DNA of 47,049 nucleotides from a virus. Position 1 is the stretch's first letter, and every line of letters starts with the position of its first letter. The position numbers and the translations under genes are program-made. Under the pieces are notes generated by a model, which was not told where the DNA came from, searched no databases, and worked only from the letters and a program-made list of their open reading frames with translations. This document shows, piece after piece, positions 1 through 47,049 of this stretch. Where the stretch lies: the IMG/VR virus record IMGVR_UViG_3300009545_000009, positions 1 through 47,049 of that record; one strand, 5' to 3'.

Positions 1-274
1 CGAAGAGCGGTTCTATTCGATGGGCGACATCGAGTGGAATGACAGCAGCGATTTCTGGTGGACTGAAGGCAACTTCGGCTGCGACTGCAATAGGCATCTA
101 TCCTTCCTGCGCGCTGGTGGGCCGGGGCCGGCTGATGACCCGCATTGGAATAACGCTGACCGGGAGTGCGGGCAGACTGCCTACACAGTTCCATATGCAG
201 TGATGGAAGACGGCACGCGCATTGATCTCGACGGATCGGAACATCCGAGAACCGGATGTTCCACCAATGAGTGA
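1..274 (+). CDS. Hypothetical phage protein (3' part of a gene crossing the join)
   Basis: This is the continuation of the gene that starts at 46889. Because the window ends repeat, the full protein is 103 aa on the circular molecule. The first Met visible here (position 20) is internal. The protein is rich in Trp and acidic residues, with Cys residues in the middle, and I recognise no family. Its stop overlaps the next start in an ATGAGTGA octet, the same coupling seen along this rightward operon. Confidence 0.8.
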   Translation, partial: EERFYSMGDIEWNDSSDFWWTEGNFGCDCNRHLSFLRAGGPGPADDPHWNNADRECGQTAYTVPYAVMEDGTRIDLDGSEHPRTGCSTNE

Positions 275-518
275 CGAGCAATGCGAAGGCTGCGGATTCC
301 GTCCGGAAGTCTACGGATCGAGCTGGTGCGCTCGATGTCATGAGGAGATCCCGGAGCGGGCTAAGGATCGGATCATCACGCTGCGGAATGCGCTGATCGA
401 CATCAGCACGACGTTCCACGGGAACCCGAAGGGCTACATGGCTGCTGCCAACAGGGCCGTGGAAGTCGCCGACGAAGCGTTAGACAAGCGTCCTGTGCGT
501 CGAGGAGCGGGGTCATGA
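267..518 (+). CDS. Small zinc-ribbon-like protein
   Basis: An 83-aa protein with two Cys pairs near the N-terminus (CEGC at about residues 6-9 and CARC at about 21-24), which is a likely zinc knuckle, followed by a helical tail. I chose the ATG at 267 over the upstream in-frame ATG at 222, because 267 makes an 8-nt overlap with the previous stop, the pattern used throughout this operon. The function is unknown. Confidence 0.75.
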   Translation: MSDEQCEGCGFRPEVYGSSWCARCHEEIPERAKDRIITLRNALIDISTTFHGNPKGYMAAANRAVEVADEALDKRPVRRGAGS

Positions 519-748
519 GTGATCCACCGTGGGATCAGGACCCAGAGAACCCCGCGACTCAATGCATCCCGCCGGGCGAGCGCTACAAGCTGAGCGGCTA
601 TTGCGCAGCGTGCAATCGGAAATGGATCGTCACTTGCCAAGAGGGCACCGAAGTAACAGTGCGATCGTTCCACTGCAGTTGCGGGCATGTGACCGAGATG
701 GACGGATGCCCACCAGTGCGTAGAGGCACAATCGGAGCGGGTACATGA
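515..748 (+). CDS. Small Cys-rich protein
   Basis: A 77-aa protein with Cys pairs CAAC, CSC and CGH spaced like a treble-clef or zinc-ribbon fold. It starts by a 4-nt ATGA overlap with the preceding gene and is coupled to the next gene in the same way. It belongs to the family-less early and accessory genes that precede xis-int. No function can be assigned. Confidence 0.75.
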   Translation: MSDPPWDQDPENPATQCIPPGERYKLSGYCAACNRKWIVTCQEGTEVTVRSFHCSCGHVTEMDGCPPVRRGTIGAGT

Positions 749-978
749 AATTCGGATCGATGGTCGTGACGTGTGAAGGCTGCGGTTGTCAGGAGATCCT
801 GCAGCCGAGCCTGAACCGCCGGTCCTTCATGCTGAAGTTCAATCGCTGGCAGCGCGAACATCGTATGCATGAGTACAAGAAGCGCGTCGGCGAGTGGAGA
901 CCGCGCAAGGTCAGCAAGGGCGAGCAGCACAAGCGCACGCTACGCCGGATGACGACTTACGGAGTGACGAAGCAGTGA
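745..978 (+). CDS. Small basic zinc-binding-like protein
   Basis: A 77-aa, strongly basic protein with an N-terminal Cys cluster (CEGCGC, about residues 10-15) and a Lys/Arg-rich C-terminal half, which may bind nucleic acid. It starts by ATGA overlap with the upstream gene. It is the last small gene before the tRNA-like stretch and the excision/integration genes. The family is unknown. Confidence 0.75.
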   Translation: MKFGSMVVTCEGCGCQEILQPSLNRRSFMLKFNRWQREHRMHEYKKRVGEWRPRKVSKGEQHKRTLRRMTTYGVTKQ

Positions 979-983
979 TGAAT

Positions 984-1087
984 GTGGGGTATGGCATGGT
1001 GCTGTGGCAGGGGTTGATCGCCCTGTACGCGAAGACCGGAAGCCGAGAGGCAGGCCGTGCGCGGTTCGAATCCGACGCCCTACACCA
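984..1087 (+). other. tRNA-like sequence (degenerate tRNA or attachment remnant)
   Basis: GTGGGGT (984-990) pairs along all 7 positions with GCCCTAC (1077-1083), counting G-U pairs, and is followed by A-CCA. A canonical T-loop TTCGAAT lies at 1065-1071, but only 3 of 5 T-stem pairs form. CAGGG (1008-1012) and CCCTG (1021-1025) can form an anticodon stem, with UGA or GAU in the loop depending on register. The total of 104 nt with a long variable region is unusual and the D-arm has a mismatch. It may be a decayed phage tRNA or a 3' tRNA end captured by integration. Confidence 0.35.
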
Positions 1088-1117
1088 GACCGCAACAAGG
1101 TAGCGGAACAGCTCGTC

Positions 1118-1429
1118 ATGCCACGCATCATCTGGGTTCGCATTCCTAAGTTCTGCGCCATGACGGGCGAGACGGATGACAGCGTGCGCGCGAACATGAA
1201 CAACGGGCACTGGCCTGAAGGTATCGTATGGAAGAAAGCGCCGAACGGCCGCATCTACATCCACACGAGAAACTTCAACAAATGGGTCGCGGGTCAGGTG
1301 TACGCGCCACGAGCGCGAGTTCGATCGGGATCAGCTTCGTCTGGAAAGGGGTCCGATGCCGTGAAAGGATCGCGCTCCCCCCGACTGGCCGTAATCTCAA
1401 CTACGTCAAGCGGCTCAGGGCAACCATAG
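1118..1429 (+). CDS. Excisionase (Xis-like)
   Basis: A 103-aa protein. Residues 1-60 match small phage excisionases: a W-V-x-I-x-x-F start, the turn MTGETDDSV, then W-P-E-G-x-V-W-x-x-A-P-x-G-R and a final W. These proteins have a winged-helix fold that bends attachment-site DNA and directs the integrase to excise. I chose the ATG at 1118 because the family begins here; the upstream in-frame start would run through the tRNA-like region. The 3' half overlaps the integrase gene by about 150 nt in another frame, so the C-terminal tail may be incidental. Confidence 0.75.
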   Translation: MPRIIWVRIPKFCAMTGETDDSVRANMNNGHWPEGIVWKKAPNGRIYIHTRNFNKWVAGQVYAPRARVRSGSASSGKGSDAVKGSRSPRLAVISTTSSGSGQP

Positions 1430-2400
1430 AGCATGAAATCGCAACCGGCACCTTCGATTACGGGCGGCATTTCCCTGACAGTCCGCGGCTGGCGACTCTG
1501 GCAAGGCAATCGCCTGGAACACCTCTCGCCAGAGCCATGGAGTTTTACCTTGACGGTCTCGCCGGACAGATCGAACCTGAGACGCTTGCGAAGTACCGTC
1601 ACGATGCTCGAACGGTCGCTGGGTGGTTCCCGCAAGCCACGCTCCAAAGTCTCACGCGGCGCGAAGTCCGCAAACAGATCGCGAGCCTCAACCTCTCGCG
1701 CAAGCGGCTCCTCAACCTCCTCACGCCGCTCCGCGGAGCGCTCGAGCAGGCGGTAGAGGATGAAGTCATCGAAGCAAGCCCGCTCTCCCGGTTCAAGGTC
1801 CGCCGGGTCGCAGCGCCGATTGAGAAAATCGACCCGTTCACTCGTGAGGAAGTTGATCGACTCGGCCGAACCGAGCTCGGCAACCTCTGGACACTCTGGG
1901 CATGGACGGGAATGCGGTCCGGTGAGGTTATCGGACTCGAGTGGCCTGACGTGGACCTTACGAGCGGCTGTATTCAAATCCGGCGAGCTGTTCGTGTGGG
2001 TCGCACGAAATCACCGAAGACGGAATCTGGCCAGCGAGTTGTCCGTTTGCTTCCCAGCGCACGGGCCGCTCTTGAAAGCATGGCGCCGCCGGAACGATCC
2101 GGGCCGGTCACGTGCAATCCGTCTACAGGCAAGCGATGGCACGAGGACAGAGGACTTGCCCGGGCGTTCAGGAAGGCCTGCGAGACGGTCGGCGTCCGCT
2201 ACCGCTATCCATATCAGCTCCGGCACACCTTCGCTTCGTGGGCGCTCTCAAGCGGTGAGAACCCGCTCTGGGTCGCGAAGCAAATGGGGCACCGCGACGT
2301 GACGATGATTTTCAAGGTTTACGGACGCTACATGCCGGACATGAACCCCGAGGCTGGTCAAAAAATGATCAGCCCAAAAGGCAACATCCAGGCAGCATGA
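1282..2400 (+). CDS. int: Tyrosine recombinase / phage integrase
   Basis: The protein is 372 aa from the ATG at 1282. The N-terminus carries the arm-binding DUF3596 pattern (GISFVWKG, RCRERI, PPT.RN, GTFDY, FPDS). A core-binding domain follows, then the catalytic domain with Arg (TGMR, about residue 212), Lys in the beta-hairpin, YQLRH (the usual first His of HxxR is Tyr, as in related integrases), His (QMGH, about 337) and the nucleophile Tyr (VYG, about 347). It integrates and excises the phage at the adjacent attachment site. An upstream in-frame ATG at 1228 would add 18 residues that do not match the family. Confidence 0.93.
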   Translation: MGRGSGVRATSASSIGISFVWKGVRCRERIALPPTGRNLNYVKRLRATIEHEIATGTFDYGRHFPDSPRLATLARQSPGTPLARAMEFYLDGLAGQIEPETLAKYRHDARTVAGWFPQATLQSLTRREVRKQIASLNLSRKRLLNLLTPLRGALEQAVEDEVIEASPLSRFKVRRVAAPIEKIDPFTREEVDRLGRTELGNLWTLWAWTGMRSGEVIGLEWPDVDLTSGCIQIRRAVRVGRTKSPKTESGQRVVRLLPSARAALESMAPPERSGPVTCNPSTGKRWHEDRGLARAFRKACETVGVRYRYPYQLRHTFASWALSSGENPLWVAKQMGHRDVTMIFKVYGRYMPDMNPEAGQKMISPKGNIQAA

Positions 2401-2412
2401 CACCCAAGTCTT

Positions 2413-2428
2413 TGTTTCACGTGGAACG
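2413..2428. promoter_or_regulatory. parS-like palindrome
   Basis: TGTTTCACGTGGAACG matches 14 of 16 positions of the bacterial ParB site TGTTTCACGTGAAACA. It lies between the integrase stop and the tRNA-like attachment core. No ParA or ParB gene is seen in the window, so any binding would be by the host protein. The match is seen directly; the function is inferred. Confidence 0.45.
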
Positions 2429-2430
2429 AA

Positions 2431-2458
2431 GGGTGTTCGATTCCCCCCGCCTCCACCA
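2431..2458 (+). other. Probable attP core (tRNA/tmRNA 3'-end identity)
   Basis: The stretch holds a T-loop TTCGATT (2436-2442) between GGGTG and CCCCC, then CGCCTCC and A-CCA, the layout of the last 28 nt of a tRNA or tmRNA gene. It sits 30 bp after the integrase stop. Integrases of this type cross over in tRNA or tmRNA 3' ends, and the phage copy restores the gene after insertion. The sequence resembles proteobacterial tmRNA ends. One T-stem mismatch is present. Confidence 0.6.
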
Positions 2459-2490
2459 TCACAACCTTGAAAATCAAATACCTGCGGGAT

Positions 2491-2560
2491 GGGGCCTAAG
2501 GCAACTTGGGCCCCGGTTGGCTCCAGTTGTCAGGCGTAAGGCAACATTTGGGCAACGTGG
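2491..2560. repeat. Direct repeats, candidate integrase arm sites
   Basis: The octamer AAGGCAAC occurs at 2498-2505 and 2538-2545, 40 bp apart, and a related GGGCAAC follows at 2550-2556. The first copy lies in the loop of an inverted repeat GGGGCC/GGCCCC (2491-2496 and 2509-2514). The position beside attP suggests Int or Xis arm-type sites. I see no gene between 2401 and 2720; this non-coding stretch holds the att region, these repeats and the inverted repeat at 2644-2724. Confidence 0.4.
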
Positions 2561-2643
2561 CCCGTGGCGCCATGGCTCGCTGCTCATCCTCGAAGTGCGG
2601 GACGCGCGCGGACGCAAAGCGCTACGCTACATCCGTCCCTGAC

Positions 2644-2724
2644 CTGATCCCTCGCTTTGGCGGCTGCCATCCAACCGAGCCTTCGAAGATCCCAGAGGGT
2701 TCGGGGCCCTAAGCGAGGGGTCAG
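2644..2724. repeat. 17-nt inverted repeat between int and the lysis genes
   Basis: The sequence at 2644-2660 and the reverse complement of 2708-2724 agree at 15 of 17 positions (core CCCTCGCTT). The arms are 47 nt apart, and the right arm includes the stop of the last leftward gene. The two long operons converge here, so a transcript-end structure is possible. No T-run follows, so it is not a classical terminator. Confidence 0.4.
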
Positions 2725-2879
2725 CTCATTCCTGCCTTCGCGATGATCACGCAGATCGCCAGCAGGATGACGCCGATTTCCGTGAGCGGGCCTGCCTTGC
2801 CGGCCATCTTCAGCACAGCCAGCACCAGCGCGATCACCGCCAGCAGTACGATGAGACCGAATCCGAGTGTGAGGGTCAT
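2721..2879 (-). CDS. Small two-helix membrane protein (holin-like)
   Basis: A 52-aa, very hydrophobic protein: residues 3-25 form one membrane segment, a short KMAGKAGPLTE loop follows, then a second segment ending AKAGMS. It overlaps the stop of the upstream lysis-module gene by ATGA. Its size, two hydrophobic segments and place at the end of the endolysin cassette suggest a holin or antiholin, but no specific family match is claimed. Confidence 0.6.
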   Translation of the reverse strand: MTLTLGFGLIVLLAVIALVLAVLKMAGKAGPLTEIGVILLAICVIIAKAGMS

Positions 2880-3070
2880 GGCAATCTCCCACCATCGAGG
2901 AATGACTGGAGCGCGTCGAGATGTCCCTGCAGGGATGCGCGCGCGGTGGCCTTCTCTTCGTCCGTCACATCGCGACCTTCAGACAGGGCCTTGTGAAGCA
3001 CACCCCCGTAGGCCTGCAGCTGCTCGGCGTTCTGGAGAAGCAAGGTAACGATGGCCAGTGCGTTGTTCAT
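2876..3070 (-). CDS. Small helical phage protein
   Basis: A 64-aa, predicted all-helical protein (MNNALAIVTLLLQNAEQL then a charged amphipathic stretch). It is coupled by ATGA to both neighbours in the lysis cassette. It has no signal peptide or clear membrane segment. The family is not recognised. Confidence 0.7.
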   Translation of the reverse strand: MNNALAIVTLLLQNAEQLQAYGGVLHKALSEGRDVTDEEKATARASLQGHLDALQSFLDGGRLP

Positions 3071-3411
3071 GGCTGCCTCTTCTGAAGTTCGGTCTGGAGT
3101 GCCTGCAGGGCCCTGACGGCCGTGGCGAGCGAATCCTCACCCGCGGTCGGGTTGCCACCGTGGATCTGGTCGGCAAGATCGATGCCGTTTTTGAGTTCCA
3201 CTGCCTTGTCGTGAAACTGCTGGGCGTCGCCCTTACTAATCTTCCCGGCAACAGCGAGCGTCTGGACGCTCTGCACGATGCCGTCCTCGAGGTTATAGGC
3301 TGCGAGGATTCGCTGGTTCCATGTCGTCGGTGACGGGACTCCCAGCGTCGCGCAGGCCGCCAGTAGCAGCAGGAGCAGGCTCAGGGAGTACTTCAGGTGT
3401 CGGGGGTGCAT
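3067..3411 (-). CDS. Phage lipoprotein, start nested in the upstream membrane protein gene
   Basis: A 114-aa protein starting at MHPRHLKYS. It has a Leu-rich signal sequence and lipobox LAAC (Cys about residue 20), so it should be an outer-membrane or periplasmic lipoprotein. The first 119 nt lie inside the 3' end of the membrane protein gene 3293-3709 in another frame. That architecture recalls the i-spanin/o-spanin (Rz/Rz1) arrangement, although the mature part is longer than a usual Rz1 and lacks Pro-richness. I chose this start because the longer ORF upstream is only read-through of the overlapping frame. Confidence 0.7.
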   Translation of the reverse strand: MHPRHLKYSLSLLLLLLAACATLGVPSPTTWNQRILAAYNLEDGIVQSVQTLAVAGKISKGDAQQFHDKAVELKNGIDLADQIHGGNPTAGEDSLATAVRALQALQTELQKRQP

Positions 3412-3709
3412 GGATGGATACCTCTGTGTTCGTTGGCTTGGTGACGCTCTGCGTCGTTTGAGTGGTGGTGGTCGTTGCAGGATCTGGCGGACCATCCTGA
3501 CGCGAGCGCAGGTAGAGGAACGCGAACAGCAGCCCCATCGCATTCGTCAGAGCAATGGCCAGCGTCTTGGCAAGTTCCAGCAGGTTGTCCGGGATCGTCG
3601 CGTAGCCGAGAAACAGGATCGCCATCATCGCGAAGTAGCCGACCATGAAGAGGATCGCGACCGTCGATTGCAGGTAAGCGGTCCAGTACGAGAGGGGCGC
3701 GCGACTCAT
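3293..3709 (-). CDS. Two-TM membrane protein (holin candidate)
   Basis: A 138-aa protein with two hydrophobic segments (about residues 12-35 and 45-67), followed by RSRQDG and a long Pro/Thr-rich cytoplasmic-type tail. It is ATGA-coupled to the endolysin gene upstream, so it is the best positioned holin candidate. The tail is encoded by the same DNA as the N-terminus of the lipoprotein gene. Holins of this layout are common next to GH108 lysozymes, but the assignment rests on context. Confidence 0.65.
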   Translation of the reverse strand: MSRAPLSYWTAYLQSTVAILFMVGYFAMMAILFLGYATIPDNLLELAKTLAIALTNAMGLLFAFLYLRSRQDGPPDPATTTTTQTTQSVTKPTNTEVSIHAPPTPEVLPEPAPAATGGLRDAGSPVTDDMEPANPRSL

Positions 3710-4119
3710 TTCTGCACCGTTGCTTGCTGGAGGACACTAAACAGCCGGCGCATCCAACCGCGACCGAATCGATCGAATGTGGGCAGCTTCGCGTAATAGA
3801 GGGCGCGCTCTGCCTGGAAGGTCACGGGATCGTGAGCCAGGCCCGCTATCTGTTTTGCCCGCCCAACACCCTGGTTGACCGCGCAATCGAAGATCAGCAG
3901 CGCCATGGCATCATTCAGTTGCGCGCCACAGTTGGCCGCGTTCCAGTAGTCACGCAGGTAGATATCTTTGGCCTGCTCAAGGGTCAGGTTTGCGATGTCG
4001 AGGTGCGGATACGCGCGCTTGCTGATGCCGTATTTCGTTTCGCCCCCCGGGTCCTGCGGATCATTGACGTAGCCGCCTTCGTGACCGATTACCATCTCGA
4101 AGGCGCTCTGGAAGCTCAT
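3706..4119 (-). CDS. Endolysin, GH108-type lysozyme
   Basis: A 137-aa protein. The N-terminal HEGGYVNDPQDPGGETKYGIS motif is the glycoside hydrolase 108 signature, with the catalytic Glu in HEGGY. LTLEQAKDIYLRDYW follows, and FDCAVNQG lies in the second half. It cleaves peptidoglycan glycan strands at lysis. There is no signal peptide, so release would need a holin. I start at MSFQSAF, which gives an ATGA overlap with the upstream gene. It is shorter than typical family members and has only a short C-terminal part. Confidence 0.9.
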   Translation of the reverse strand: MSFQSAFEMVIGHEGGYVNDPQDPGGETKYGISKRAYPHLDIANLTLEQAKDIYLRDYWNAANCGAQLNDAMALLIFDCAVNQGVGRAKQIAGLAHDPVTFQAERALYYAKLPTFDRFGRGWMRRLFSVLQQATVQK

Positions 4120-4526
4120 GCGCTCCTCGTCAGTGCGAACACGATACTGATCACGGCAGCCACGAGGCCCACTGCCCCGATGATCCACCCCACCACATCC
4201 CCCCTTCCCTGCCCGCGTTCGTCGCGCGCGTTAACCCGTGCGGTGAGGATGTCTATCTTATCGTTGATGGTCCGCACCGCCTGCTCTGACTCCGAGCGCG
4301 GCATCAGCGTGCGGAAGTTATCCGCTAAGGCTGCGCGGAACTCGTTCACCGCTTCAAATCGCTTCTCTGCTGCCATCTCGGCTTTCGCAACGGCGCGGTC
4401 CGCGGCAGCGAGGGCCGCCGCGACCGCCTTCTCTTGGGCAGCCAGAGCTGCCGCGACCGCTTCACGCTGCGCTTCGAAACGAGTATCTACGTACTCGCGC
4501 AATGTGAGATTACCAGCGGCAGTCAC
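4116..4526 (-). CDS. Coiled-coil, tail-anchored membrane protein
   Basis: A 136-aa protein from a GTG start. An Ala-rich heptad-type coiled coil covers about residues 10-75, and one membrane helix lies at the C-terminus (VVGWIIGAVGLVAAVISIVF). It contains the EKRFEAVNEFR motif common to a family of phage coiled-coil proteins seen near lysis genes. It may be a structural or spanin-like part of the lysis cassette. The function is unproven. Confidence 0.75.
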   Translation of the reverse strand: MTAAGNLTLREYVDTRFEAQREAVAAALAAQEKAVAAALAAADRAVAKAEMAAEKRFEAVNEFRAALADNFRTLMPRSESEQAVRTINDKIDILTARVNARDERGQGRGDVVGWIIGAVGLVAAVISIVFALTRSA

Positions 4527-4529
4527 GGC

Positions 4530-4727
4530 TCAATCCGGCGTGCCTTCGATGATCTGATTCACCCGGCGCTGGATGCGCGCCACCTCGTTACCGATCTGCG
4601 AGGCTGTCATGCCGTCGATTGGACGGTACTCGACTGTAACCGTAAATTCAGGCTCGGCAACGACCGCCGCTGCAGATGTCGTAGATGGCGCTGATGTCGA
4701 CTTGATGATTACCACTTGGTGCGTCAC
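4530..4727 (-). CDS. Hypothetical small protein
   Basis: A 65-aa protein with a GTG start (GTGA overlap with the upstream stop). The N-terminal half is beta- and Ala/Ser-rich, and a helical stretch IGNEVARIQRRVNQI lies near the end. I do not recognise a family. It lies within the leftward lysis-region gene cluster. Confidence 0.6.
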   Translation of the reverse strand: MTHQVVIIKSTSAPSTTSAAAVVAEPEFTVTVEYRPIDGMTASQIGNEVARIQRRVNQIIEGTPD

Positions 4728-5104
4728 TTGCGTTGCTCCTCGTGAACGTCGGTTTGAATGCCTCGCGCGGCTAGGGCTTGCTGCATGACGCGGATATCCT
4801 CGCGCGCGAGGGCTGCGGTTTGCTCGGCCTGTGCTACGCGATCTTTCAAGGCTTCGGTGCGCTCCTGATAGACCATCGGCAGTACGATCGCCATGCCGAA
4901 CGCCATGGCGGCGAACACGAGCGCGATGACCGCGAGATACAAGCCCGTGCGATCATGGATTGTGGCCTTGGCGATGCCACCGCGATTGTTTGAGTTGTCC
5001 TCCTGTCGCTCATCGTGTGTATGGCCCGTCACGGGCGGCGGCTCTCCAGCCTGTCGAGTCGCTTGTCGTTCTGATCCATCCACCGGGTCGTTGCTTGTTT
5101 CCAT
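4724..5104 (-). CDS. Single-TM protein with coiled coil
   Basis: A 126-aa protein. A hydrophilic N-terminal 50 residues is followed by one membrane helix (about 53-77) and a charged coiled coil (about 80-115). This type II-like topology with a periplasmic coiled coil resembles an inner-membrane spanin, although the long hydrophilic N-terminus is unusual for that role. Its first 76 nt overlap the upstream gene in a different frame. Confidence 0.65.
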   Translation of the reverse strand: METSNDPVDGSERQATRQAGEPPPVTGHTHDERQEDNSNNRGGIAKATIHDRTGLYLAVIALVFAAMAFGMAIVLPMVYQERTEALKDRVAQAEQTAALAREDIRVMQQALAARGIQTDVHEEQRK

Positions 5105-5496
5105 TCGGTGAACTCCGCTCGTATGGCCGCCGAGTCATTCGACAGTTTCCAGGCACCGATCACGAAGGCCGAGAGCAGCGTGACGGTGCAGCCGATGATG
5201 ACGGCCTTGAGGTTGTTTTCGTTTTTCGGCGCTTCATGGTACCCCCCGTATCGCGCCCCCGCCCTCATTCCGCGCTCGTAGTCGCTTTCGTCATAGTCAT
5301 CTGGGCCGCGCTCGGCCATCGACAGGGCCTTGTCCTGAACGATCCCCAGCGCCTCCAGTATCCGGTGCGTCATGCCGTGGATCGTCCACAGGTTTCGCCC
5401 CACCTTGATGGTTGCATCGTGACAGCCGTTTTTCTGCGCTTCCGGCTCGCGCTCCATGGCAGAAATGAAGGGAACTTCCTGTGCGTGCTCGTTCAT
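5029..5496 (-). CDS. Single-TM protein of the lysis region
   Basis: A 155-aa protein. A hydrophilic N-terminal 95 residues is followed by one membrane helix (LKAVIIGCTVTLLSAFVIGAW, about 96-116) and a charged, probably coiled-coil tail. Together with the two genes downstream it forms a run of proteins that each have one helix and a coiled coil. No family is recognised. It begins next to the SGNH hydrolase gene on the other strand. Confidence 0.7.
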   Translation of the reverse strand: MNEHAQEVPFISAMEREPEAQKNGCHDATIKVGRNLWTIHGMTHRILEALGIVQDKALSMAERGPDDYDESDYERGMRAGARYGGYHEAPKNENNLKAVIIGCTVTLLSAFVIGAWKLSNDSAAIRAEFTEWKQATTRWMDQNDKRLDRLESRRP

Positions 5497-5614
5497 CTTC
5501 GTCCTCTGTTGCTTTTCAGCTCACCTGATCGCTCATCACGTCACGTTCTGTCACCAACCGGTTGCGAACACACCCGCGCTCAAGATAGGGTCCGCACCTC
5601 ACATCGGAGGTGAC

Positions 5615-6247
5615 ATGAAAAGAATAAGTATCTTCGCAGTCCTTCTCATTTCGGGCTGCGGCGGTGGATCCGGCACGGTATCTGCCCCCATCAGTTCTAC
5701 TCCCACCGTGATCGCGCAAGTCCCGGTCGTTCAGCCACTGAAGGTGGTCTTCATCGGCGACAGCATCACCTACCATTGGGAGAAGCTTGCGACTTTGGTC
5801 CCGGGTTCGATCAATGCGGGAGTGGGCGGTGAGACCACGGTCCAGATGCTGGCCCGATTCGATCGCGACGTTCTCTCGCATAAACCCGATGTCGTCGTCA
5901 TCGAGGGCGGTGTCAACGACCTCGTGAGCATGGAGAACCCGAACGCCACGAGCATCCAGAGCATGGCCGACAAGGCCTCCGTCTCGGGCGCGCGAGTGGT
6001 GATCCTCTCCGTGATGCCCGCAGATATCCCCTATGCGATCTGGCGATTCAACAGCGATATCCAGCGCGTCACGAGCGCATTCGGGTACACATACGTGGAC
6101 CTGTTCTACCCGATGAGTGTGTTGCCGGATCACGCCTATAACCCAGAGCTTTTCAACACGGACGGAGTGCATCCGAACGCGAAGGGCTACGAGGTCATGT
6201 GGCCGCCGCTGAAAGCGGCGCTGCTGAAGAATAGCGTTGTGCTGTGA
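5615..6247 (+). CDS. SGNH/GDSL hydrolase lipoprotein (moron)
   Basis: A 210-aa protein with all four SGNH blocks: GDS (48-50, nucleophile Ser50), Gly69-Gly72 in NAGVGG, GGVND (Asn101), and DGVH (Asp183, His186). The N-terminus is a lipoprotein signal with lipobox ISGC (Cys15). It is therefore a membrane-anchored esterase or acetyl-esterase. It lies alone on the + strand between the tail fibre and lysis genes, with a strong GGAGG 5 nt before the ATG. I chose this start because it gives both the ribosome site and the signal peptide. It probably modifies the surface of a lysogen. Confidence 0.88.
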   Translation: MKRISIFAVLLISGCGGGSGTVSAPISSTPTVIAQVPVVQPLKVVFIGDSITYHWEKLATLVPGSINAGVGGETTVQMLARFDRDVLSHKPDVVVIEGGVNDLVSMENPNATSIQSMADKASVSGARVVILSVMPADIPYAIWRFNSDIQRVTSAFGYTYVDLFYPMSVLPDHAYNPELFNTDGVHPNAKGYEVMWPPLKAALLKNSVVL

Positions 6248-6249
6248 CA

Positions 6250-8202
6250 TCAGAAGTTTCGGCTCTTCTCGACCCATGCGGCATTCGTAGGATCACGCGT
6301 GATCACGATGATATTTGAATTGGCTGGCGTCACATTTACCGCGCCTTTCAACGCGAGTGTTCCGGAGTTGACCAAAGTCGTATTCCCGTTCGTGAAATAC
6401 AACTCAACCTCTTGATCTGCGAAGGAGTTGGTGAAACCAGTGACGTTGGTCGCCCCAGCATTGGATACGACGAGCCTCGCAATGCTCGCTACCGATGGCG
6501 TGGCGCCGTTCGTAGTGGTGGCGGAAATGCGCCCCGACTGTCCAAGCTGGAGCCCTTTTGCATCGCTGACCTGTGCCAGCACGCGCGAGCCATCCGAGAG
6601 CAGTAGCCGGCTGCTGTTGGCGCTCGAGTGCTCCCAATAGGGAAGGTTTACTAGCGCTGCAGCGCCATCGCTCGGGCGATAGCGCGTGATGATGGTCTTG
6701 CTGATCCCGTTGGCCGTGTAGCGAATGGTGAAGTTCTCGGAGTCCTCCGGGTTCTGTGACCACTCCTGTGTGATGCCAGTGTCGCAGGCATCATTGCCAA
6801 CTCTGCCGAGCTCGTCGTAATAGAAATTGATCTTGAACGGCGTCCACATGGACTCGAACGCCCAGGTGATCCCGCCCACAGTTGCGTTACCCGTGGAGTG
6901 AGTCGGTGACACCGTGGAAACACCGGCCGTGACCGCGCGATACACCCACTGATTGGTCGCGCTGATGTAATCGCCAATCGCAACTGTGATTCCGTTGAAC
7001 CAGAACTCGTAGTTACCGGCGCGCTCCGGAGAACGTACCCGAGACACGAAGCAGCCCACCCCGAGGCCACCATATTCCGCCGTGCGCACCGTGGACTTGG
7101 TCCAGTTCGTCTGCCACAAAGGGCGGGGGCCCTTGGTGCCGTTCCTGAGATACCCACGCTCCCAGCTCAATCCGCACAAACCAAGCCCGGCACTGGTGGT
7201 GCCAGCAGTGCGGGTGTTGTTAAAACTGAGCCCCGGGAAGTGCCCGTCAACGATAGTGCGCGTGGTATCTGTGTTGGCATCTACCGGCTTCGACATCACA
7301 CCGTTGATCTGCTGGCGGTACCCTGCGCCGCTCTGGAAGATGTTCGTGAAGAACAGACGCGCCTTGCCAGGCAGAACAGCCATCACGGCAGTCATGTCGA
7401 ACCGAATGCGTGGTGCGATGTACAGATCCGCATCCCAACCCGCCCCCATGGCAGTCAGCGCGGCGACGATCTGGGTCGTCTGGTCAGTATCATTGTCGGT
7501 GACGCCGTAGCGGCGCAAGTCGCCAACCGCATATGCATAGTTGGATGGCGTCACTCCGGTAGAGATCTCGATGGCGGCACGCTTGAGCCCAGTCAACCCC
7601 GGGCTCGTGTCGGTGCGCTCCATGAGCAGCGCAAGGATTGCGTCCTGATCGGTTGTCGATCCCGTCAGCAGACTCGTCAGAGCCGCTGCTGTCATCACCG
7701 TTGAGCTAAGAACTGCCGGAGTGAGAACGCCACTGGCATTCGTTGTCAGGTACTTCGACACCCATGCGGAGACAGGCGTCATCGTGCCGTCTGACAGTAC
7801 GTTGTCCGGATAGCGCACACACGCCAGAAGCTGTCGCTTCAGGTCCTGCATCTCACGCTCGATATGATCGAATGCGTCTTCGTGAATCTCCGGCAGGAAG
7901 CGCCCCTGGTTGCGAATGCTGGTCGGTTGCGTGTTGGGCGTGTTACTACGAATGTCGAGCGTGTAGCCTGCGTAGGCCGCCGCGGCGCTCGCAGTAAGCG
8001 TTACGCTCCCGCCACTTGCTACGTTCGCGCCCGTGACAGTGTAGTGCGTCAGGTAGGCGAGCAGCGTGGGAACCGCCGGTGTTGCGGTACTGCACGCCGT
8101 CACCTGCAGGTCGGTATCCGCAAAGATGCGGAACGAGAACGGATAGGGACCGACGCCGCTGACGGTGTAGCGCTCGATCGTGTCGTTGACGTTGACAGTC
8201 AT
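6250..8202 (-). CDS. Tail fibre / receptor-binding protein
   Basis: A 650-aa protein. Residues 1-110 follow the T7 gp17-like N-terminal tail-attachment pattern (VNDTIERYTVSGVGPYPFSF, then LTHYTVTGANVASGG, and later PNTQPTSIRNQGRFLPE). A helical linker follows (EDAFDHIEREMQDLKRQLL), then a beta-rich, Gly/Ser/Thr-rich distal region. It should form the trimeric fibre or spike that binds the host surface. The distal part matches no enzyme I recognise. The gene ends 2 bp from the stop of the convergent SGNH hydrolase. Confidence 0.82.
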   Translation of the reverse strand: MTVNVNDTIERYTVSGVGPYPFSFRIFADTDLQVTACSTATPAVPTLLAYLTHYTVTGANVASGGSVTLTASAAAAYAGYTLDIRSNTPNTQPTSIRNQGRFLPEIHEDAFDHIEREMQDLKRQLLACVRYPDNVLSDGTMTPVSAWVSKYLTTNASGVLTPAVLSSTVMTAAALTSLLTGSTTDQDAILALLMERTDTSPGLTGLKRAAIEISTGVTPSNYAYAVGDLRRYGVTDNDTDQTTQIVAALTAMGAGWDADLYIAPRIRFDMTAVMAVLPGKARLFFTNIFQSGAGYRQQINGVMSKPVDANTDTTRTIVDGHFPGLSFNNTRTAGTTSAGLGLCGLSWERGYLRNGTKGPRPLWQTNWTKSTVRTAEYGGLGVGCFVSRVRSPERAGNYEFWFNGITVAIGDYISATNQWVYRAVTAGVSTVSPTHSTGNATVGGITWAFESMWTPFKINFYYDELGRVGNDACDTGITQEWSQNPEDSENFTIRYTANGISKTIITRYRPSDGAAALVNLPYWEHSSANSSRLLLSDGSRVLAQVSDAKGLQLGQSGRISATTTNGATPSVASIARLVVSNAGATNVTGFTNSFADQEVELYFTNGNTTLVNSGTLALKGAVNVTPANSNIIVITRDPTNAAWVEKSRNF

Positions 8203-8211
8203 GGTGAATCC

Positions 8212-10926
8212 TTATCGCCCTGCGGCCGTCGTGAGATCGGCCATCTGCGTGGGCGCGGAATCCCCCGGCTCCCACCAGTACGTAGTCCCCCAGTCGCGTC
8301 TCGCCGCAGCCTTCTGGCGTGCGAGATACCCCGGAGAAAGTGAGTCCTGCAGTTCGTTGAAGCCGGCATGGTCGATCGCGGCCTTGAGATACCAGAGGTT
8401 CATAAAGGGGACGTTCTGACGTGCGAAGCGCAGGAGCTCCGCCGCGGCCTTCGGGTCCTTGCCTTGCATCACCTGGCCGAGATTGCCGAGCGTGACGTTC
8501 GCAGCATCCGCCGCCGTTCCTGCTACAGGGCCCGCAAGGCTCGTCCAGTTCGGCTGGCCGCCGCGCGAGTTGCCTCCGAGCCCGGTGTAGAGCATGTCGC
8601 CAAAGATTCCGAGCCCGCCGCCCTGAGCGAATGCCGCGCCCCAGAACTTCGGCGTTGTGGCATCGCGCGGGTTTTTTCCGCTGATGAGGTCCTTGAGCTC
8701 AACCGACAGTGCGCCCATCAGCGTGAGGCCCGTCAACAGCGAGAGGCTGTAGGCAAGTCGGCCCTTGACGGTCGGAATCGACTTGATGCGCTCGATGTTC
8801 CGGATGACCATCGAAAGCGGAAACGACTTGAACAGCATCAGGCTGCGGCCAATCTCGCCGCCGAGCGTGCCCGCCTTCATGCCCTGCGTGATCGTCGCGC
8901 GCGTCACGACATCGGGTGCAAGAACTGCAGTCTTGCCCTCGTTATCGATGAAGCCGAGCATCTTTGCGACAGCCTGATTGACTTGGGCGTCCGTGAAGCT
9001 TCCGGACGCCCATGGTTTACGCTGATTGGCGAGGTCCGCCGGCAGCTCAACCCGCGATGGATAAGGGATGCCAGCAGCAAGATCGCCCGCGCCACGCGCG
9101 GCGTGATTGGCTGGCACGTCGACGTACCAGACTTTCATCCCAGAACCGCGGCTCGCCCAACCTTCCGCGTCGGGCAAGTGAGAGGTCACCCACAGCGGCC
9201 CAGTGACACCCTCAGGTGATCCGCCGTGGTAGTAGCGGACCATGCCAGCAGCCGGAGGCGCTACTCCTTTCGCGTTGCGAATTGCGTTCGCGGTCAGAAG
9301 ATCGCGGCCGCGAATGTTCTCGGGTGTTGCCGCCTGCCAGACCTGCCAGTCCCCGTCCGTAAGCCCCGCCGCCTTGAACCGTTCGCGATCGAAGTCCGAA
9401 AGCGCGCCCCAGTCAGTGTTTTTGAGCGTCGCGAGCTGATCCTGAAGCATGAGGCCGAGGCCAGCCCGGAGCCGATGCGTCCACGCCTCCACGAACTGCA
9501 GTTTCATGGTTGCGTTTGCGATCTTTCCAGACCAGTCCTGACGTAGATTGTCGGCATGCCAGGCCTGCATTTCGCCCGACACGCTCTCGACTGCAAGGCC
9601 CAGACGAGCAGCGTCTTCAGTGAGGCTGCTGGAGGCGAGACTCTTGAACATCTGCCCGAACGCCTTGCCGAGCGGCACACCGTTGTAGCGCGCGGTCGCA
9701 AGCCACGTCGGCGCATCGTTGATCGAGGAGATCATGACGCCGCCGAGCTTCGTGGCGGAGGTCCAGTTGCGGATCGTGCGGCCGATCGCTGCGGCTCGCG
9801 GGTTCACCGGGCTTGCGGTGGTACCGTTCAGCACGTCCCAGACCATGTCGGTGGTCGCGCCGTACTGTGTGACGCCCTTCGCCGGCCGTCCTGCCGCGCG
9901 CGAGTCCTCGATCTGCGCGGTGTCGTTCAGCAGTTTGTACGTCGAGGTTGGGTTTGAGCCGAACGACTCCATGAGGCCGATATTCTTGGCCTGCATGTTC
10001 ACGTGGTTGTGGATCGATTCGAATACCGAGCCCTGCCCGAAGTCGGCGAGGTAGCCGAGATAGCTATCCGGATCCTTGAAGTGCAGCGCGCGGTGAGCCT
10101 CATCGAAGCGCGAGGCACGAGAACCCGCACCGCCCGAGCCTGCTTCCCGGCGGGTGAGTCCTTCGGTTGCAAGCGTGTCGTACGAGTGACTCAGGAAGTC
10201 ATTCATCTGGGCATCGGTCATCGCCGAGCCATCGGGATTGAAGTAGCGCGAACGGTCGAGGCGCGGCAGGACCTTGCCTACCCACTCCGCTTTGCCCGCC
10301 TTCACGATGGCGCCCGTGTCGTGGGGCTGCGGCAGGTAGCCGTAATCGAGCTTGCCGATGTCCGCGCCGGCTGAGTTCAGGCGCTCACGGATGTGCTCTA
10401 CCTGCTCGAGATAGGCTTTCGCACCGTCTGCCGCGACCTTGTTGCCGGTCTTCTCCCCGTACACCTCGCGCACGAAATCACGCACGGCGGTGGGATTCTC
10501 GATGAGTCCCATGAACCGCGGTGCTGCAGCGTGCATGGCATCCATGAGGTTGCCGAACAGTTCATTTCGGACGCCGGTGACGTACTGGTCTACCTGGCGT
10601 AGGCGTTCGAACAGGGCCTTGTGGACCGCGTCCTTTCCGCCAAACTCTTTCGACCTGGCGATGAGGTTTGAAGTCTCGCGAGCCTGGGCGGAAGCGTTGA
10701 GCGCCTTTCGCTGCGCAGCCTTGGCGGCCTGCTCTGTGTCCTGCTTCAGCGAGAGTTCCGCGGCGGCCTTGAGGCGATCCGCGGCAGCCATGCCGGCGAA
10801 CGTCTTGTCCGTGCGCGCGAGCTCGCGCAGGTTCGCGGTGATGCGATCCTCCATGCGCTGGGCTTCGCCTTTCCCGAGAGCCCGGCCGATCGCCTGTTCG
10901 ATTTGCTGGATGCAGGCGGTTTTCAT
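8212..10926 (-). CDS. Internal virion protein with inserted ADP-ribosyltransferase-like domain
   Basis: A 904-aa protein in the position of the large ejected core protein of T7-like phages. A helical core occupies about 1-555 and 645-904. A foreign-looking block at about 562-641 (DNA 9004-9243) begins with VRYYHGG and continues LWVTSHLPDAEGWA and KVWYVDVP, resembling the first strands of His/Arg-type ADP-ribosyltransferases (polyvalent-protein style). After the block the core resumes at KMLGFIDNEGKTAVLAPD. A hydrophobic stretch lies at about 722-740. The start at 10926 gives an ATGA overlap. The core role is well supported by context; the enzyme domain is tentative. Confidence 0.75.
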   Translation of the reverse strand: MKTACIQQIEQAIGRALGKGEAQRMEDRITANLRELARTDKTFAGMAAADRLKAAAELSLKQDTEQAAKAAQRKALNASAQARETSNLIARSKEFGGKDAVHKALFERLRQVDQYVTGVRNELFGNLMDAMHAAAPRFMGLIENPTAVRDFVREVYGEKTGNKVAADGAKAYLEQVEHIRERLNSAGADIGKLDYGYLPQPHDTGAIVKAGKAEWVGKVLPRLDRSRYFNPDGSAMTDAQMNDFLSHSYDTLATEGLTRREAGSGGAGSRASRFDEAHRALHFKDPDSYLGYLADFGQGSVFESIHNHVNMQAKNIGLMESFGSNPTSTYKLLNDTAQIEDSRAAGRPAKGVTQYGATTDMVWDVLNGTTASPVNPRAAAIGRTIRNWTSATKLGGVMISSINDAPTWLATARYNGVPLGKAFGQMFKSLASSSLTEDAARLGLAVESVSGEMQAWHADNLRQDWSGKIANATMKLQFVEAWTHRLRAGLGLMLQDQLATLKNTDWGALSDFDRERFKAAGLTDGDWQVWQAATPENIRGRDLLTANAIRNAKGVAPPAAGMVRYYHGGSPEGVTGPLWVTSHLPDAEGWASRGSGMKVWYVDVPANHAARGAGDLAAGIPYPSRVELPADLANQRKPWASGSFTDAQVNQAVAKMLGFIDNEGKTAVLAPDVVTRATITQGMKAGTLGGEIGRSLMLFKSFPLSMVIRNIERIKSIPTVKGRLAYSLSLLTGLTLMGALSVELKDLISGKNPRDATTPKFWGAAFAQGGGLGIFGDMLYTGLGGNSRGGQPNWTSLAGPVAGTAADAANVTLGNLGQVMQGKDPKAAAELLRFARQNVPFMNLWYLKAAIDHAGFNELQDSLSPGYLARQKAAARRDWGTTYWWEPGDSAPTQMADLTTAAGR

Positions 10927-12986
10927 GCGCCTCGCCCCAGGAAGCATTGAACCGCGACCGAGTACGCTTCCGCGTCCTTCAGGTCTTGCTGGTACTCACG
11001 CTGGATCTGGTCCGCAACGTCGGCTAGCGTCGACTGGATGGGCTGGCCATCCGCATCGAAGCCGGAATAGATGGGTGCGTCGGGACGCTCGCTGGCGAGC
11101 CGCTGGAGAGCGGTGAGTTCGGGGACCTTCCCAGACTCGGCGGAGACTAGTGGCTCAGCGCCCGCTGGTTGAGCTTGTCGAGCATCCGCTGCGCTCGCGC
11201 GTCCGCCGCCAGATCGTTGGGAGTCTTCGCGGAATCCGCGGTAGACGGCGTCGGAGATGCGGCCGGCTTGGTGTTCTGCGTCGAGGGCTGTGCTTGCTTC
11301 TTCACGAAGCCGAGTATACGCGCTCTCGTCGAGCTTCGGAATACGCGCCAGGGTAGACATGCGCGCGTTGCCCTTGCCGTGCGTATTGTCAAATACGCGG
11401 ATCTTCACGCGATCATCGCCTGCGTAATGGGCTGCCAGGCGATCCATGGTCTCGCGCGCACCGACATGGGTTGCGACGTGTTCGCTGAGCGGTACCGTTC
11501 GTCCCGAGCCGCTACGAGCCTCCTGCCGCATCGCGCGAGGCAATGCGCCTCCCGTGAGGGCTTCGATTGGGTCGCGGTAGGTGTAGACGATCTCGACGCG
11601 CTTCCCGGCCTGTAGTGCCTGATCGATCTTCTGAGTAGCACTCTCCAGGCGATTCATGTTCGTGTCGTAGACGATTTGCGCGCCCGTGATGTCCAGGCCG
11701 CTACTCTTGCCGGCGCCGGTACCTCCGGCGCTGAATAACACCAATGGCTCTTCACCGGGCCCGGGGCGCTGGGCAAGCTTCTTCGCGTATAGCTGCTTGA
11801 TGAACGCCGAAGCAGGCTCGTGAACCTGCGCGGAAAGAGATCGATCAGCCTGGTACTCGGGCGAGAGTTCGCGGGCGATATCAGTGTTCAGAACCTTGCC
11901 GCCCTCAGACTCGGGCAACTCGCTGTAGCGCCTCTCGGCTGCGATTGGATGCGCGGCGAGCTCCGCCTCAAAGCGCTGCGCGAGCGGCGGGCCGCTTTCG
12001 TATGGCACATCTTCCGGCTGCACCGCCTCAACATCCCGCGCAAGCTTCGCGGACTCGTTAAGCTTCCCCGTGTCTTCGAAAGACGCCGGCTGCTCCGTGA
12101 CGGCCCGGCTCACATCGACCGGCTCATTGCGCGAGAGCTGCTCGAGCGCCGTCTGCAGGGCGTCCTGATGCGCTACTTCAGATGCAATGTCTGCGGGCTT
12201 CCCTGGCGCGGTCTCGGTCGTGAAGCTCTTCGTGTTGCGCGCGGCCATCACCGCATCGACCTGCGAGGGTGCGAGGCGCGGATCGATGTGGGGTGACAGC
12301 GTGTGATGCAGGCCACCGAACAGAAGGCCGGTCAGCGCATCCGTCGTGACCGAGGCAAGGTCCAGCACAGGAGGTGCCTGGTCCTCGTAGCCGGTCGCCT
12401 TAAATAGGGCCCCTTCCGCGCCACGCGTTGCCGCGCCGAATGCAAGATTGCCCGCCGCGCCGCTCGCAAGCCGACTCGTCAGGGTCTGGCCGACCACAGG
12501 GATCTTGAACCCGAGACCTGTTGCGAGAGCCTCGGTTGTGCCAGCTGCCACCGCGACGGGAGCGCTCACGCCCTCATTCACCAGGTCCTTGCCGCGCTCG
12601 ATGGCCTGTGTGCCCATGAGCACCGACGGATTGCCGCCCATGGCGGCGAGCGGGAGCAGGATCTCACCGAAGCTCCCGAGGGTCTGGCCGACCTTCCCCA
12701 CTTCGTGCGGGGCTGGCGTCCAATAGTCGATCGAGTCCTTGCGGACCTCGTCGGCGAATGAGTCGAGCGCTTCCTTGTCCGTGCCTGGTTCATCGAAGAA
12801 CGAGCCGACGGTCTGCATGAAGTCAGCCGTCTTGGCGCCACCGCGCATAATGCCGGTACCGATGCCCTTGAACGTGCCGCGGAAAGCCGGGGCGTCCAAC
12901 TCATCGAGGCTGTTGATGCTGTTCGCACGCGCGGCCGCTTCGAGCGGAGCCGACGCTTGCGCGTCAAATGAGAACAGGTCGCTCAT
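10923..12986 (-). CDS. Internal virion protein with embedded Zeta-toxin-type kinase domain
   Basis: A 687-aa protein. Residues 1-330 look like a structural ejection protein with Gly/Ala-rich, partly membrane-active stretches. Residues about 355-590 (DNA 11217-11924) form a Zeta-like P-loop kinase: Walker A GGTGAGKS (421-428), YDTNMNR, VEIVYTYRDP and an Arg-rich lid region. Zeta toxins phosphorylate UDP-sugars or other small substrates and stop cell-wall growth. No Epsilon antitoxin gene is adjacent. Placement between two internal virion genes suggests packaging and ejection with the DNA. The C-terminal 90 residues are helical. Confidence 0.82.
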   Translation of the reverse strand: MSDLFSFDAQASAPLEAAARANSINSLDELDAPAFRGTFKGIGTGIMRGGAKTADFMQTVGSFFDEPGTDKEALDSFADEVRKDSIDYWTPAPHEVGKVGQTLGSFGEILLPLAAMGGNPSVLMGTQAIERGKDLVNEGVSAPVAVAAGTTEALATGLGFKIPVVGQTLTSRLASGAAGNLAFGAATRGAEGALFKATGYEDQAPPVLDLASVTTDALTGLLFGGLHHTLSPHIDPRLAPSQVDAVMAARNTKSFTTETAPGKPADIASEVAHQDALQTALEQLSRNEPVDVSRAVTEQPASFEDTGKLNESAKLARDVEAVQPEDVPYESGPPLAQRFEAELAAHPIAAERRYSELPESEGGKVLNTDIARELSPEYQADRSLSAQVHEPASAFIKQLYAKKLAQRPGPGEEPLVLFSAGGTGAGKSSGLDITGAQIVYDTNMNRLESATQKIDQALQAGKRVEIVYTYRDPIEALTGGALPRAMRQEARSGSGRTVPLSEHVATHVGARETMDRLAAHYAGDDRVKIRVFDNTHGKGNARMSTLARIPKLDESAYTRLREEASTALDAEHQAGRISDAVYRGFREDSQRSGGGRASAADARQAQPAGAEPLVSAESGKVPELTALQRLASERPDAPIYSGFDADGQPIQSTLADVADQIQREYQQDLKDAEAYSVAVQCFLGRGA

Positions 12987-15031
12987 TGCACGGTAATCAC
13001 GAGCGGCTCGCCCTTCAGCGAGAACACATCGCGACCCTTGGTGACGAGATACTGGTTCGCCTTCCAGTTGCGCAGTCCCAGGCTGCCGAACGAGTCGACG
13101 GCCTTGGCCGCATCGGCATCGGGCACGCCGCGCGCCTTCAGTTCGGCTGCAAAGGCGGGGCGCGCTTTGTCTGCGAACGTCGACTCATCCATGCCGAGCG
13201 GCGCAAGCACATCCCCGTAGCCATGGAATGGCACGACAGTGCCGATGGATGCCTTCAGCGCCTGCTGAACGAGCCGCTGGTCGATGTCCTGCGTATCCGC
13301 GTTGAGCCGCCCCGTCTCGGCGGACTTGCCCACGTAGTAGGCATAGGCCACCTGCAGCGCGAGAGACTGCGCATCAGGACGTCCGGCGAACGCATCGCCG
13401 ACCTTGTCGACGAATGCCGTATCGAACTGGCTCTTGTTCGGCAGGAAGAGATTGGAGACGGGCTTACCGTCCTCGCCCTTCACCTGCTTCGTCTTGTTGA
13501 GCAGGTTCTCGCCCGTGACGATCGTCTGCGCGACCACACGGGCCGAAATCGCCGGATCATTCGCGCGGAACCAGTGGCCCGCCTCGGGAATCACATCGAC
13601 CGGCTTGCCATAGATCTGGCCCGCGTAGGCCTTGACCGGTGAGTCCGGCGCGATCTGCTGCATCATCGCCGCGTAAGCTTCATCGCTACTCACGGAAGCG
13701 CGCAGCTTCCCGAACAACTGCACGGCAGCCTGGGGATTCGCCGCATTGACCTGCGAGGCGAGCGCCTGCGCTTCCTGAGGCAGTAGCGGCTTCATCAGAA
13801 CCTGATTGCCGTACTGCTTGCGCATGGCAGTGATCGTGTCAACACGGCTCTGCAATGCCTGCTGCTGGGTGGGATCATCGAGCGCCGAGAGATCGACCTC
13901 GGGAATACTGGTTCCGGTGCGGGTCGCGTTGAACTGCAGCGGCTGCTGCTGGAGCAAGGTGACGTTCTGTGTCACGGCCGTCTTCAGCCGGTTCAGGTTC
14001 ACCGCATCGCGCATCGTGCCGCCGCCCTGATCAAGCGCGGCCTGCCGCTCCTGCACGGCCTTCACCTGATCGGTGATGGGCATGCGCAGGAGCTTCTGCA
14101 CATCCTGCTCGTCCGCCACCCGCTCTTTGAAGTCCCCCGCGAAGGTCGTCCCGCGCGTCTTGTTCTCCCAGCCTGCCCACATCTCAGGGGTCGCAGGAAC
14201 TCCGCTTGCAATCTGTCGGTCGATCTCGTTCAGCGTGCGCTCGGCGATGGCGTCGCGGTGATCCATCAAGGCGCGCGCGCGGTTCTCGGCTATGCGCTTG
14301 GCATCCGTGATCGCATTCTCGATCTGCGACGCCTTGTCGCCGTTTACATGATCGCGAATGGTGTTGTAGTAGCTCTCGGCTCCCGCGATGTTGTCGTTCG
14401 ACAGGAAGCGTCCGACGACTGCCGCATACGTGGCGGACTGTCGCGTCCCGATCTCCGCAGCCTTTTGTTCTCCGTCGAGCCCAGGAGACTGATCTACTGC
14501 GGCCCGCATCCGGGCCATCTCCGCCTCAACCGCCTTCGGATCATCGAAGTACGTCACCGCATTGACGTGGGCCTGCGCCTTGTAGTCCTCGCGCGATTTG
14601 GCGTAGTACGCCTCGGTCTGCTGCCGTTCGTGCGTGTCGAGTTGTCGCTGCAACTGCGCGCGCTTCTCGTTCACAGAAGACTGGTAGACGGCCTTCTGCC
14701 GGTCGCTCTTGAGGCCCTGCGTGATCTCGCTCGTCTTCTTGTCGAAGGTGGAGATGGCTTCAGGTGCAACCCCAATTGCGTCCTTCATGACCTTCGATTG
14801 CGCCTGCGAGTAGAGATCGTTGGCAACCGTATCGGTGTTGCGGTCGGCCTCCATGAAGGCCGCGCGATCGGCCTTGAGCTGCTCTTCCTTCCTGATCTTG
14901 AAGGCGACAGCGCCCACATCCGACACGCCCGCGCCGAGATCCTGGCCCACGGTGTTCTGCAATGGGCGCTGCTGAAAGTTCGGCGCTGCCTGCGCGCTCA
15001 CCTGATTCTGGAGTGTGGGAACAACCGGCAT
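12983..15031 (-). CDS. Internal virion (core/ejection) protein
   Basis: A 682-aa, long, largely helical protein with many Gln/Ala/Lys residues, in the place of T7 gp15-like core proteins. It starts at MPVVPTLQNQV, which gives an ATGA overlap with the gp14-like gene; the longer ORF upstream is read-through of that gene's frame. It probably forms part of the channel used to deliver DNA. No catalytic motif is visible. Confidence 0.78.
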   Translation of the reverse strand: MPVVPTLQNQVSAQAAPNFQQRPLQNTVGQDLGAGVSDVGAVAFKIRKEEQLKADRAAFMEADRNTDTVANDLYSQAQSKVMKDAIGVAPEAISTFDKKTSEITQGLKSDRQKAVYQSSVNEKRAQLQRQLDTHERQQTEAYYAKSREDYKAQAHVNAVTYFDDPKAVEAEMARMRAAVDQSPGLDGEQKAAEIGTRQSATYAAVVGRFLSNDNIAGAESYYNTIRDHVNGDKASQIENAITDAKRIAENRARALMDHRDAIAERTLNEIDRQIASGVPATPEMWAGWENKTRGTTFAGDFKERVADEQDVQKLLRMPITDQVKAVQERQAALDQGGGTMRDAVNLNRLKTAVTQNVTLLQQQPLQFNATRTGTSIPEVDLSALDDPTQQQALQSRVDTITAMRKQYGNQVLMKPLLPQEAQALASQVNAANPQAAVQLFGKLRASVSSDEAYAAMMQQIAPDSPVKAYAGQIYGKPVDVIPEAGHWFRANDPAISARVVAQTIVTGENLLNKTKQVKGEDGKPVSNLFLPNKSQFDTAFVDKVGDAFAGRPDAQSLALQVAYAYYVGKSAETGRLNADTQDIDQRLVQQALKASIGTVVPFHGYGDVLAPLGMDESTFADKARPAFAAELKARGVPDADAAKAVDSFGSLGLRNWKANQYLVTKGRDVFSLKGEPLVITVQ

Positions 15032-15480
15032 CAGCCGTCCCCCAGCTTCCACTGACCATAGGCCTGAGAGCCTGCGGTCAGAAGCGTGCGGCCCGCTGCG
15101 CCGTAGGAATTGGTACGCTGGTTTGCGCCCCAACGGCTCGCCTCATTCGCCTGATTTCTATAGCCCCAGGCCTCGCGTGCTGCATTGTTGCGTATCGTCT
15201 GCGCGTCCTCCTCGCCAACCTGAGCGGTGTCGCTCAGCAAGTTGAGCGCGGTTCCGGACACCGCGACGTTGCCCTTACCGAAGGCCGCCTTCTGCCCGCC
15301 GACAACCTGTGCGATCTGCCGGCGATAGCGCGACTCCTCGATCGATCCACGCAGCAGCGCATCGTTTGCCTGCGCCTCACTGAGGCGGCGATTCGTCTCT
15401 CCAGTCGCTTCGTCGATCTTGCCCTGCTGGAGCTTTCCAGCGGTGTCGATACCGCCGCCAATGAGTTGCATGAAGCCCAT
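15031..15480 (-). CDS. Small internal virion protein (T7 gp14-like)
   Basis: A 149-aa protein: a Gly-rich N-terminus (MGFMQLIGGGID), a helical Gln/Glu/Arg-rich middle, then VSGTALNLLSDTAQVGEEDAQ and RNNAAREAWGYRNQA, the pattern of phage core protein A. It is the smallest member of the ejected core set and lies directly before the two larger members. It is separated by one base from the upstream acetyltransferase-like gene. Confidence 0.8.
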   Translation of the reverse strand: MGFMQLIGGGIDTAGKLQQGKIDEATGETNRRLSEAQANDALLRGSIEESRYRRQIAQVVGGQKAAFGKGNVAVSGTALNLLSDTAQVGEEDAQTIRNNAAREAWGYRNQANEASRWGANQRTNSYGAAGRTLLTAGSQAYGQWKLGDG

Positions 15481-15481
15481 G

Positions 15482-15907
15482 TCAGCGACTCACCTGTCTG
15501 AACAGTTCGCCACGCGTGCCGTACGCAACCGGCTCGCCGAGCGTGAAGCCGAGCCACGCGAACCACTTCACCGCAGCCTCGTTCCGTACGTCCACATAGT
15601 TCACGACCGACACCGTGAGGCTTTCGGCCCAGCGTTTCGCGGCACGCAGGAACGGCAACGGATGGCGATCGATGGCCTGGGAGAAGACCGCCCACGGCAC
15701 ATTGCAGTCCTCGTGATGCATCACGCCAAAGATCCCAGCCGCCTCGCCGTCGATGAACACTGTCTGCGCGTTGCCGTACACGAGCCCGTAGCGCAGACAC
15801 ATCTCTGAGGTAACGCCCAGCGCCTCAAGCTCATCGATCTCTGGCTGGCGCAGATTGGAGAGCACGAGCCATGAATCACCAGGCATGGAGGGACGGATCT
15901 CAACCAT
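15482..15907 (-). CDS. GNAT-like virion-associated protein (T7 gp13-like)
   Basis: A 141-aa protein. The sequence follows the N-acetyltransferase-like fold found in the phage gp13 family: IRPSMPGDSWLV at the start, AQTVFIDGEAAGIFGVM in the centre, then VVNYVDVRNEAAVKWFAWLGF near the end, a typical GNAT acceptor and cofactor-end signature. In T7 the equivalent protein helps assemble the core. The start at 15907 gives an ATGGTTGA overlap with the nozzle gene. Enzyme activity is unknown. Confidence 0.75.
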   Translation of the reverse strand: MVEIRPSMPGDSWLVLSNLRQPEIDELEALGVTSEMCLRYGLVYGNAQTVFIDGEAAGIFGVMHHEDCNVPWAVFSQAIDRHPLPFLRAAKRWAESLTVSVVNYVDVRNEAAVKWFAWLGFTLGEPVAYGTRGELFRQVSR

Positions 15908-18611
15908 TGCGGCCAACCTCCACAACTGGCGAGCAACTCAGGATCGTCATTGGCAATGGCTGATCCTGCCGCGCCAGCACGCGCCCGCTCTTGTTCCAGC
16001 TCGTGAGCATGTAAGCCGGGTCGTTCACTTCGTTCTGCAGCGGCCACGGCGCGTTGTAGTCGAAGCTCGCAGGCTGCAGCCCGTAGTCATGCAGGTTGTC
16101 CTCGTCGGGCCCCGCCTTCATGCCAAGCGTCTTCTCCACGACAAATGAAACCTTCGGAATGACCTTGGCGTTGTCGCGGATACTCTCGGTCGCTCCGAAG
16201 ATCGTCACGTCGAGCGTCTCGATGTCGGATACATACGGCAGGCCGATATGCACGACGCCTGCGGGATATGGGAGTCTCACCGCACCGTTCACCACAACTT
16301 GCGGGACCTCGGGTGACCCATCGGCGAGGATCGCGACTGTTTCGCCTTCGAGGTGGCTGAGGCCGGAGAACGTGTCGCGCGCCAGAGTCCAGGTTGTCGT
16401 CGCGATACCCTGCAGGGCCGCCGGAACCGGAGATTGCAGGACGGCCGTTGCTGTCATGACGCCGCCGACTGCCGTAATCACGGCGCGCACGTTGCCATCG
16501 GCGTGAGGGAGCTGGATCGCATCACCTACCTCATCTCCGGTGAAGAGGACGAAGGATGCTGTGAGTGTCACGGTGTCGCCACCCGCGTACGTTCCCGTGA
16601 TCGTGAGCGTCGTGGAACTGGTGTTGCGTCCGTCGTAACTGAGCCCGCAGTCGACAAAGAACGAGTCGAGGATGTCGTCCTGATCGCGCTCTGCCATGCG
16701 CTCGAGGTAGCGTACCGCCGCGCCGTTCACCGTCCGCCGCACGACGAAGTACGGCACATCACGGCCGTCTTCCGGGATCACGCACACGCGCTCGAAGAAG
16801 CCCCGTGTGTCGTGCCGGTGCCAGCCGATCACGTCCTGTTCCTTCAGGTAGGTGAGCCCGATCAAAGCGCCATCGCTGCGGACGATCCACAGGATGCCGT
16901 GCGGTTCCTTGGCGTAGTCCATGTCGACTATGGTGTGATTGCGGTCGAACAGGTGCCGCGACATGACGGTCAGCTCATCGCCGCGGAACTTGTCACCTCC
17001 TTGGGTGAAGGCAAGGTCCCTGACCTTGGTGGCGCCGTTCGTTGCGAAGAGCAGCGACTCGCCGGTCTGGATCGCGCGCAGGAACATTGCGCCGTCGAAA
17101 GACTGGGGGTCGTAGCCGACCGTCTGCGGTGTCCAGGCAAGGCCACGGGATGGGGAGGCCCACGAGGAACTCGATGTCAGCGAGATGAGCTGGTCCATCG
17201 GGACGAGCTCAAGAATTGCGTTGATCTGTCGCGCGTTCAGGCGCTGCGTGATCGCATCATCTGCGACCAGCGGGGAGGACACGCCGAAGTTGTGATAGTC
17301 GGCGGTCTTGCTTGCCCACTCGGTTTGCGGCTGCTCGGGTGTGTTCGCGAAGACGAGCCGGTCCTGGTAGTAGGTCACGATCGCGGGATAGCCCTGGTCG
17401 ATGCTCCACGCGCCAAAGGCCCATATCGTGGTCGTCGCGGGATTCACCACAGGCATGTAGTCGAGCACCGTGGCGGTGGCCGTCGTGCCCGCCTGCGCGG
17501 TGATCTGGGCCGTACCGAATAGCGAGTGCAGGTACTGCCATGTCACACCGGCCCGTGTGTTGGCGACGCCATTCAGCAGGTTGCCATCGCCATCCGCTTC
17601 GATACCGTCATCGTGAAAGGGGGCGACAGTCCCAGTGTAGGTGCCAGCCGATGGCGCCGCTGCATTGCCCGCCGCGACGTACACCTTGCCGTTGGAACGC
17701 CGGAGCAGCCCATCAGGATCGACGCCGCTTGCCGCGATGAGCTTGTTCGGCTCCCATGGCGGGATGGCCGAGAGATCCTCCATACTCAGGCGAATGAGCG
17801 AGCCGATGTGGGCGGCCGTGAAGATGCTGGTGGAGGCCGTAAGCGTGACAGAGCCGGTTGCGGCGGATGCCTTGAGCGTCGTCGATGAGACATTGTCGTC
17901 AAGGAACGGCCCGCCCTCGAAATCCGTGATCGGCAGCAGCGTGAAGGTCGATGCCCCAGTCCGTACGAACTCGTACGGGATGTAGTTCTGGTTGCAGATC
18001 GTGAGCACGTCCGCGCTCTGGGTGTAGCGCAGGTCGGAAAGCTCCGCCGAGAGGTAGGGAGAGGCGATCGCAAGCGACGTGGAAGCAGACCCCCCGCTGG
18101 TATACGCGCCGCTTGGATCGCCGCTGCCTGCCACCCTGAAAGTGTTGGCCGTGGGGACCGTGAGGATGAGCCAGCTGCCGTTGACCTGGAACGTGCCGCT
18201 TGCCACCACTCCGACGATAGTGACGGTCTGCCCCGCGATAAATCCATGGGGCGCAACCGTGGTGATCTCACGCCGCGGCAGCCCACCAATGAGTCCGTCC
18301 GTGACGTTGGTGATCGCGATGCCGCCGTTCTGCACGAAGGCGCCATTGGTGAACACCTGCACAGTGCCCTGCTGGAAGGCCAGCATGTAGGACTGCGTCG
18401 TGCTGAAGACGAACGGCACCAGCGCCGCAAGGCTTGACGGGCTCAGCGCATAGACGAACTCGAGCCCTGCGCGGTTGCTGGCGCCGCCGGTTGCCCGAAT
18501 GAAGCAGTTCTTGCAGGTGCGTAGCGCGAGCGCGAACTTCTGCAGGTCCGTGCGCGCGTACAGACTTGGCGATATTTCTCCTGCACTGAAGGATGTCTGC
18601 GATATCTTCAC
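15900..18611 (-). CDS. Tail nozzle protein (tail tubular protein B-like)
   Basis: A 903-aa protein from a GTG start. The N-terminus (FSAGEISPSLYARTDL, CKNCFIRATGGASNRAG) is characteristic of the podovirus nozzle or stabilisation protein that follows tail tube A. The rest is beta-rich with repeated TVTLTAS-type strands and an inserted Ig-like look. It should form the distal tail tube. Its size agrees with this family. Confidence 0.85.
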   Translation of the reverse strand: MKISQTSFSAGEISPSLYARTDLQKFALALRTCKNCFIRATGGASNRAGLEFVYALSPSSLAALVPFVFSTTQSYMLAFQQGTVQVFTNGAFVQNGGIAITNVTDGLIGGLPRREITTVAPHGFIAGQTVTIVGVVASGTFQVNGSWLILTVPTANTFRVAGSGDPSGAYTSGGSASTSLAIASPYLSAELSDLRYTQSADVLTICNQNYIPYEFVRTGASTFTLLPITDFEGGPFLDDNVSSTTLKASAATGSVTLTASTSIFTAAHIGSLIRLSMEDLSAIPPWEPNKLIAASGVDPDGLLRRSNGKVYVAAGNAAAPSAGTYTGTVAPFHDDGIEADGDGNLLNGVANTRAGVTWQYLHSLFGTAQITAQAGTTATATVLDYMPVVNPATTTIWAFGAWSIDQGYPAIVTYYQDRLVFANTPEQPQTEWASKTADYHNFGVSSPLVADDAITQRLNARQINAILELVPMDQLISLTSSSSWASPSRGLAWTPQTVGYDPQSFDGAMFLRAIQTGESLLFATNGATKVRDLAFTQGGDKFRGDELTVMSRHLFDRNHTIVDMDYAKEPHGILWIVRSDGALIGLTYLKEQDVIGWHRHDTRGFFERVCVIPEDGRDVPYFVVRRTVNGAAVRYLERMAERDQDDILDSFFVDCGLSYDGRNTSSTTLTITGTYAGGDTVTLTASFVLFTGDEVGDAIQLPHADGNVRAVITAVGGVMTATAVLQSPVPAALQGIATTTWTLARDTFSGLSHLEGETVAILADGSPEVPQVVVNGAVRLPYPAGVVHIGLPYVSDIETLDVTIFGATESIRDNAKVIPKVSFVVEKTLGMKAGPDEDNLHDYGLQPASFDYNAPWPLQNEVNDPAYMLTSWNKSGRVLARQDQPLPMTILSCSPVVEVGRNG

Positions 18612-18619
18612 AAGAGCAT

Positions 18620-19819
18620 TCAGATAGTCGCGTCTGCGATGAGGTGATGAGCGAGCACGTCACCGACTGCGGTTCCAGCGGCCCCCGTGCAGGCGATGTC
18701 GACGGACGATTCGGTCGCGTTGGAGTACACAGTCGCAGTACAGGCCGCTACCGCGCTGACGTCGTAAACCTGCGCATCCGCAGCACTCGGGCTGTAGCCG
18801 GTGATGGTTGGAACGGCGCGCATCACATACGGGAAGCGGTAGTGTCCGATCGCGCCAAGGGCCACCGCACCTGCCTTGCCGCTCATCCATTTGATGGCCC
18901 CGGAAAGCCCCGCATTCTGCGCGGGTGCGACGAGCTGCCCGAAGGTCTTGCTGAATACCGTGCCGATACGGGCCTGCTCGTAGGCGAGTGGCGCCGGATT
19001 CCAGTCCTTGATGCTCTCCTCCTTCGTTGCCTGGACCTGTGTGAGGCACAGCTCGTCGTTGATCGACATCTGGGAGTTCGTCCAGAACACGATCAAGATG
19101 TTCTTGAAGTTCGGCCCCATGTCGCACTCAAAGGCGAAGTCCTGCCAGGCATTGGTGAGCACGCAGCTCACAGCACTGCCGGAGATCGAGCAGTTGCTCG
19201 CCGATGCCGGGATGACGGCGCTGAGATTGGTGCCGAAGGTTGGATCGGTGCCTGCGCCCCCGAAGGCGGAAATGAAAGTTGCGGGGATCGTGTCGATGGT
19301 GCCGGCCGAGGTGAGCTGGATCACGGCGGCACGCAGCGTGAGCGCGGCGCCTACGCTCAACCGGGCCGCGAATTGCACCCGCAGCGCCTCGTTGCGCATG
19401 CCGGCGCTGTCGCTGGCACTGACGACCTGCGACAGACAGACCTTGCCGGCCGCCGTGATCTTCTTCAGTTTTCCGTAGTAGCGCGCATTGATGCCGGCCT
19501 CGGGCGCTGCATCGGTGTCGATCTGCTGGTACTGGACGCTCGCATTCTCGTTCGTGAGCTTCCAGTTGTCGGCGCACATCACGCGCCCCGTCGTACTCGA
19601 ATACGTCGTGAGCGTGCTCGGCACCTGCATCTGCGCGAACTCAAAGCCTCCATTCATGAGGAGGTTCCAGTCCCCCCATCCCAGTGGCGTGAGCGGGATC
19701 TCGTTCGCGTTCTCGTCGATGTACTTCAGCTCGTTGTCGGCCGAGTCAAAGAAGATGTCGACGGCACCAGCGCTGGGGGCGCTACCGATCGCCGTCTTGT
19801 GAAGGCGTAGTTTGCTCAT
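18620..19819 (-). CDS. Structural protein with galactose-binding-like fold
   Basis: A 399-aa protein. After an N-terminal region (KLRLHKTAIGSAPSAGAVDIFF) comes WNLLMNGGFEFAQMQVPST, a start typical of jelly-roll domains in phage tail and fibre proteins. Many beta strands follow. It lies between nozzle and head-fibre-like genes and is likely a virion surface or tail appendage protein. The ligand is unknown. Confidence 0.65.
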   Translation of the reverse strand: MSKLRLHKTAIGSAPSAGAVDIFFDSADNELKYIDENANEIPLTPLGWGDWNLLMNGGFEFAQMQVPSTLTTYSSTTGRVMCADNWKLTNENASVQYQQIDTDAAPEAGINARYYGKLKKITAAGKVCLSQVVSASDSAGMRNEALRVQFAARLSVGAALTLRAAVIQLTSAGTIDTIPATFISAFGGAGTDPTFGTNLSAVIPASASNCSISGSAVSCVLTNAWQDFAFECDMGPNFKNILIVFWTNSQMSINDELCLTQVQATKEESIKDWNPAPLAYEQARIGTVFSKTFGQLVAPAQNAGLSGAIKWMSGKAGAVALGAIGHYRFPYVMRAVPTITGYSPSAADAQVYDVSAVAACTATVYSNATESSVDIACTGAAGTAVGDVLAHHLIADATI

Positions 19820-20241
19820 GTGATCTCCATGATTGCGTTGAGCTGGATGTCCGCGAGATTGCCCGCGGCGATTTCCAGGTAATCGCTGAATATCTGGGAG
19901 TATCCGGGCAGTACGGAGATGCCAGCACCGGGCATGCTGTTGGCAGAGACCGTCAGCCCGTCGCTGCTGGCGTCTCCCGCCAGCGCATAAACGATCGTTC
20001 CGGAGACGTATCTCGTGCAGAAGAGTCGATAGGTGCCAACGGACAGGCTCTGGTCTGCTCCTGATGCACCCGACATCACCTCGTGCACGTTCACCCAGCC
20101 TGCGTCATCGAGCGCCCGCTGCAGAACGATGGTGGCAATCCATGCTCCGGTGAGCACAGTCGAGAGCTGCTGGCCCGCGGCGATTGCCACGACAGCGGAG
20201 GCCTGATTGACCCCAGTGAATGAACCGGTAACGGTACTCAT
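19816..20241 (-). CDS. Small beta-rich virion protein
   Basis: A 141-aa protein: GSFTGVNQASAVV at the start, then an alternating beta pattern with LTGAWIATIVLQRALDDAGWV, a signature seen in phage decoration or tail-adjacent proteins. It is ATGA-coupled to the following jelly-roll gene, which suggests the two products work together. No specific function is assigned. Confidence 0.65.
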   Translation of the reverse strand: MSTVTGSFTGVNQASAVVAIAAGQQLSTVLTGAWIATIVLQRALDDAGWVNVHEVMSGASGADQSLSVGTYRLFCTRYVSGTIVYALAGDASSDGLTVSANSMPGAGISVLPGYSQIFSDYLEIAAGNLADIQLNAIMEIT

Positions 20242-20247
20242 GTGGCC

Positions 20248-20895
20248 TCACATCCGGCAGGTGATGCTGGGGGACTCGGCTCGAGCGTCATCGCGCTGCT
20301 CGTTCATGCTCTGCGCGGTCGCCTGGCTGAACCACGCGAGGTAGCGCTGCTCGGCGGACGTCACGAGCTCGGCTTTGGCCTGCAGCGGGCCACCGATCTC
20401 CATCGCGAGGCGCCACGCAAATACGGAGCCGAAGTCCACCGGCCACGCGCCGGGATTCATGACATCGACCGTGAAGAATGCCCACGCATTCGCGACATCG
20501 GTGAGCAACACCTGGCTTGCCCCGTCATCCTTGAGGGCGACCTGCCACGGTGCGCGGTACTGCTGCAGCATCGGCCATGCATCGCAGTCGCACGTCAGGA
20601 ACGCATCGCGGATCGCGCGCAGCCCGCTCTCATCGCCGACAGCGCGCACCATGAGGCAGTTGGAGGGGTAGGCGTAGACGTATGCCCAGCCTGGGAACGT
20701 CTGCCCCGCGACGAGCGCGAGAGGCACGGCGCGCAGCGAGAAGCCCCACGGGTGAGCCCGTAGGACTTCCTGCCTGCATTGCGCGAAGAAACGATTGCAG
20801 GTCTTCGCCGGGACGGACTGCTCCGTCAGCGCGGCGATGGCCTGCCCTACGCCGACACGGCCCAGCGCGAGATTGGCGGCACCGGTGTCGTCCAC
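20248..20895 (-). CDS. Tail tube protein A (gp11-like gatekeeper)
   Basis: A 215-aa protein from a GTG start. The N-terminus NLALGRVGVGQAIAALTEQSVPAKTCN, then F-x-x-CRQEVLRAHPWGF, is the clear signature of podovirus tail tubular protein A, which joins the portal to the nozzle. The length fits the family. Its place before the nozzle gene agrees. Confidence 0.88.
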   Translation of the reverse strand: MDDTGAANLALGRVGVGQAIAALTEQSVPAKTCNRFFAQCRQEVLRAHPWGFSLRAVPLALVAGQTFPGWAYVYAYPSNCLMVRAVGDESGLRAIRDAFLTCDCDAWPMLQQYRAPWQVALKDDGASQVLLTDVANAWAFFTVDVMNPGAWPVDFGSVFAWRLAMEIGGPLQAKAELVTSAEQRYLAWFSQATAQSMNEQRDDARAESPSITCRM

Positions 20896-20898
20896 ACG

Positions 20899-21402
20899 TT
20901 ACGGCTTCTTCGTCGAGTCGCGCGGCAGATTATCGGGTGAGGGTGTTGCCGCCGCTTTTGGCTTCGCACCCTCATCCGCTGGTGCCTTCAGGCCTGCAGA
21001 GCTGCGTAGCTCTGCGAGCTTCTTCTCGACACGCCTGGACACTTCTGCCTCATCGACTGCAGCAAGCTCTGCACGCACCGCCGCCTCAGCCGCTGCACGC
21101 ATGCGACCTTCTGCGGTGGCATCGGCCTGCTGCCGGGCCGGATCGATTGCCGGTACCGAGCCCTTCAAGGGAATGCGGCCCTGCTTGCGGATCGCTTTGC
21201 GGTCTGCCTCGACCTTCTCCCGTGCGCTGGCGTCGACTGGCTCGAACCAGGCTGGCGGCTCGTAGAACTGATCCTTGATCGGCACACCGTCCTCATTGAG
21301 CTTCGGGCGCTGATCGAACACGTCGTCCGGCATCTCGAAGGTGTCGCCGGGGTTGCGCACGGAATGCCCGTCGTAGCCCGTTTCTACTGCGATGACTTTC
21401 AT
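20899..21402 (-). CDS. Hypothetical head-module protein
   Basis: A 167-aa protein. The N-terminus MKVIAVETGYDGHSVRNPGDTFEMPDD resembles a short beta-domain seen in phage proteins beside the capsid gene. A charged helical middle with RMRAAAEAAVRAELAAVDEAE follows, then a Pro/Lys-rich tail. It may be a neck or head-completion protein, but that is from position only. Confidence 0.65.
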   Translation of the reverse strand: MKVIAVETGYDGHSVRNPGDTFEMPDDVFDQRPKLNEDGVPIKDQFYEPPAWFEPVDASAREKVEADRKAIRKQGRIPLKGSVPAIDPARQQADATAEGRMRAAAEAAVRAELAAVDEAEVSRRVEKKLAELRSSAGLKAPADEGAKPKAAATPSPDNLPRDSTKKP

Positions 21403-21414
21403 GTTGGTTTTTCC

Positions 21415-21903
21415 TTACGACACCGCGAAGCCGGTCGGGTAGATCACGTTTCGCTGTGGGTCAGGCGTGATGTACGCGAGGATCGCGAACGCCGTGAACC
21501 CCGCCGACACCGTGAAGCGCAGACCGATGAAGCGCTTGTAGTCGCCGCTTGGAATCGGGATGCGCACGAGGGTCGCGCCAAGGGTGATCGCGGAACCGAG
21601 AATCGCAGGCGACGAGTAGTGCACGACAGGGCCTGACGTGAGGCCCGCATCGGCGGCCGACTCGAGGGTGATGGTGAGTGTCTTCGCCGCATCGCCGCCC
21701 GCCGCGGCCGTCTGAGCGCTGACGATGAGCCACTGCTCATCCGGATTGGTGCCTTCGTCTTCGAGTGCGGGGAAGCCCGCGACGTAGCCGCCAGCGCGAT
21801 CGATGACGTTGGTGGAGATGGCGGTCGCGGTGAGGGCCTGCCCGGTTTTCGTACCGTCTGCCGCAACCGTGCCCGAGAACATGGACTGGAGGTCAAGGAA
21901 CAT
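21415..21903 (-). CDS. Bbp16-like capsid cement protein
   Basis: A 162-aa protein that starts MFLDLQSMFSG and has the STNVIDRAGG motif, then beta strands and IPIPSGDYKRFIGLRF. This matches the Bbp16 cement-protein family of BPP-1-type phages, which stabilises the capsid. It follows the major capsid gene after a 46-nt gap that includes an AGGAG ribosome site. Confidence 0.85.
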   Translation of the reverse strand: MFLDLQSMFSGTVAADGTKTGQALTATAISTNVIDRAGGYVAGFPALEDEGTNPDEQWLIVSAQTAAAGGDAAKTLTITLESAADAGLTSGPVVHYSSPAILGSAITLGATLVRIPIPSGDYKRFIGLRFTVSAGFTAFAILAYITPDPQRNVIYPTGFAVS

Positions 21904-21949
21904 AGGTGATTCTCCTGAGTGTTTTCTGTGGGGTGATTGACATCACGCC

Positions 21950-22993
21950 TCAGGTCACTCGGGCCTCCGTGGAAAGGATCTGGTCGACCGTGCGGACTGG
22001 CACACCCAGTACTGTCACCGTGCCGTTGTTGACGCTGCCCGGCGCCAACGTGCCGAACTGCTGCGCGCCCTGCATGAAGGCCACCGCATTCTGCGAGCGG
22101 TCCAATGCCTGGATCGCCAGCATCTCTTTCACGGTGCGGTTGGCGTAGAACACCGCCGTGCCCTTGTTCATGAAGGGGATGCGCGCCAGAGCTCGGATCA
22201 TGAGCTTGATGAGCAGGGTTGCCGCCGTATTGGCCTGCGTGGTCGCCTGCGTGGTGAGGTCCGTTGCATCGATGTTGCAGATGCGAACTACGTAGCGCCA
22301 GTCGCGCACCGTGAGCCCGGTCTTGATCTGCCACCGGTCTGCATAGGCGCGGAAGCGGTTCTGGTTCGCGTCGAACGCGTCGATCTCGCCGAGATCCTGG
22401 TGAACGATGCCGGCCTTCGACCCCTTCGGGAAGATGCCAGTGACCGTATCGGGACCCCACACGACGAGCCATACGCTCGTGTTGACCGAGCCCGAGCCGC
22501 CCGCATCGATGATGTTCTGCGCGTTGGCTGCACCGGAGATCGCGCCGAAACGCGGCGCCAGGCCCATGAATCGCTCGGGAGTCACGGCCGTGTTGCCGTA
22601 GATGAGCGTTTGCGCGAGCTGCTGGTTCAGGCCCTCGACGATGCCGCCCGCTTCAGAGAGGCGGAACTCGGCAGTGTTGCCGTTGAGATCCACGAGGTCC
22701 TTGTCGACCTCGGAGCGATTCTCCAGCATGCCGCAGGTGTCGGTGACCTGCGCGCGCAGAGTCTTCGCAGGCGGCACGCCCTGGTACATCTGACGCCAGA
22801 TGCCGGGCGGGATCCCAGTGCGCACCGTGGACTTGTGTCCCGTGGGCAGGTTGCCTTCGATGAAAGGCATATCGAGCAGGATCTCGTTCGACTGCGACAG
22901 CAGTTCGACGACTTTTGCGACGCTGCCATCCGGATCGAGCGTCTTCGCCCATTCCAACAGCGTGACTTTACCGAGCAGACCGAGAGTGGCCAT
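21950..22993 (-). CDS. Major capsid protein (BPP-1 type)
   Basis: A 347-aa protein. LGLLGKVTLLEWAKTLDPDG, IEGNLPTGHKSTVRTG, DTCGMLENRSEVDK, GNTAVTPERFMGLAPRF and SVWLVVWGPDTVTGIFPKGS match the Bordetella phage BPP-1 capsid family, an HK97-like fold with altered connectivity. The length is typical. It is preceded by a GAGGGAA ribosome site. Confidence 0.92.
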   Translation of the reverse strand: MATLGLLGKVTLLEWAKTLDPDGSVAKVVELLSQSNEILLDMPFIEGNLPTGHKSTVRTGIPPGIWRQMYQGVPPAKTLRAQVTDTCGMLENRSEVDKDLVDLNGNTAEFRLSEAGGIVEGLNQQLAQTLIYGNTAVTPERFMGLAPRFGAISGAANAQNIIDAGGSGSVNTSVWLVVWGPDTVTGIFPKGSKAGIVHQDLGEIDAFDANQNRFRAYADRWQIKTGLTVRDWRYVVRICNIDATDLTTQATTQANTAATLLIKLMIRALARIPFMNKGTAVFYANRTVKEMLAIQALDRSQNAVAFMQGAQQFGTLAPGSVNNGTVTVLGVPVRTVDQILSTEARVT

Positions 22994-23005
22994 GGATCAA
23001 TTCCC

Positions 23006-23692
23006 TCAATGACTGGGTGTCGAGGCGCCGTACAGGACTTGAGCGGCGCTCTTGCCTGAGTTGGCGGGTGCGCCCGTGGTGGGCGGGGTGTCCTCCGTGA
23101 CGCTCTTTCCGATCTGCAGGAACGCCTTGACGAACTCGGGGTGATTGCCCAAGCCGGTCTCATCCAGGATCGCTTTCATTGCCGGGCTGCAGAAACGAGC
23201 GATGCCGCGCTGAGCGGTCACCATGTTTGCGTCGTACTGAAGTCCGAACTCTGATTTGAGAGCGGCCTGGTGCTGCTTCACCTGATTGGCCTGCCACTGC
23301 ACGAAGTCCGCTTCCTTCTTCGTCTCGATGGCGCCCAGAGCTTTCGCGTGAGCTTCAACGAGCTTCGAGGCGGCTTCCTGCGTGAGCCCCAGTTCCTTGA
23401 AGACGGGCTCAACCGCAGCGAGCAGCGGCGCGTCGAGGGCCATGCCCTCCGGCAGCTTCAGGGCGGCGAAGTCGTACTTTTCGGGAACGACAGGCTTGGG
23501 TGCCTCGGGCGGCTTTGCAGCCTCGGGAGGTTTCGCAGGATCAGTGGGAGCTGCGGCCGCAGGCGGCGTGGCAGCAGGTGCGGCAGCAACCGGTGGGGTC
23601 GCAGCAGCGGGAGGCGTTACGGCAGGAGTCGGGGCCGGACTTGGGGCAGCAGGATTAGAGGGAGTTGGTTCTGCAGCGAAAGGATCGGCCAT
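23006..23692 (-). CDS. Capsid scaffolding protein
   Basis: A 228-aa protein. The first 70 residues are Pro/Ala-rich and low complexity. A helical charged domain follows (GLTQEAASKLVEAHAKALGAIE), then a C-terminus (SGKSAAQVLYGASTPSH) typical of podovirus scaffolds placed just before the capsid gene. It directs assembly and is lost on maturation. The proposed start is close to a strong hairpin at 23699-23734 in the mRNA leader. Confidence 0.82.
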   Translation of the reverse strand: MADPFAAEPTPSNPAAPSPAPTPAVTPPAAATPPVAAAPAATPPAAAAPTDPAKPPEAAKPPEAPKPVVPEKYDFAALKLPEGMALDAPLLAAVEPVFKELGLTQEAASKLVEAHAKALGAIETKKEADFVQWQANQVKQHQAALKSEFGLQYDANMVTAQRGIARFCSPAMKAILDETGLGNHPEFVKAFLQIGKSVTEDTPPTTGAPANSGKSAAQVLYGASTPSH

Positions 23693-23698
23693 GAGAGT

Positions 23699-23734
23699 CT
23701 TCGCGAGGTGCTCGCACTTACGAGCACAGCGAAG
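23699..23734 (-). promoter_or_regulatory. Strong hairpin in the scaffold/capsid mRNA leader
   Basis: CTTCGC (23699-23704) pairs with GCGAAG (23729-23734), and GTGCTCG (23708-23714) pairs perfectly with CGAGCAC (23721-23727), with a 3-nt/1-nt internal bulge and a 6-nt loop. It ends 7 nt before the scaffold ATG on the leftward strand. There is no U-run, so it is more likely an RNA-processing, stability or attenuator element than a terminator. Confidence 0.6.
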
Positions 23735-23743
23735 CTATGGCTG

Positions 23744-23772
23744 TTCATTGGGAATTGCGAAAGTAGTAAGAT
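23744..23772 (+). promoter_or_regulatory. Candidate promoter of the two-gene + strand insert
   Basis: TTCATT (23744-23749), a 17-bp spacer, then TAAGAT (23767-23772). The predicted transcription start falls close to the ATG at 23779, so the mRNA may be leaderless. The match to sigma-70 consensus is modest (3/6 and 4/6). Confidence 0.35.
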
Positions 23773-23778
23773 CTGTAC

Positions 23779-23991
23779 ATGAAAACCTGCCAGCACGATC
23801 CGTTCACGAAAGGCTGCACACTGCAGTTGGAGTCAGTGACGCTCATCGGGGCGCGGATGCGGTGTCTGGTGTGCGGCAAGAATGCGCGCATGTACTCAGC
23901 GAATCAGCGCTTCATGACCCTCGAAGATGTATTCGCCGACAGCCCGGCAACGCCTATCGTTGAATCAGCGCTGCGCAAGATTGCGACATGA
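23779..23991 (+). CDS. Small Cys-rich moron protein
   Basis: A 70-aa protein with Cys at about residues 4 and 13 and CLVC at about 29-32, which is probably zinc binding. It is oriented against the surrounding head genes and coupled by ATGA to a 34-aa membrane peptide gene. It seems to have its own weak promoter. Opposite orientation within a head module is typical of a moron expressed in the lysogen. The function is unknown. Confidence 0.6.
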   Translation: MKTCQHDPFTKGCTLQLESVTLIGARMRCLVCGKNARMYSANQRFMTLEDVFADSPATPIVESALRKIAT

Positions 23992-24092
23992 GGCACGTCA
24001 TGAAGACGATCCTCTCACCCTACTTCTGGGTGGGGATGGCCCTGATGATGTGTGTGATGCTGCTGGCTGGCCACGGGCACAACTGCGGCTGA
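23988..24092 (+). CDS. 34-aa membrane peptide
   Basis: The start overlaps the stop of the upstream gene (ATGA). The product has one hydrophobic segment (ILSPYFWVGMALMMCVMLLAG) and a short His/Cys tail. The 3' 78 nt lie opposite the 3' end of the Phd-like gene on the other strand. A short membrane peptide next to an antitoxin-family gene could be a toxin, but nothing in the sequence proves it. Confidence 0.45.
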   Translation: MRHVMKTILSPYFWVGMALMMCVMLLAGHGHNCG

Positions 24093-24215
24093 AGGGACCA
24101 GTTCCGCCACCACCTTCCCGTGACGCGTGATCAAGATGCGTTCTTTCTGATACAGAACGCGGCCGATCATCTCGGCTAGATTCACGCGCAAATCAGTGAA
24201 CGTGATCGTCGTCAT
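24015..24215 (-). CDS. Phd/YefM-family antitoxin-like protein (orphan)
   Basis: A 66-aa protein. Residues 1-42 carry the Phd/YefM DNA-binding and dimerisation pattern (ITFTDLRVNLAEMIGRV, then ILITRHGKVVAELVP). A His-rich tail follows where the toxin-binding part normally sits. No RelE or Doc toxin gene is adjacent. It is ATGA-coupled to the Bbp19-like gene and overlaps the 34-aa + strand ORF tail to tail. Confidence 0.75.
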   Translation of the reverse strand: MTTITFTDLRVNLAEMIGRVLYQKERILITRHGKVVAELVPSAAVVPVASQQHHTHHQGHPHPEVG

Positions 24216-24526
24216 TTCAGTGCCTCGTGATGCTCTTGCATCATTCTCGGAATAGCCAGCGGCTCAACCCCTTCGATCTCCACCCACAGCTCGCGCCCCA
24301 CATCCTGCCGGCCCACGTTCGCCGACTGGATGCTGCCGTTATTCGAGCCCGGGGATTGCAGCAGCATGCAGCGCTCGCCGATGAGCCTCCACACGTAGCG
24401 ACGGAACTCAGGAATAGCCAGTAGCGCGCGCAGGTCGTCGCGTTGCTGTTCGGCCTGATCCTTCGCTGTGCGCTTGCGGTCCTTGACCTGCTTTTCGTCG
24501 GCGGCGTTGTAGGCGCGTTCGTTCAT
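24212..24526 (-). CDS. Bbp19-like head protein
   Basis: A 104-aa, charged helical protein. NAADEKQVKDRKRTAKDQ, then LRALLAIPEFRRYVWRLIGERC and NVGRQDVGRELWVEI, matches the small Bbp19-type protein that follows the portal gene in BPP-1-like phages. The role is probably in head assembly. It is coupled by ATGA on both sides. Confidence 0.8.
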   Translation of the reverse strand: MNERAYNAADEKQVKDRKRTAKDQAEQQRDDLRALLAIPEFRRYVWRLIGERCMLLQSPGSNNGSIQSANVGRQDVGRELWVEIEGVEPLAIPRMMQEHHEALK

Positions 24527-26265
24527 GCGCCCGCCACAGCCTGCAGCGCATTCTGCCCGTCACCCGTATCTGTCTCGCTGAGTGTCTTCGCAGCCGTCGC
24601 GCCGTCCTTTGCCGCGGCCATCGCCTGCATCGAGGCCTGCTGCGCCTGCTGCTGGGCGCGTTGCTCGCGCATCTGAGCCACGACATCATCCCCGCGCACG
24701 ATCGAGGGCGGGACACCGAGCGCCTGACTGTGCTCGTCCAGCGCCTGGTCCACGTCGAACTTGTCGAATGCGGTGACTTCCTGACCCGCGGCAGCCTGTG
24801 CGGCGGCGATGTTGCCCACGAAGCCCGCGAACCTCTCGATCTTTCCGCCCGCGATGGACCTGAACGCCTGAGCCAGTGCGCCGATCAGTTCCACCTTCAG
24901 TTGCACGCCCGACAATTCCTGCGGCGGCGGAGGCAGCAGCCCCTTGCGCGCCATGATGTTGAACGTGCGGTCGATGATCGGTGTGATGAGGCCCAGCTCG
25001 TGGTTCTGCAGCACAGGACCGAGCGCCAGGATCTGCTCTTCCTTGCGTGCGTCGATCTCGGGGACCGTAGCATTGCGGGGGTCCGCCTTGGTGATGGCGA
25101 GGAAGAGGTTCACGTACATCGCCACATCGATGATCTCGCGCGAGTCCTGAATGTCCTGCAGCAGGTATTGCAGCTCGGGCTTGATGATGTAGGCGGGCTG
25201 GAACTTCGGGGCTGAGCCATTGGGCGTGAACCCTGCCCATGTGACATCACCCGGCAGCAGCGAGGACGGCGCGTTCTTCAGCGACGGGTCGCCCACCATC
25301 GGTGGATCCACGAGCTTGTCGACGGCCTTCGCCTTGTTCTTCGTCTGGACCTGCAGTGCCTTGGCAAGGCCGAGCGCGTCCATCCCGCAGCTCGAGCCGT
25401 ATGCGTCAGTGAGCTCCGTCGTCTCCCAGCGGAAAGCTGCGATGGGATTGTCCTCGAAGCCTGACACCCGCAGCGGCAGCATGTCCCCGCGTGCCGCGCT
25501 GCCCGTGCCTTGCGTCTCGAAGTACACGGACGAGAACGTCATGTTCTTGTTGTCGTACGCCCCGGCGATGCGATCCTTGTTCGGCTCGATCACATGCAGC
25601 ACATCGTGCAGGACGTGACGGCGGCCGCTGTCCCACTCGTTCTTGACGGTGCCGCTGACGTTCTCGATCCCGTAGTCGTCCACGAGCTGACGCACCGTGA
25701 GCTTGTACTCGCAGTACATCGTGTCGATCACGCCGTCGCTGTTGGTCGCGAGGTAGTAGCTGCCCACCGTCTTGGGCACGCAGTGGATGATCTTCGTCGG
25801 GTGATCGAGCAGGATCATCGGGCCGGTGCCAAATACGCCCGCTTCGGTGTAGAGGCTCGGCAGCACCGAATAGAGGTTCGAGCGCGAGAACACATCGCGC
25901 ATGCGGTTCTCGACGGCGTACAGCCACTGACTGACGGCCGGGTACTCCATCATCTCCGGGTCAGGCGTGACGAGGCGGAACCATGGTGTCGCGGGATTGG
26001 TGCTGCCCGCGTGCATGCCTGCGCCGAGCGTACGCGCCGCGAACTTCGGGGACGGATCTACGAGCTTCTGATTGCGCTTCGTCCCCGCGTTCGTCTTGCT
26101 GTCTGTGATCCAGCGGCCACGGCGCGTCAGGAAGAAGTCCTGCAGCTCCTTCCAGTGCGAGTCCCAGCTCAGGCGCTCGCCCTGCATCTCGGCAAGGCGC
26201 GTCATCGCTGTCTTGTAGCGGCTCTCCTGCGGCGGCGTGTACTGCGGCTTCACTACTGCGTTCAC
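24523..26265 (-). CDS. Portal / head-tail connector protein
   Basis: A 580-aa protein. The N-terminal RYKTAMTRLAEMQGERLSWDSHWKEL, then RRGRWITDSKTNAGTKRNQKLVDPSPKFAARTL, and TEAGVFGTGPMILLDHPTKI belong to the podovirus head-tail connector family. The C-terminus is a Gln/Ala-rich helix. It forms the dodecameric portal for DNA entry and exit. The size agrees with the family. Confidence 0.9.
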   Translation of the reverse strand: MNAVVKPQYTPPQESRYKTAMTRLAEMQGERLSWDSHWKELQDFFLTRRGRWITDSKTNAGTKRNQKLVDPSPKFAARTLGAGMHAGSTNPATPWFRLVTPDPEMMEYPAVSQWLYAVENRMRDVFSRSNLYSVLPSLYTEAGVFGTGPMILLDHPTKIIHCVPKTVGSYYLATNSDGVIDTMYCEYKLTVRQLVDDYGIENVSGTVKNEWDSGRRHVLHDVLHVIEPNKDRIAGAYDNKNMTFSSVYFETQGTGSAARGDMLPLRVSGFEDNPIAAFRWETTELTDAYGSSCGMDALGLAKALQVQTKNKAKAVDKLVDPPMVGDPSLKNAPSSLLPGDVTWAGFTPNGSAPKFQPAYIIKPELQYLLQDIQDSREIIDVAMYVNLFLAITKADPRNATVPEIDARKEEQILALGPVLQNHELGLITPIIDRTFNIMARKGLLPPPPQELSGVQLKVELIGALAQAFRSIAGGKIERFAGFVGNIAAAQAAAGQEVTAFDKFDVDQALDEHSQALGVPPSIVRGDDVVAQMREQRAQQQAQQASMQAMAAAKDGATAAKTLSETDTGDGQNALQAVAGA

Positions 26266-26447
26266 GTCGATTCCTTAAGCGCGTACCAGATTGGGCCATC
26301 ACGCATCCCGGCCGGTCGACCAAGCCGTGCCTGCTCGCGCGACCAGTGCTCGTGTTCGAGTTGCGCATCCTTCAGCCGATCGGCCTCGCTGCGCTCGCCG
26401 CAGCTCCAAGGGTCGTAGGCGGTGGCTGCGTGATTCGGGTCGCTCAT
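26262..26447 (-). CDS. Small hypothetical protein
   Basis: A 61-aa hydrophilic protein with Cys and Trp (DPWSCGERSEADRLKDAQLEHEHW). It is coupled by ATGA to the portal gene downstream. Similar short genes occur between terminase and portal in this phage group. No function can be assigned. Confidence 0.65.
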   Translation of the reverse strand: MSDPNHAATAYDPWSCGERSEADRLKDAQLEHEHWSREQARLGRPAGMRDGPIWYALKEST

Positions 26448-26497
26448 GGCAACACCGTTTCTTCCGGCCCGCTGGCGCGCGCAACATCGTTACACAT
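26444..26497 (-). CDS. 17-aa bridging ORF
   Basis: The ATG lies one base after the upstream TAA, and the TGA overlaps the next start (ATGA). The product would be MCNDVARASGPEETVLP. It fills a gap that would otherwise break the coupling of the head operon. It may act only to carry ribosomes across. Confidence that it is translated is low to moderate. Confidence 0.35.
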   Translation of the reverse strand: MCNDVARASGPEETVLP

Positions 26498-26498
26498 C

Positions 26499-26807
26499 TT
26501 AGCCTCCCAGCAACGAAGCCGGCTGGCCCGTGTACGGCGCCCCGGCGCTGCTCGTGCGCACCGTGGAGCCCACCCCCTGCGCGCGCTTGGCGATACGGCG
26601 AATGCGGTCGCGCGCCTCGTAGGCTGGTGCATCGCTAGTGACCGGCGATGGCGCGGCAGGAATGTCGGTGGGCTGGTAGTTCGCGTCGTACGCGCCCAGC
26701 GCCTGACCACCCAGGTCCATCCCAGCGCTCACCTTCTTGCCCAGGATGAGCGTGTGCGGGGAGACGGCGTTGCCTGCGCGCGCGGCTTTCTTGATGAGAG
26801 TGCCCAT
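26499..26807 (-). CDS. Hypothetical terminase-adjacent protein
   Basis: A 102-aa protein with a basic N-terminus (MGTLIKKAARAGNAVSPHT), a Pro-rich middle and RDRIRRIAKRAQGVGSTVRTS near the end. It lies between TerL and the portal genes, and an AGGAAC ribosome site precedes the ATG. Small proteins here are common in podoviruses and of unknown role. Confidence 0.65.
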   Translation of the reverse strand: MGTLIKKAARAGNAVSPHTLILGKKVSAGMDLGGQALGAYDANYQPTDIPAAPSPVTSDAPAYEARDRIRRIAKRAQGVGSTVRTSSAGAPYTGQPASLLGG

Positions 26808-26815
26808 GGTCGTTC

Positions 26816-28237
26816 CTATGCGTTCGCGTAAGGGTCGTATTCTGTTCGGGCGTGGGCTTGCGCCACGAGCTGCGTGAGCGCGGCCTTGAATACCGGCTCG
26901 GCGAAGGTGAGGCCCAATGCATCCGCGTGATTGGGAGAACGGCCCAGGCGCTTCTTGATCATGTCCTTGGGCTCGAGAATCATCTGGTCGCCCTTGAACG
27001 TGTAGGTGGGGACAGACATCTCACCTACGAGCTCGGGTACCGGCGGCAACGCGCCACCACGTCGCACCCAGTTCGCCGCATCGAATGCCATCTCGGTGCG
27101 CTTGTTGAAGTAGCGGCGATCGTGCGCAACCCCGCTGAACTGCACTTCGAACGGCGTGCGGCCTAACAGGCGCAACTGATCGCACCAGCCGCCGCCATAG
27201 CCGCCGGTGCCGTCGATCATCTCGCCATCCGAGCCCCACTCGATGGCTTGGCGCGCCACGGTGCCAGCCCCCTGCACAGAGTTCACATTGCGCAACACGC
27301 GGGGCGGCAATGCGACGATGCCCTGACGCGGGAAGATCACGCTCGGGTCATCGCCGAAGCGGCCCACATCGACGCCGAGGATCTTCGACTCATGCTCGTA
27401 CTTGTCGGGGTGATAGAAGCGCTTCATCGCCTCGCTCACCTCGTCCGGGCCGATGAGCGTGTTCAGGCTCGACGGCGGGAACTTGCCGAACACATTGACC
27501 AGGATCCACGGGTTATCACGCCCATAGGTCCTGATCTGATCGCGTGCCCACTCAGACGAGACGCGCGGGGTGCGCTTGGGATCATCAGGGTCCGCCGTGA
27601 TCTCGATCACCCACCACAGATCGCGGGCGCTGGTGCAAGCGAGGTACAGCGGGCCTTCGAGGTGGGTTGGATTCCCCGCCTGCACGATGTGCCATTCCTT
27701 CGCACTCGAGCCGATGTTCTCGATCGTGCTCATCACCGGCTGCGGGACGCCGCCAGACTCATCCACAAGCACCATGACGTAGTCGTCATGCAAGCCGCGC
27801 ATGGTGTTGCCCTGCTGGTCAGGGGTCGCAGACTTGCTCCAGCGCCGTGCAGACATCCACCAGGTTGTGGGATGAGCGCGGGCGAAGATTCGCTCGGCCT
27901 GCCACTCGAACACTTCCATGAGCAGCGGGCTCTTCTGCTGCCACTTGCTCATCTCGGCCCACAAATTATCCTTGAGGTTCTCGCCGCTGATGGCGGTTGC
28001 CGCGACCTTCGGATGCGGGCGGGTGAGCAGGAAGTTCCAGGCGAGCCACGCAAGCACTGCGGTCTTGCCCGGGCCAGCGCATGCTTTCATGGCGATACGG
28101 GGCTGATGAGGGAATACCTCCAGCACATCGTCCTGCCACGGATCGGGCGTGACTCCGAAGACGTCCCGCACCATCTTGCGGGGATCCTCGCGCCACGCGC
28201 GAATGCGGTCACTCGCCTGTCGTGCTACGTCCAACAA
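26816..28237 (-). CDS. terL: Terminase large subunit
   Basis: A 473-aa protein. The ATPase domain has ACAGPGKTA (Walker A, about residues 52-60) and VMVLVDE (Walker B, about 154-160). The nuclease domain has LGVDVGRFGDD and later NHADALGL as metal sites. It packages DNA into the head. The start is TTG at 28237 or 28234, inside the terS 3' end; the first ATG is about 22 residues inside and would remove conserved residues. Confidence 0.92.
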   Translation of the reverse strand: MLDVARQASDRIRAWREDPRKMVRDVFGVTPDPWQDDVLEVFPHQPRIAMKACAGPGKTAVLAWLAWNFLLTRPHPKVAATAISGENLKDNLWAEMSKWQQKSPLLMEVFEWQAERIFARAHPTTWWMSARRWSKSATPDQQGNTMRGLHDDYVMVLVDESGGVPQPVMSTIENIGSSAKEWHIVQAGNPTHLEGPLYLACTSARDLWWVIEITADPDDPKRTPRVSSEWARDQIRTYGRDNPWILVNVFGKFPPSSLNTLIGPDEVSEAMKRFYHPDKYEHESKILGVDVGRFGDDPSVIFPRQGIVALPPRVLRNVNSVQGAGTVARQAIEWGSDGEMIDGTGGYGGGWCDQLRLLGRTPFEVQFSGVAHDRRYFNKRTEMAFDAANWVRRGGALPPVPELVGEMSVPTYTFKGDQMILEPKDMIKKRLGRSPNHADALGLTFAEPVFKAALTQLVAQAHARTEYDPYANA

Positions 28238-28673
28238 GGCTGTCTGCTACCAGTTGTTCGATGCTGAGCTTGCCGCTGTGCTCAACGTCCAGTTTGTCGC
28301 CGTACTTTTTCGCCTTGAGCTTCGAGGCGATCCATTTGCGGGTGTCGACACGCAGGCGTGAGCGCTGGAGCGCCTCACCGTTCTGGCGCCATCCTTCAAG
28401 CGCTCCCTCCTTGTCCTTCTGCTCCATCCAGTCGTTGCTGCCATCGTCGGCTATATCGAGGATGTCCTCCACCAATGCGTCAGCGCTCTCTTCCTTGGCT
28501 TTCGCGTATTGCTCTGAGAACTCAGGGTATTTTCGCAGCCACAGAAACACGCTTGCTGCACAAGGCATTGAATCTTCACGACACACGCTGCGCAGGGACT
28601 TCCCCTGTGAGAGCAACTCGCAAATCTGCGCGGCAAGCTCCGGCGTGTAGTCGGTGGGGCGCCCTCCACTCAC
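28209..28673 (-). CDS. terS: Terminase small subunit
   Basis: A 154-aa protein from a GTG start (GTGA overlap). GGRPTDYTPELAAQICELLSQGKSLRSVCREDSMP is the helix-turn-helix DNA-recognition start of small terminases. FLWLRKYPEFSEQYAKAKEE, then RVDTRKWIASKLKAKKYGDK, are further family signatures. It recognises the pac or cos DNA and hands it to TerL, which follows directly. Confidence 0.9.
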   Translation of the reverse strand: MSGGRPTDYTPELAAQICELLSQGKSLRSVCREDSMPCAASVFLWLRKYPEFSEQYAKAKEESADALVEDILDIADDGSNDWMEQKDKEGALEGWRQNGEALQRSRLRVDTRKWIASKLKAKKYGDKLDVEHSGKLSIEQLVADSLVGRSTTGE

Positions 28674-29545
28674 TGAGGCCTCCCAAACTCGAGCATCTCG
28701 CGGTCGTAGAGCTCCACGAACGGCGACAGGTACGGTACCCAGTCACTCGGGGGTGTATCCACGAAGGCCATCCAGTACGGGGAGTATTGATACGGGTCTG
28801 TGATCACGAACGTGTCATTGATGTTGCGGTAGATGTTGGCGAACTGGCCCACCTTGAAGGCACGCACTGTGATGCTTGCGATCGAGGGCGGCGGGAGGGG
28901 CGGAATGAACGTGAAGTTCCACCCTGCATTGGGGGGTGCGAACTGCGCAGACCAGCTGACTTCCGGCCACTGATTGCGCACCGCCATCTGCTGGTAGATC
29001 GAGCGTGGGCGCGGTTGGTCGCCAAGCTTCGGCTGAATGAGCGTCGTGGCGCGCTGCGTGGGCTGTGGTGGAGCAAGCCAGGATTGCCATACGTGCCACT
29101 GCACCGGCCTTGGGGGCACGCGCTGGGCGATGACTGACGGAACATTCCAGCCCGCGCTCGGGGCGGCACTTTGCGCATTCCATGTGGGCTGCGGCCACAC
29201 AGGCCGGGGTGGATTGAAACGTGGCGGTTGGTCTCCGTAGACGAGTGTGAGCGGCGTGATCCTCGCGCCGTACTGCGCAGGCCATGCCGTCTCCGGCCAC
29301 AACGCCCTTAGCGCATAGATCTTGGTGAGCTGACTTGCGGGAGGCTGATCGACCGGCGCGATGGGCGCGATATTGAACGCCGCATTGTTCGCCTCGCTTT
29401 GAGCAGGCCACCATGGCTCTGGCCAAGTTGCCCTGACCTGATACAGCGAGTGCCATGTCCGCCGCGGAGGTGCATCGCCCTGGTTCCCGATCGGAACGTG
29501 GGGCGTTGCCTGTGTGGGCTGCGGTGGCGAATAGAAGTACGGCAC
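28670..29545 (-). CDS. Trp/Pro-rich repeat protein
   Basis: A 291-aa protein from a GTG start. About five degenerate units of 34-42 residues cover residues 20-225. The common pattern is W-P-x-x-x-W-x-A-Q followed by a hydrophobic run and D-Q-P-P-R. A final 65-residue part is non-repetitive (FVITDPYQYSPYWMAFVDT). No signal peptide or known domain is present. It lies directly upstream of terS, among structural candidates. Confidence 0.7.
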   Translation of the reverse strand: MPYFYSPPQPTQATPHVPIGNQGDAPPRRTWHSLYQVRATWPEPWWPAQSEANNAAFNIAPIAPVDQPPASQLTKIYALRALWPETAWPAQYGARITPLTLVYGDQPPRFNPPRPVWPQPTWNAQSAAPSAGWNVPSVIAQRVPPRPVQWHVWQSWLAPPQPTQRATTLIQPKLGDQPRPRSIYQQMAVRNQWPEVSWSAQFAPPNAGWNFTFIPPLPPPSIASITVRAFKVGQFANIYRNINDTFVITDPYQYSPYWMAFVDTPPSDWVPYLSPFVELYDREMLEFGRPQ

Positions 29546-29560
29546 TCATCCACTCACCGA

Positions 29561-30028
29561 TCAACCCAATTCTGCGTAGGTCATACCCGCCGACCAGCTC
29601 GTGAGCGTGCCGGGCTGCACCGGGAAGTACAGACCAAAGCCCGAGGCAGCACTTGCGTTCATGATGATCGTGTCGCGCGGGGTCGGAACCCACAGCCAGC
29701 CATTCAGCACGTTGAAGTTGTCATCGATCACCTCAGACTTCGCACCGGCGCCGGCAACCGATGCGTTGACGCCCGCCGTGCCCGCGGCACCCGCAGTGCC
29801 ACCAGTGATCGCAGAGGCTGGGTCGAGCAGCTTCAGCTTGCGCGGGGTGGCGCTTGTGAGCGTGGGGAACGCCGTCACTTGCGTGCGCAGGGCAACGCTC
29901 TGCTGGGCACTCGTGGCATTGGCGGCCTGCGAGCACCAGGCGCGCAGGAACTCGAGAGAGGCTGTCACGCCCGGGTTGACGAACACCTGTGCCAGATCGA
30001 CGGCGCCGGTGACCGTCGCATTTAACAT
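29561..30028 (-). CDS. Hypothetical structural protein (start uncertain)
   Basis: A 155-aa protein from the ATG at 30028, but this ATG has no ribosome site. An in-frame stretch upstream (IAREYTVG) looks like natural N-terminus, and a GAGGAG site lies 8 nt before an ATC codon at 30052, so an ATC start or a mutated start codon is possible. The rest is beta- and Ala/Gly-rich, with FLRAWCSQAAN and TPRDTIIMNASA. It looks like a virion or head-surface protein. Confidence 0.6.
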   Translation of the reverse strand: MLNATVTGAVDLAQVFVNPGVTASLEFLRAWCSQAANATSAQQSVALRTQVTAFPTLTSATPRKLKLLDPASAITGGTAGAAGTAGVNASVAGAGAKSEVIDDNFNVLNGWLWVPTPRDTIIMNASAASGFGLYFPVQPGTLTSWSAGMTYAELG

Positions 30029-30064
30029 ACCGACCGTGTACTCGCGTGCGATGTTCGCTGCTCC

Positions 30065-30352
30065 TCAGAAAAAAGATTGAGTGCGGCCGTTCCAGGTCTT
30101 GAACCCCTGGTGGCCAAAGATGCGGATGCGTCCGTTGCGTCTCTCGATACGGCTGGCAAATTCTCCGCACTCTTTGCCATTCACCAGAACGTTGAAGGCG
30201 AACTCTCCGCGCGGCGCATCGTTCGCGAATTTCTCGCCGAGCGTGAACACGGTTCCGCGCTCATCCACCACGAGCAGCGCGGGCGGGGAGCTCACGTAAC
30301 TCTCGGTAACGTGCGTCTGCTCTTTCGGCTGCAGCATGTAGGAGTGGATCAT
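30065..30352 (-). CDS. Hypothetical small protein
   Basis: A 95-aa beta-rich protein (SSPPALLVVDERGTVFTLGEK, FAFNVLVNGKECGEF). It is coupled by ATGA to the upstream gene, and its stop overlaps the GAGGAG ribosome site of the next gene. No family is recognised. It lies in the module before the terminase. Confidence 0.65.
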   Translation of the reverse strand: MIHSYMLQPKEQTHVTESYVSSPPALLVVDERGTVFTLGEKFANDAPRGEFAFNVLVNGKECGEFASRIERRNGRIRIFGHQGFKTWNGRTQSFF

Positions 30353-31053
30353 TGCGCCATCACCGGGCCACGTTGGTAGTTCGGCTGGTAAGGAACCTGC
30401 GTACCCCCTCCGCCACCACCTGCTGCAGCGAACGCAAGAAGGAACGTTGCGCGTGCCGCGCTCCCGGATGCGAATGTCGCGGTCCCCGTGACCGTGCCTG
30501 TGGCACCGCCTGCGAAGTTGTCACGGTAGGCACTGCCCAGGTTTCGAAAGTCGGCTGAGCCCGGCCACAGGTCCTGATCGATCGTGAAACCCGAAGGCGC
30601 AGTGAACGTGACGTCGACGCCACTGTCGTTGTCGCTGCCACAGATCCAGAAGAGATCGTCGCCCGCCGCAGCGGTGAGTCCCGTCGCGTTGCAGGCTGCC
30701 GGTGAGGCCGCACCCGTGGCTCCCGTGGAAAGCCCGCTCGATGCCGTCAGTACACCGCTGCGACCCGAGAAACTGACCGCACCGCCGATGACATCCGAGG
30801 GGCAGGTCACGGTCCATGAGGCCGGCTCGCTGGCCGCAACCTTCCACGCCGCCGCGCAGCGCTGGCTGTCGAAGGTGTTTTGCAGTGGACTCGATGCAAG
30901 CGCTGCGAAGCCAGCCGGAAAGGTAATCGCATCCGCCGCGGCATCGTTGATCGCGTACAGCACTACCACATCGCCGTCGACCGTACCGGCGGGCTTCGTC
31001 AGTACCAAACTGGTATTGCGAACGCTGTTGCCGGTAGATGCGCGTCGCGCCAT
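30349..31053 (-). CDS. Beta-rich structural-type protein
   Basis: A 234-aa protein: KPAGTVDGDVVVLYAINDAAAD and SWTVTCPSDVIGGAVSFSG are the pattern of secreted or virion beta-sandwich proteins. The C-terminus has a Gly run (six) and a Pro/Gln tail. The ATG follows the upstream stop directly (TGAATG). The role is unknown, perhaps a virion surface protein. Confidence 0.6.
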   Translation of the reverse strand: MARRASTGNSVRNTSLVLTKPAGTVDGDVVVLYAINDAAADAITFPAGFAALASSPLQNTFDSQRCAAAWKVAASEPASWTVTCPSDVIGGAVSFSGRSGVLTASSGLSTGATGAASPAACNATGLTAAAGDDLFWICGSDNDSGVDVTFTAPSGFTIDQDLWPGSADFRNLGSAYRDNFAGGATGTVTGTATFASGSAARATFLLAFAAAGGGGGGTQVPYQPNYQRGPVMAQ

Positions 31054-32451
31054 TCACGGCCCCGCCTTGCCCGCGAGCCCTGACCATGTGATGCCCGAGA
31101 ACTTGAGCACCGGGCAGGAGCCGTCGTTCACGACGTACTCTTTCGCCCCGGCCCCTGCACCGATGGAGCTCTTCTCGATCAGCGCCGTGCCCCTGGCGAG
31201 GCGCCAGTCGCAATTCACAGCGCCCGGTGGGCCACCACCGAGGTTCCAGCCTGTGCCGCTGTTGTCGGTGAACACGAGGTTTGCGGGGGCATCGTCCGTG
31301 TTCACGGTGATGCGGATGCCCGCGTAAGCCGTGTTCGTGATGCGGTTGCGGACGAACGCGGCGCTGATGGTCTGGTCCGCGACGTTGAGGCCATAGCGGC
31401 CACCGTCGTGCAGGACGTTGTCGTGGACGGAGAGGTTCGTGATCCCGATGTCATCGAACGTGTCGAACGACTGGAAGAGGTTGCCGCTCTTCACCTTGGC
31501 GATTTCGTTCCAGGCGATCTCCGCGCCTGATCCACCGTCGATGTACACCCCGTGGTTGAGCGTGCCGCCGGCAATGTCGTGGATGTAGTTGCCGAGGATC
31601 TTGGGGTTGGCGCCGTGGCCGACGATACCACCGGCCTTCATGCCATCGGGCGCGACCGGCCATGACACGTCGTTGTTCACGACGCGCCACGAGTCGCCCT
31701 TCGTCTGCAGGTTGACTGGAGCTCCGTCGCTTGCACCCTGTGGGTGACCGACGATCGTCAGGTTACTGATTGCGATGTACTTCGCCTGTGGCGCCTCTTC
31801 ACCACCACCGTTGAAGCCACCACGCTTCGGCGCGTTGATCGTGACCGGCTCGCCCGGCTGGGAGGTGATCGAGATCGGGGCGCCTGCGGTGCCGCCCTGC
31901 CTCCAGATGCGTGCGAAGGCACCGTCCACGGCCGAGTCGGTGTAAACCCCACCACGCAGGATGATCACATCGCCGGGCTTGGCCGCGCCCCATGCACCCG
32001 AGGCCTCTGCGCTCGACAGCTGCAGGTGGCGCCAGGGCTTCGCGGGGTCGTTCTTGGCCGCGGTCGCATCGTCACCCTTCAGGCTGACGTAGAGCAGGTT
32101 GCCAGTCTGGACCGCGACCGACGGACCGGCGACGCCGTTCACCGCAACGACACCCGCACCCGTGAGAGTCACGCGCACGCAGTCATAGCCGGGATTGAGG
32201 CTCGCCGAAGCCTGCAGTACCGGCGCTGCTTTGTTGTCGATCGTGACGGTGGGAGAACCGCTCCAGTGACCGCATACGGTGAGCGGCGCGCCGACAGGGG
32301 CCGCAACGAAGTCGGTGTACAGCACAGCGGTGGTGCCGCCGCCCGGCGCGACGATGCTTGCCACCAGAGCACCCGGAGCCTGGGGCGCGAGAGCGAACGC
32401 CGTCAGCGGCGCGAGCAGGAGCGCCGCAAGGACTCGCAGCTTATGCCGTAC
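31054..32451 (-). CDS. Right-handed beta-helix (pectate-lyase-like) protein, start unresolved
   Basis: About 465 aa. A signal-peptide-like stretch (RHKLRVLAALLLAPLTAFALA) precedes a beta-helix region with YVSLKGDDATAAKNDPAKPW, PGDVIILRGGVYTDS, and many N-x-I-x-x-N turns (ILGNYIHDIAGG, VHDNVLHDGGRYG). Such folds occur in polysaccharide lyases and tail spikes. No ATG, GTG or TTG starts near the signal peptide. The only upstream canonical start (GTG 32595) adds 48 unrelated residues. The 5' end lies in the Fis-like gene. Confidence 0.6.
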   Translation of the reverse strand, partial: VRHKLRVLAALLLAPLTAFALAPQAPGALVASIVAPGGGTTAVLYTDFVAAPVGAPLTVCGHWSGSPTVTIDNKAAPVLQASASLNPGYDCVRVTLTGAGVVAVNGVAGPSVAVQTGNLLYVSLKGDDATAAKNDPAKPWRHLQLSSAEASGAWGAAKPGDVIILRGGVYTDSAVDGAFARIWRQGGTAGAPISITSQPGEPVTINAPKRGGFNGGGEEAPQAKYIAISNLTIVGHPQGASDGAPVNLQTKGDSWRVVNNDVSWPVAPDGMKAGGIVGHGANPKILGNYIHDIAGGTLNHGVYIDGGSGAEIAWNEIAKVKSGNLFQSFDTFDDIGITNLSVHDNVLHDGGRYGLNVADQTISAAFVRNRITNTAYAGIRITVNTDDAPANLVFTDNSGTGWNLGGGPPGAVNCDWRLARGTALIEKSSIGAGAGAKEYVVNDGSCPVLKFSGITWSGLAGKAGP

Positions 32452-32588
32452 CGGTTCAGCATCCGGTAGAAGCTCTGTCGATGCACGCCGGCCATACGCG
32501 CGGCGTGCACGACATTGCCCCTTGCCTGCGTGAGCACCTTCACCAAGTACGCACGCTTGGCTTCTCGCAGGGCCTCTCGCAGGGACAT
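32403..32588 (-). CDS. Fis-type HTH DNA-binding protein
   Basis: A 61-aa protein. AYLVKVLTQARGNVVHAARMAGVHRQSFYRML is the Fis/NtrC C-terminal helix-turn-helix, without any sensor or ATPase part. A ribosome site AAGGTG lies 5 nt before the ATG. It may regulate late phage promoters. Its last 48 nt overlap the start of the beta-helix gene in another frame. Confidence 0.75.
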   Translation of the reverse strand: MSLREALREAKRAYLVKVLTQARGNVVHAARMAGVHRQSFYRMLNRYGISCESLRRSCSRR

Positions 32589-32596
32589 GAAGCACC

Positions 32597-32977
32597 TTAG
32601 GCAACCGGCACGTCCGGGATCTTGTCGTCGACGACCTGCGCCTGGGCCGCGATGGCGTCGATCTTGGCCGAGAGTTCCGGCGAGACATTGTCGTTGCCCG
32701 CGGCGATCACGGCCTGCAGGTCGGCAATCTGCGCCTTGAGCGCGGTCACCTCGGTCTGCACACCGTCGATTTCGGTGGCGGTCTTCTGCTGCTGGGCGAG
32801 AACCGCGTCCAGCTTCGCAATGGCTTCGGATGTAGAGGTCATGACGAGTTCCTTGAGCGAATGGAGGGAGTCGAGGATGCGATCGAGCACGTGCTCGAAA
32901 ATGTGCTCTTGGCCGGTGTGCAGCCGAATATCAATCGGCGGCACTTCGATTCGGATAGTGAAGTCGGCGTCCTTCAT
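32597..32977 (-). CDS. Coiled-coil protein
   Basis: A 126-aa protein from the ATG at 32977 (ATGA overlap). A beta-like N-terminus (FTIRIEVPPIDIRLHTG) is followed by a long helical coiled coil (MTSTSEAIAKLDAVLAQQQ, ALKAQIADLQ). An internal Met after LKELV could be a second start. No family is recognised. Similar coiled-coil proteins occur in phage lysis and tail regions. Confidence 0.65.
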   Translation of the reverse strand: MKDADFTIRIEVPPIDIRLHTGQEHIFEHVLDRILDSLHSLKELVMTSTSEAIAKLDAVLAQQQKTATEIDGVQTEVTALKAQIADLQAVIAAGNDNVSPELSAKIDAIAAQAQVVDDKIPDVPVA

Positions 32978-33624
32978 GGCGACCTTGTGGATGGACGGTG
33001 CACTTGAGGCGCAGCAGTGCATGCGCGCGCTGGATCCCATCCATACCTGAGCCTCGCGTGGATCGTGCCTTGATCCAGATTGGCTATCTCGGCCCATTCG
33101 GAGAGCGTGCGTGTAACGCCGTCAATCTCAATCAGATGGCTGCTGCGCTTGTTGCGAGCCTGCTCTTTTCGAGTAGCCCAGCGGCAGTTGCCAGGAGAGC
33201 AATCGCCGTCATTGTTCCGTCGATCGAGACTCAACCCGCTGGGAACTTCTCCCATATCAACCAGAAAGTTCTCGAATACCTGCCAGCGATCACAAACCCT
33301 GATCCCGCGACCGCCGTAGTCTGGATAGTTCCCACATTTCTCGTCAGTGCACCGCTGAATCATGCTTGTCCAGCAGGTGTATGTTCTTGAGCGCTTTGCC
33401 GCATGACCGTGCTTGTAGTTTCGCTTGACAGCAAGATCACTGATCAAGCATCCGCACGACTTGCTTTTCCCTCGCAGTAATTCGTGACGAGCAACAATGC
33501 GCTCGTTTCCGCACTGACAACAACACAGGTAACGCTTCTGGCCCTGCTCCGTGGGAGCGGCGGCTTCCATAACAATCCAGCGCTCGAAGCGCTGACCTAC
33601 AGAAATTTGTATCCCACGAATCAT
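32974..33624 (-). CDS. HNH homing-type endonuclease
   Basis: A 216-aa protein. An N-terminal zinc ribbon (CCCQCGNERIVAR, SCGCL) is followed by the HNH/AP2-like pattern YTCWTSMIQRC, YGGRGIRVCDRW, LSLDRRNNDGDCSPGNCRWAT, then a C-terminal helix for DNA contact (TRTLSEWAEIANLDQGTI). It is likely a mobile free-standing endonuclease inserted into the leftward operon. The start at 33624 makes an ATGA overlap. Confidence 0.85.
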   Translation of the reverse strand: MIRGIQISVGQRFERWIVMEAAAPTEQGQKRYLCCCQCGNERIVARHELLRGKSKSCGCLISDLAVKRNYKHGHAAKRSRTYTCWTSMIQRCTDEKCGNYPDYGGRGIRVCDRWQVFENFLVDMGEVPSGLSLDRRNNDGDCSPGNCRWATRKEQARNKRSSHLIEIDGVTRTLSEWAEIANLDQGTIHARLRYGWDPARACTAAPQVHRPSTRSP

Positions 33625-34334
33625 TGAGAGGCCTTGGCCCAGATATCGACGGCCTTCAGATCCGCCGGCCAGTTTACGAAGTCCGTCTGGTTGCGGGTGA
33701 TGCGGCAATACTTCACGCCTGCGACCGTCTTCACGTCCGGCCCGCACATCTGTCCCGCGACGATGAGACCCACGGCCGTCATAGAATTACCAGAAGGCAT
33801 GTAGCTCAACGTTCCCACTGTCGTGAGTGGAGGCTGCGATGCGCAGACTCCTGCCGGAGCAGTAGCCGGAGACCATGGCTCCGCAACCCAGCATGCTGGG
33901 GCGGCCGCTGCAGTCCATCCATGCGATTGGGTGAAGCTACCGACCAGCGGCGCTACACAAGCCTGCGCGCGCGTCTCTGGTGCAGGTTGCGCAGGACAGG
34001 TGACGGGCGGTACGTCGACAGGGATGCAGGTCTCCGCGGTGTGCGCCGACTCGGGAGTGACTCCGGCGGGCGGATTTTTGAGGACGGCCGTGACCTCGTA
34101 GCACTGCACGCCAGCCCGGACGTTTAAGCGCTTTGAGGCGCAGTCCGGTAATGGCGATGGAGTGAGCAGCACCTTCGGCTGGTCCTTCAGGGCGCCATAG
34201 AAATTAAACCCAAGCGAACCCGTCATCGGGGTGCCGTCGTCGAATGTCATCGGCGGGACGCACTGGAGATCTATGTCCGTGGCCTTCGCCGCGAGCGGCA
34301 GGAACAGACACAGCAGCGCGAGCGTGATCTTCAT
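33621..34334 (-). CDS. Exported Cys-rich phage protein
   Basis: A 237-aa protein. A signal peptide (MKITLALLCLFLPLAAKA) precedes about 11 Cys residues in the mature part. The stretch CPAQPAPETRAQAC followed by GSFTQSHGWTAAAAPACW resembles a thrombospondin-like Cys/Trp motif seen in some phage and bacterial secreted proteins. The secreted location is inferred from the signal. I chose the start at 34334 because the upstream frame is read-through of the HTH gene. Confidence 0.65.
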   Translation of the reverse strand: MKITLALLCLFLPLAAKATDIDLQCVPPMTFDDGTPMTGSLGFNFYGALKDQPKVLLTPSPLPDCASKRLNVRAGVQCYEVTAVLKNPPAGVTPESAHTAETCIPVDVPPVTCPAQPAPETRAQACVAPLVGSFTQSHGWTAAAAPACWVAEPWSPATAPAGVCASQPPLTTVGTLSYMPSGNSMTAVGLIVAGQMCGPDVKTVAGVKYCRITRNQTDFVNWPADLKAVDIWAKASQ

Positions 34335-34528
34335 GGCCGCCGAGTGTGTTCCAAGTCGATACTTACAATTGCGCGTTTCGTTCGGATTTCTCGCACGATC
34401 TTGCTTACGAGCTGCCGGCAGTAGGGCTCCGTGTACCCGGTTTCCGCGGCAAGCTCGCGATGACTGGGAATGCGCGAGAGCAGTTCTGCCACTTCCTCGA
34501 TTCGCTGATGCGAGCGTTTGCGCTTCAT
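34331..34528 (-). CDS. Small HTH DNA-binding protein
   Basis: A 65-aa, very basic protein with a helix-turn-helix (IPSHRELAAETGYTEPYCRQLVSKIVREI). It is ATGA-coupled both to the upstream nuclease-like gene and to the downstream exported protein gene. It may regulate leftward transcription or replication. No family name can be given. Confidence 0.7.
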   Translation of the reverse strand: MKRKRSHQRIEEVAELLSRIPSHRELAAETGYTEPYCRQLVSKIVREIRTKRAIVSIDLEHTRRP

Positions 34529-34824
34529 GCGACAGCCCCCAGCGCGCGCAGCGCCTCCATCGGCGTCGTGACCACGGGCGTACCAGTCGTCTCAACGAAC
34601 GCGGTCTGCTCTTCCTGGTCGTTTCGTTTGCGAGCCTTGGCAGACTTGCCATAGGGCGTCTTCACTTCGAGTGAGCGGAAGTGTCCTGCGCCCATGTCAG
34701 GACGCCATACAAGCAGGTCGCAGGGTCTATCGAGCTGCCACACGTGGAAACCTGCGATCTCGAGCGCGTCGATGATCGGGCCCTCGCTAGCGTCACGCTT
34801 CTTGGCAAATCGGGCGAGGCTCAT
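34525..34824 (-). CDS. VRR-NUC/PD-(D/E)XK nuclease-like protein
   Basis: A 99-aa protein. AKKRDASEGPIIDALEIAGF, then CDLLVWR, LEVKTPYG, and T-G-T-P-V-V-T-T-P-MEALRALG fit the small nuclease domain fold; the active-site Asp (CDLL) and E-x-K (LEVK) are present. It may be a resolvase-type or repair nuclease serving replication. It is next to the replication genes. Confidence 0.75.
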   Translation of the reverse strand: MSLARFAKKRDASEGPIIDALEIAGFHVWQLDRPCDLLVWRPDMGAGHFRSLEVKTPYGKSAKARKRNDQEEQTAFVETTGTPVVTTPMEALRALGAVA

Positions 34825-35021
34825 GCTTGCGCATCCACTTCGGCGCGCCGCTTCGCCTCATCCTCGCTAGGCATGCTGTTGGCGAGCTGGTGAAACCAAG
34901 CGCCGCCCGGAACCATCTTCCAAAGCTCCCAGAGCCCATTCGGATCGACGCAGGTTGTGAAGCGCTTGCACTTCGTGTGCGAGCCGCTGGCGTCGGGATG
35001 GATTTTGGTCCATTCAAGCAC
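34821..35021 (-). CDS. Small hypothetical protein
   Basis: A 66-aa protein from the GTG at 35021, which overlaps the upstream replication gene by 8 nt. It contains Trp-rich, charged stretches (VLEWTKIHPDASGS, LWELWKMVPGGAWF). I chose this start because the longer upstream frame is a shadow of the replication gene. The function is unknown. Confidence 0.6.
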   Translation of the reverse strand: MLEWTKIHPDASGSHTKCKRFTTCVDPNGLWELWKMVPGGAWFHQLANSMPSEDEAKRRAEVDAQA

Positions 35022-35565
35022 TGGCCATCTCCGCCTCCAGCATGCGCATGCCCTCGATCCAGGCTGCGTCCTGATCGGCGAGCGGCACATCCTCACGGGA
35101 ACCGCTATTGCGCATGAGATCCGCCCAGCGATGCTTGAATGCGACGAGAACCTGTGTCTGCCGGGGGTCGATGTACTTTCGATCGACGCCTTTGCGAAGG
35201 ACGTAGCCGAGCAGGCGGAAGTTCGCCGCGATGTCCCATCCATCAAACTGATCATCGGGACCCGCGAGCGTGCGCGAAGTGGGGAGCCTCGATCGCTGAT
35301 CCGGAACATCGTCGGCGTGCCCCACGGTGCGACAGAGCTTCATGAACTCAGGCAGCGTCGGCGGGTGAGGCTTACCGCTGTACACGAGCCGGCGCATGCC
35401 TTGCGCGAGCTGGTAGTCATTCAGCATCGAGAGCCCGGCGACCCATTCCTGCGGGGGCTCCTCGCCGAATTTGCTAATCAGGGATGCGCCGAAGCAGCCC
35501 AGTAGCCGCTCCCAGACCTGATTCGCTCGCTGGGCCGAATTGTTCGCTGACCACTCTGTTGCCAT
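35014..35565 (-). CDS. Replication protein, helicase-loader-like
   Basis: A 183-aa protein. ANQVWERLLGCFGASLISKFGEEPPQEW, then LAQGMRRLVYSGKPHPPTLPEFMKLC, resembles the lambda P-type replication protein family, which recruits the host helicase. It follows the origin-binding replication gene and overlaps its 3' end by 92 nt in another frame. This start gives the typical N-terminus. Confidence 0.72.
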   Translation of the reverse strand: MATEWSANNSAQRANQVWERLLGCFGASLISKFGEEPPQEWVAGLSMLNDYQLAQGMRRLVYSGKPHPPTLPEFMKLCRTVGHADDVPDQRSRLPTSRTLAGPDDQFDGWDIAANFRLLGYVLRKGVDRKYIDPRQTQVLVAFKHRWADLMRNSGSREDVPLADQDAAWIEGMRMLEAEMASA

Positions 35566-36313
35566 TGCCGTTCCTGAGTTTCTCGCGCGCACGCTCCACT
35601 GCCGACGCCTGGGGCTTCGGTGGAGCTCGGGCGAAGTTGAGGCCGCGTTCGATGTGGGTGACATCGCGCAGGAAAAGCTCGATGTCGTCGTAGACAGTTC
35701 GCTGGTCGTTCTCGCCCATGTGGTGCGGCGAGAGCTTGTAGCCGGAGATCGCGGAGCAGACCGTTGCCTCGTCGAACGAAGCCAGCGCGGCTGCGATCAC
35801 CTTCCGGCGTTTTGCGTCGAGCTTCGCTTTCGGGTGCCCGAACTCTCGGCGCCAGTGTTCAAAAATCCTTCCAGCCGGTTCGTCGTCGAGTTTCAACTCG
35901 ACAGAGATCTTCTCTCCTCTGTCTCTACTCTTCTCTCCTCTACTCTCCTCTCCTCTGGCATAGCATCCTGCTAGCAACGTGCTAGCAGCTTGCACCGAGG
36001 CGGTTTCGTCGCTGGTGACTTCTTGAATTTCAAGGAAGTTGTACGAGACCAGATGCAGGAGAGCGGCACGGAACGCACTTTCAGTGCATTCGAGGCTGGC
36101 AACCTTTTTCAGCAGGTCCCAGCGGTATGGGATTTGGTTGTTGTAGCGCGCTGCTAGCAACATGCTAGCAACCTGCACCAGACGACTCGTGTCGGTTCCG
36201 AGGACCCAGGACTCGCTTGTGAGCAGCTCGCGATACAGCTTCACCCACGGGGGCGAACGGTCCTTGTAGTGCTGGAGCTCGGCCCAGCCGCAAAGTTTGA
36301 TAATCGCGGCCAT
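35474..36313 (-). CDS. Replication initiation protein (origin-binding, O-like)
   Basis: A 279-aa protein. The N-terminus IIKLCGWAELQHYKDRSPPWVKLYRELLTS is the signature of phage replisome organiser proteins with a winged-helix origin-binding domain. The middle contains the repeated segments VQVASMLLA and VQAASTLLA, which the candidate iteron DNA encodes. A charged Arg/Glu/Lys-rich linker (ARGEESRGEKSRDRGEK) follows. The start at 36313 overlaps the upstream stop as TAATG. Confidence 0.82.
   Translation of the reverse strand: MAAIIKLCGWAELQHYKDRSPPWVKLYRELLTSESWVLGTDTSRLVQVASMLLAARYNNQIPYRWDLLKKVASLECTESAFRAALLHLVSYNFLEIQEVTSDETASVQAASTLLAGCYARGEESRGEKSRDRGEKISVELKLDDEPAGRIFEHWRREFGHPKAKLDAKRRKVIAAALASFDEATVCSAISGYKLSPHHMGENDQRTVYDDIELFLRDVTHIERGLNFARAPPKPQASAVERAREKLRNGNGNRVVSEQFGPASESGLGAATGLLRRIPD
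35908..36170. other. Candidate replication origin inside the replication gene
   Basis: The palindrome TGCTAGCA occurs four times in two pairs: 35969/35980 and 36152/36163, each pair 11 bp apart (one helical turn) and the pairs 183 bp apart. The flanking bases are also conserved between pairs (TGCACC follows each). A 49-nt nearly pure pyrimidine tract (35908-35956) lies beside the first pair. The layout, iterons inside the initiator gene next to a biased tract, resembles the lambda ori in gene O. Confidence 0.6.
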
Positions 36314-36594
36314 TAGCTGGCCCGGGCTTCGGTCCGTTTCCGCCGGCTTGAGCGTATTGCACGGCGCCCAAGCTTCGGAGGCGGCTGATTGAAGGCGAGG
36401 AGCACGTCCGCCGTGAGAAGTTTCCCGCGCTGCGCCGCCTGATCGATCATCTTCGGCCACCAGTGCACCGGCAGGCGCCGGCGCACGAGCGCCCGATAGA
36501 CGGTGTCGGGCTTGGCTCCGATATCAGTTGCGAGGGCGGTCGAGTCGGCCCAGATGCCGAAGACGGCTGGGCTTATGTCCTGATTCGCTTGCAT
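36313..36594 (-). CDS. Cro-like / HTH early regulator
   Basis: A 93-aa protein with an N-terminal helix-turn-helix (ADSTALATDIGAKPDTVYRALVRR), then WWPKMIDQAAQRGKLLTADVLLAF, a pattern of phage Cro-like and repressor proteins. It is the first leftward gene and starts just after the operator 36609-36625. The predicted transcription start lies at its ATG. It probably governs the lysis-lysogeny choice. Confidence 0.78.
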   Translation of the reverse strand: MQANQDISPAVFGIWADSTALATDIGAKPDTVYRALVRRRLPVHWWPKMIDQAAQRGKLLTADVLLAFNQPPPKLGRRAIRSSRRKRTEARAS

Positions 36595-36619
36595 TCAGCC
36601 GTTATACACCGGATAAAAT
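36589..36619 (+). promoter_or_regulatory. Candidate promoter of the repressor gene
   Basis: TTGCAT (36589-36594), then GATAAA at 36612 (17-bp spacer) or TAAAAT at 36614 (19-bp spacer). The -10 lies in the operator, so the repressor could turn off its own gene. The choice of -10 is uncertain. Confidence 0.4.
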
Positions 36620-36629
36620 ATCCGGTAAA
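36601..36629 (-). promoter_or_regulatory. Leftward early promoter
   Basis: On the - strand: TTTACC (36629-36624), 17-bp spacer, TATAAC (36606-36601). The spacer holds the 17-bp operator, so repressor binding would block it. The predicted start is at about 36594, which is the A of the Cro-like ATG, so the transcript is probably leaderless. Confidence 0.65.
36609..36625. promoter_or_regulatory. Immunity operator (perfect palindrome)
   Basis: CCGGATAAAATATCCGG: 7-bp arms CCGGATA/TATCCGG around an AAA centre. A near-identical copy and a weaker one lie at 37250-37288. It sits between the divergent repressor and Cro-like genes, inside the leftward promoter. Confidence 0.8.
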
Positions 36630-36674
36630 GGGCGGAATAAGCTTCCAGTGACAGCAGTATTGCTTCAATTGACG

Positions 36675-36992
36675 ATGCCCGGCATGAGCAATGTCGGCCG
36701 GCGCATCGGCACGCCCACCGAATACCGAGAAGCGATCATCGAGCGCACCCGCGGGGCGCGCGAGAAGCTGAAGCTCAATCAGCAGGAAATGGCGGAGAAG
36801 CTCTCTATAGAGTGCCAGCGCCCGATTTCCGCCGACACATACAGACAGTGGGAAAAGGAAACGACGTTGCCCCTGGACGTCATAATGCCCCTCTGCAATC
36901 TGGCGCACATCCATCCTTGGGAATTCCTCGCGCCAGTCCCTTTCTCGCAGGCCTCTTCAGCCCCGGCACGCTCCAGAAAAAGCGCAGCATGA
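36675..36992 (+). CDS. CI-like repressor (XRE-type HTH)
   Basis: A 105-aa protein, a single HTH domain (TRGAREKLKLNQQEMAEKLSI, then ISADTYRQWEKETTLPLDVIMPL), with no protease-type C-terminal domain, so it is smaller than classical CI and would not be cleaved by RecA self-proteolysis. It faces away from the Cro-like gene across the operator. It is the likely immunity repressor. An alternative Met is at 36684. Confidence 0.82.
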   Translation: MPGMSNVGRRIGTPTEYREAIIERTRGAREKLKLNQQEMAEKLSIECQRPISADTYRQWEKETTLPLDVIMPLCNLAHIHPWEFLAPVPFSQASSAPARSRKSAA

Positions 36993-37060
36993 CGTCCGCG
37001 GAGATCATCGATCTCCTCGAAGAAAAAATCGCACGTAGAGATAGTCGAGAGCCGACTTAG
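36989..37060 (+). CDS. 23-aa ORF coupled to the repressor gene
   Basis: Its ATG overlaps the repressor stop (ATGA). The product MTSAEIIDLLEEKIARRDSR plus three residues looks like the first helix of small phage HTH proteins, so it may be a truncated second regulator or a leader peptide. The region 37061-37334 after it holds the rightward promoter and operators and no gene. Confidence 0.4.
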   Translation: MTSAEIIDLLEEKIARRDSREPT

Positions 37061-37249
37061 GGTCCTAGCGGTTCCATTTCGCTTCTTCTTCTCGCCCAGC
37101 GCCATCCTGGCTAAGGGCCGCACGGTTCATGTGCAGGCGTCCTGGCGAATACGGTAACCGCGCCGCAGCGCCGTATAAAGCCGCGCCGCATCATTTCCAG
37201 CCACCGGACAGCACGCGATAAGCTTGCTCCGCGTCGCAACTTTTTCTCA

Positions 37250-37288
37250 CCGGATAAATAATCCTTGCGCTCCGGATAAATTATCCGG
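37250..37288. promoter_or_regulatory. Two operators of the rightward promoter
   Basis: A perfect copy CCGGATAAATTATCCGG lies at 37272-37288 and an imperfect one starting CCGGATAAATAATCC at 37250, with centres 22 bp (two helical turns) apart, which suits cooperative binding by the repressor. The arms are identical to those of the operator at 36609. Confidence 0.75.
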
Positions 37289-37294
37289 CATACT
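37265..37294 (+). promoter_or_regulatory. Rightward early promoter
   Basis: TTGCGC (37265-37270), 18-bp spacer that holds the operator, CATACT (37289-37294). Transcription would start near 37301. A hairpin GACTCC/GGAGTC (37305-37310 and 37317-37322) lies at the 5' end of the leader, which may act in RNA stability or antitermination. It drives the long rightward operon. Confidence 0.65.
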
Positions 37295-37334
37295 CTCCCT
37301 CACTGACTCCCCGCACGGAGTCGAGGGCAGACAG

Positions 37335-37526
37335 ATGGCAACTCGAATCCCCCTGACCGCAGAAGACGAAGCGATCTTCGACCGCCGCCACGACTCGATG
37401 GATGCGCAGTGGCTGTACGAGGACCAGGACGAGCGTGACGCCGCGCGGATGCTGATGCACACGCAGGACCGCGCTCGTTGGGATCTCGCCTCCCCGGCCG
37501 TCCGGATCGCGGAGTTGTCGCTGTGA
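37335..37526 (+). CDS. First rightward early protein
   Basis: A 63-aa, acidic, hydrophilic protein (TAEDEAIFDRRHDSMDAQWLYEDQDERDAARMLM). It is the first gene after the repressed rightward promoter, so it should be made right after infection. No family is recognised; early acidic proteins often act on host functions, but this is inference. The start follows a GAGGGCAG site. Confidence 0.7.
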   Translation: MATRIPLTAEDEAIFDRRHDSMDAQWLYEDQDERDAARMLMHTQDRARWDLASPAVRIAELSL

Positions 37527-37840
37527 ACACCAGCCGACCCACCCTGAAGCCCCAGCTGCGCGATGGCCAGCTGGAGCATGTTGTCCTGATCAAGGGACGG
37601 GCCGTCCAGGCGCACACCTCGCTCAAGGCGGCGATGGCCGCCCTGCTGCTTGGGATGGCGCTGAGCGGCTGCGAGACCTGTGAGCGCCACCCAGTCGCCT
37701 GCGGAGCGGCACTCGTGATTGTGGCCGGCAGCATCGCGGCCTCCACGGCACGGCACGGTACGCAGGCACCTGAGCCTGACGGGCAGATGTCGATCCCGCT
37801 GACCCCGAACTGCAGCGTGTACCCGGAGATGTGCAAGTGA
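37523..37840 (+). CDS. Small lipoprotein-like membrane protein
   Basis: A 105-aa protein from a GTG start (GTGA overlap). After 48 hydrophilic residues a hydrophobic segment (MAALLLGMALSGC) ends in a lipobox-like LSGC, followed by Cys pairs and a second hydrophobic stretch (ACGAALVIVAGSIAAS). The N-terminal part is long for a lipoprotein signal, so a two-helix membrane protein is an alternative. It could serve exclusion, but that is not shown. Confidence 0.6.
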   Translation: MNTSRPTLKPQLRDGQLEHVVLIKGRAVQAHTSLKAAMAALLLGMALSGCETCERHPVACGAALVIVAGSIAASTARHGTQAPEPDGQMSIPLTPNCSVYPEMCK

Positions 37841-38085
37841 GCGCCGTGACTTCCTCTGAAGAGAGGATCAGCTACAGCGACGACAACGCGCTGTTCCAGA
37901 TCGATGGCGACATTCTGATCGACGTCGTAACGGATCTCGGCGGATACACGCTGGCAGCTCAGTCGATCAAGGGAGCGCAAGTCTGCATGGCCGCCCTCCG
38001 CGGCGCTGGATGGACCTGCAAGTCCCGCGTCTGGCAGACGATCGCGAGCGGCAATAAGCCCGGCTACGTGGAGTGGCCGCTGTGA
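37837..38085 (+). CDS. Hypothetical small protein
   Basis: An 82-aa protein from the GTG at 37837, chosen for its GTGA overlap; another GTG lies two codons upstream. Contains DGDILIDVVTDLGGYTLA and CMAALRGAGWTCKSRVWQ. It is not recognised. It is coupled to the next gene by GTGA. Confidence 0.65.
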   Translation: MSAVTSSEERISYSDDNALFQIDGDILIDVVTDLGGYTLAAQSIKGAQVCMAALRGAGWTCKSRVWQTIASGNKPGYVEWPL

Positions 38086-38267
38086 GCAACATCTCTCAGG
38101 CAACCAGTGCGACGTCACTGAATCTAACGGGCAAGTGCATCGCCTGCGGAAAACGTTTCGACATCGACAAGCGCATGCAGGCCGATGCGCGCGAAGCAGG
38201 TATCGCCTTCAGCCCGTGCTGCATGTTCCCGTCTGTAGTCGAGAAGGCCGAGGTGCGCCGTGGCTGA
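38082..38267 (+). CDS. Small zinc-ribbon-like protein
   Basis: A 61-aa protein from a GTG start. CIACGKRFDIDKRM and later CCMFP give a C-x2-C...CC zinc site. It is one of the many Cys-rich small proteins of the rightward operon. No function is assigned. Confidence 0.65.
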   Translation: MSNISQATSATSLNLTGKCIACGKRFDIDKRMQADAREAGIAFSPCCMFPSVVEKAEVRRG

Positions 38268-38538
38268 TACCCGCACCCAAGAAACCACGGCGTATTGCGA
38301 GCGCCACGGCTGGAACCCGATCACGACTGGGCGCGCATGCCCTCGCTGCTTCGAGGACCCGCCAGTCATCGAGCTGCACACGTGGGTGAACGACGGAGCG
38401 CCGCCCGAGCACCGCTGGTCTGCCGCCTTTGCCGAGTATGACCTCGGCGTGAAGGTCTACACCGGCCGCACTCAGCGCGAGGCAATCAACGAACTGCTCG
38501 ACGCGCACGAACAGGACAACGGGGAGATCCGCAAGTGA
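38260..38538 (+). CDS. Hypothetical Cys-containing protein
   Basis: A 92-aa protein from a GTG start (GTGGCTGA 8-nt overlap). Cys residues at C-x14-C-x2-C (YCERHGWNP, CPRCFED), then a beta-rich C-terminal domain with FAEYDLGVKVYTGRTQREAINELL. Not recognised. It precedes the methyltransferase-like gene. Confidence 0.65.
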   Translation: MADTRTQETTAYCERHGWNPITTGRACPRCFEDPPVIELHTWVNDGAPPEHRWSAAFAEYDLGVKVYTGRTQREAINELLDAHEQDNGEIRK

Positions 38539-39146
38539 GCGCGACATCCGTAGAAGCCAGGTTGCGTGTGCTCGTGGCCTGCGAGTTCAGCGGCGCCGTT
38601 CGGCGAGCGTTCCGCGAGCTCGGGCATGACGCATATAGCTGCGATCTCCTGCCAGCCGAGGACGGCGACACGCATCACTTCCAAAGCGATGTGCGCCTGG
38701 TCCTCCGTCCTGTCGGTGAGCCGTGGGACCTGATGATTGCCCACCCGCCCTGCACTCACCTCGCGGTGTCGGGTGCTCGCTGGTTCAGGGGAAAGGAGCG
38801 CGAGCAGGCCGAAGCGCTCGAGTTCGTGCGCGAGCTCATGGCCGCGCCGATCCCGCGCATCGCGATCGAGAACCCGATCAGCGTCATCAGCTCCCGCATC
38901 CGCAAGCCCGACCAGATCATCCAGCCGTGGTGGTTCGGCCATGGCGAGACCAAGGCCACGTGCCTGTGGCTGAAGAGCCTGCAGACGCTTACAGCAACGA
39001 ACGTCGTTTCGGGCCGTGACAACCGCGTGCACTTCGCATCGCCCGGCCCTGACCGCTGGAAAGAGCGTAGCCGCACGTTGCCTGGCATTGCCGCGGCGAT
39101 GGCCGCTCAGTGGGGCGGACGGGTCTCCCAGGCGGTGGCCGCATGA
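38535..39146 (+). CDS. Compact cytosine-C5 DNA methyltransferase-like protein
   Basis: A 203-aa protein from a GTG start. It has LVACEFSGAVRRAF (SAM site, about 13-26), catalytic HPPC (Pro-Cys 72-73) followed by THLAVSG, and IENP (111-114), which match motifs I, IV and VI of C5 methyltransferases. No target-recognition domain is visible; total length is about half that of normal enzymes. It may protect phage DNA or be a reduced paralog. Confidence 0.8.
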   Translation: MSATSVEARLRVLVACEFSGAVRRAFRELGHDAYSCDLLPAEDGDTHHFQSDVRLVLRPVGEPWDLMIAHPPCTHLAVSGARWFRGKEREQAEALEFVRELMAAPIPRIAIENPISVISSRIRKPDQIIQPWWFGHGETKATCLWLKSLQTLTATNVVSGRDNRVHFASPGPDRWKERSRTLPGIAAAMAAQWGGRVSQAVAA

Positions 39147-39184
39147 ACCGCAATCTCTCGGATGACCAGCAGGTAACGCCATGA
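39143..39184 (+). CDS. 13-aa bridging ORF
   Basis: Starts by ATGA overlap with the methyltransferase stop and ends by ATGA overlap with the next gene. The product is MNRNLSDDQQVTP. It carries no domain. It probably keeps translation coupled across the gap; a similar peptide MNRSLAEADVAGAAK is found at 43214. Confidence 0.35.
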   Translation: MNRNLSDDQQVTP

Positions 39185-39426
39185 ATGCGCAGCTGAAACC
39201 GATCGAGGCGAGCTGTATTGAGCGCCCTCGGTACGACAACACGCATGCCGAGAAGTTTTTCCTCTGGTCACGCGACAACGACGCAGCGCTGCGGAGCTAC
39301 TACGCCGACCTCGGACGCTCGATGCCAGAGGACGACGACAACAACCTGGAAGCCTTCGCCAAGGCGCAGCGCTTCATCTGTTTTTGCAAGGTCCAGTGGG
39401 ACCGCGCACGAGGGGCTTTCGTATGA
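39181..39426 (+). CDS. Hypothetical small protein
   Basis: An 81-aa, charged protein with an aromatic motif (AEKFFLWSRDNDAALRSYYADLG) and FICFCKVQWDRA near the end. ATGA-coupled on both sides. No family is recognised. Confidence 0.7.
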   Translation: MNAQLKPIEASCIERPRYDNTHAEKFFLWSRDNDAALRSYYADLGRSMPEDDDNNLEAFAKAQRFICFCKVQWDRARGAFV

Positions 39427-39611
39427 ACTACATCGATACAGGTCGATTCGACGCGCTGGCGCTCCGCAAGGCCAACGAGCAGCAGACCGAGATGTTGCTG
39501 AAGGCCGAACTCGAGCACCAGTACGAGCTGATGAACTCGACTGATCCGAAGGTGCGCGAGCGCGCCCTGGATGAGATCGACCGTCTCAATTGCTTGCTGA
39601 GGGCGACATGA
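39423..39611 (+). CDS. Hypothetical helical protein
   Basis: A 62-aa, mostly helical protein (ALRKANEQQTEMLLKAELEHQYELM, VRERALDEIDRLNCLL). I use the ATG at 39423 for its ATGA overlap. It may form a coiled coil. Unknown function. Confidence 0.65.
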   Translation: MNYIDTGRFDALALRKANEQQTEMLLKAELEHQYELMNSTDPKVRERALDEIDRLNCLLRAT

Positions 39612-39799
39612 GCGAGAGAAGCATTGATATCTCGCGCGCGCGGGTCCAGCGGCTCATCAACATGGACGCGGTGCCGAGCTACCTTGTAGGTGCTTTGCTC
39701 GATGAAATCGACAAGCTGCGCTCCGAGAACGCAGTGCTTCGCACGGAAATGGCGCATTACGAAGGCCAAGACGACGAGGAGGCACTTCGCCGTGGCTGA
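39608..39799 (+). CDS. Small coiled-coil protein
   Basis: A 63-aa protein with a leucine-rich helix (YLVGALLDEIDKLRSENAVLRTEMAHYE) that reads as a coiled coil, possibly a dimer. The start gives an ATGA overlap. The function is unknown. Confidence 0.65.
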   Translation: MSERSIDISRARVQRLINMDAVPSYLVGALLDEIDKLRSENAVLRTEMAHYEGQDDEEALRRG

Positions 39800-40031
39800 C
39801 CAACATCTGGCTGACGAAGAGCGTGCTGCTATCAGCTGCGAAACGCAGGGACACTTCCCCGGCCCAGGCGAGAAGTGCGTCTTTTGTGGGCATCCGATGC
39901 TGGTTGAAGGCGATGACTCGCCTGTTGGACTGCTCAAGCGCTTCGTGAAGGCGTGGGAAGGACACGGCGAAAACATGGACCGTTTGTGCGAGATCGCGCG
40001 GCGAGTCATCGAGGAGCAGCCACGTGGTTGA
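39792..40031 (+). CDS. Small zinc-ribbon-like protein
   Basis: A 79-aa protein from a GTG start (GTGGCTGA overlap). ISCETQGH and KCVFCGHPM give a zinc-type Cys/His site, then a helix (VGLLKRFVKAWEGHGENMDRLCEIARRVIEE). It is one of the Cys-rich early proteins. The function is unknown. Confidence 0.65.
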   Translation: MADQHLADEERAAISCETQGHFPGPGEKCVFCGHPMLVEGDDSPVGLLKRFVKAWEGHGENMDRLCEIARRVIEEQPRG

Positions 40032-40230
40032 GCTGAAGGCCAATGACCTGCACGTACGCGTGCTCACGGGCGCGGCGAGGCACGACCTGACGCTTGCGCT
40101 GAATCAGGTGATCAGTGTGCACGTGAAGCCGGATGACATCTCGAAGGTGACGACAGCCATCGACAAGCTCATCCGTGCTCACCTGACCGCACTAGATCAG
40201 CTCAAGGAGAAGAATCATGGGATGGGATGA
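40024..40230 (+). CDS. Hypothetical small protein
   Basis: A 68-aa protein from a GTG start (GTGGTTGA overlap). Beta then helix pattern (LHVRVLTGAARHDLTLALNQVISVHVKPDDISKV). Not recognised. The next gene starts 14 nt before its stop. Confidence 0.65.
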   Translation: MVELKANDLHVRVLTGAARHDLTLALNQVISVHVKPDDISKVTTAIDKLIRAHLTALDQLKEKNHGMG

Positions 40231-40609
40231 TCGCTGCGAGTTCGGTGAACTGCTCGGAAAGACGCTCACGGAAGTGACGGCGTCAGATGACCAGATCAGC
40301 TTCGTATGCTCGGACGGCTCTGAGTATCGCCAGTTCCATGATCAGGACTGTTGCGAGAACGTGAGCGTAGACGACGTCACAGGCGATTGGGCCGATGTCA
40401 TCGGATCTCCCATCGTGGTCGCCGATGAGCGAAGCAATAGCGACGATCCGCCGAAGTCAGAGCATGCGGAGTCGTACACGTGGACCTTCTACAAGATCGA
40501 CACCGCCAAGGGTGGCGTGACGATTCGTTGGTACGGCACGTCTAACGGCTACTACTCGGAGCGGGTCAGCTTCGAGCGCACGAGCGGTCCGCGCAAGGAG
40601 GCAGCATGA
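40217..40609 (+). CDS. DUF7448-like protein
   Basis: A 130-aa protein. LLGKTLTEV, FVCSDGSEYRQFHDQDCCENV, GDWADVIGSPIVVADE, SYTWTFYKIDTAKGGVTIRWYG and SNGYYSE are the repeated signature of a small domain found in many phages and annotated as DUF7448. The function is not known. It is a single-domain protein of typical size. Confidence 0.75.
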   Translation: MGWDDRCEFGELLGKTLTEVTASDDQISFVCSDGSEYRQFHDQDCCENVSVDDVTGDWADVIGSPIVVADERSNSDDPPKSEHAESYTWTFYKIDTAKGGVTIRWYGTSNGYYSERVSFERTSGPRKEAA

Positions 40610-41091
40610 ACGTTCTGGCCTCAAATCAGCGGAGCGCGCGCGCATTGATCGAAGAGTTGCACGGCTATGTGACTGCCGTCAGCGATCCGCTCGGCTACAA
40701 CAACGCGCTGCAAGCTGTCGAGGCCGCTCTCGACCGAGATGCTTGCGAGACGTCAGCGGTCACCCGCGATACGCCGAAGGTGCGCGAGATCTTCGAGCGG
40801 CACGACCGTTGCTCGAAGCTGCTTTGGGGCCCAGCCTCACTCCCCGGAATGATGCTCGGGCCGGAGGATGCAGACGCCGCTCATCGTGATCGGGGCACAC
40901 TGTTGTCGCTGATCCCTGGACCTCCGCTACATCCGAAAACACCTTCAGCTCAACCAGCTTCGGCCTCCACCGGCGACGGCGCGTCTCCCTCGCGTACATC
41001 CTCGCCGCCGGTGGAGTGCCCGAAGTGCCGCACGCAACTGGCCTTCGAGGGCGATGTGTGCGGCCTGTGCAATCCCGAGGTGCAGCCGTGA
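40606..41091 (+). CDS. Hypothetical protein with C-terminal zinc ribbon
   Basis: A 161-aa protein: a helical N-terminal domain, a Pro/Ser-rich linker, then CPKCRTQLAFEGDVCGLCNP, a complete C-x2-C...C-x2-C zinc ribbon. It may bind DNA or protein. No family is assigned. ATGA-coupled to the upstream gene and GTGA-coupled to the next. Confidence 0.68.
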   Translation: MNVLASNQRSARALIEELHGYVTAVSDPLGYNNALQAVEAALDRDACETSAVTRDTPKVREIFERHDRCSKLLWGPASLPGMMLGPEDADAAHRDRGTLLSLIPGPPLHPKTPSAQPASASTGDGASPSRTSSPPVECPKCRTQLAFEGDVCGLCNPEVQP

Positions 41092-41246
41092 GCCCATTTG
41101 CCGATCGGCGCAACAAGCAGCAGTTGGAAAGCGCCAGGGCCATCGAGCAGGAGCGCGCCGACAAGCGCATCGAACAGATTTGGCGCCAGCGAGTTCGAGA
41201 GAACGTCTGGCGTCGCATGGAACAGAAACTGAGGAAAGCATCATGA
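41088..41246 (+). CDS. Small basic helical protein
   Basis: A 52-aa protein from a GTG start, nearly all charged helix (RRNKQQLESARAIEQERADKR, RQRVRENVWRRMEQKLRKAS). It is GTGA-coupled upstream and ATGA-coupled to the Sak4-like ATPase gene. Its role is unknown, perhaps as an accessory to recombination. Confidence 0.6.
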   Translation: MSPFADRRNKQQLESARAIEQERADKRIEQIWRQRVRENVWRRMEQKLRKAS

Positions 41247-42391
41247 AGCTGGAAGACTTCGCCACCGAGATGGCAGCCGAGAATCGATTCGTCAAGGCGG
41301 CATTTGCCGGATTCGCCGGAGGCGGCAAGAGCCGCACGGCCAGTGAGTTCGCCATCGGCGTGTACCATGATCTCGGCTACACCAGGCCGGCTCTGGTTGT
41401 CGACAACGAGGAAGGGTCGCGCTTCCTGATTCCGCAGTTCGCGCGCGCCAAGATCGACACGAAGCTCAAGAAGACAACGAGCCTCGCCGACGTTCTGACC
41501 GCAATCGACCTGCTCAACGACAAGCAGATCGATCTGCTGTTCATCGATTCGATGACGAAGGTCTGGTATCGCTACATCCGCGAGTACCTCGGGGCCAACC
41601 GCAAGACCTTCATGCAACTGGACGACTGGGGCAAGGTTCTCCCGAAATGGCAGGAGACGTTCTCCGACGTATTCGTGGCCGCCCAGGGCAGCATCATCTT
41701 CACCGGCCGCGGCGGGTTCAAGTACGAAAAGGAAGAGGACGCGAAAGACGACAACGGGCGAATCGTCAAGAAGGGCTCATACGTTCAGTCCGGCGTGAAG
41801 ATGAAGATGTCCGGCGAAACGCCCTTTGAGCCAGACCTCAACGTCTGGATGGAGCAAGAGCAGGACATCACGGCCGACGGCACGCTGAAGGTCTGGCGCG
41901 ATGCGCAGATCATGAAGGATCGCAGCGGCATCATCGACGGCAAGGTCTTCCGGAATCCCACTTACGAGGATTTCCGCCCCTTCGTCCGCTACCTGCTCGA
42001 CGTCCCCACAGGCGCGGTTGCCGGCGAGACCTCGGGCCGGAGCCTCGCGCCCACGGAGAACTACGAGGGGTACGACCGGCGCAAGAAAGCCGAGGTCGCG
42101 CTCGATGAGATCAAGGAAGAGATCGTCAAGCACCACGGGCACGGGATGGATGCCAGCACCAAGGGCGCGAAGGCAGAGACCCTGGAGCGGATCACGAAGC
42201 CGGTGTTCTCTGGCGGAACACGGTCGTGGGCTCGCGTGGAGTCCTTCAAACCCGAAGACGTCTTCACCGTGCGCAACGAGCTCTGGAAGCTCACCCGAGG
42301 CCATGCCTATGGGCAGGCACCGGCGCCCGAGACGCCCGCCAATGACCCGCTGGTGCCCGTGCCGGCCGACCAGAAGGACGCCGCAGCATGA
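41243..42391 (+). CDS. Sak4-like RecA-fold ATPase
   Basis: A 382-aa protein. Walker A GFAGGGKS (23-30), then LVVDNEEGSR, and Walker B LLFIDSMT fit the AAA_24/Sak4 single-strand annealing ATPase group used in phage recombination. The C-terminal third (from about 255) is variable, with YDRRKKAEVALDEIKEEI. No partner single-strand-binding protein is evident beside it. The start at 41243 gives an ATGA overlap. Confidence 0.82.
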   Translation: MKLEDFATEMAAENRFVKAAFAGFAGGGKSRTASEFAIGVYHDLGYTRPALVVDNEEGSRFLIPQFARAKIDTKLKKTTSLADVLTAIDLLNDKQIDLLFIDSMTKVWYRYIREYLGANRKTFMQLDDWGKVLPKWQETFSDVFVAAQGSIIFTGRGGFKYEKEEDAKDDNGRIVKKGSYVQSGVKMKMSGETPFEPDLNVWMEQEQDITADGTLKVWRDAQIMKDRSGIIDGKVFRNPTYEDFRPFVRYLLDVPTGAVAGETSGRSLAPTENYEGYDRRKKAEVALDEIKEEIVKHHGHGMDASTKGAKAETLERITKPVFSGGTRSWARVESFKPEDVFTVRNELWKLTRGHAYGQAPAPETPANDPLVPVPADQKDAAA

Positions 42392-42573
42392 GAGGGCGGC
42401 CGCCATCCGTGAGCGTCGAAACCGTGCGGGCCGTTCGGCGTGCCCATGCGGCCGTGCCTCTCGCTGGCGGCCGTCGCAGGCCGTGGATCAAGCAGGTTGC
42501 GCGTGCGACGGGACTGACCCCGAAGAACGTCCGCAACATTGCGGAGCGGGTTAGTTACGGGTGGGTGTCATGA
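42388..42573 (+). CDS. Small HTH protein
   Basis: A 61-aa, basic protein. VSVETVRAVRRAHAAVPL and QVARATGLTPKNVRNIAERVSYGWV form a helix-turn-helix. It lies between the ATPase and HNH genes and is ATGA-coupled on both sides. A local transcription regulator is likely. Confidence 0.7.
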   Translation: MRGRPPSVSVETVRAVRRAHAAVPLAGGRRRPWIKQVARATGLTPKNVRNIAERVSYGWVS

Positions 42574-43217
42574 GCGACCTGAAGGCCATCGCGGGCAACA
42601 TCAACAGCTATCGGACCCTGGCCGATGGCGCCTTACGGATTACGGTCGATCTGCCGGAGACCGAGACGCAGCACTTCCATTCCCTTTTTCCGGCGGTCCA
42701 CTGCGAGGTAGCTATTGCGCCGTTGCGTCCGGTGCAAATGGCCGCCTCGCAGACCACTGATTACGGCAAGTTTGCACAGGAGCTGCGGCTGTCATCGTTC
42801 CTGACCTATCAGGACGTCTGGCGAGCTACAGGAACCGATGCGGAGTTCCTCGCCTGGGTACGGACGCAGAAGTGCGTCGCCCGCTGTGGGCAGCCCTGCG
42901 ACGGCCCAATTCAGGCTGCGCACGTCTGGCGGCTGAAGGATGACTTCGGCAAAGGCGTCAAGGGCGATTACGCCGCAGTTCCTCTTTGCGCGTTCCACCA
43001 CCGGCTGCATCACCAGGAGTCTGAGGATGCGATCGGCGGGCGCGAGTACATGGAGAAGAAGCGCTTCGACACGGTCACGGGATGGGTCTGGGCGGTCATC
43101 AAGGATGACCTGACGGTTGCGAGCATGCGCGATGCGCCGCCGGCCAAGGTGCTTGCCTGGTGCCAGAAGCGAAACATCGATCGCTACCTGCCTGAGTCGT
43201 ATCGGGAGGCAGCGTGA
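42570..43217 (+). CDS. HNH-type nuclease with phage N-terminal domain
   Basis: A 215-aa protein from the ATG at 42570. The N-terminus (INSYRTLADGALRITVDLPE, then FPAVHCEVAIAPL) is a domain shared by many phage proteins. The second part has C-x3-C (CVARCGQPCDGPIQAAHVW) and PLCAFHHRLHHQ, a His-Cys HNH-like metal site as in Ref/DUF968-type nucleases. It may aid recombination with the ATPase. Confidence 0.75.
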   Translation: MSDLKAIAGNINSYRTLADGALRITVDLPETETQHFHSLFPAVHCEVAIAPLRPVQMAASQTTDYGKFAQELRLSSFLTYQDVWRATGTDAEFLAWVRTQKCVARCGQPCDGPIQAAHVWRLKDDFGKGVKGDYAAVPLCAFHHRLHHQESEDAIGGREYMEKKRFDTVTGWVWAVIKDDLTVASMRDAPPAKVLAWCQKRNIDRYLPESYREAA

Positions 43218-43261
43218 ACCGATCACTGGCCGAAGCGGATGTCGCGGGAGCCGCCAAATGA
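43214..43261 (+). CDS. 15-aa bridging ORF
   Basis: Starts with GTG by GTGA overlap and ends by ATGA overlap with the next gene. The product MNRSLAEADVAGAAK resembles the other bridging peptide at 39143 in its first residues. No RNA structure is seen. It is probably used for coupling only. Confidence 0.35.
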   Translation: MNRSLAEADVAGAAK

Positions 43262-43779
43262 CGAAGCCAGCAGCTCCAGATGACGTCTACAACGCCAAGT
43301 GGGTTTCCCGATTGATGGGGCGCGTCTATCCGGGTGAGAACGGCTGCATTCTGACGCGCGGCTTTCACAATGCCGACGGATACGGGCAGATCTATCACCG
43401 GAGTCTCGGTGATTTTCCGCATCGAGTGCTGATGATCTTGCTCTATGGGCCCATTCCAGACGGCAAGATGGTCTGCCACCGATGCGGCAACCACGGCTGC
43501 GTGAATCCGGCGCACCTCTACATCGGCACCATGCAGCAGAACGCCCGGGACACCGTTGCGATGGGTCGCCACCGGGAAAGCCAGAAGACCCACTGCAAGC
43601 AAGGGCACGAGTTCACGCCCGAGAACACGCGCATGGTTGGCCCTCGGAAGACAAAGCGACAGTGCAACGAGTGTCTTCGCATCGCGCACACGCGCCCGTC
43701 GTATCTCGAGTGGCGCCGGCAATACCAGAACAAGCGGCGTGCCGAGAAACGCGCTCGCCGCCAAGAGTCGCTGGCATGA
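43258..43779 (+). CDS. HNH endonuclease
   Basis: A 173-aa protein. HRVLMILLYGPIPDGKMVCHRCGNHGCVNPAHLYIGTMQQNARD is an HNH_3-type core with Cys ligands; a second Cys set (HCKQGHEFTPEN, CNECLR) follows. The tail is strongly basic. It is similar to mobile endonucleases and may be a selfish gene. The start was chosen at the ATG that overlaps the bridging ORF. Confidence 0.8.
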   Translation: MTKPAAPDDVYNAKWVSRLMGRVYPGENGCILTRGFHNADGYGQIYHRSLGDFPHRVLMILLYGPIPDGKMVCHRCGNHGCVNPAHLYIGTMQQNARDTVAMGRHRESQKTHCKQGHEFTPENTRMVGPRKTKRQCNECLRIAHTRPSYLEWRRQYQNKRRAEKRARRQESLA

Positions 43780-43850
43780 CCGGTTGTTTCGGATTGATGC
43801 GCATCGAGCCGCCGCGTCATGTCGATGAAGGCTCAATTTAGGAGATAGAC

Positions 43851-44177
43851 ATGTTCATTATCAAGGCAGAGACGAGACAGGCAGGCAACGGCGGCGCGGG
43901 CTATTCGATGTACGACGCGGAACGCGTGCGCGTCGCGAAGAGCACCATCGCCGGCAGTGATCCGGGGCCGTACCCGGAGCTGGAAGTGTGGCTGTACGAC
44001 GCGAGCGGTCACGAGAAGGCCATTCTGTACGTGGGTCACGGGCTGGATCACTTCAGCCACGTGTACATCATGAACGCGAACGGCAAGACCGTAGATAGCG
44101 TTTATCCGGGCCCTGCGCCGGCAGCCATTCCGGTGCCGATGACCGGGCAGAGCGCGACCTTCTCACGGGTGGCGTAA
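43851..44177 (+). CDS. Hypothetical protein
   Basis: A 108-aa beta-rich protein (AGYSMYDAERVRVAKSTIAG, PELEVWLYDASGHEKAILYVG). A GGAG site lies 9 nt before the ATG. The 71-nt gap upstream has no gene. Not recognised. Confidence 0.7.
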   Translation: MFIIKAETRQAGNGGAGYSMYDAERVRVAKSTIAGSDPGPYPELEVWLYDASGHEKAILYVGHGLDHFSHVYIMNANGKTVDSVYPGPAPAAIPVPMTGQSATFSRVA

Positions 44178-44180
44178 CAG

Positions 44181-44270
44181 ATGGGCGGGCACATGCACGG
44201 TCGTGCTTGGTTCGGCTTTCTCACGAGAGTCGTCCGCTGTGCATGTGCCCCGCTCTGGAGTGCAACATGA
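44181..44270 (+). CDS. 29-aa bridging ORF with internal inverted repeat
   Basis: The ATG lies 3 nt after the upstream stop, and the TGA overlaps the next ATG (ATGA). It would encode MGGHMHGRAWFGFLTRVV followed by a Cys-rich end. A 12-bp perfect inverted repeat (44187-44198 and 44239-44250) lies within it. Translation would unfold that hairpin, so a leader-peptide switch for the next gene is possible. Confidence 0.4.
   Translation: MGGHMHGRAWFGFLTRVVRCACAPLWSAT
44187..44250. repeat. 12-bp perfect inverted repeat
   Basis: GGGCACATGCAC (44187-44198) and its exact reverse complement GTGCATGTGCCC (44239-44250), 40 nt apart, just upstream of the ATG at 44267. It can form a stable RNA stem that may hide or expose the next start, or be a protein site. 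Confidence 0.6.
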
Positions 44271-44542
44271 GCACCGAGGATGTTCCGGAAGACGACAGCG
44301 TCTGCTTCTTCTGTGGCTATCCGGACTGTCGTTGCGCCGATATTGAGGACGACATCGACGATGAGACGGACGACTGGGAAGAGCACGAAGCTGACTGTCA
44401 CGGGTACTTCGAGAGCCAATCGCCTGATGCGGTATTCGTCTGTGGCGCGGCCGGCTCTGAGGACTGCGATGAGTGCCCGTGCTACGGGTGGCTGGGGCTG
44501 ACGAACAAACAGATTGACGAGTTGGAGATTGACGGTGAGTGA
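44267..44542 (+). CDS. Acidic Cys-rich protein
   Basis: A 91-aa protein, very acidic, with CFFCGYPDCRC, a long run of Asp/Glu, and CGAAGSEDCDECPC. It probably binds several metal ions. The extreme charge recalls DNA-mimic proteins used against host defence, but that is inference. The start was chosen at the overlap with the bridging ORF. Confidence 0.65.
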   Translation: MSTEDVPEDDSVCFFCGYPDCRCADIEDDIDDETDDWEEHEADCHGYFESQSPDAVFVCGAAGSEDCDECPCYGWLGLTNKQIDELEIDGE

Positions 44543-44840
44543 CCGGAACATTCCCACTGATCAGCTGGCGATCTTCGGCCGCATGGTGCTGGAGGAGTTC
44601 CGCGAATCGTACAGCGACCTCGACGGAGGTTGGCTGCAGGACACCGCAGTCAAATGCGGGCTTCTCACGCCGGTGGAAGTCACGCCGGAAAACATCTGCC
44701 GCAAGCCATCCGACATGGGCCAGGAGTATGGCGGCAACTGCGAATGCGAGATCGGTGACATGTGCTACCGCCTCACCGATGCCGCGAAGGCCGTAACGGT
44801 TACTGACGATGTGCCAGATACCACTACAGCGGAGAAATGA
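44535..44840 (+). CDS. Hypothetical protein
   Basis: A 101-aa protein from a GTG start (GTGAGTGA overlap). DGGWLQDTAVKCGLLTPVEVT and CECEIGDMCYRLTDAAKAV; Cys clusters in the second half. Similar short phage proteins with DWLQ and C-x-C motifs exist without known function. Confidence 0.68.
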   Translation: MSDRNIPTDQLAIFGRMVLEEFRESYSDLDGGWLQDTAVKCGLLTPVEVTPENICRKPSDMGQEYGGNCECEIGDMCYRLTDAAKAVTVTDDVPDTTTAEK

Positions 44841-45170
44841 ATGAACGACAAAGACCGCGATCTGATCACCCAGGTACTTCAAGCTGCTGGCAAGGCTGGC
44901 GAGCAGGGGTTCGCATACCTCGTTCAATACACGCGCGTTGACGGCATCCTCAGTGTGTTCGGTTTCGGACTTGGCCTAGCTGGGGCGCTCGTGCTCCTGC
45001 GTATCGCCTTCCGATGGAAGTCCGAGGACGAGTTCCAGCCGCTTGTACGCGGCGTTGCTATTGTCGTCTGCTGCATTTTCTCATTCGTGATGATCTGCGG
45101 TATCGAGAACAGCGTGGTTGCAGCCATCATGCCGGAAGGCGCCGCGATTCACTCCGTACTCTCGAAGTGA
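44841..45170 (+). CDS. Two-TM membrane protein
   Basis: A 109-aa protein with two membrane segments (about 35-56 and 69-90), a short cytoplasmic-type loop and an amphipathic start. It begins 0 nt after the upstream stop. It could be an exclusion or antiholin-like protein, but it is in the early operon, away from the lysis genes. Confidence 0.65.
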   Translation: MNDKDRDLITQVLQAAGKAGEQGFAYLVQYTRVDGILSVFGFGLGLAGALVLLRIAFRWKSEDEFQPLVRGVAIVVCCIFSFVMICGIENSVVAAIMPEGAAIHSVLSK

Positions 45171-45194
45171 CACCTGGCACAAGGGGATGAAGTC

Positions 45195-45386
45195 ATGCAA
45201 CGCAAAGTGAAGATCGGTAAGGACGGCACGCCGGACGAGTGCCCGAAGTGCGACAGCGACGATCTGTGCATCGACAACGTCGAGGGCATGGAGTGCATGA
45301 AGTGTGGCTGCTGGTTCGATGCGGACACGGACGGCAACATCATCTGGGCTCGCACGATGCGACCGATGGAACTGGACCTGTTGTGA
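45195..45386 (+). CDS. Small zinc-ribbon protein
   Basis: A 63-aa protein: CPKCDSDDLCIDN and CMKCGCWFDADTD form a complete C-x2-C...C-x2-C zinc ribbon, with a conserved-type end (IIWARTM). A ribosome site AAGGGGATGAAG precedes the ATG. No specific family is assigned. Confidence 0.72.
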   Translation: MQRKVKIGKDGTPDECPKCDSDDLCIDNVEGMECMKCGCWFDADTDGNIIWARTMRPMELDLL

Positions 45387-45393
45387 GCGAGCC

Positions 45394-45624
45394 ATGAAAG
45401 CATACGCACAACGAAACCAGCGAAAGCTCGTTCACGAATGGGAGCATCGCCCTACAGAGCTTTCGCCGAAGCTCATGAAAAGCGTTTGCGGATTCGGCTC
45501 TTCCTTCCCCGAAGATCTGATCACGCCGAAAGGCACAGAGCCACTGTGCAAGGTATGTGAAGGGCGGGGAGCTTTTGATCCGCCCATCGTACCCGCAGTC
45601 AATGGAGGTGCGGAGCGTGGCTAG
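45394..45624 (+). CDS. Hypothetical small protein
   Basis: A 76-aa protein from the ATG at 45394. It is basic, with CKVCEGRG near the end, which may be a single zinc knuckle. The upstream in-frame Met lies in the previous gene and was not used. Not recognised. Confidence 0.6.
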   Translation: MKAYAQRNQRKLVHEWEHRPTELSPKLMKSVCGFGSSFPEDLITPKGTEPLCKVCEGRGAFDPPIVPAVNGGAERG

Positions 45625-45838
45625 TACATCAGCATTCGGGATCATCGGCCCAGATGGCAAGGTCTGGAAGCAGACCTTCGGGACCGCCGCCCTCGCCGCC
45701 ATCTACTGCACCGAGGCCGCACTTACGCCTGAGCAATTCAAGTCGTATGCGTCACACAATCAGCGCTGGCCGGCAATGAAGAAGAAGGGATACCGCGTCG
45801 TGCCGGTCACTGTCAGCGCAGGAGAACGTACGCCGTGA
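45617..45838 (+). CDS. Hypothetical small protein
   Basis: A 73-aa protein from the GTG at 45617 (GTGGCTAG 8-nt overlap), chosen because GGAGG lies 8 nt upstream. FGIIGPDGKVWKQTFGTAALAAIYC and AMKKKGYRVVPVTV. Similar in size to phage proteins of unknown role. Confidence 0.62.
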   Translation: MASTSAFGIIGPDGKVWKQTFGTAALAAIYCTEAALTPEQFKSYASHNQRWPAMKKKGYRVVPVTVSAGERTP

Positions 45839-46119
45839 AGCGCGAGTTTTATCACCGGACAGGCAAAGGCGTCGAAGCGTGTCCGGACTGCAAGAATCGC
45901 CAACGCTTCATCGGCCTATCGCAGCAGGTTGCCGAGGATCTCTGCGAGGTGTGGGTCCGCTGCATCTGTGGATACGACGCCACCCAAGGCCGTGATCGCA
46001 TGGAGGATGTCATGGGATCGCTGGATTCCGCCAATCTCGTGTGCGCCTTGGAGAACTGCTGGAACGAGCCGCTACGACGTCGAGCTGGTCCAACCGTGCC
46101 AGGTGAGCAAGATGTTTGA
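45835..46119 (+). CDS. Zinc-ribbon protein, Lar-like
   Basis: A 94-aa protein from a GTG start (GTGA). CPDCKNRQRFI, then VRCICGYD and ALENCWNEPLRRR resemble the order of the Lar restriction-alleviation family (CPxC, C-x2-CG, then A-x-x-x-WN). The family aids escape from type I restriction; the spacing here differs, so it is a suggestion only. Confidence 0.55.
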   Translation: MKREFYHRTGKGVEACPDCKNRQRFIGLSQQVAEDLCEVWVRCICGYDATQGRDRMEDVMGSLDSANLVCALENCWNEPLRRRAGPTVPGEQDV

Positions 46120-46315
46120 ACTGCGTGGTCAAGTCGAAGAAATCGGCCAATTCGATGAGGGGCACGGATTCGTCATCAGTGCCGGCGACATGCGTGTGAA
46201 GGTTACCGGTCTGACACCGCAGTACGTGAAGCAGCTCGGCGCGTACCTGTACAGCGACGTCACCGTCCGAATCGATGACGGACCTGCTCACCCCACGACA
46301 GAGCGTCAACCGTGA
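46112..46315 (+). CDS. Hypothetical small protein
   Basis: A 67-aa protein with an OB- or beta-barrel-like pattern (LRGQVEEIGQFDEGHGFVISAGDMRVKVTG). It starts by an 8-nt overlap (ATGTTTGA). It might bind nucleic acid, but no family is assigned. Confidence 0.6.
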   Translation: MFELRGQVEEIGQFDEGHGFVISAGDMRVKVTGLTPQYVKQLGAYLYSDVTVRIDDGPAHPTTERQP

Positions 46316-46566
46316 AAGGGATCGACTTCGCTTACTTCCGCTTTCGCACAGAACGCCTGAAAAGCGGCAGATGCATAAACGCTGGTCCGCGCTGCCTAGT
46401 CTGTGACCTTGCATGGGGCGGATGGCCGCATCCTCACTGCAAGCACGAGCACGGTAGTGGCATGATGGATACGAACGGCAACGGCGAGTTCACATGCCAC
46501 AACTGCGGCCATGTGCAGCGAGTCGGTCGAGGACTATCTGGTCAACCAGGATCGACTCAGTCATGA
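46312..46566 (+). CDS. Zinc-binding small protein
   Basis: An 84-aa protein from a GTG start. CINAGPRCLVCDLAWGG, HPHCKHEH and CHNCGHVQR give two Cys/His zinc sites. Part of the zinc-rich early gene group. The function is unknown. Confidence 0.65.
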   Translation: MKGIDFAYFRFRTERLKSGRCINAGPRCLVCDLAWGGWPHPHCKHEHGSGMMDTNGNGEFTCHNCGHVQRVGRGLSGQPGSTQS

Positions 46567-46892
46567 CAAATGAGGAAATACGCGTAGCTATGCTCCGTGC
46601 CTACGAGCTTCTGACATACGGCGAGCCCGATCCAGATTTGACGAACTTTGGAAGCGCGCAGCGATGGCGCGAGCAGCGTGACGAGTGGATCGAGAAGTTC
46701 GCGCCGTCGAAGCTGCCGAAGCTATCTGGCGAACCGGGATGTTCCGATGGCTACAAGGATGCGTTCTACCAAATCGCTGAGCTACTGGACATGACGGCGA
46801 TGCCAATCAGCCCAAAGCAGGCGTTTGAGACTGTAATGCTGCCGCGGCTACGCGAATTAGTCGCTGTGAACCGGCCTGCGAGTCACGAATGA
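46563..46892 (+). CDS. Hypothetical protein
   Basis: A 109-aa helical protein (EEIRVAMLRAYELL, QRWREQRDEWIEKF, YKDAFYQIAELLDM). The ATG at 46563 gives an ATGA overlap, and the next gene starts within the stop by ATGA at 46889. Not recognised. Confidence 0.68.
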   Translation: MTNEEIRVAMLRAYELLTYGEPDPDLTNFGSAQRWREQRDEWIEKFAPSKLPKLSGEPGCSDGYKDAFYQIAELLDMTAMPISPKQAFETVMLPRLRELVAVNRPASHE

Positions 46893-47049
46893 AATACAAG
46901 GTCCTGATCCGCGACAACGCGACCGGCGAAGAGCGGTTCTATTCGATGGGCGACATCGAGTGGAATGACAGCAGCGATTTCTGGTGGACTGAAGGCAACT
47001 TCGGCTGCGACTGCAATAGGCATCTATCCTTCCTGCGCGCTGGTGGGCC
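46889..47049 (+). CDS. Hypothetical protein, 5' part (continues at position 1)
   Basis: Starts MKYKVLIRDNATGEERF and reads past the end of the window; the reading frame matches the ORF at 1-274 exactly. The full product is 103 aa. The ATGA overlap with the upstream gene supports the start. The first Met in the other copy (position 20) is internal. Confidence 0.8.
   Translation, partial: MKYKVLIRDNATGEERFYSMGDIEWNDSSDFWWTEGNFGCDCNRHLSFLRAGG
46927..47049. repeat. Terminal repeat of 123 bp (copy of 1-123)
   Basis: The last 123 bases equal the first 123. A single gene and the rightward operon read through the join. This is the usual mark of a circular or circularly permuted phage genome assembled as a linear contig, giving a unit length of 46,926 bp. 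Confidence 0.95.

What the first reader, a model, noticed from the sequence alone, without database searches (positions are those of the whole stretch)
11217..11924. Zeta-toxin-type kinase built into an internal virion protein
The 687-aa product at 10923-12986 lies in the ejected-core set and carries a P-loop domain with GGTGAGKS, YDTNMNR and VEIVYTYRDP, the pattern of Zeta toxins, with no Epsilon antitoxin nearby. A kinase delivered with the DNA at the first minute of infection could block host cell-wall precursors or other metabolites. Polyvalent phage proteins that carry toxin domains are described in general; a Zeta domain in a podoviral core protein next to a second effector-like domain deserves attention.
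Basis: partly seen in the sequence, partly recalled or inferred. Interest (0 to 1): 0.82.

Follow-up and report, generated by a model that had tools for sequence, protein, structure and literature searches.

The report
Zeta kinase inside phage ejection protein
A temperate phage carries, inside one of the proteins it is expected to eject into the bacterium with its DNA, an intact-looking toxin-type kinase of a rare rearranged kind that in its only studied relative blocks cell-wall building blocks, and related phages swap this piece in and out of the same spot.

Summary
The 687-aa protein is an epsilon15-type gp16 (ejection/core protein family) with a Zeta-type P-loop kinase at aa 353-590. It is not a canonical Zeta: its catalytic-Asp block precedes the P-loop, the 'rewired' order of gonococcal ng_zeta1 (profile E 9e-16; model pLDDT 92; Z 26.4, 2.2 A over 242 residues, against about 12 for canonical Zeta). 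Catalytic residues are conserved in 59 relatives; dN/dS is about 0.26.

New here: the kinase sits in a cargo slot between the conserved gp16 N-part and C-tail. Twenty-five other contigs carry it there; it comes and goes at least 11 times on the gp17 tree; one close relative has a canonical-order Zeta in the same slot. Of 50,697 phage records only one, uncultured, has it. Prior art: Zeta kinases fused to phage MuF proteins (Iyer 2017).

Delivery and phosphorylation of host UDP-sugars are inferred. Neither substrate nor virion presence could be tested, and AvrRxo1 shows this fold can act on NAD instead. The phage has an integrase, so 'lethal at minute one' is doubtful. The gp17 insert is real, its enzyme identity unproven. 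Verdict: new variant of a known kind.

The parts
10923..12986 (-). gp16-type ejection/core protein with built-in Zeta kinase, 687 aa
   Evidence: ORF and translation; phrog_1145 E 8e-36 over aa 3-324; PF06414 E 4e-12
12015..12986 (-). conserved gp16 N-part (aa 1-324): helical, Gly/Ala-rich, moderately hydrophobic segments
   Evidence: phrog_1145; alignment A2; helical model of moderate confidence; hydropathy
11217..11930 (-). Zeta-type kinase domain of rewired (ng_zeta1-like) order, aa 353-590
   Evidence: A1 profile to 6eph E 9e-16; model pLDDT 92.1, pTM 0.88; Z 26.4, rmsd 2.2 A over 242 residues to 6eph
11775..11894 (-). swapped block with catalytic Asp369 and the TD..R / VHEP motif, lying before the P-loop (aa 365-404)
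   Evidence: matches PF06414 positions 48-92; D369 aligns with Asp56 of ng_zeta1
11703..11726 (-). P-loop GGTGAGKS (aa 421-428), Lys427
   Evidence: G-G-x-G-x-G-K invariant in 59 aligned domains; aligns with Lys115 of ng_zeta1
11388..11684 (-). rest of kinase core: YDTNM (D441, N443), R484, GRTVPxxxH (R496, H503) up to aa 533; N534 follows
   Evidence: PF06414 positions 95-186; D441, R484, R496, H503 and N534 invariant, N443 nearly so
10926..11150 (-). conserved gp16 C-tail (aa 613-687) ending AVQCFLGRGA
   Evidence: shared with epsilon15, phiV10, YeP5 and MPK9 gp16 proteins that lack Zeta
12983..15031 (-). gp15-type core protein (likely start at the ATG at 15031; mechanical ORF to 15133)
   Evidence: phrog_992 E 1e-48; other profile matches begin at residue 35 of the mechanical ORF
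8212..10926 (-). gp17-type virion structural protein (likely start at M8 of the 911-aa ORF)
   Evidence: phrog_684 E 1e-218, match begins at residue 8
9001..9264 (-). about 88-aa insert in gp17 (aa 562-649) with an ART-like motif, absent from the other gp17 proteins aligned
   Evidence: alignment with relatives; weak similarity to large Xanthomonas phage proteins, E 0.01; no Pfam match

Best explanation
The protein is an epsilon15-type gp16 ejection protein whose variable mid-section has been filled by a catalytically competent Zeta-type kinase of the rewired (ng_zeta1-like) subclass. Most likely it is packed in the head with gp15 and gp17 and threads into the cell ahead of or with the DNA, with its N-part in the envelope and the kinase, on flexible linkers, reaching the cytoplasm. 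There it uses ATP and Asp369 to phosphorylate a UDP-activated sugar (UDP-GlcNAc/UDP-MurNAc class), diverting cell-envelope precursors in a dose-limited, transient way rather than killing outright. Shown here: fold, block order, intact catalytic residues, purifying selection, gp16 membership, slot exchange. Inferred from relatives: virion location, ejection, cytoplasmic position, substrate, effect.
For: Fold and order: profile to ng_zeta1 E 9e-16 over the whole kinase domain in the same linear order; Pfam fragments in swapped order 48-92 / 12-32 / 95-186; model pLDDT 92, Z 26.4 to ng_zeta1 with UNAM bound, 12.3 to AvrRxo1, 10.7-12.0 to canonical Zeta. Published ng_zeta1 has Asp56 before P-loop Lys115, rewired topology and UDP-sugar 4'-kinase activity. 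Competence: P-loop, D441, R484, R496, H503, N534 invariant and D369, R372, H389 at least 90% in 59 domains; dN/dS about 0.26 against L018, like gp16N. Carrier: gp16 family and synteny; the epsilon15 literature places gp15 and gp17/16 in the DNA injection device; in T7 the gp16 C-part is modelled in the cytoplasm, 4-6 copies. Module: sharp domain with linkers below pLDDT 50 at aa 320-331 and 589-618; clean presence/absence between sister proteins L024/L065 and L136; 13 changes on the gp17 tree, at least 11 forced by starred branches; a canonical-order Zeta in the same slot of L115, nested between rewired carriers, which argues that Zeta-type activity itself is what is kept.
Against: No direct evidence of the protein in virions or of activity. 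Substrate residues are only partly those of ng_zeta1: Lys59 is Arg372, Asn75 aligns with Ser385, and the E-G strand end is D-T-N. The same fold in AvrRxo1 phosphorylates NAD, not UNAG. The phage has an integrase, so strong cell-wall poisoning on entry would harm lysogeny. With ng_zeta1 kinetics (kcat 200/s, KM 0.23 mM, UNAM 30-60 uM) about 6 copies would convert roughly 200 UNAM per second, an estimate that suggests a dent and not a block.
Confidence: 0.55

Rival explanations
1. The kinase is delivered but acts on another nucleotide-type metabolite (for example NAD, as AvrRxo1 does, or a defence signal), so it serves counter-defence or metabolic takeover and not cell-wall blockade.
For: AvrRxo1 has the same fold family (Z 12.3) yet phosphorylates NAD at 3' and not UNAG. 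UNAM-contact residues are only partly kept, and the E-G motif is replaced by D-T-N. The same slot in relatives holds ART-PolyVal and ddrB-ParB domains, typical of polyvalent proteins.
Against: The closest structure by far is the UDP-sugar 4'-kinase ng_zeta1 (Z 26.4 against 12.3), and a canonical Zeta occupies the same slot in L115.
Confidence: 0.25
2. The kinase works in the producing cell: made late in bulk, it weakens the wall and helps lysis, and its presence in virions is incidental.
For: It lies in the late virion gene block, with gp15 and gp17 apparently overlapping by ATGA and no Epsilon antitoxin; gp16 copies made per cell would far exceed the few delivered. Expression of ng_zeta1 in E. 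coli is lytic.
Against: Gain, loss and swapping happen inside an ejection protein, where a free-standing gene would do for lysis. Early lysis before assembly would be costly.
Confidence: 0.15
3. The domain is a structural filler or a dead remnant that only adds bulk to the core.
For: Slot length varies widely, and most relatives without Zeta have only 52-310 aa there.
Against: Invariant P-loop and catalytic residues in 59 diverged domains; every rewired Zeta in gp16 keeps its P-loop; dN/dS 0.26; free-standing versions in other phages and bacteria.
Confidence: 0.05

Closest known systems
ng_zeta1 toxin of Neisseria gonorrhoeae (PDB 6EPG/6EPH/6EPI; Rocker 2018, PMC5923241)
   Same: Same rewired block order (catalytic Asp before the P-loop), same fold (Z 26.4, 2.2 A over 242 residues), catalytic Asp and Lys aligned.
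   Different: ng_zeta1 is a free toxin with its own antitoxin and a C-terminal OB domain. Here the kinase is a module inside a phage ejection protein, without a recognised antitoxin; Lys59 and Asn75 counterparts are Arg and (by sequence alignment) Ser.
Canonical Zeta/PezT toxins (PF06414; 1GVN, 3Q8X, 2P5T)
   Same: P-loop kinase fold, Asp base, GRxVPxxxH region.
   Different: Linear order of two sequence blocks swapped; Z only 10.7-12.0. L115, a close relative of this phage, carries the canonical order in the same slot.
Polyvalent proteins of phages and plasmids (Iyer 2017, PMC5512222)
   Same: Enzymatic effector domains fused to virion-type proteins; Zeta-like kinases fused to MuF proteins were already reported; relatives of this protein also carry ART-PolyVal and ddrB-ParB.
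   Different: Here the carrier is the epsilon15-type gp16 ejection protein with a defined slot, and the kinase is of the rewired subclass; neither is described in the passages I read.
MuF polymorphic toxins of temperate phages (Jamet 2017, PMC5576092)
   Same: Constant virion-type part plus variable toxin part in temperate phages.
   Different: Most MuF proteins are siphoviral and the toxin is the C-terminal part; here the cargo is internal, followed by a conserved C-tail, in an epsilon15-like phage.
epsilon15 / phiV10 gp16 (Uetakevirus)
   Same: N-part, C-tail and gene order gp15-gp16-gp17.
   Different: phiV10 gp16 (614 aa) has no match to the kinase profile; of 50,697 phage records only the uncultured genome MW202577 has this domain.

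Membership tests
Zeta toxin family (PF06414) | significant match to the family profile | tested here: met
   E 4.2e-12, 46.3 bits against cut-off 22.3, though in swapped block order
Zeta toxin family (PF06414) | P-loop (Walker A) and catalytic Asp | tested here: met
   GGTGAGKS at aa 421-428; D369 aligned with Asp56 of ng_zeta1
Zeta toxin family (PF06414) | Zeta kinase fold | tested here: met
   Model pLDDT 92.1; Z 26.4 ng_zeta1, 10.7-12.0 canonical Zeta
Zeta toxin family (PF06414) | UDP-sugar kinase activity | not testable with these tools
   needs an enzyme assay
Rewired ng_zeta1 subclass | block with catalytic Asp N-terminal to the P-loop | tested here: met
   published order
Rewired ng_zeta1 subclass | UNAM-binding residues Lys59, Asn75, Arg175, Arg181 | tested here: inconclusive
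   Lys59 is Arg372, Asn75 aligns with Ser385; invariant R484 and R496 are possible counterparts of the arginines
Epsilon/Zeta toxin-antitoxin system | cognate antitoxin encoded nearby | tested here: not met
   no PF08998 match in the whole phage genome; neighbours appear to overlap by ATGA; an antitoxin of an unknown family elsewhere cannot be excluded
epsilon15-type gp16 ejection protein | gp16 N-part, C-tail and gp15-gp16-gp17 order | tested here: met
epsilon15-type gp16 ejection protein | present in virions and ejected | not testable with these tools
   inferred from epsilon15 and T7 literature in PMC12391199 and PMC8954989
Phage polyvalent protein | effector-type enzyme fused to a virion-type protein in the late gene block | tested here: met
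   window protein carries one enzyme domain; relatives carry Zeta with ART-PolyVal and/or ddrB-ParB

The most novel reading that the evidence does not exclude
Epsilon15-like phages use the ejection protein gp16 as an exchangeable delivery vehicle: a fixed membrane-passing N-part and C-tail flank a slot into which enzymes, chiefly Zeta kinases of two different chain orders, are swapped, so that each lineage injects its own metabolite-modifying enzyme with its DNA, possibly on a substrate not yet known for Zeta kinases.
Probability: 0.4. Interest if true: 0.78.

Novelty: new variant of a known kind. Interest (0 to 1): 0.62.

Why it matters
If the kinase is delivered, this is a natural protein-injection slot in a podovirus-type ejection protein, with evolution showing which cargo is tolerated, and it would extend Zeta kinases from addiction modules to entry-time effectors. 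The presence of a rewired Zeta and a canonical one in the same slot of close relatives is a rare natural experiment indicating that the activity, not the sequence, is selected. It also makes a concrete question testable: which host metabolite does a phage phosphorylate at entry?

Tried and rejected
Chance P-loop: rejected. Canonical Zeta: rejected by the block order. Toxin-antitoxin pair: no PF08998 and apparent ATGA gene overlaps. Dead remnant: rejected. Spread on plasmids: no match among 72,556 records. ART identity of the gp17 insert: no Pfam match for the fragment or its relatives, and the viral-contig scan found no relative, so it is left as 'ART-like motif only'. A gp16N profile scan of viral contigs failed for lack of conserved stretches and was replaced by gp17. 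The candidate antitoxin beside acidobacterial copies matches no PDB chain. No paper was found that joins 'zeta toxin' with 'ejection protein'; 'polyvalent proteins' with 'zeta' gave Iyer 2017 and one irrelevant hit. Caveat on frequency: Zeta carriers were partly fetched by Zeta queries, so only the gp17-selected set (6 with Zeta, one of them canonical, of 75) says anything about frequency, and even that set was ranked by likeness to the window's group.

Full report
WHAT IS THERE. The window is a 47,049-base virus record with a 123-bp direct repeat at its ends, so probably a complete genome. It has an integrase (1228-2400 +), a terminase, a head-tail connector protein, a major head protein and a late block on the minus strand. 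In that block lie, in order, a tail protein of phrog_376 (15900-18611), gp15-type (12983-15031), gp16-type (10923-12986) and gp17-type (8212-10926) proteins. This is the gene order of epsilon15 and phiV10.

THE DOMAIN. Pfam Zeta_toxin matches aa 435-533 at E 4.2e-12, but only to positions 95-186 of 199. The reason appears when the whole frame is searched: positions 48-92 match aa 365-404, 12-32 match aa 410-430 and 95-186 match aa 435-533. The block with the catalytic Asp therefore stands before the P-loop. This is the order of ng_zeta1, whose authors describe two sequence blocks shuffled within the chain and two loops topologically rewired, with Asp56 before Lys115 (PMC5923241). Here the pair is D369 and K427. 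A profile of 13 phage domains finds ng_zeta1 and nothing else of note in the PDB (E 8.8e-16, its aa 25-269). The AlphaFold model (59 sequences) has pLDDT 92.1 and pTM 0.88 and matches ng_zeta1 with Z 26.4, 2.2 A over 242 residues; AvrRxo1 follows at 12.3, canonical Zeta at 10.7-12.0 and polynucleotide kinase at 9.4. In the 59 domains the P-loop, D441, R484, R496, H503 and N534 are invariant and D369, R372, H389 and N443 at least 90% conserved. Against the nearest relative L018 dN/dS is 0.26 for the domain, 0.27 for gp16N and 0.11 for gp17, with dS between about 1.1 and 1.5.

THE CARRIER AND ITS SLOT. The first ~324 aa belong to phrog_1145 and the last ~75 aa to a tail ending in a Cys-containing motif, shared with phiV10, YeP5, MPK9 and epsilon15 gp16 proteins without a kinase. 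Between them lies a slot of 52 to over 1,100 aa. In the full-length model the kinase is sharp (mostly pLDDT over 90) and flanked by linkers under 50 at 320-331 and 589-618. Besides the window, 25 contigs have gp16N plus the rewired Zeta, several also with ddrB-ParB or ART-PolyVal. Relatives without Zeta hold ddrB-ParB, ART-PolyVal or a transglycosylase. Sister proteins L024 and L065 and L136 (without) show clean presence/absence. On a gp17 tree of 95 rows the rewired Zeta needs 13 changes, at least 11 forced by well-supported branches. L115, whose gp17 groups with window and L018 inside L019 (99* and 100*), carries in the slot a canonical-order Zeta (PF06414 E 1e-40, positions 8-187). Aligned with the window, its P-loop lies before, not after, the matching D..Y..VHE block. 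Two differently ordered Zeta kinases in one slot of close relatives argue that Zeta-type activity is selected there. The direction of the swap is not determined.

DISTRIBUTION. 257 stretches in viral contigs encode a relative of the domain. It also occurs as free-standing proteins of about 300 aa upstream of terminase and portal genes in other phages, in proteins of 2,000-4,000 aa, and in 17 bacterial or archaeal assemblies, mostly Pseudomonadota and Acidobacteria. Among 50,697 phage records only the uncultured MW202577 matches, and no plasmid does. UniProt-derived models of uncultured phages already bear the name 'Zeta toxin domain containing protein'.

HOW IT MOST LIKELY WORKS. Shown: kinase fold, block order, intact catalytic residues, constraint, gp16 membership, slot exchange. 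Inferred: packaging and ejection, from epsilon15 and T7; cytoplasmic position of the C-terminal half, from T7 gp16; UDP-sugar substrate, from ng_zeta1. Against certainty on substrate: Lys59 and Asn75 of ng_zeta1 align with Arg and Ser, and AvrRxo1 proves that the fold can serve NAD. On dose: with ng_zeta1 constants and UNAM at about 50 uM each enzyme would turn over about 36 per second (calculated), so about 6 ejected copies would convert some 200 per second, that is a cell pool in a few minutes; wall synthesis draws, to my knowledge, several hundred to a thousand precursors per second. That is a dent, which fits a phage with an integrase better than a kill. Late action in the producing cell, where gp16 is abundant and no Epsilon antitoxin was found, remains a rival.

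THE SECOND DOMAIN. gp17 has an insert of about 88 aa (aa 562-649) absent from all other gp17 proteins aligned, including L018. Its YYHGG ... WVTS ... WA series resembles ADP-ribosyltransferase motifs and large Xanthomonas phage proteins (E 0.01), but no profile supports it.

PRIOR WORK. Iyer 2017 reported Zeta-like kinases in conjugative polyvalent proteins and fused to MuF in phages and proposed cell-wall weakening. What I did not find described is the rewired subclass in phages, the epsilon15-type gp16 as carrier, and the slot exchange; the library searched is open-access only.

Noticed in passing
window 10926-10990 (C-tail of gp16) and gp16 proteins of L002-L192, L196: epsilon15-type gp16 proteins end in a conserved [AV][AV]xC[FA]L signature with a near-invariant Cys (80 of 88 complete ORFs by pattern; epsilon15 gp16 ends VAAACFLRNP). 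Its role is unknown.
   Followed up: partly
window 9001-9264 (-): 88-aa insert in the gp17-type protein, found in no other aligned gp17, with an ART-like motif but no profile support.
   Followed up: partly
L109-L114, just after the kinase gene (for example L112 8626-8817): Acidobacterial copies of the free-standing rewired kinase are followed in 6 of 6 loci by an overlapping, conserved, basic ORF of about 60 aa, a candidate antitoxin unlike any PDB chain.
   Followed up: partly
L044 7647-8720, L071 7836-8804, L042 5742-6749: Free-standing rewired Zeta kinases of about 300-360 aa in another phage group lie upstream of terminase and portal genes; where the preceding gene was checked (L044, L071) it is a phrog_858 regulator-like gene.
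   Followed up: partly
L115 4809-7022: A close relative carries a canonical-order Zeta kinase in the same gp16 slot: an exchange between topological variants.
   Followed up: yes
window 1-123 and 46927-47049: Exact 123-bp direct repeat at both ends, so the record is probably a complete genome.
   Followed up: no
window 35961-35996 and 36144-36179: Short direct repeats rich in CTAGCAAC (83% identical), possibly operator-like sites.
   Followed up: no

Follow-up and report, generated by a model that had tools for sequence, protein, structure and literature searches.

An origin of DNA replication that appears to lie inside the initiator gene of a phage and to represent a widespread, so far undescribed origin type

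Introduction

Where does a phage begin to copy its DNA? To our knowledge, the origins of only a few tailed phages have been identified, and the question is raised here by a viral sequence of 47,049 bp (the window, which denotes the whole stretch analysed) in which a short palindrome, TGCTAGCA, recurs within a single gene. Copying of this phage DNA appears to start inside the gene for the phage's own initiator. The locus is best explained as an iteron origin within a gene of a temperate-type phage, a reading that we regard as very probable; such an origin would work in the manner of lambda ori or SPP1 oriL. Constraint on the sequence, its spacing grid, its confinement to this gene, its shift with the N-terminal clade and the replication genes alongside are observed; binding of the initiator, looping, melting and origin firing are inferred, as there are no binding or replication data. 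If the reading is correct, a short word is enough to locate the probable origin, directly from sequence, throughout a very large class of phages, those of uncultured hosts included.

Four palindromes within one gene of the window

The preliminary description of this DNA reported four TGCTAGCA palindromes arranged as two pairs, the members of a pair being spaced by 11 bp and the pairs themselves by 183 bp. Sites and geometry are both confirmed, and each pair is treated here as a cluster:

36163..36170, minus strand: iteron at grid position 107 in cluster 1; written in codons 48-51, which belong to helix 41-56 of the modelled winged helix
36152..36159, minus strand: iteron at grid position 118 in cluster 1; written in codons 52-54
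35980..35987, minus strand: iteron of cluster 2; codons 109-112, start of the disordered linker
35969..35976, minus strand: iteron of cluster 2; codons 113-115, within the disordered linker
35958..35965, minus strand: cluster 2, degenerate third copy of the repeat, TGCTATGC, by direct reading

All four exact sites lie inside a minus-strand initiator open reading frame (ATG at 36313, 279 aa), and a word count finds no copy elsewhere in the window. Shuffled versions of the window contain 0.27 copies on average and never reach four; synonymous permutation of the codons of the initiator gene leaves no copy in 19,239 of 20,000 runs and never yields four. The degenerate third repeat keeps the 11-bp register with the neighbouring cluster 2 iteron, and relatives often have degenerate third and fourth repeats at matching register. 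At 35987-35994 there is a weaker iteron-like word, TGCAAGCT.

The initiator and its gene neighbourhood

The genes on either side of the array belong to an early region with a lambdoid layout:

35474..36313, minus strand: initiator gene, 279 aa; PHROG 26426 and 16167, replication (initiation) proteins, and AlphaFold models
35014..35577, minus strand: gene for a P-like helicase loader, which overlaps the initiator gene at the latter's 3' end; PHROG 109, E 5.8e-9
36313..36594, minus strand: small gene upstream, where cro/cII would be expected; without a family match
36528..36992, plus strand: divergent repressor-like helix-turn-helix gene; PHROG 3 and 8, E about 5e-6

The initiator consists of an N-terminal winged helix (residues ~1-100), a disordered linker (~110-138) and a C-terminal helical module. 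Its N-terminal part, the QHYKDRxPPWIKL domain, matches PHROG 26426 (E 2.2e-8 for the window protein; 70 of 70 members of the aligned set match), and its C-terminal part matches PHROG 16167. AlphaFold predicts the winged-helix domain with confidence (mean pLDDT 91) and places codons 48-54, which encode cluster 1, inside the helix of residues 41-56. Cluster 2 and the tract considered below correspond to residues ~109-138, nearly all of which have pLDDT below 50; protein structure therefore hardly explains the conservation of cluster 2 and the tract. In 15 of the 20 relatives tested, the initiator gene is followed by one for a helicase loader, a DnaB-type helicase or a primase-helicase.

Fold comparison adds little to this assignment. 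The N-terminal model finds only weak winged-helix matches, including plasmid initiator and ORC/Cdc6 winged helices (Foldseek E 0.5-1.1; VIA Z 5.0-6.1, level with unrelated winged helices). For the N-terminal winged helices of plasmid initiators (PDB 4pql, 4pt7, 4pta, 5kbj) these Z scores extend over 75-82 residues; the likeness is weak, tied with unrelated winged helices and without a sequence match. A search with the full-length model gave no meaningful match, probably due to the disordered linker. Pfam and NCBIfam hold no family for the window protein, a PDB sequence search found no relative of it, and megablast against named phages returned nothing useful; some relatives match PHROG 'O-like' families.

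No sharp switch in GC skew is seen near 36 kb of the window, a point against the origin reading. Several CCGGATAAA..TATCCGG-like inverted repeats, seen by direct reading at ~36608-36626 and 37250-37291, flank the divergent repressor-like gene and are probable operators.

The repeat as a property of a large class

Homologues were gathered from viral contigs and bacterial genomes with a 35-aa stretch of protein upstream of the repeats, a query used because circularity was to be avoided. The 97 non-redundant homologue genes carry 178 exact TGCTAGCA copies, against a mean of 9.0 and a maximum of 17 under synonymous-codon permutation; the comparison with synonymous sites that had been proposed as a check is thus strongly positive. 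At least one copy is found in 83 of the 97 genes and at least two in 59. Most of the 14 genes that lack the exact word retain GCTAGC or a near variant, and one homologue (L216) has neither. Within the gene the density is 2.55 per kb versus 0.012 per kb in 489 kb of flanks, a difference of about 200-fold, and the enrichment is present in both low- and high-GC loci. Searches of whole virus and phage records, cultured and uncultured, place most or all copies at the initiator locus; phage PBR31, which has the other iteron class described below, contains none in its whole record. The window thus exemplifies a large class.

The spacing of the palindromes is equally constrained. Scanning the viral collection for TGCTAGCANNNTGCTAGCA (N3 spacing) finds at least 119 contigs, versus 8 for a control in which the same palindromes have two extra bases between them (N5). 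Among the listed contigs of that first set, 66 have the match in genes whose products show the QHY/F..PPW signature in its strict form; of the remaining matches listed, many fall in genes for what are plainly variants of this protein. A chance origin of the array is excluded by the shuffles, the codon permutation and this spacing control.

A fixed grid and the choice of codons

Positions in the homologue set, counted in nucleotides from the residue before QHY, fall on a grid. The two clusters are fixed, one in the winged-helix coding region and one in the disordered linker: sites of cluster 1 occur at 86, 97, 107 and 118 nt and those of cluster 2 at about 236-292 nt. The window sites stand at 107, 118, 290 and 301 nt on this scale (104, 115, 287 and 298 when numbered from the Q codon). 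With at most one mismatch allowed, the step from one site to the next is 11 bp in 109 cases and 10 bp in 28. Iodobacter phage PhiPLPE, Cylindrospermopsis phage Cr-LKS3 and Vibrio phage phiV208 have in common a 32-bp cluster 1 spacing and a cluster 2 site.

A repeat inside a gene could be the by-product of a repeat in the protein, here an ASxxLA structural motif of the winged helix and linker that is conserved for its own sake. Cluster 1 does encode part of a predicted helix, and the repeated peptides to which the preliminary description drew attention, VQVASMLLA and VQAASTLLA, are real. Codon choice argues otherwise, because the codons at iteron residues are far more uniform than those at other conserved residues. 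In the iteron columns leucine is CTA in 74% of cases and alanine GCT in 78%, whereas for leucine at other conserved columns outside the sites the top codon reaches just 25-40%; the dipeptide LA is written CTAGCA in 108 of 196 iteron-window cases versus 3 of 129 in the rest of those genes. Permutation retains the protein yet removes the sites, cluster 2 sits at a disordered linker, and a sister clade encodes DIxxIS at this place with another palindrome. Conservation at the protein level alone is hardly credible as an explanation of the array. Under the origin reading, these genes would clearly illustrate how an overlapping origin can shape a protein-coding sequence.

A purine tract beside cluster 2

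Next to cluster 2 lies a stretch of biased composition:

35908..35956, minus strand: coding-strand polypurine tract (46/49), by direct reading and codon bias
35919..35925, minus strand: GAGACAG tract word, at a position conserved in relatives

This tract had been described as 49 nt of pyrimidine. Its position and length hold; it is not strictly pyrimidine, since 46 of the 49 plus-strand nucleotides are pyrimidines and three interrupt the run. The accompanying claim that the bias is of purine/pyrimidine rather than AT type is borne out by the relatives, in which the purine fraction is 0.83-0.92 over 30 nt of the coding strand downstream of cluster 2 and AT is merely 0.04 to 0.10 above background. 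An AT-rich unwinding element next to the iterons is absent. A mild AT rise (0.10-0.14) is located 70-100 bp upstream of the tract, and GC3 is 0.06-0.17 lower where cluster 2 and the tract lie.

Codon choice is again skewed. In the window, all four arginine codons of the linker are AGA, versus 1 of 21 in the rest of the gene. Across relatives, arginine in the tract is AGR in 124 of 163 cases versus 320 of 1283 elsewhere, glutamate is GAG in 374 of 437 versus 613 of 1224, and threonine is ACA in 68% versus 22%. The word AGAGACAG occurs in the tract region of 71 of the 97 homologue genes, and GAGACAG is restricted to a narrow range of positions. Simple-repeat slippage may contribute to the uniformity of the tract, which is a possible unwinding or loading element. 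Whether a purine tract is able to replace an AT-rich unwinding element is a testable question that this locus raises.

In three relatives (L219, L226 and L230) the AGAGACAG tract, ~285 nt after QHY, is on the opposite strand, and the linker is Ser/Val-rich rather than Glu/Thr-rich.

Two specificity classes with C-terminal modules in common

The sister clade mentioned above has QHF in place of QHY (QHFKDRRPPWIKLYRDILDD), and its iteron is different. TGCTAGCA occurs as one copy in its 46 genes, whereas GATATCA occurs 111 times, against 18 in permuted sequences, and is found in all 46. These sites are mostly at 237, 248 and 259, in the same 11-bp register, and in most cases are followed by the same tract.

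The C-terminal modules do not respect this division. A C-terminal relative in the QHF set exists for 42 QHY genes, the window included; in these pairs the QHF member has GATATCA and lacks TGCTAGCA, and just one QHY member has GATATCA. The shared module is 40% identical over 116 aa between the window protein and that of PBR31, and 73% identical between L189 and L304. In a further case (L001) the C-terminal module is 75% identical to that of the window, the N-terminus is different and there are no iterons. Iteron type tracks the N-terminal clade despite homologous C-terminal modules, which means that the iterons and the N-terminal domain are inherited together. This supports a reading of the iterons by that domain and is not proof of it, because domain and iterons are physically linked and binding data are lacking. 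The two natural specificity classes offer a route to how a winged helix reads an iteron.

Several features of these genes were noted in passing. At L001:500-1400 an HNH-endonuclease-like N-terminal part is apparently fused to the window-like C-terminal module. In the QHF class (L248-L327), CTGTCTC occurs in about 20 copies in 46 genes, ~195-225 nt after QHF and upstream of GATATCA; as the reverse complement of GAGACAG, it flanks the GATATCA iterons with the same word in inverted orientation. A KHQNPHIKE initiator class (L337, L405, L335, and L002 at 3234-3290) has possible 11-bp linker repeats of GTGCAAGCAC or GGTGCTAGCACC, which in so small a sample are suggestive only. MW202462.1 and MW202640.1 (L246 and L247) contain the open reading frame and GATATCA iterons, and the initiator gene is unannotated or lies under spurious calls.

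A possible mechanism of initiation

The arrangement suggests how such an origin might operate. The N-terminal winged helix of the initiator would bind the TGCTAGCA palindromes, with each turn of the DNA helix offering one site, in two clusters ~180 bp apart, of which cluster 1 lies within the binding domain's own codons and cluster 2 within those of the linker. Occupancy of both clusters may wrap or loop the DNA into an O-some-like complex, which in turn could destabilize the adjoining purine tract with its GAGACAG word, together with the AT-prone codons near cluster 2. Recruitment of the P-like helicase loader (35577-35014) is envisaged to fall to the flexible linker and the C-terminal module, and the loader would place host DnaB for theta replication.

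In-frame palindromic sites confined to the initiator gene could also serve as a roadblock, by which the protein, bound to TGCTAGCA in its own gene, would block transcription while the true origin lies elsewhere. The sites are 140-345 bp into the gene, not at its promoter, and the two clusters, the tract in fixed register and the adjacent helicase-loading genes fit the anatomy of an origin; an autoregulatory operator is accordingly judged improbable as the sole function. A dual role in replication and repression is possible, because binding for replication does not exclude repression.

Comparison with known intragenic origins

Origins within initiator genes are already known from lambda, SPP1 and P1. 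In lambda and Stx phages, iterons lie inside initiator gene O with a biased tract alongside and the loader gene downstream (PMC7466680). The parallel with lambda ori in O drawn in the preliminary description is upheld for position, for neighbouring genes and for the adjoining biased tract: the window likewise has tandem repeats inside the initiator gene and a P-like loader (PHROG 109) next door. Unlike lambda ori, it has a second cluster in winged-helix codons, and its tract carries AGAGACAG and is rich in purines instead of AT. The lambda iteron itself differs from an 8-bp TGCTAGCA palindrome every 11 bp, although no alignment was made.

In Bacillus phage SPP1, oriL consists of direct repeats within initiator gene 38 (gp38), and the phage encodes a dedicated loader, gp39, and a DnaB-type helicase, gp40; a second origin, oriR, lies at a distance from oriL, and the unwinding element is AT-rich (PMC6316719). 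The window resembles oriL in its repeats inside the initiator gene and its dedicated loader, and differs from SPP1 in these last two features. The lytic oriL of P1 is inside initiator gene repL, as backed by synonymous substitutions; there the element is an A/T-rich region, and iterons are not mentioned (PMC9948254).

New here are the different iteron, the cluster in the codons of the DNA-binding domain, the purine tract and the reach across phage lineages; relative to the preliminary description, the very large phage class, the two fixed clusters and the tract word AGAGACAG are additions. Literature searched for TGCTAGCA, AGAGACAGAGACAGAG or phage iteron origins does not describe this origin type, within a coverage that is incomplete and includes few subscription papers, and the published accounts of PBR31 and phiPLPE make no mention of an origin or iterons.

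Distribution across hosts

Sites are found in named isolates of Rhizobium, Labrenzia, Variovorax, Zavarzinella, Limnoglobus and Desulfopila, and in phages of Iodobacter, Vibrio and Cylindrospermopsis. These genera we take to represent Pseudomonadota, Planctomycetota, Desulfobacterota and Cyanobacteriota; records of metagenome-assembled genomes, whose binning is uncertain, suggest that further phyla are involved.

This breadth bears on a further possibility, namely that the sites serve some other phage function, such as packaging initiation, recombination or the binding of a host DNA-binding protein, and merely happen to lie within a replication gene. Cis sites inside genes are known in some phages. 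A class that spans several host phyla is unlike a host-factor site, however, and the sites accompany one N-terminal type, change with the clade and vanish when the N-terminus is replaced despite a retained C-terminal module; such a function is considered very unlikely.

Returning to the origin reading, its extended form is that of a portable module comprising the QHYKDRxPPWIKL domain, TGCTAGCA or GATATCA iterons encoded within that domain and the linker, and a directional AGAGACAG tract, present in phages of at least four bacterial phyla, in which the tract would replace the AT-rich melting or loading element and which would be swapped whole against C-terminal helicase-recruiting modules. This extension, inferred from comparison of genes alone, is favoured only slightly over its negation.

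Among the records with this type of gene, PQ492659.1 (Limnohabitans phage DC33; L245) is classed in the Inoviridae, yet it is 39 kb long and has a tailed-phage-type initiator gene; its taxonomy line looks wrong.
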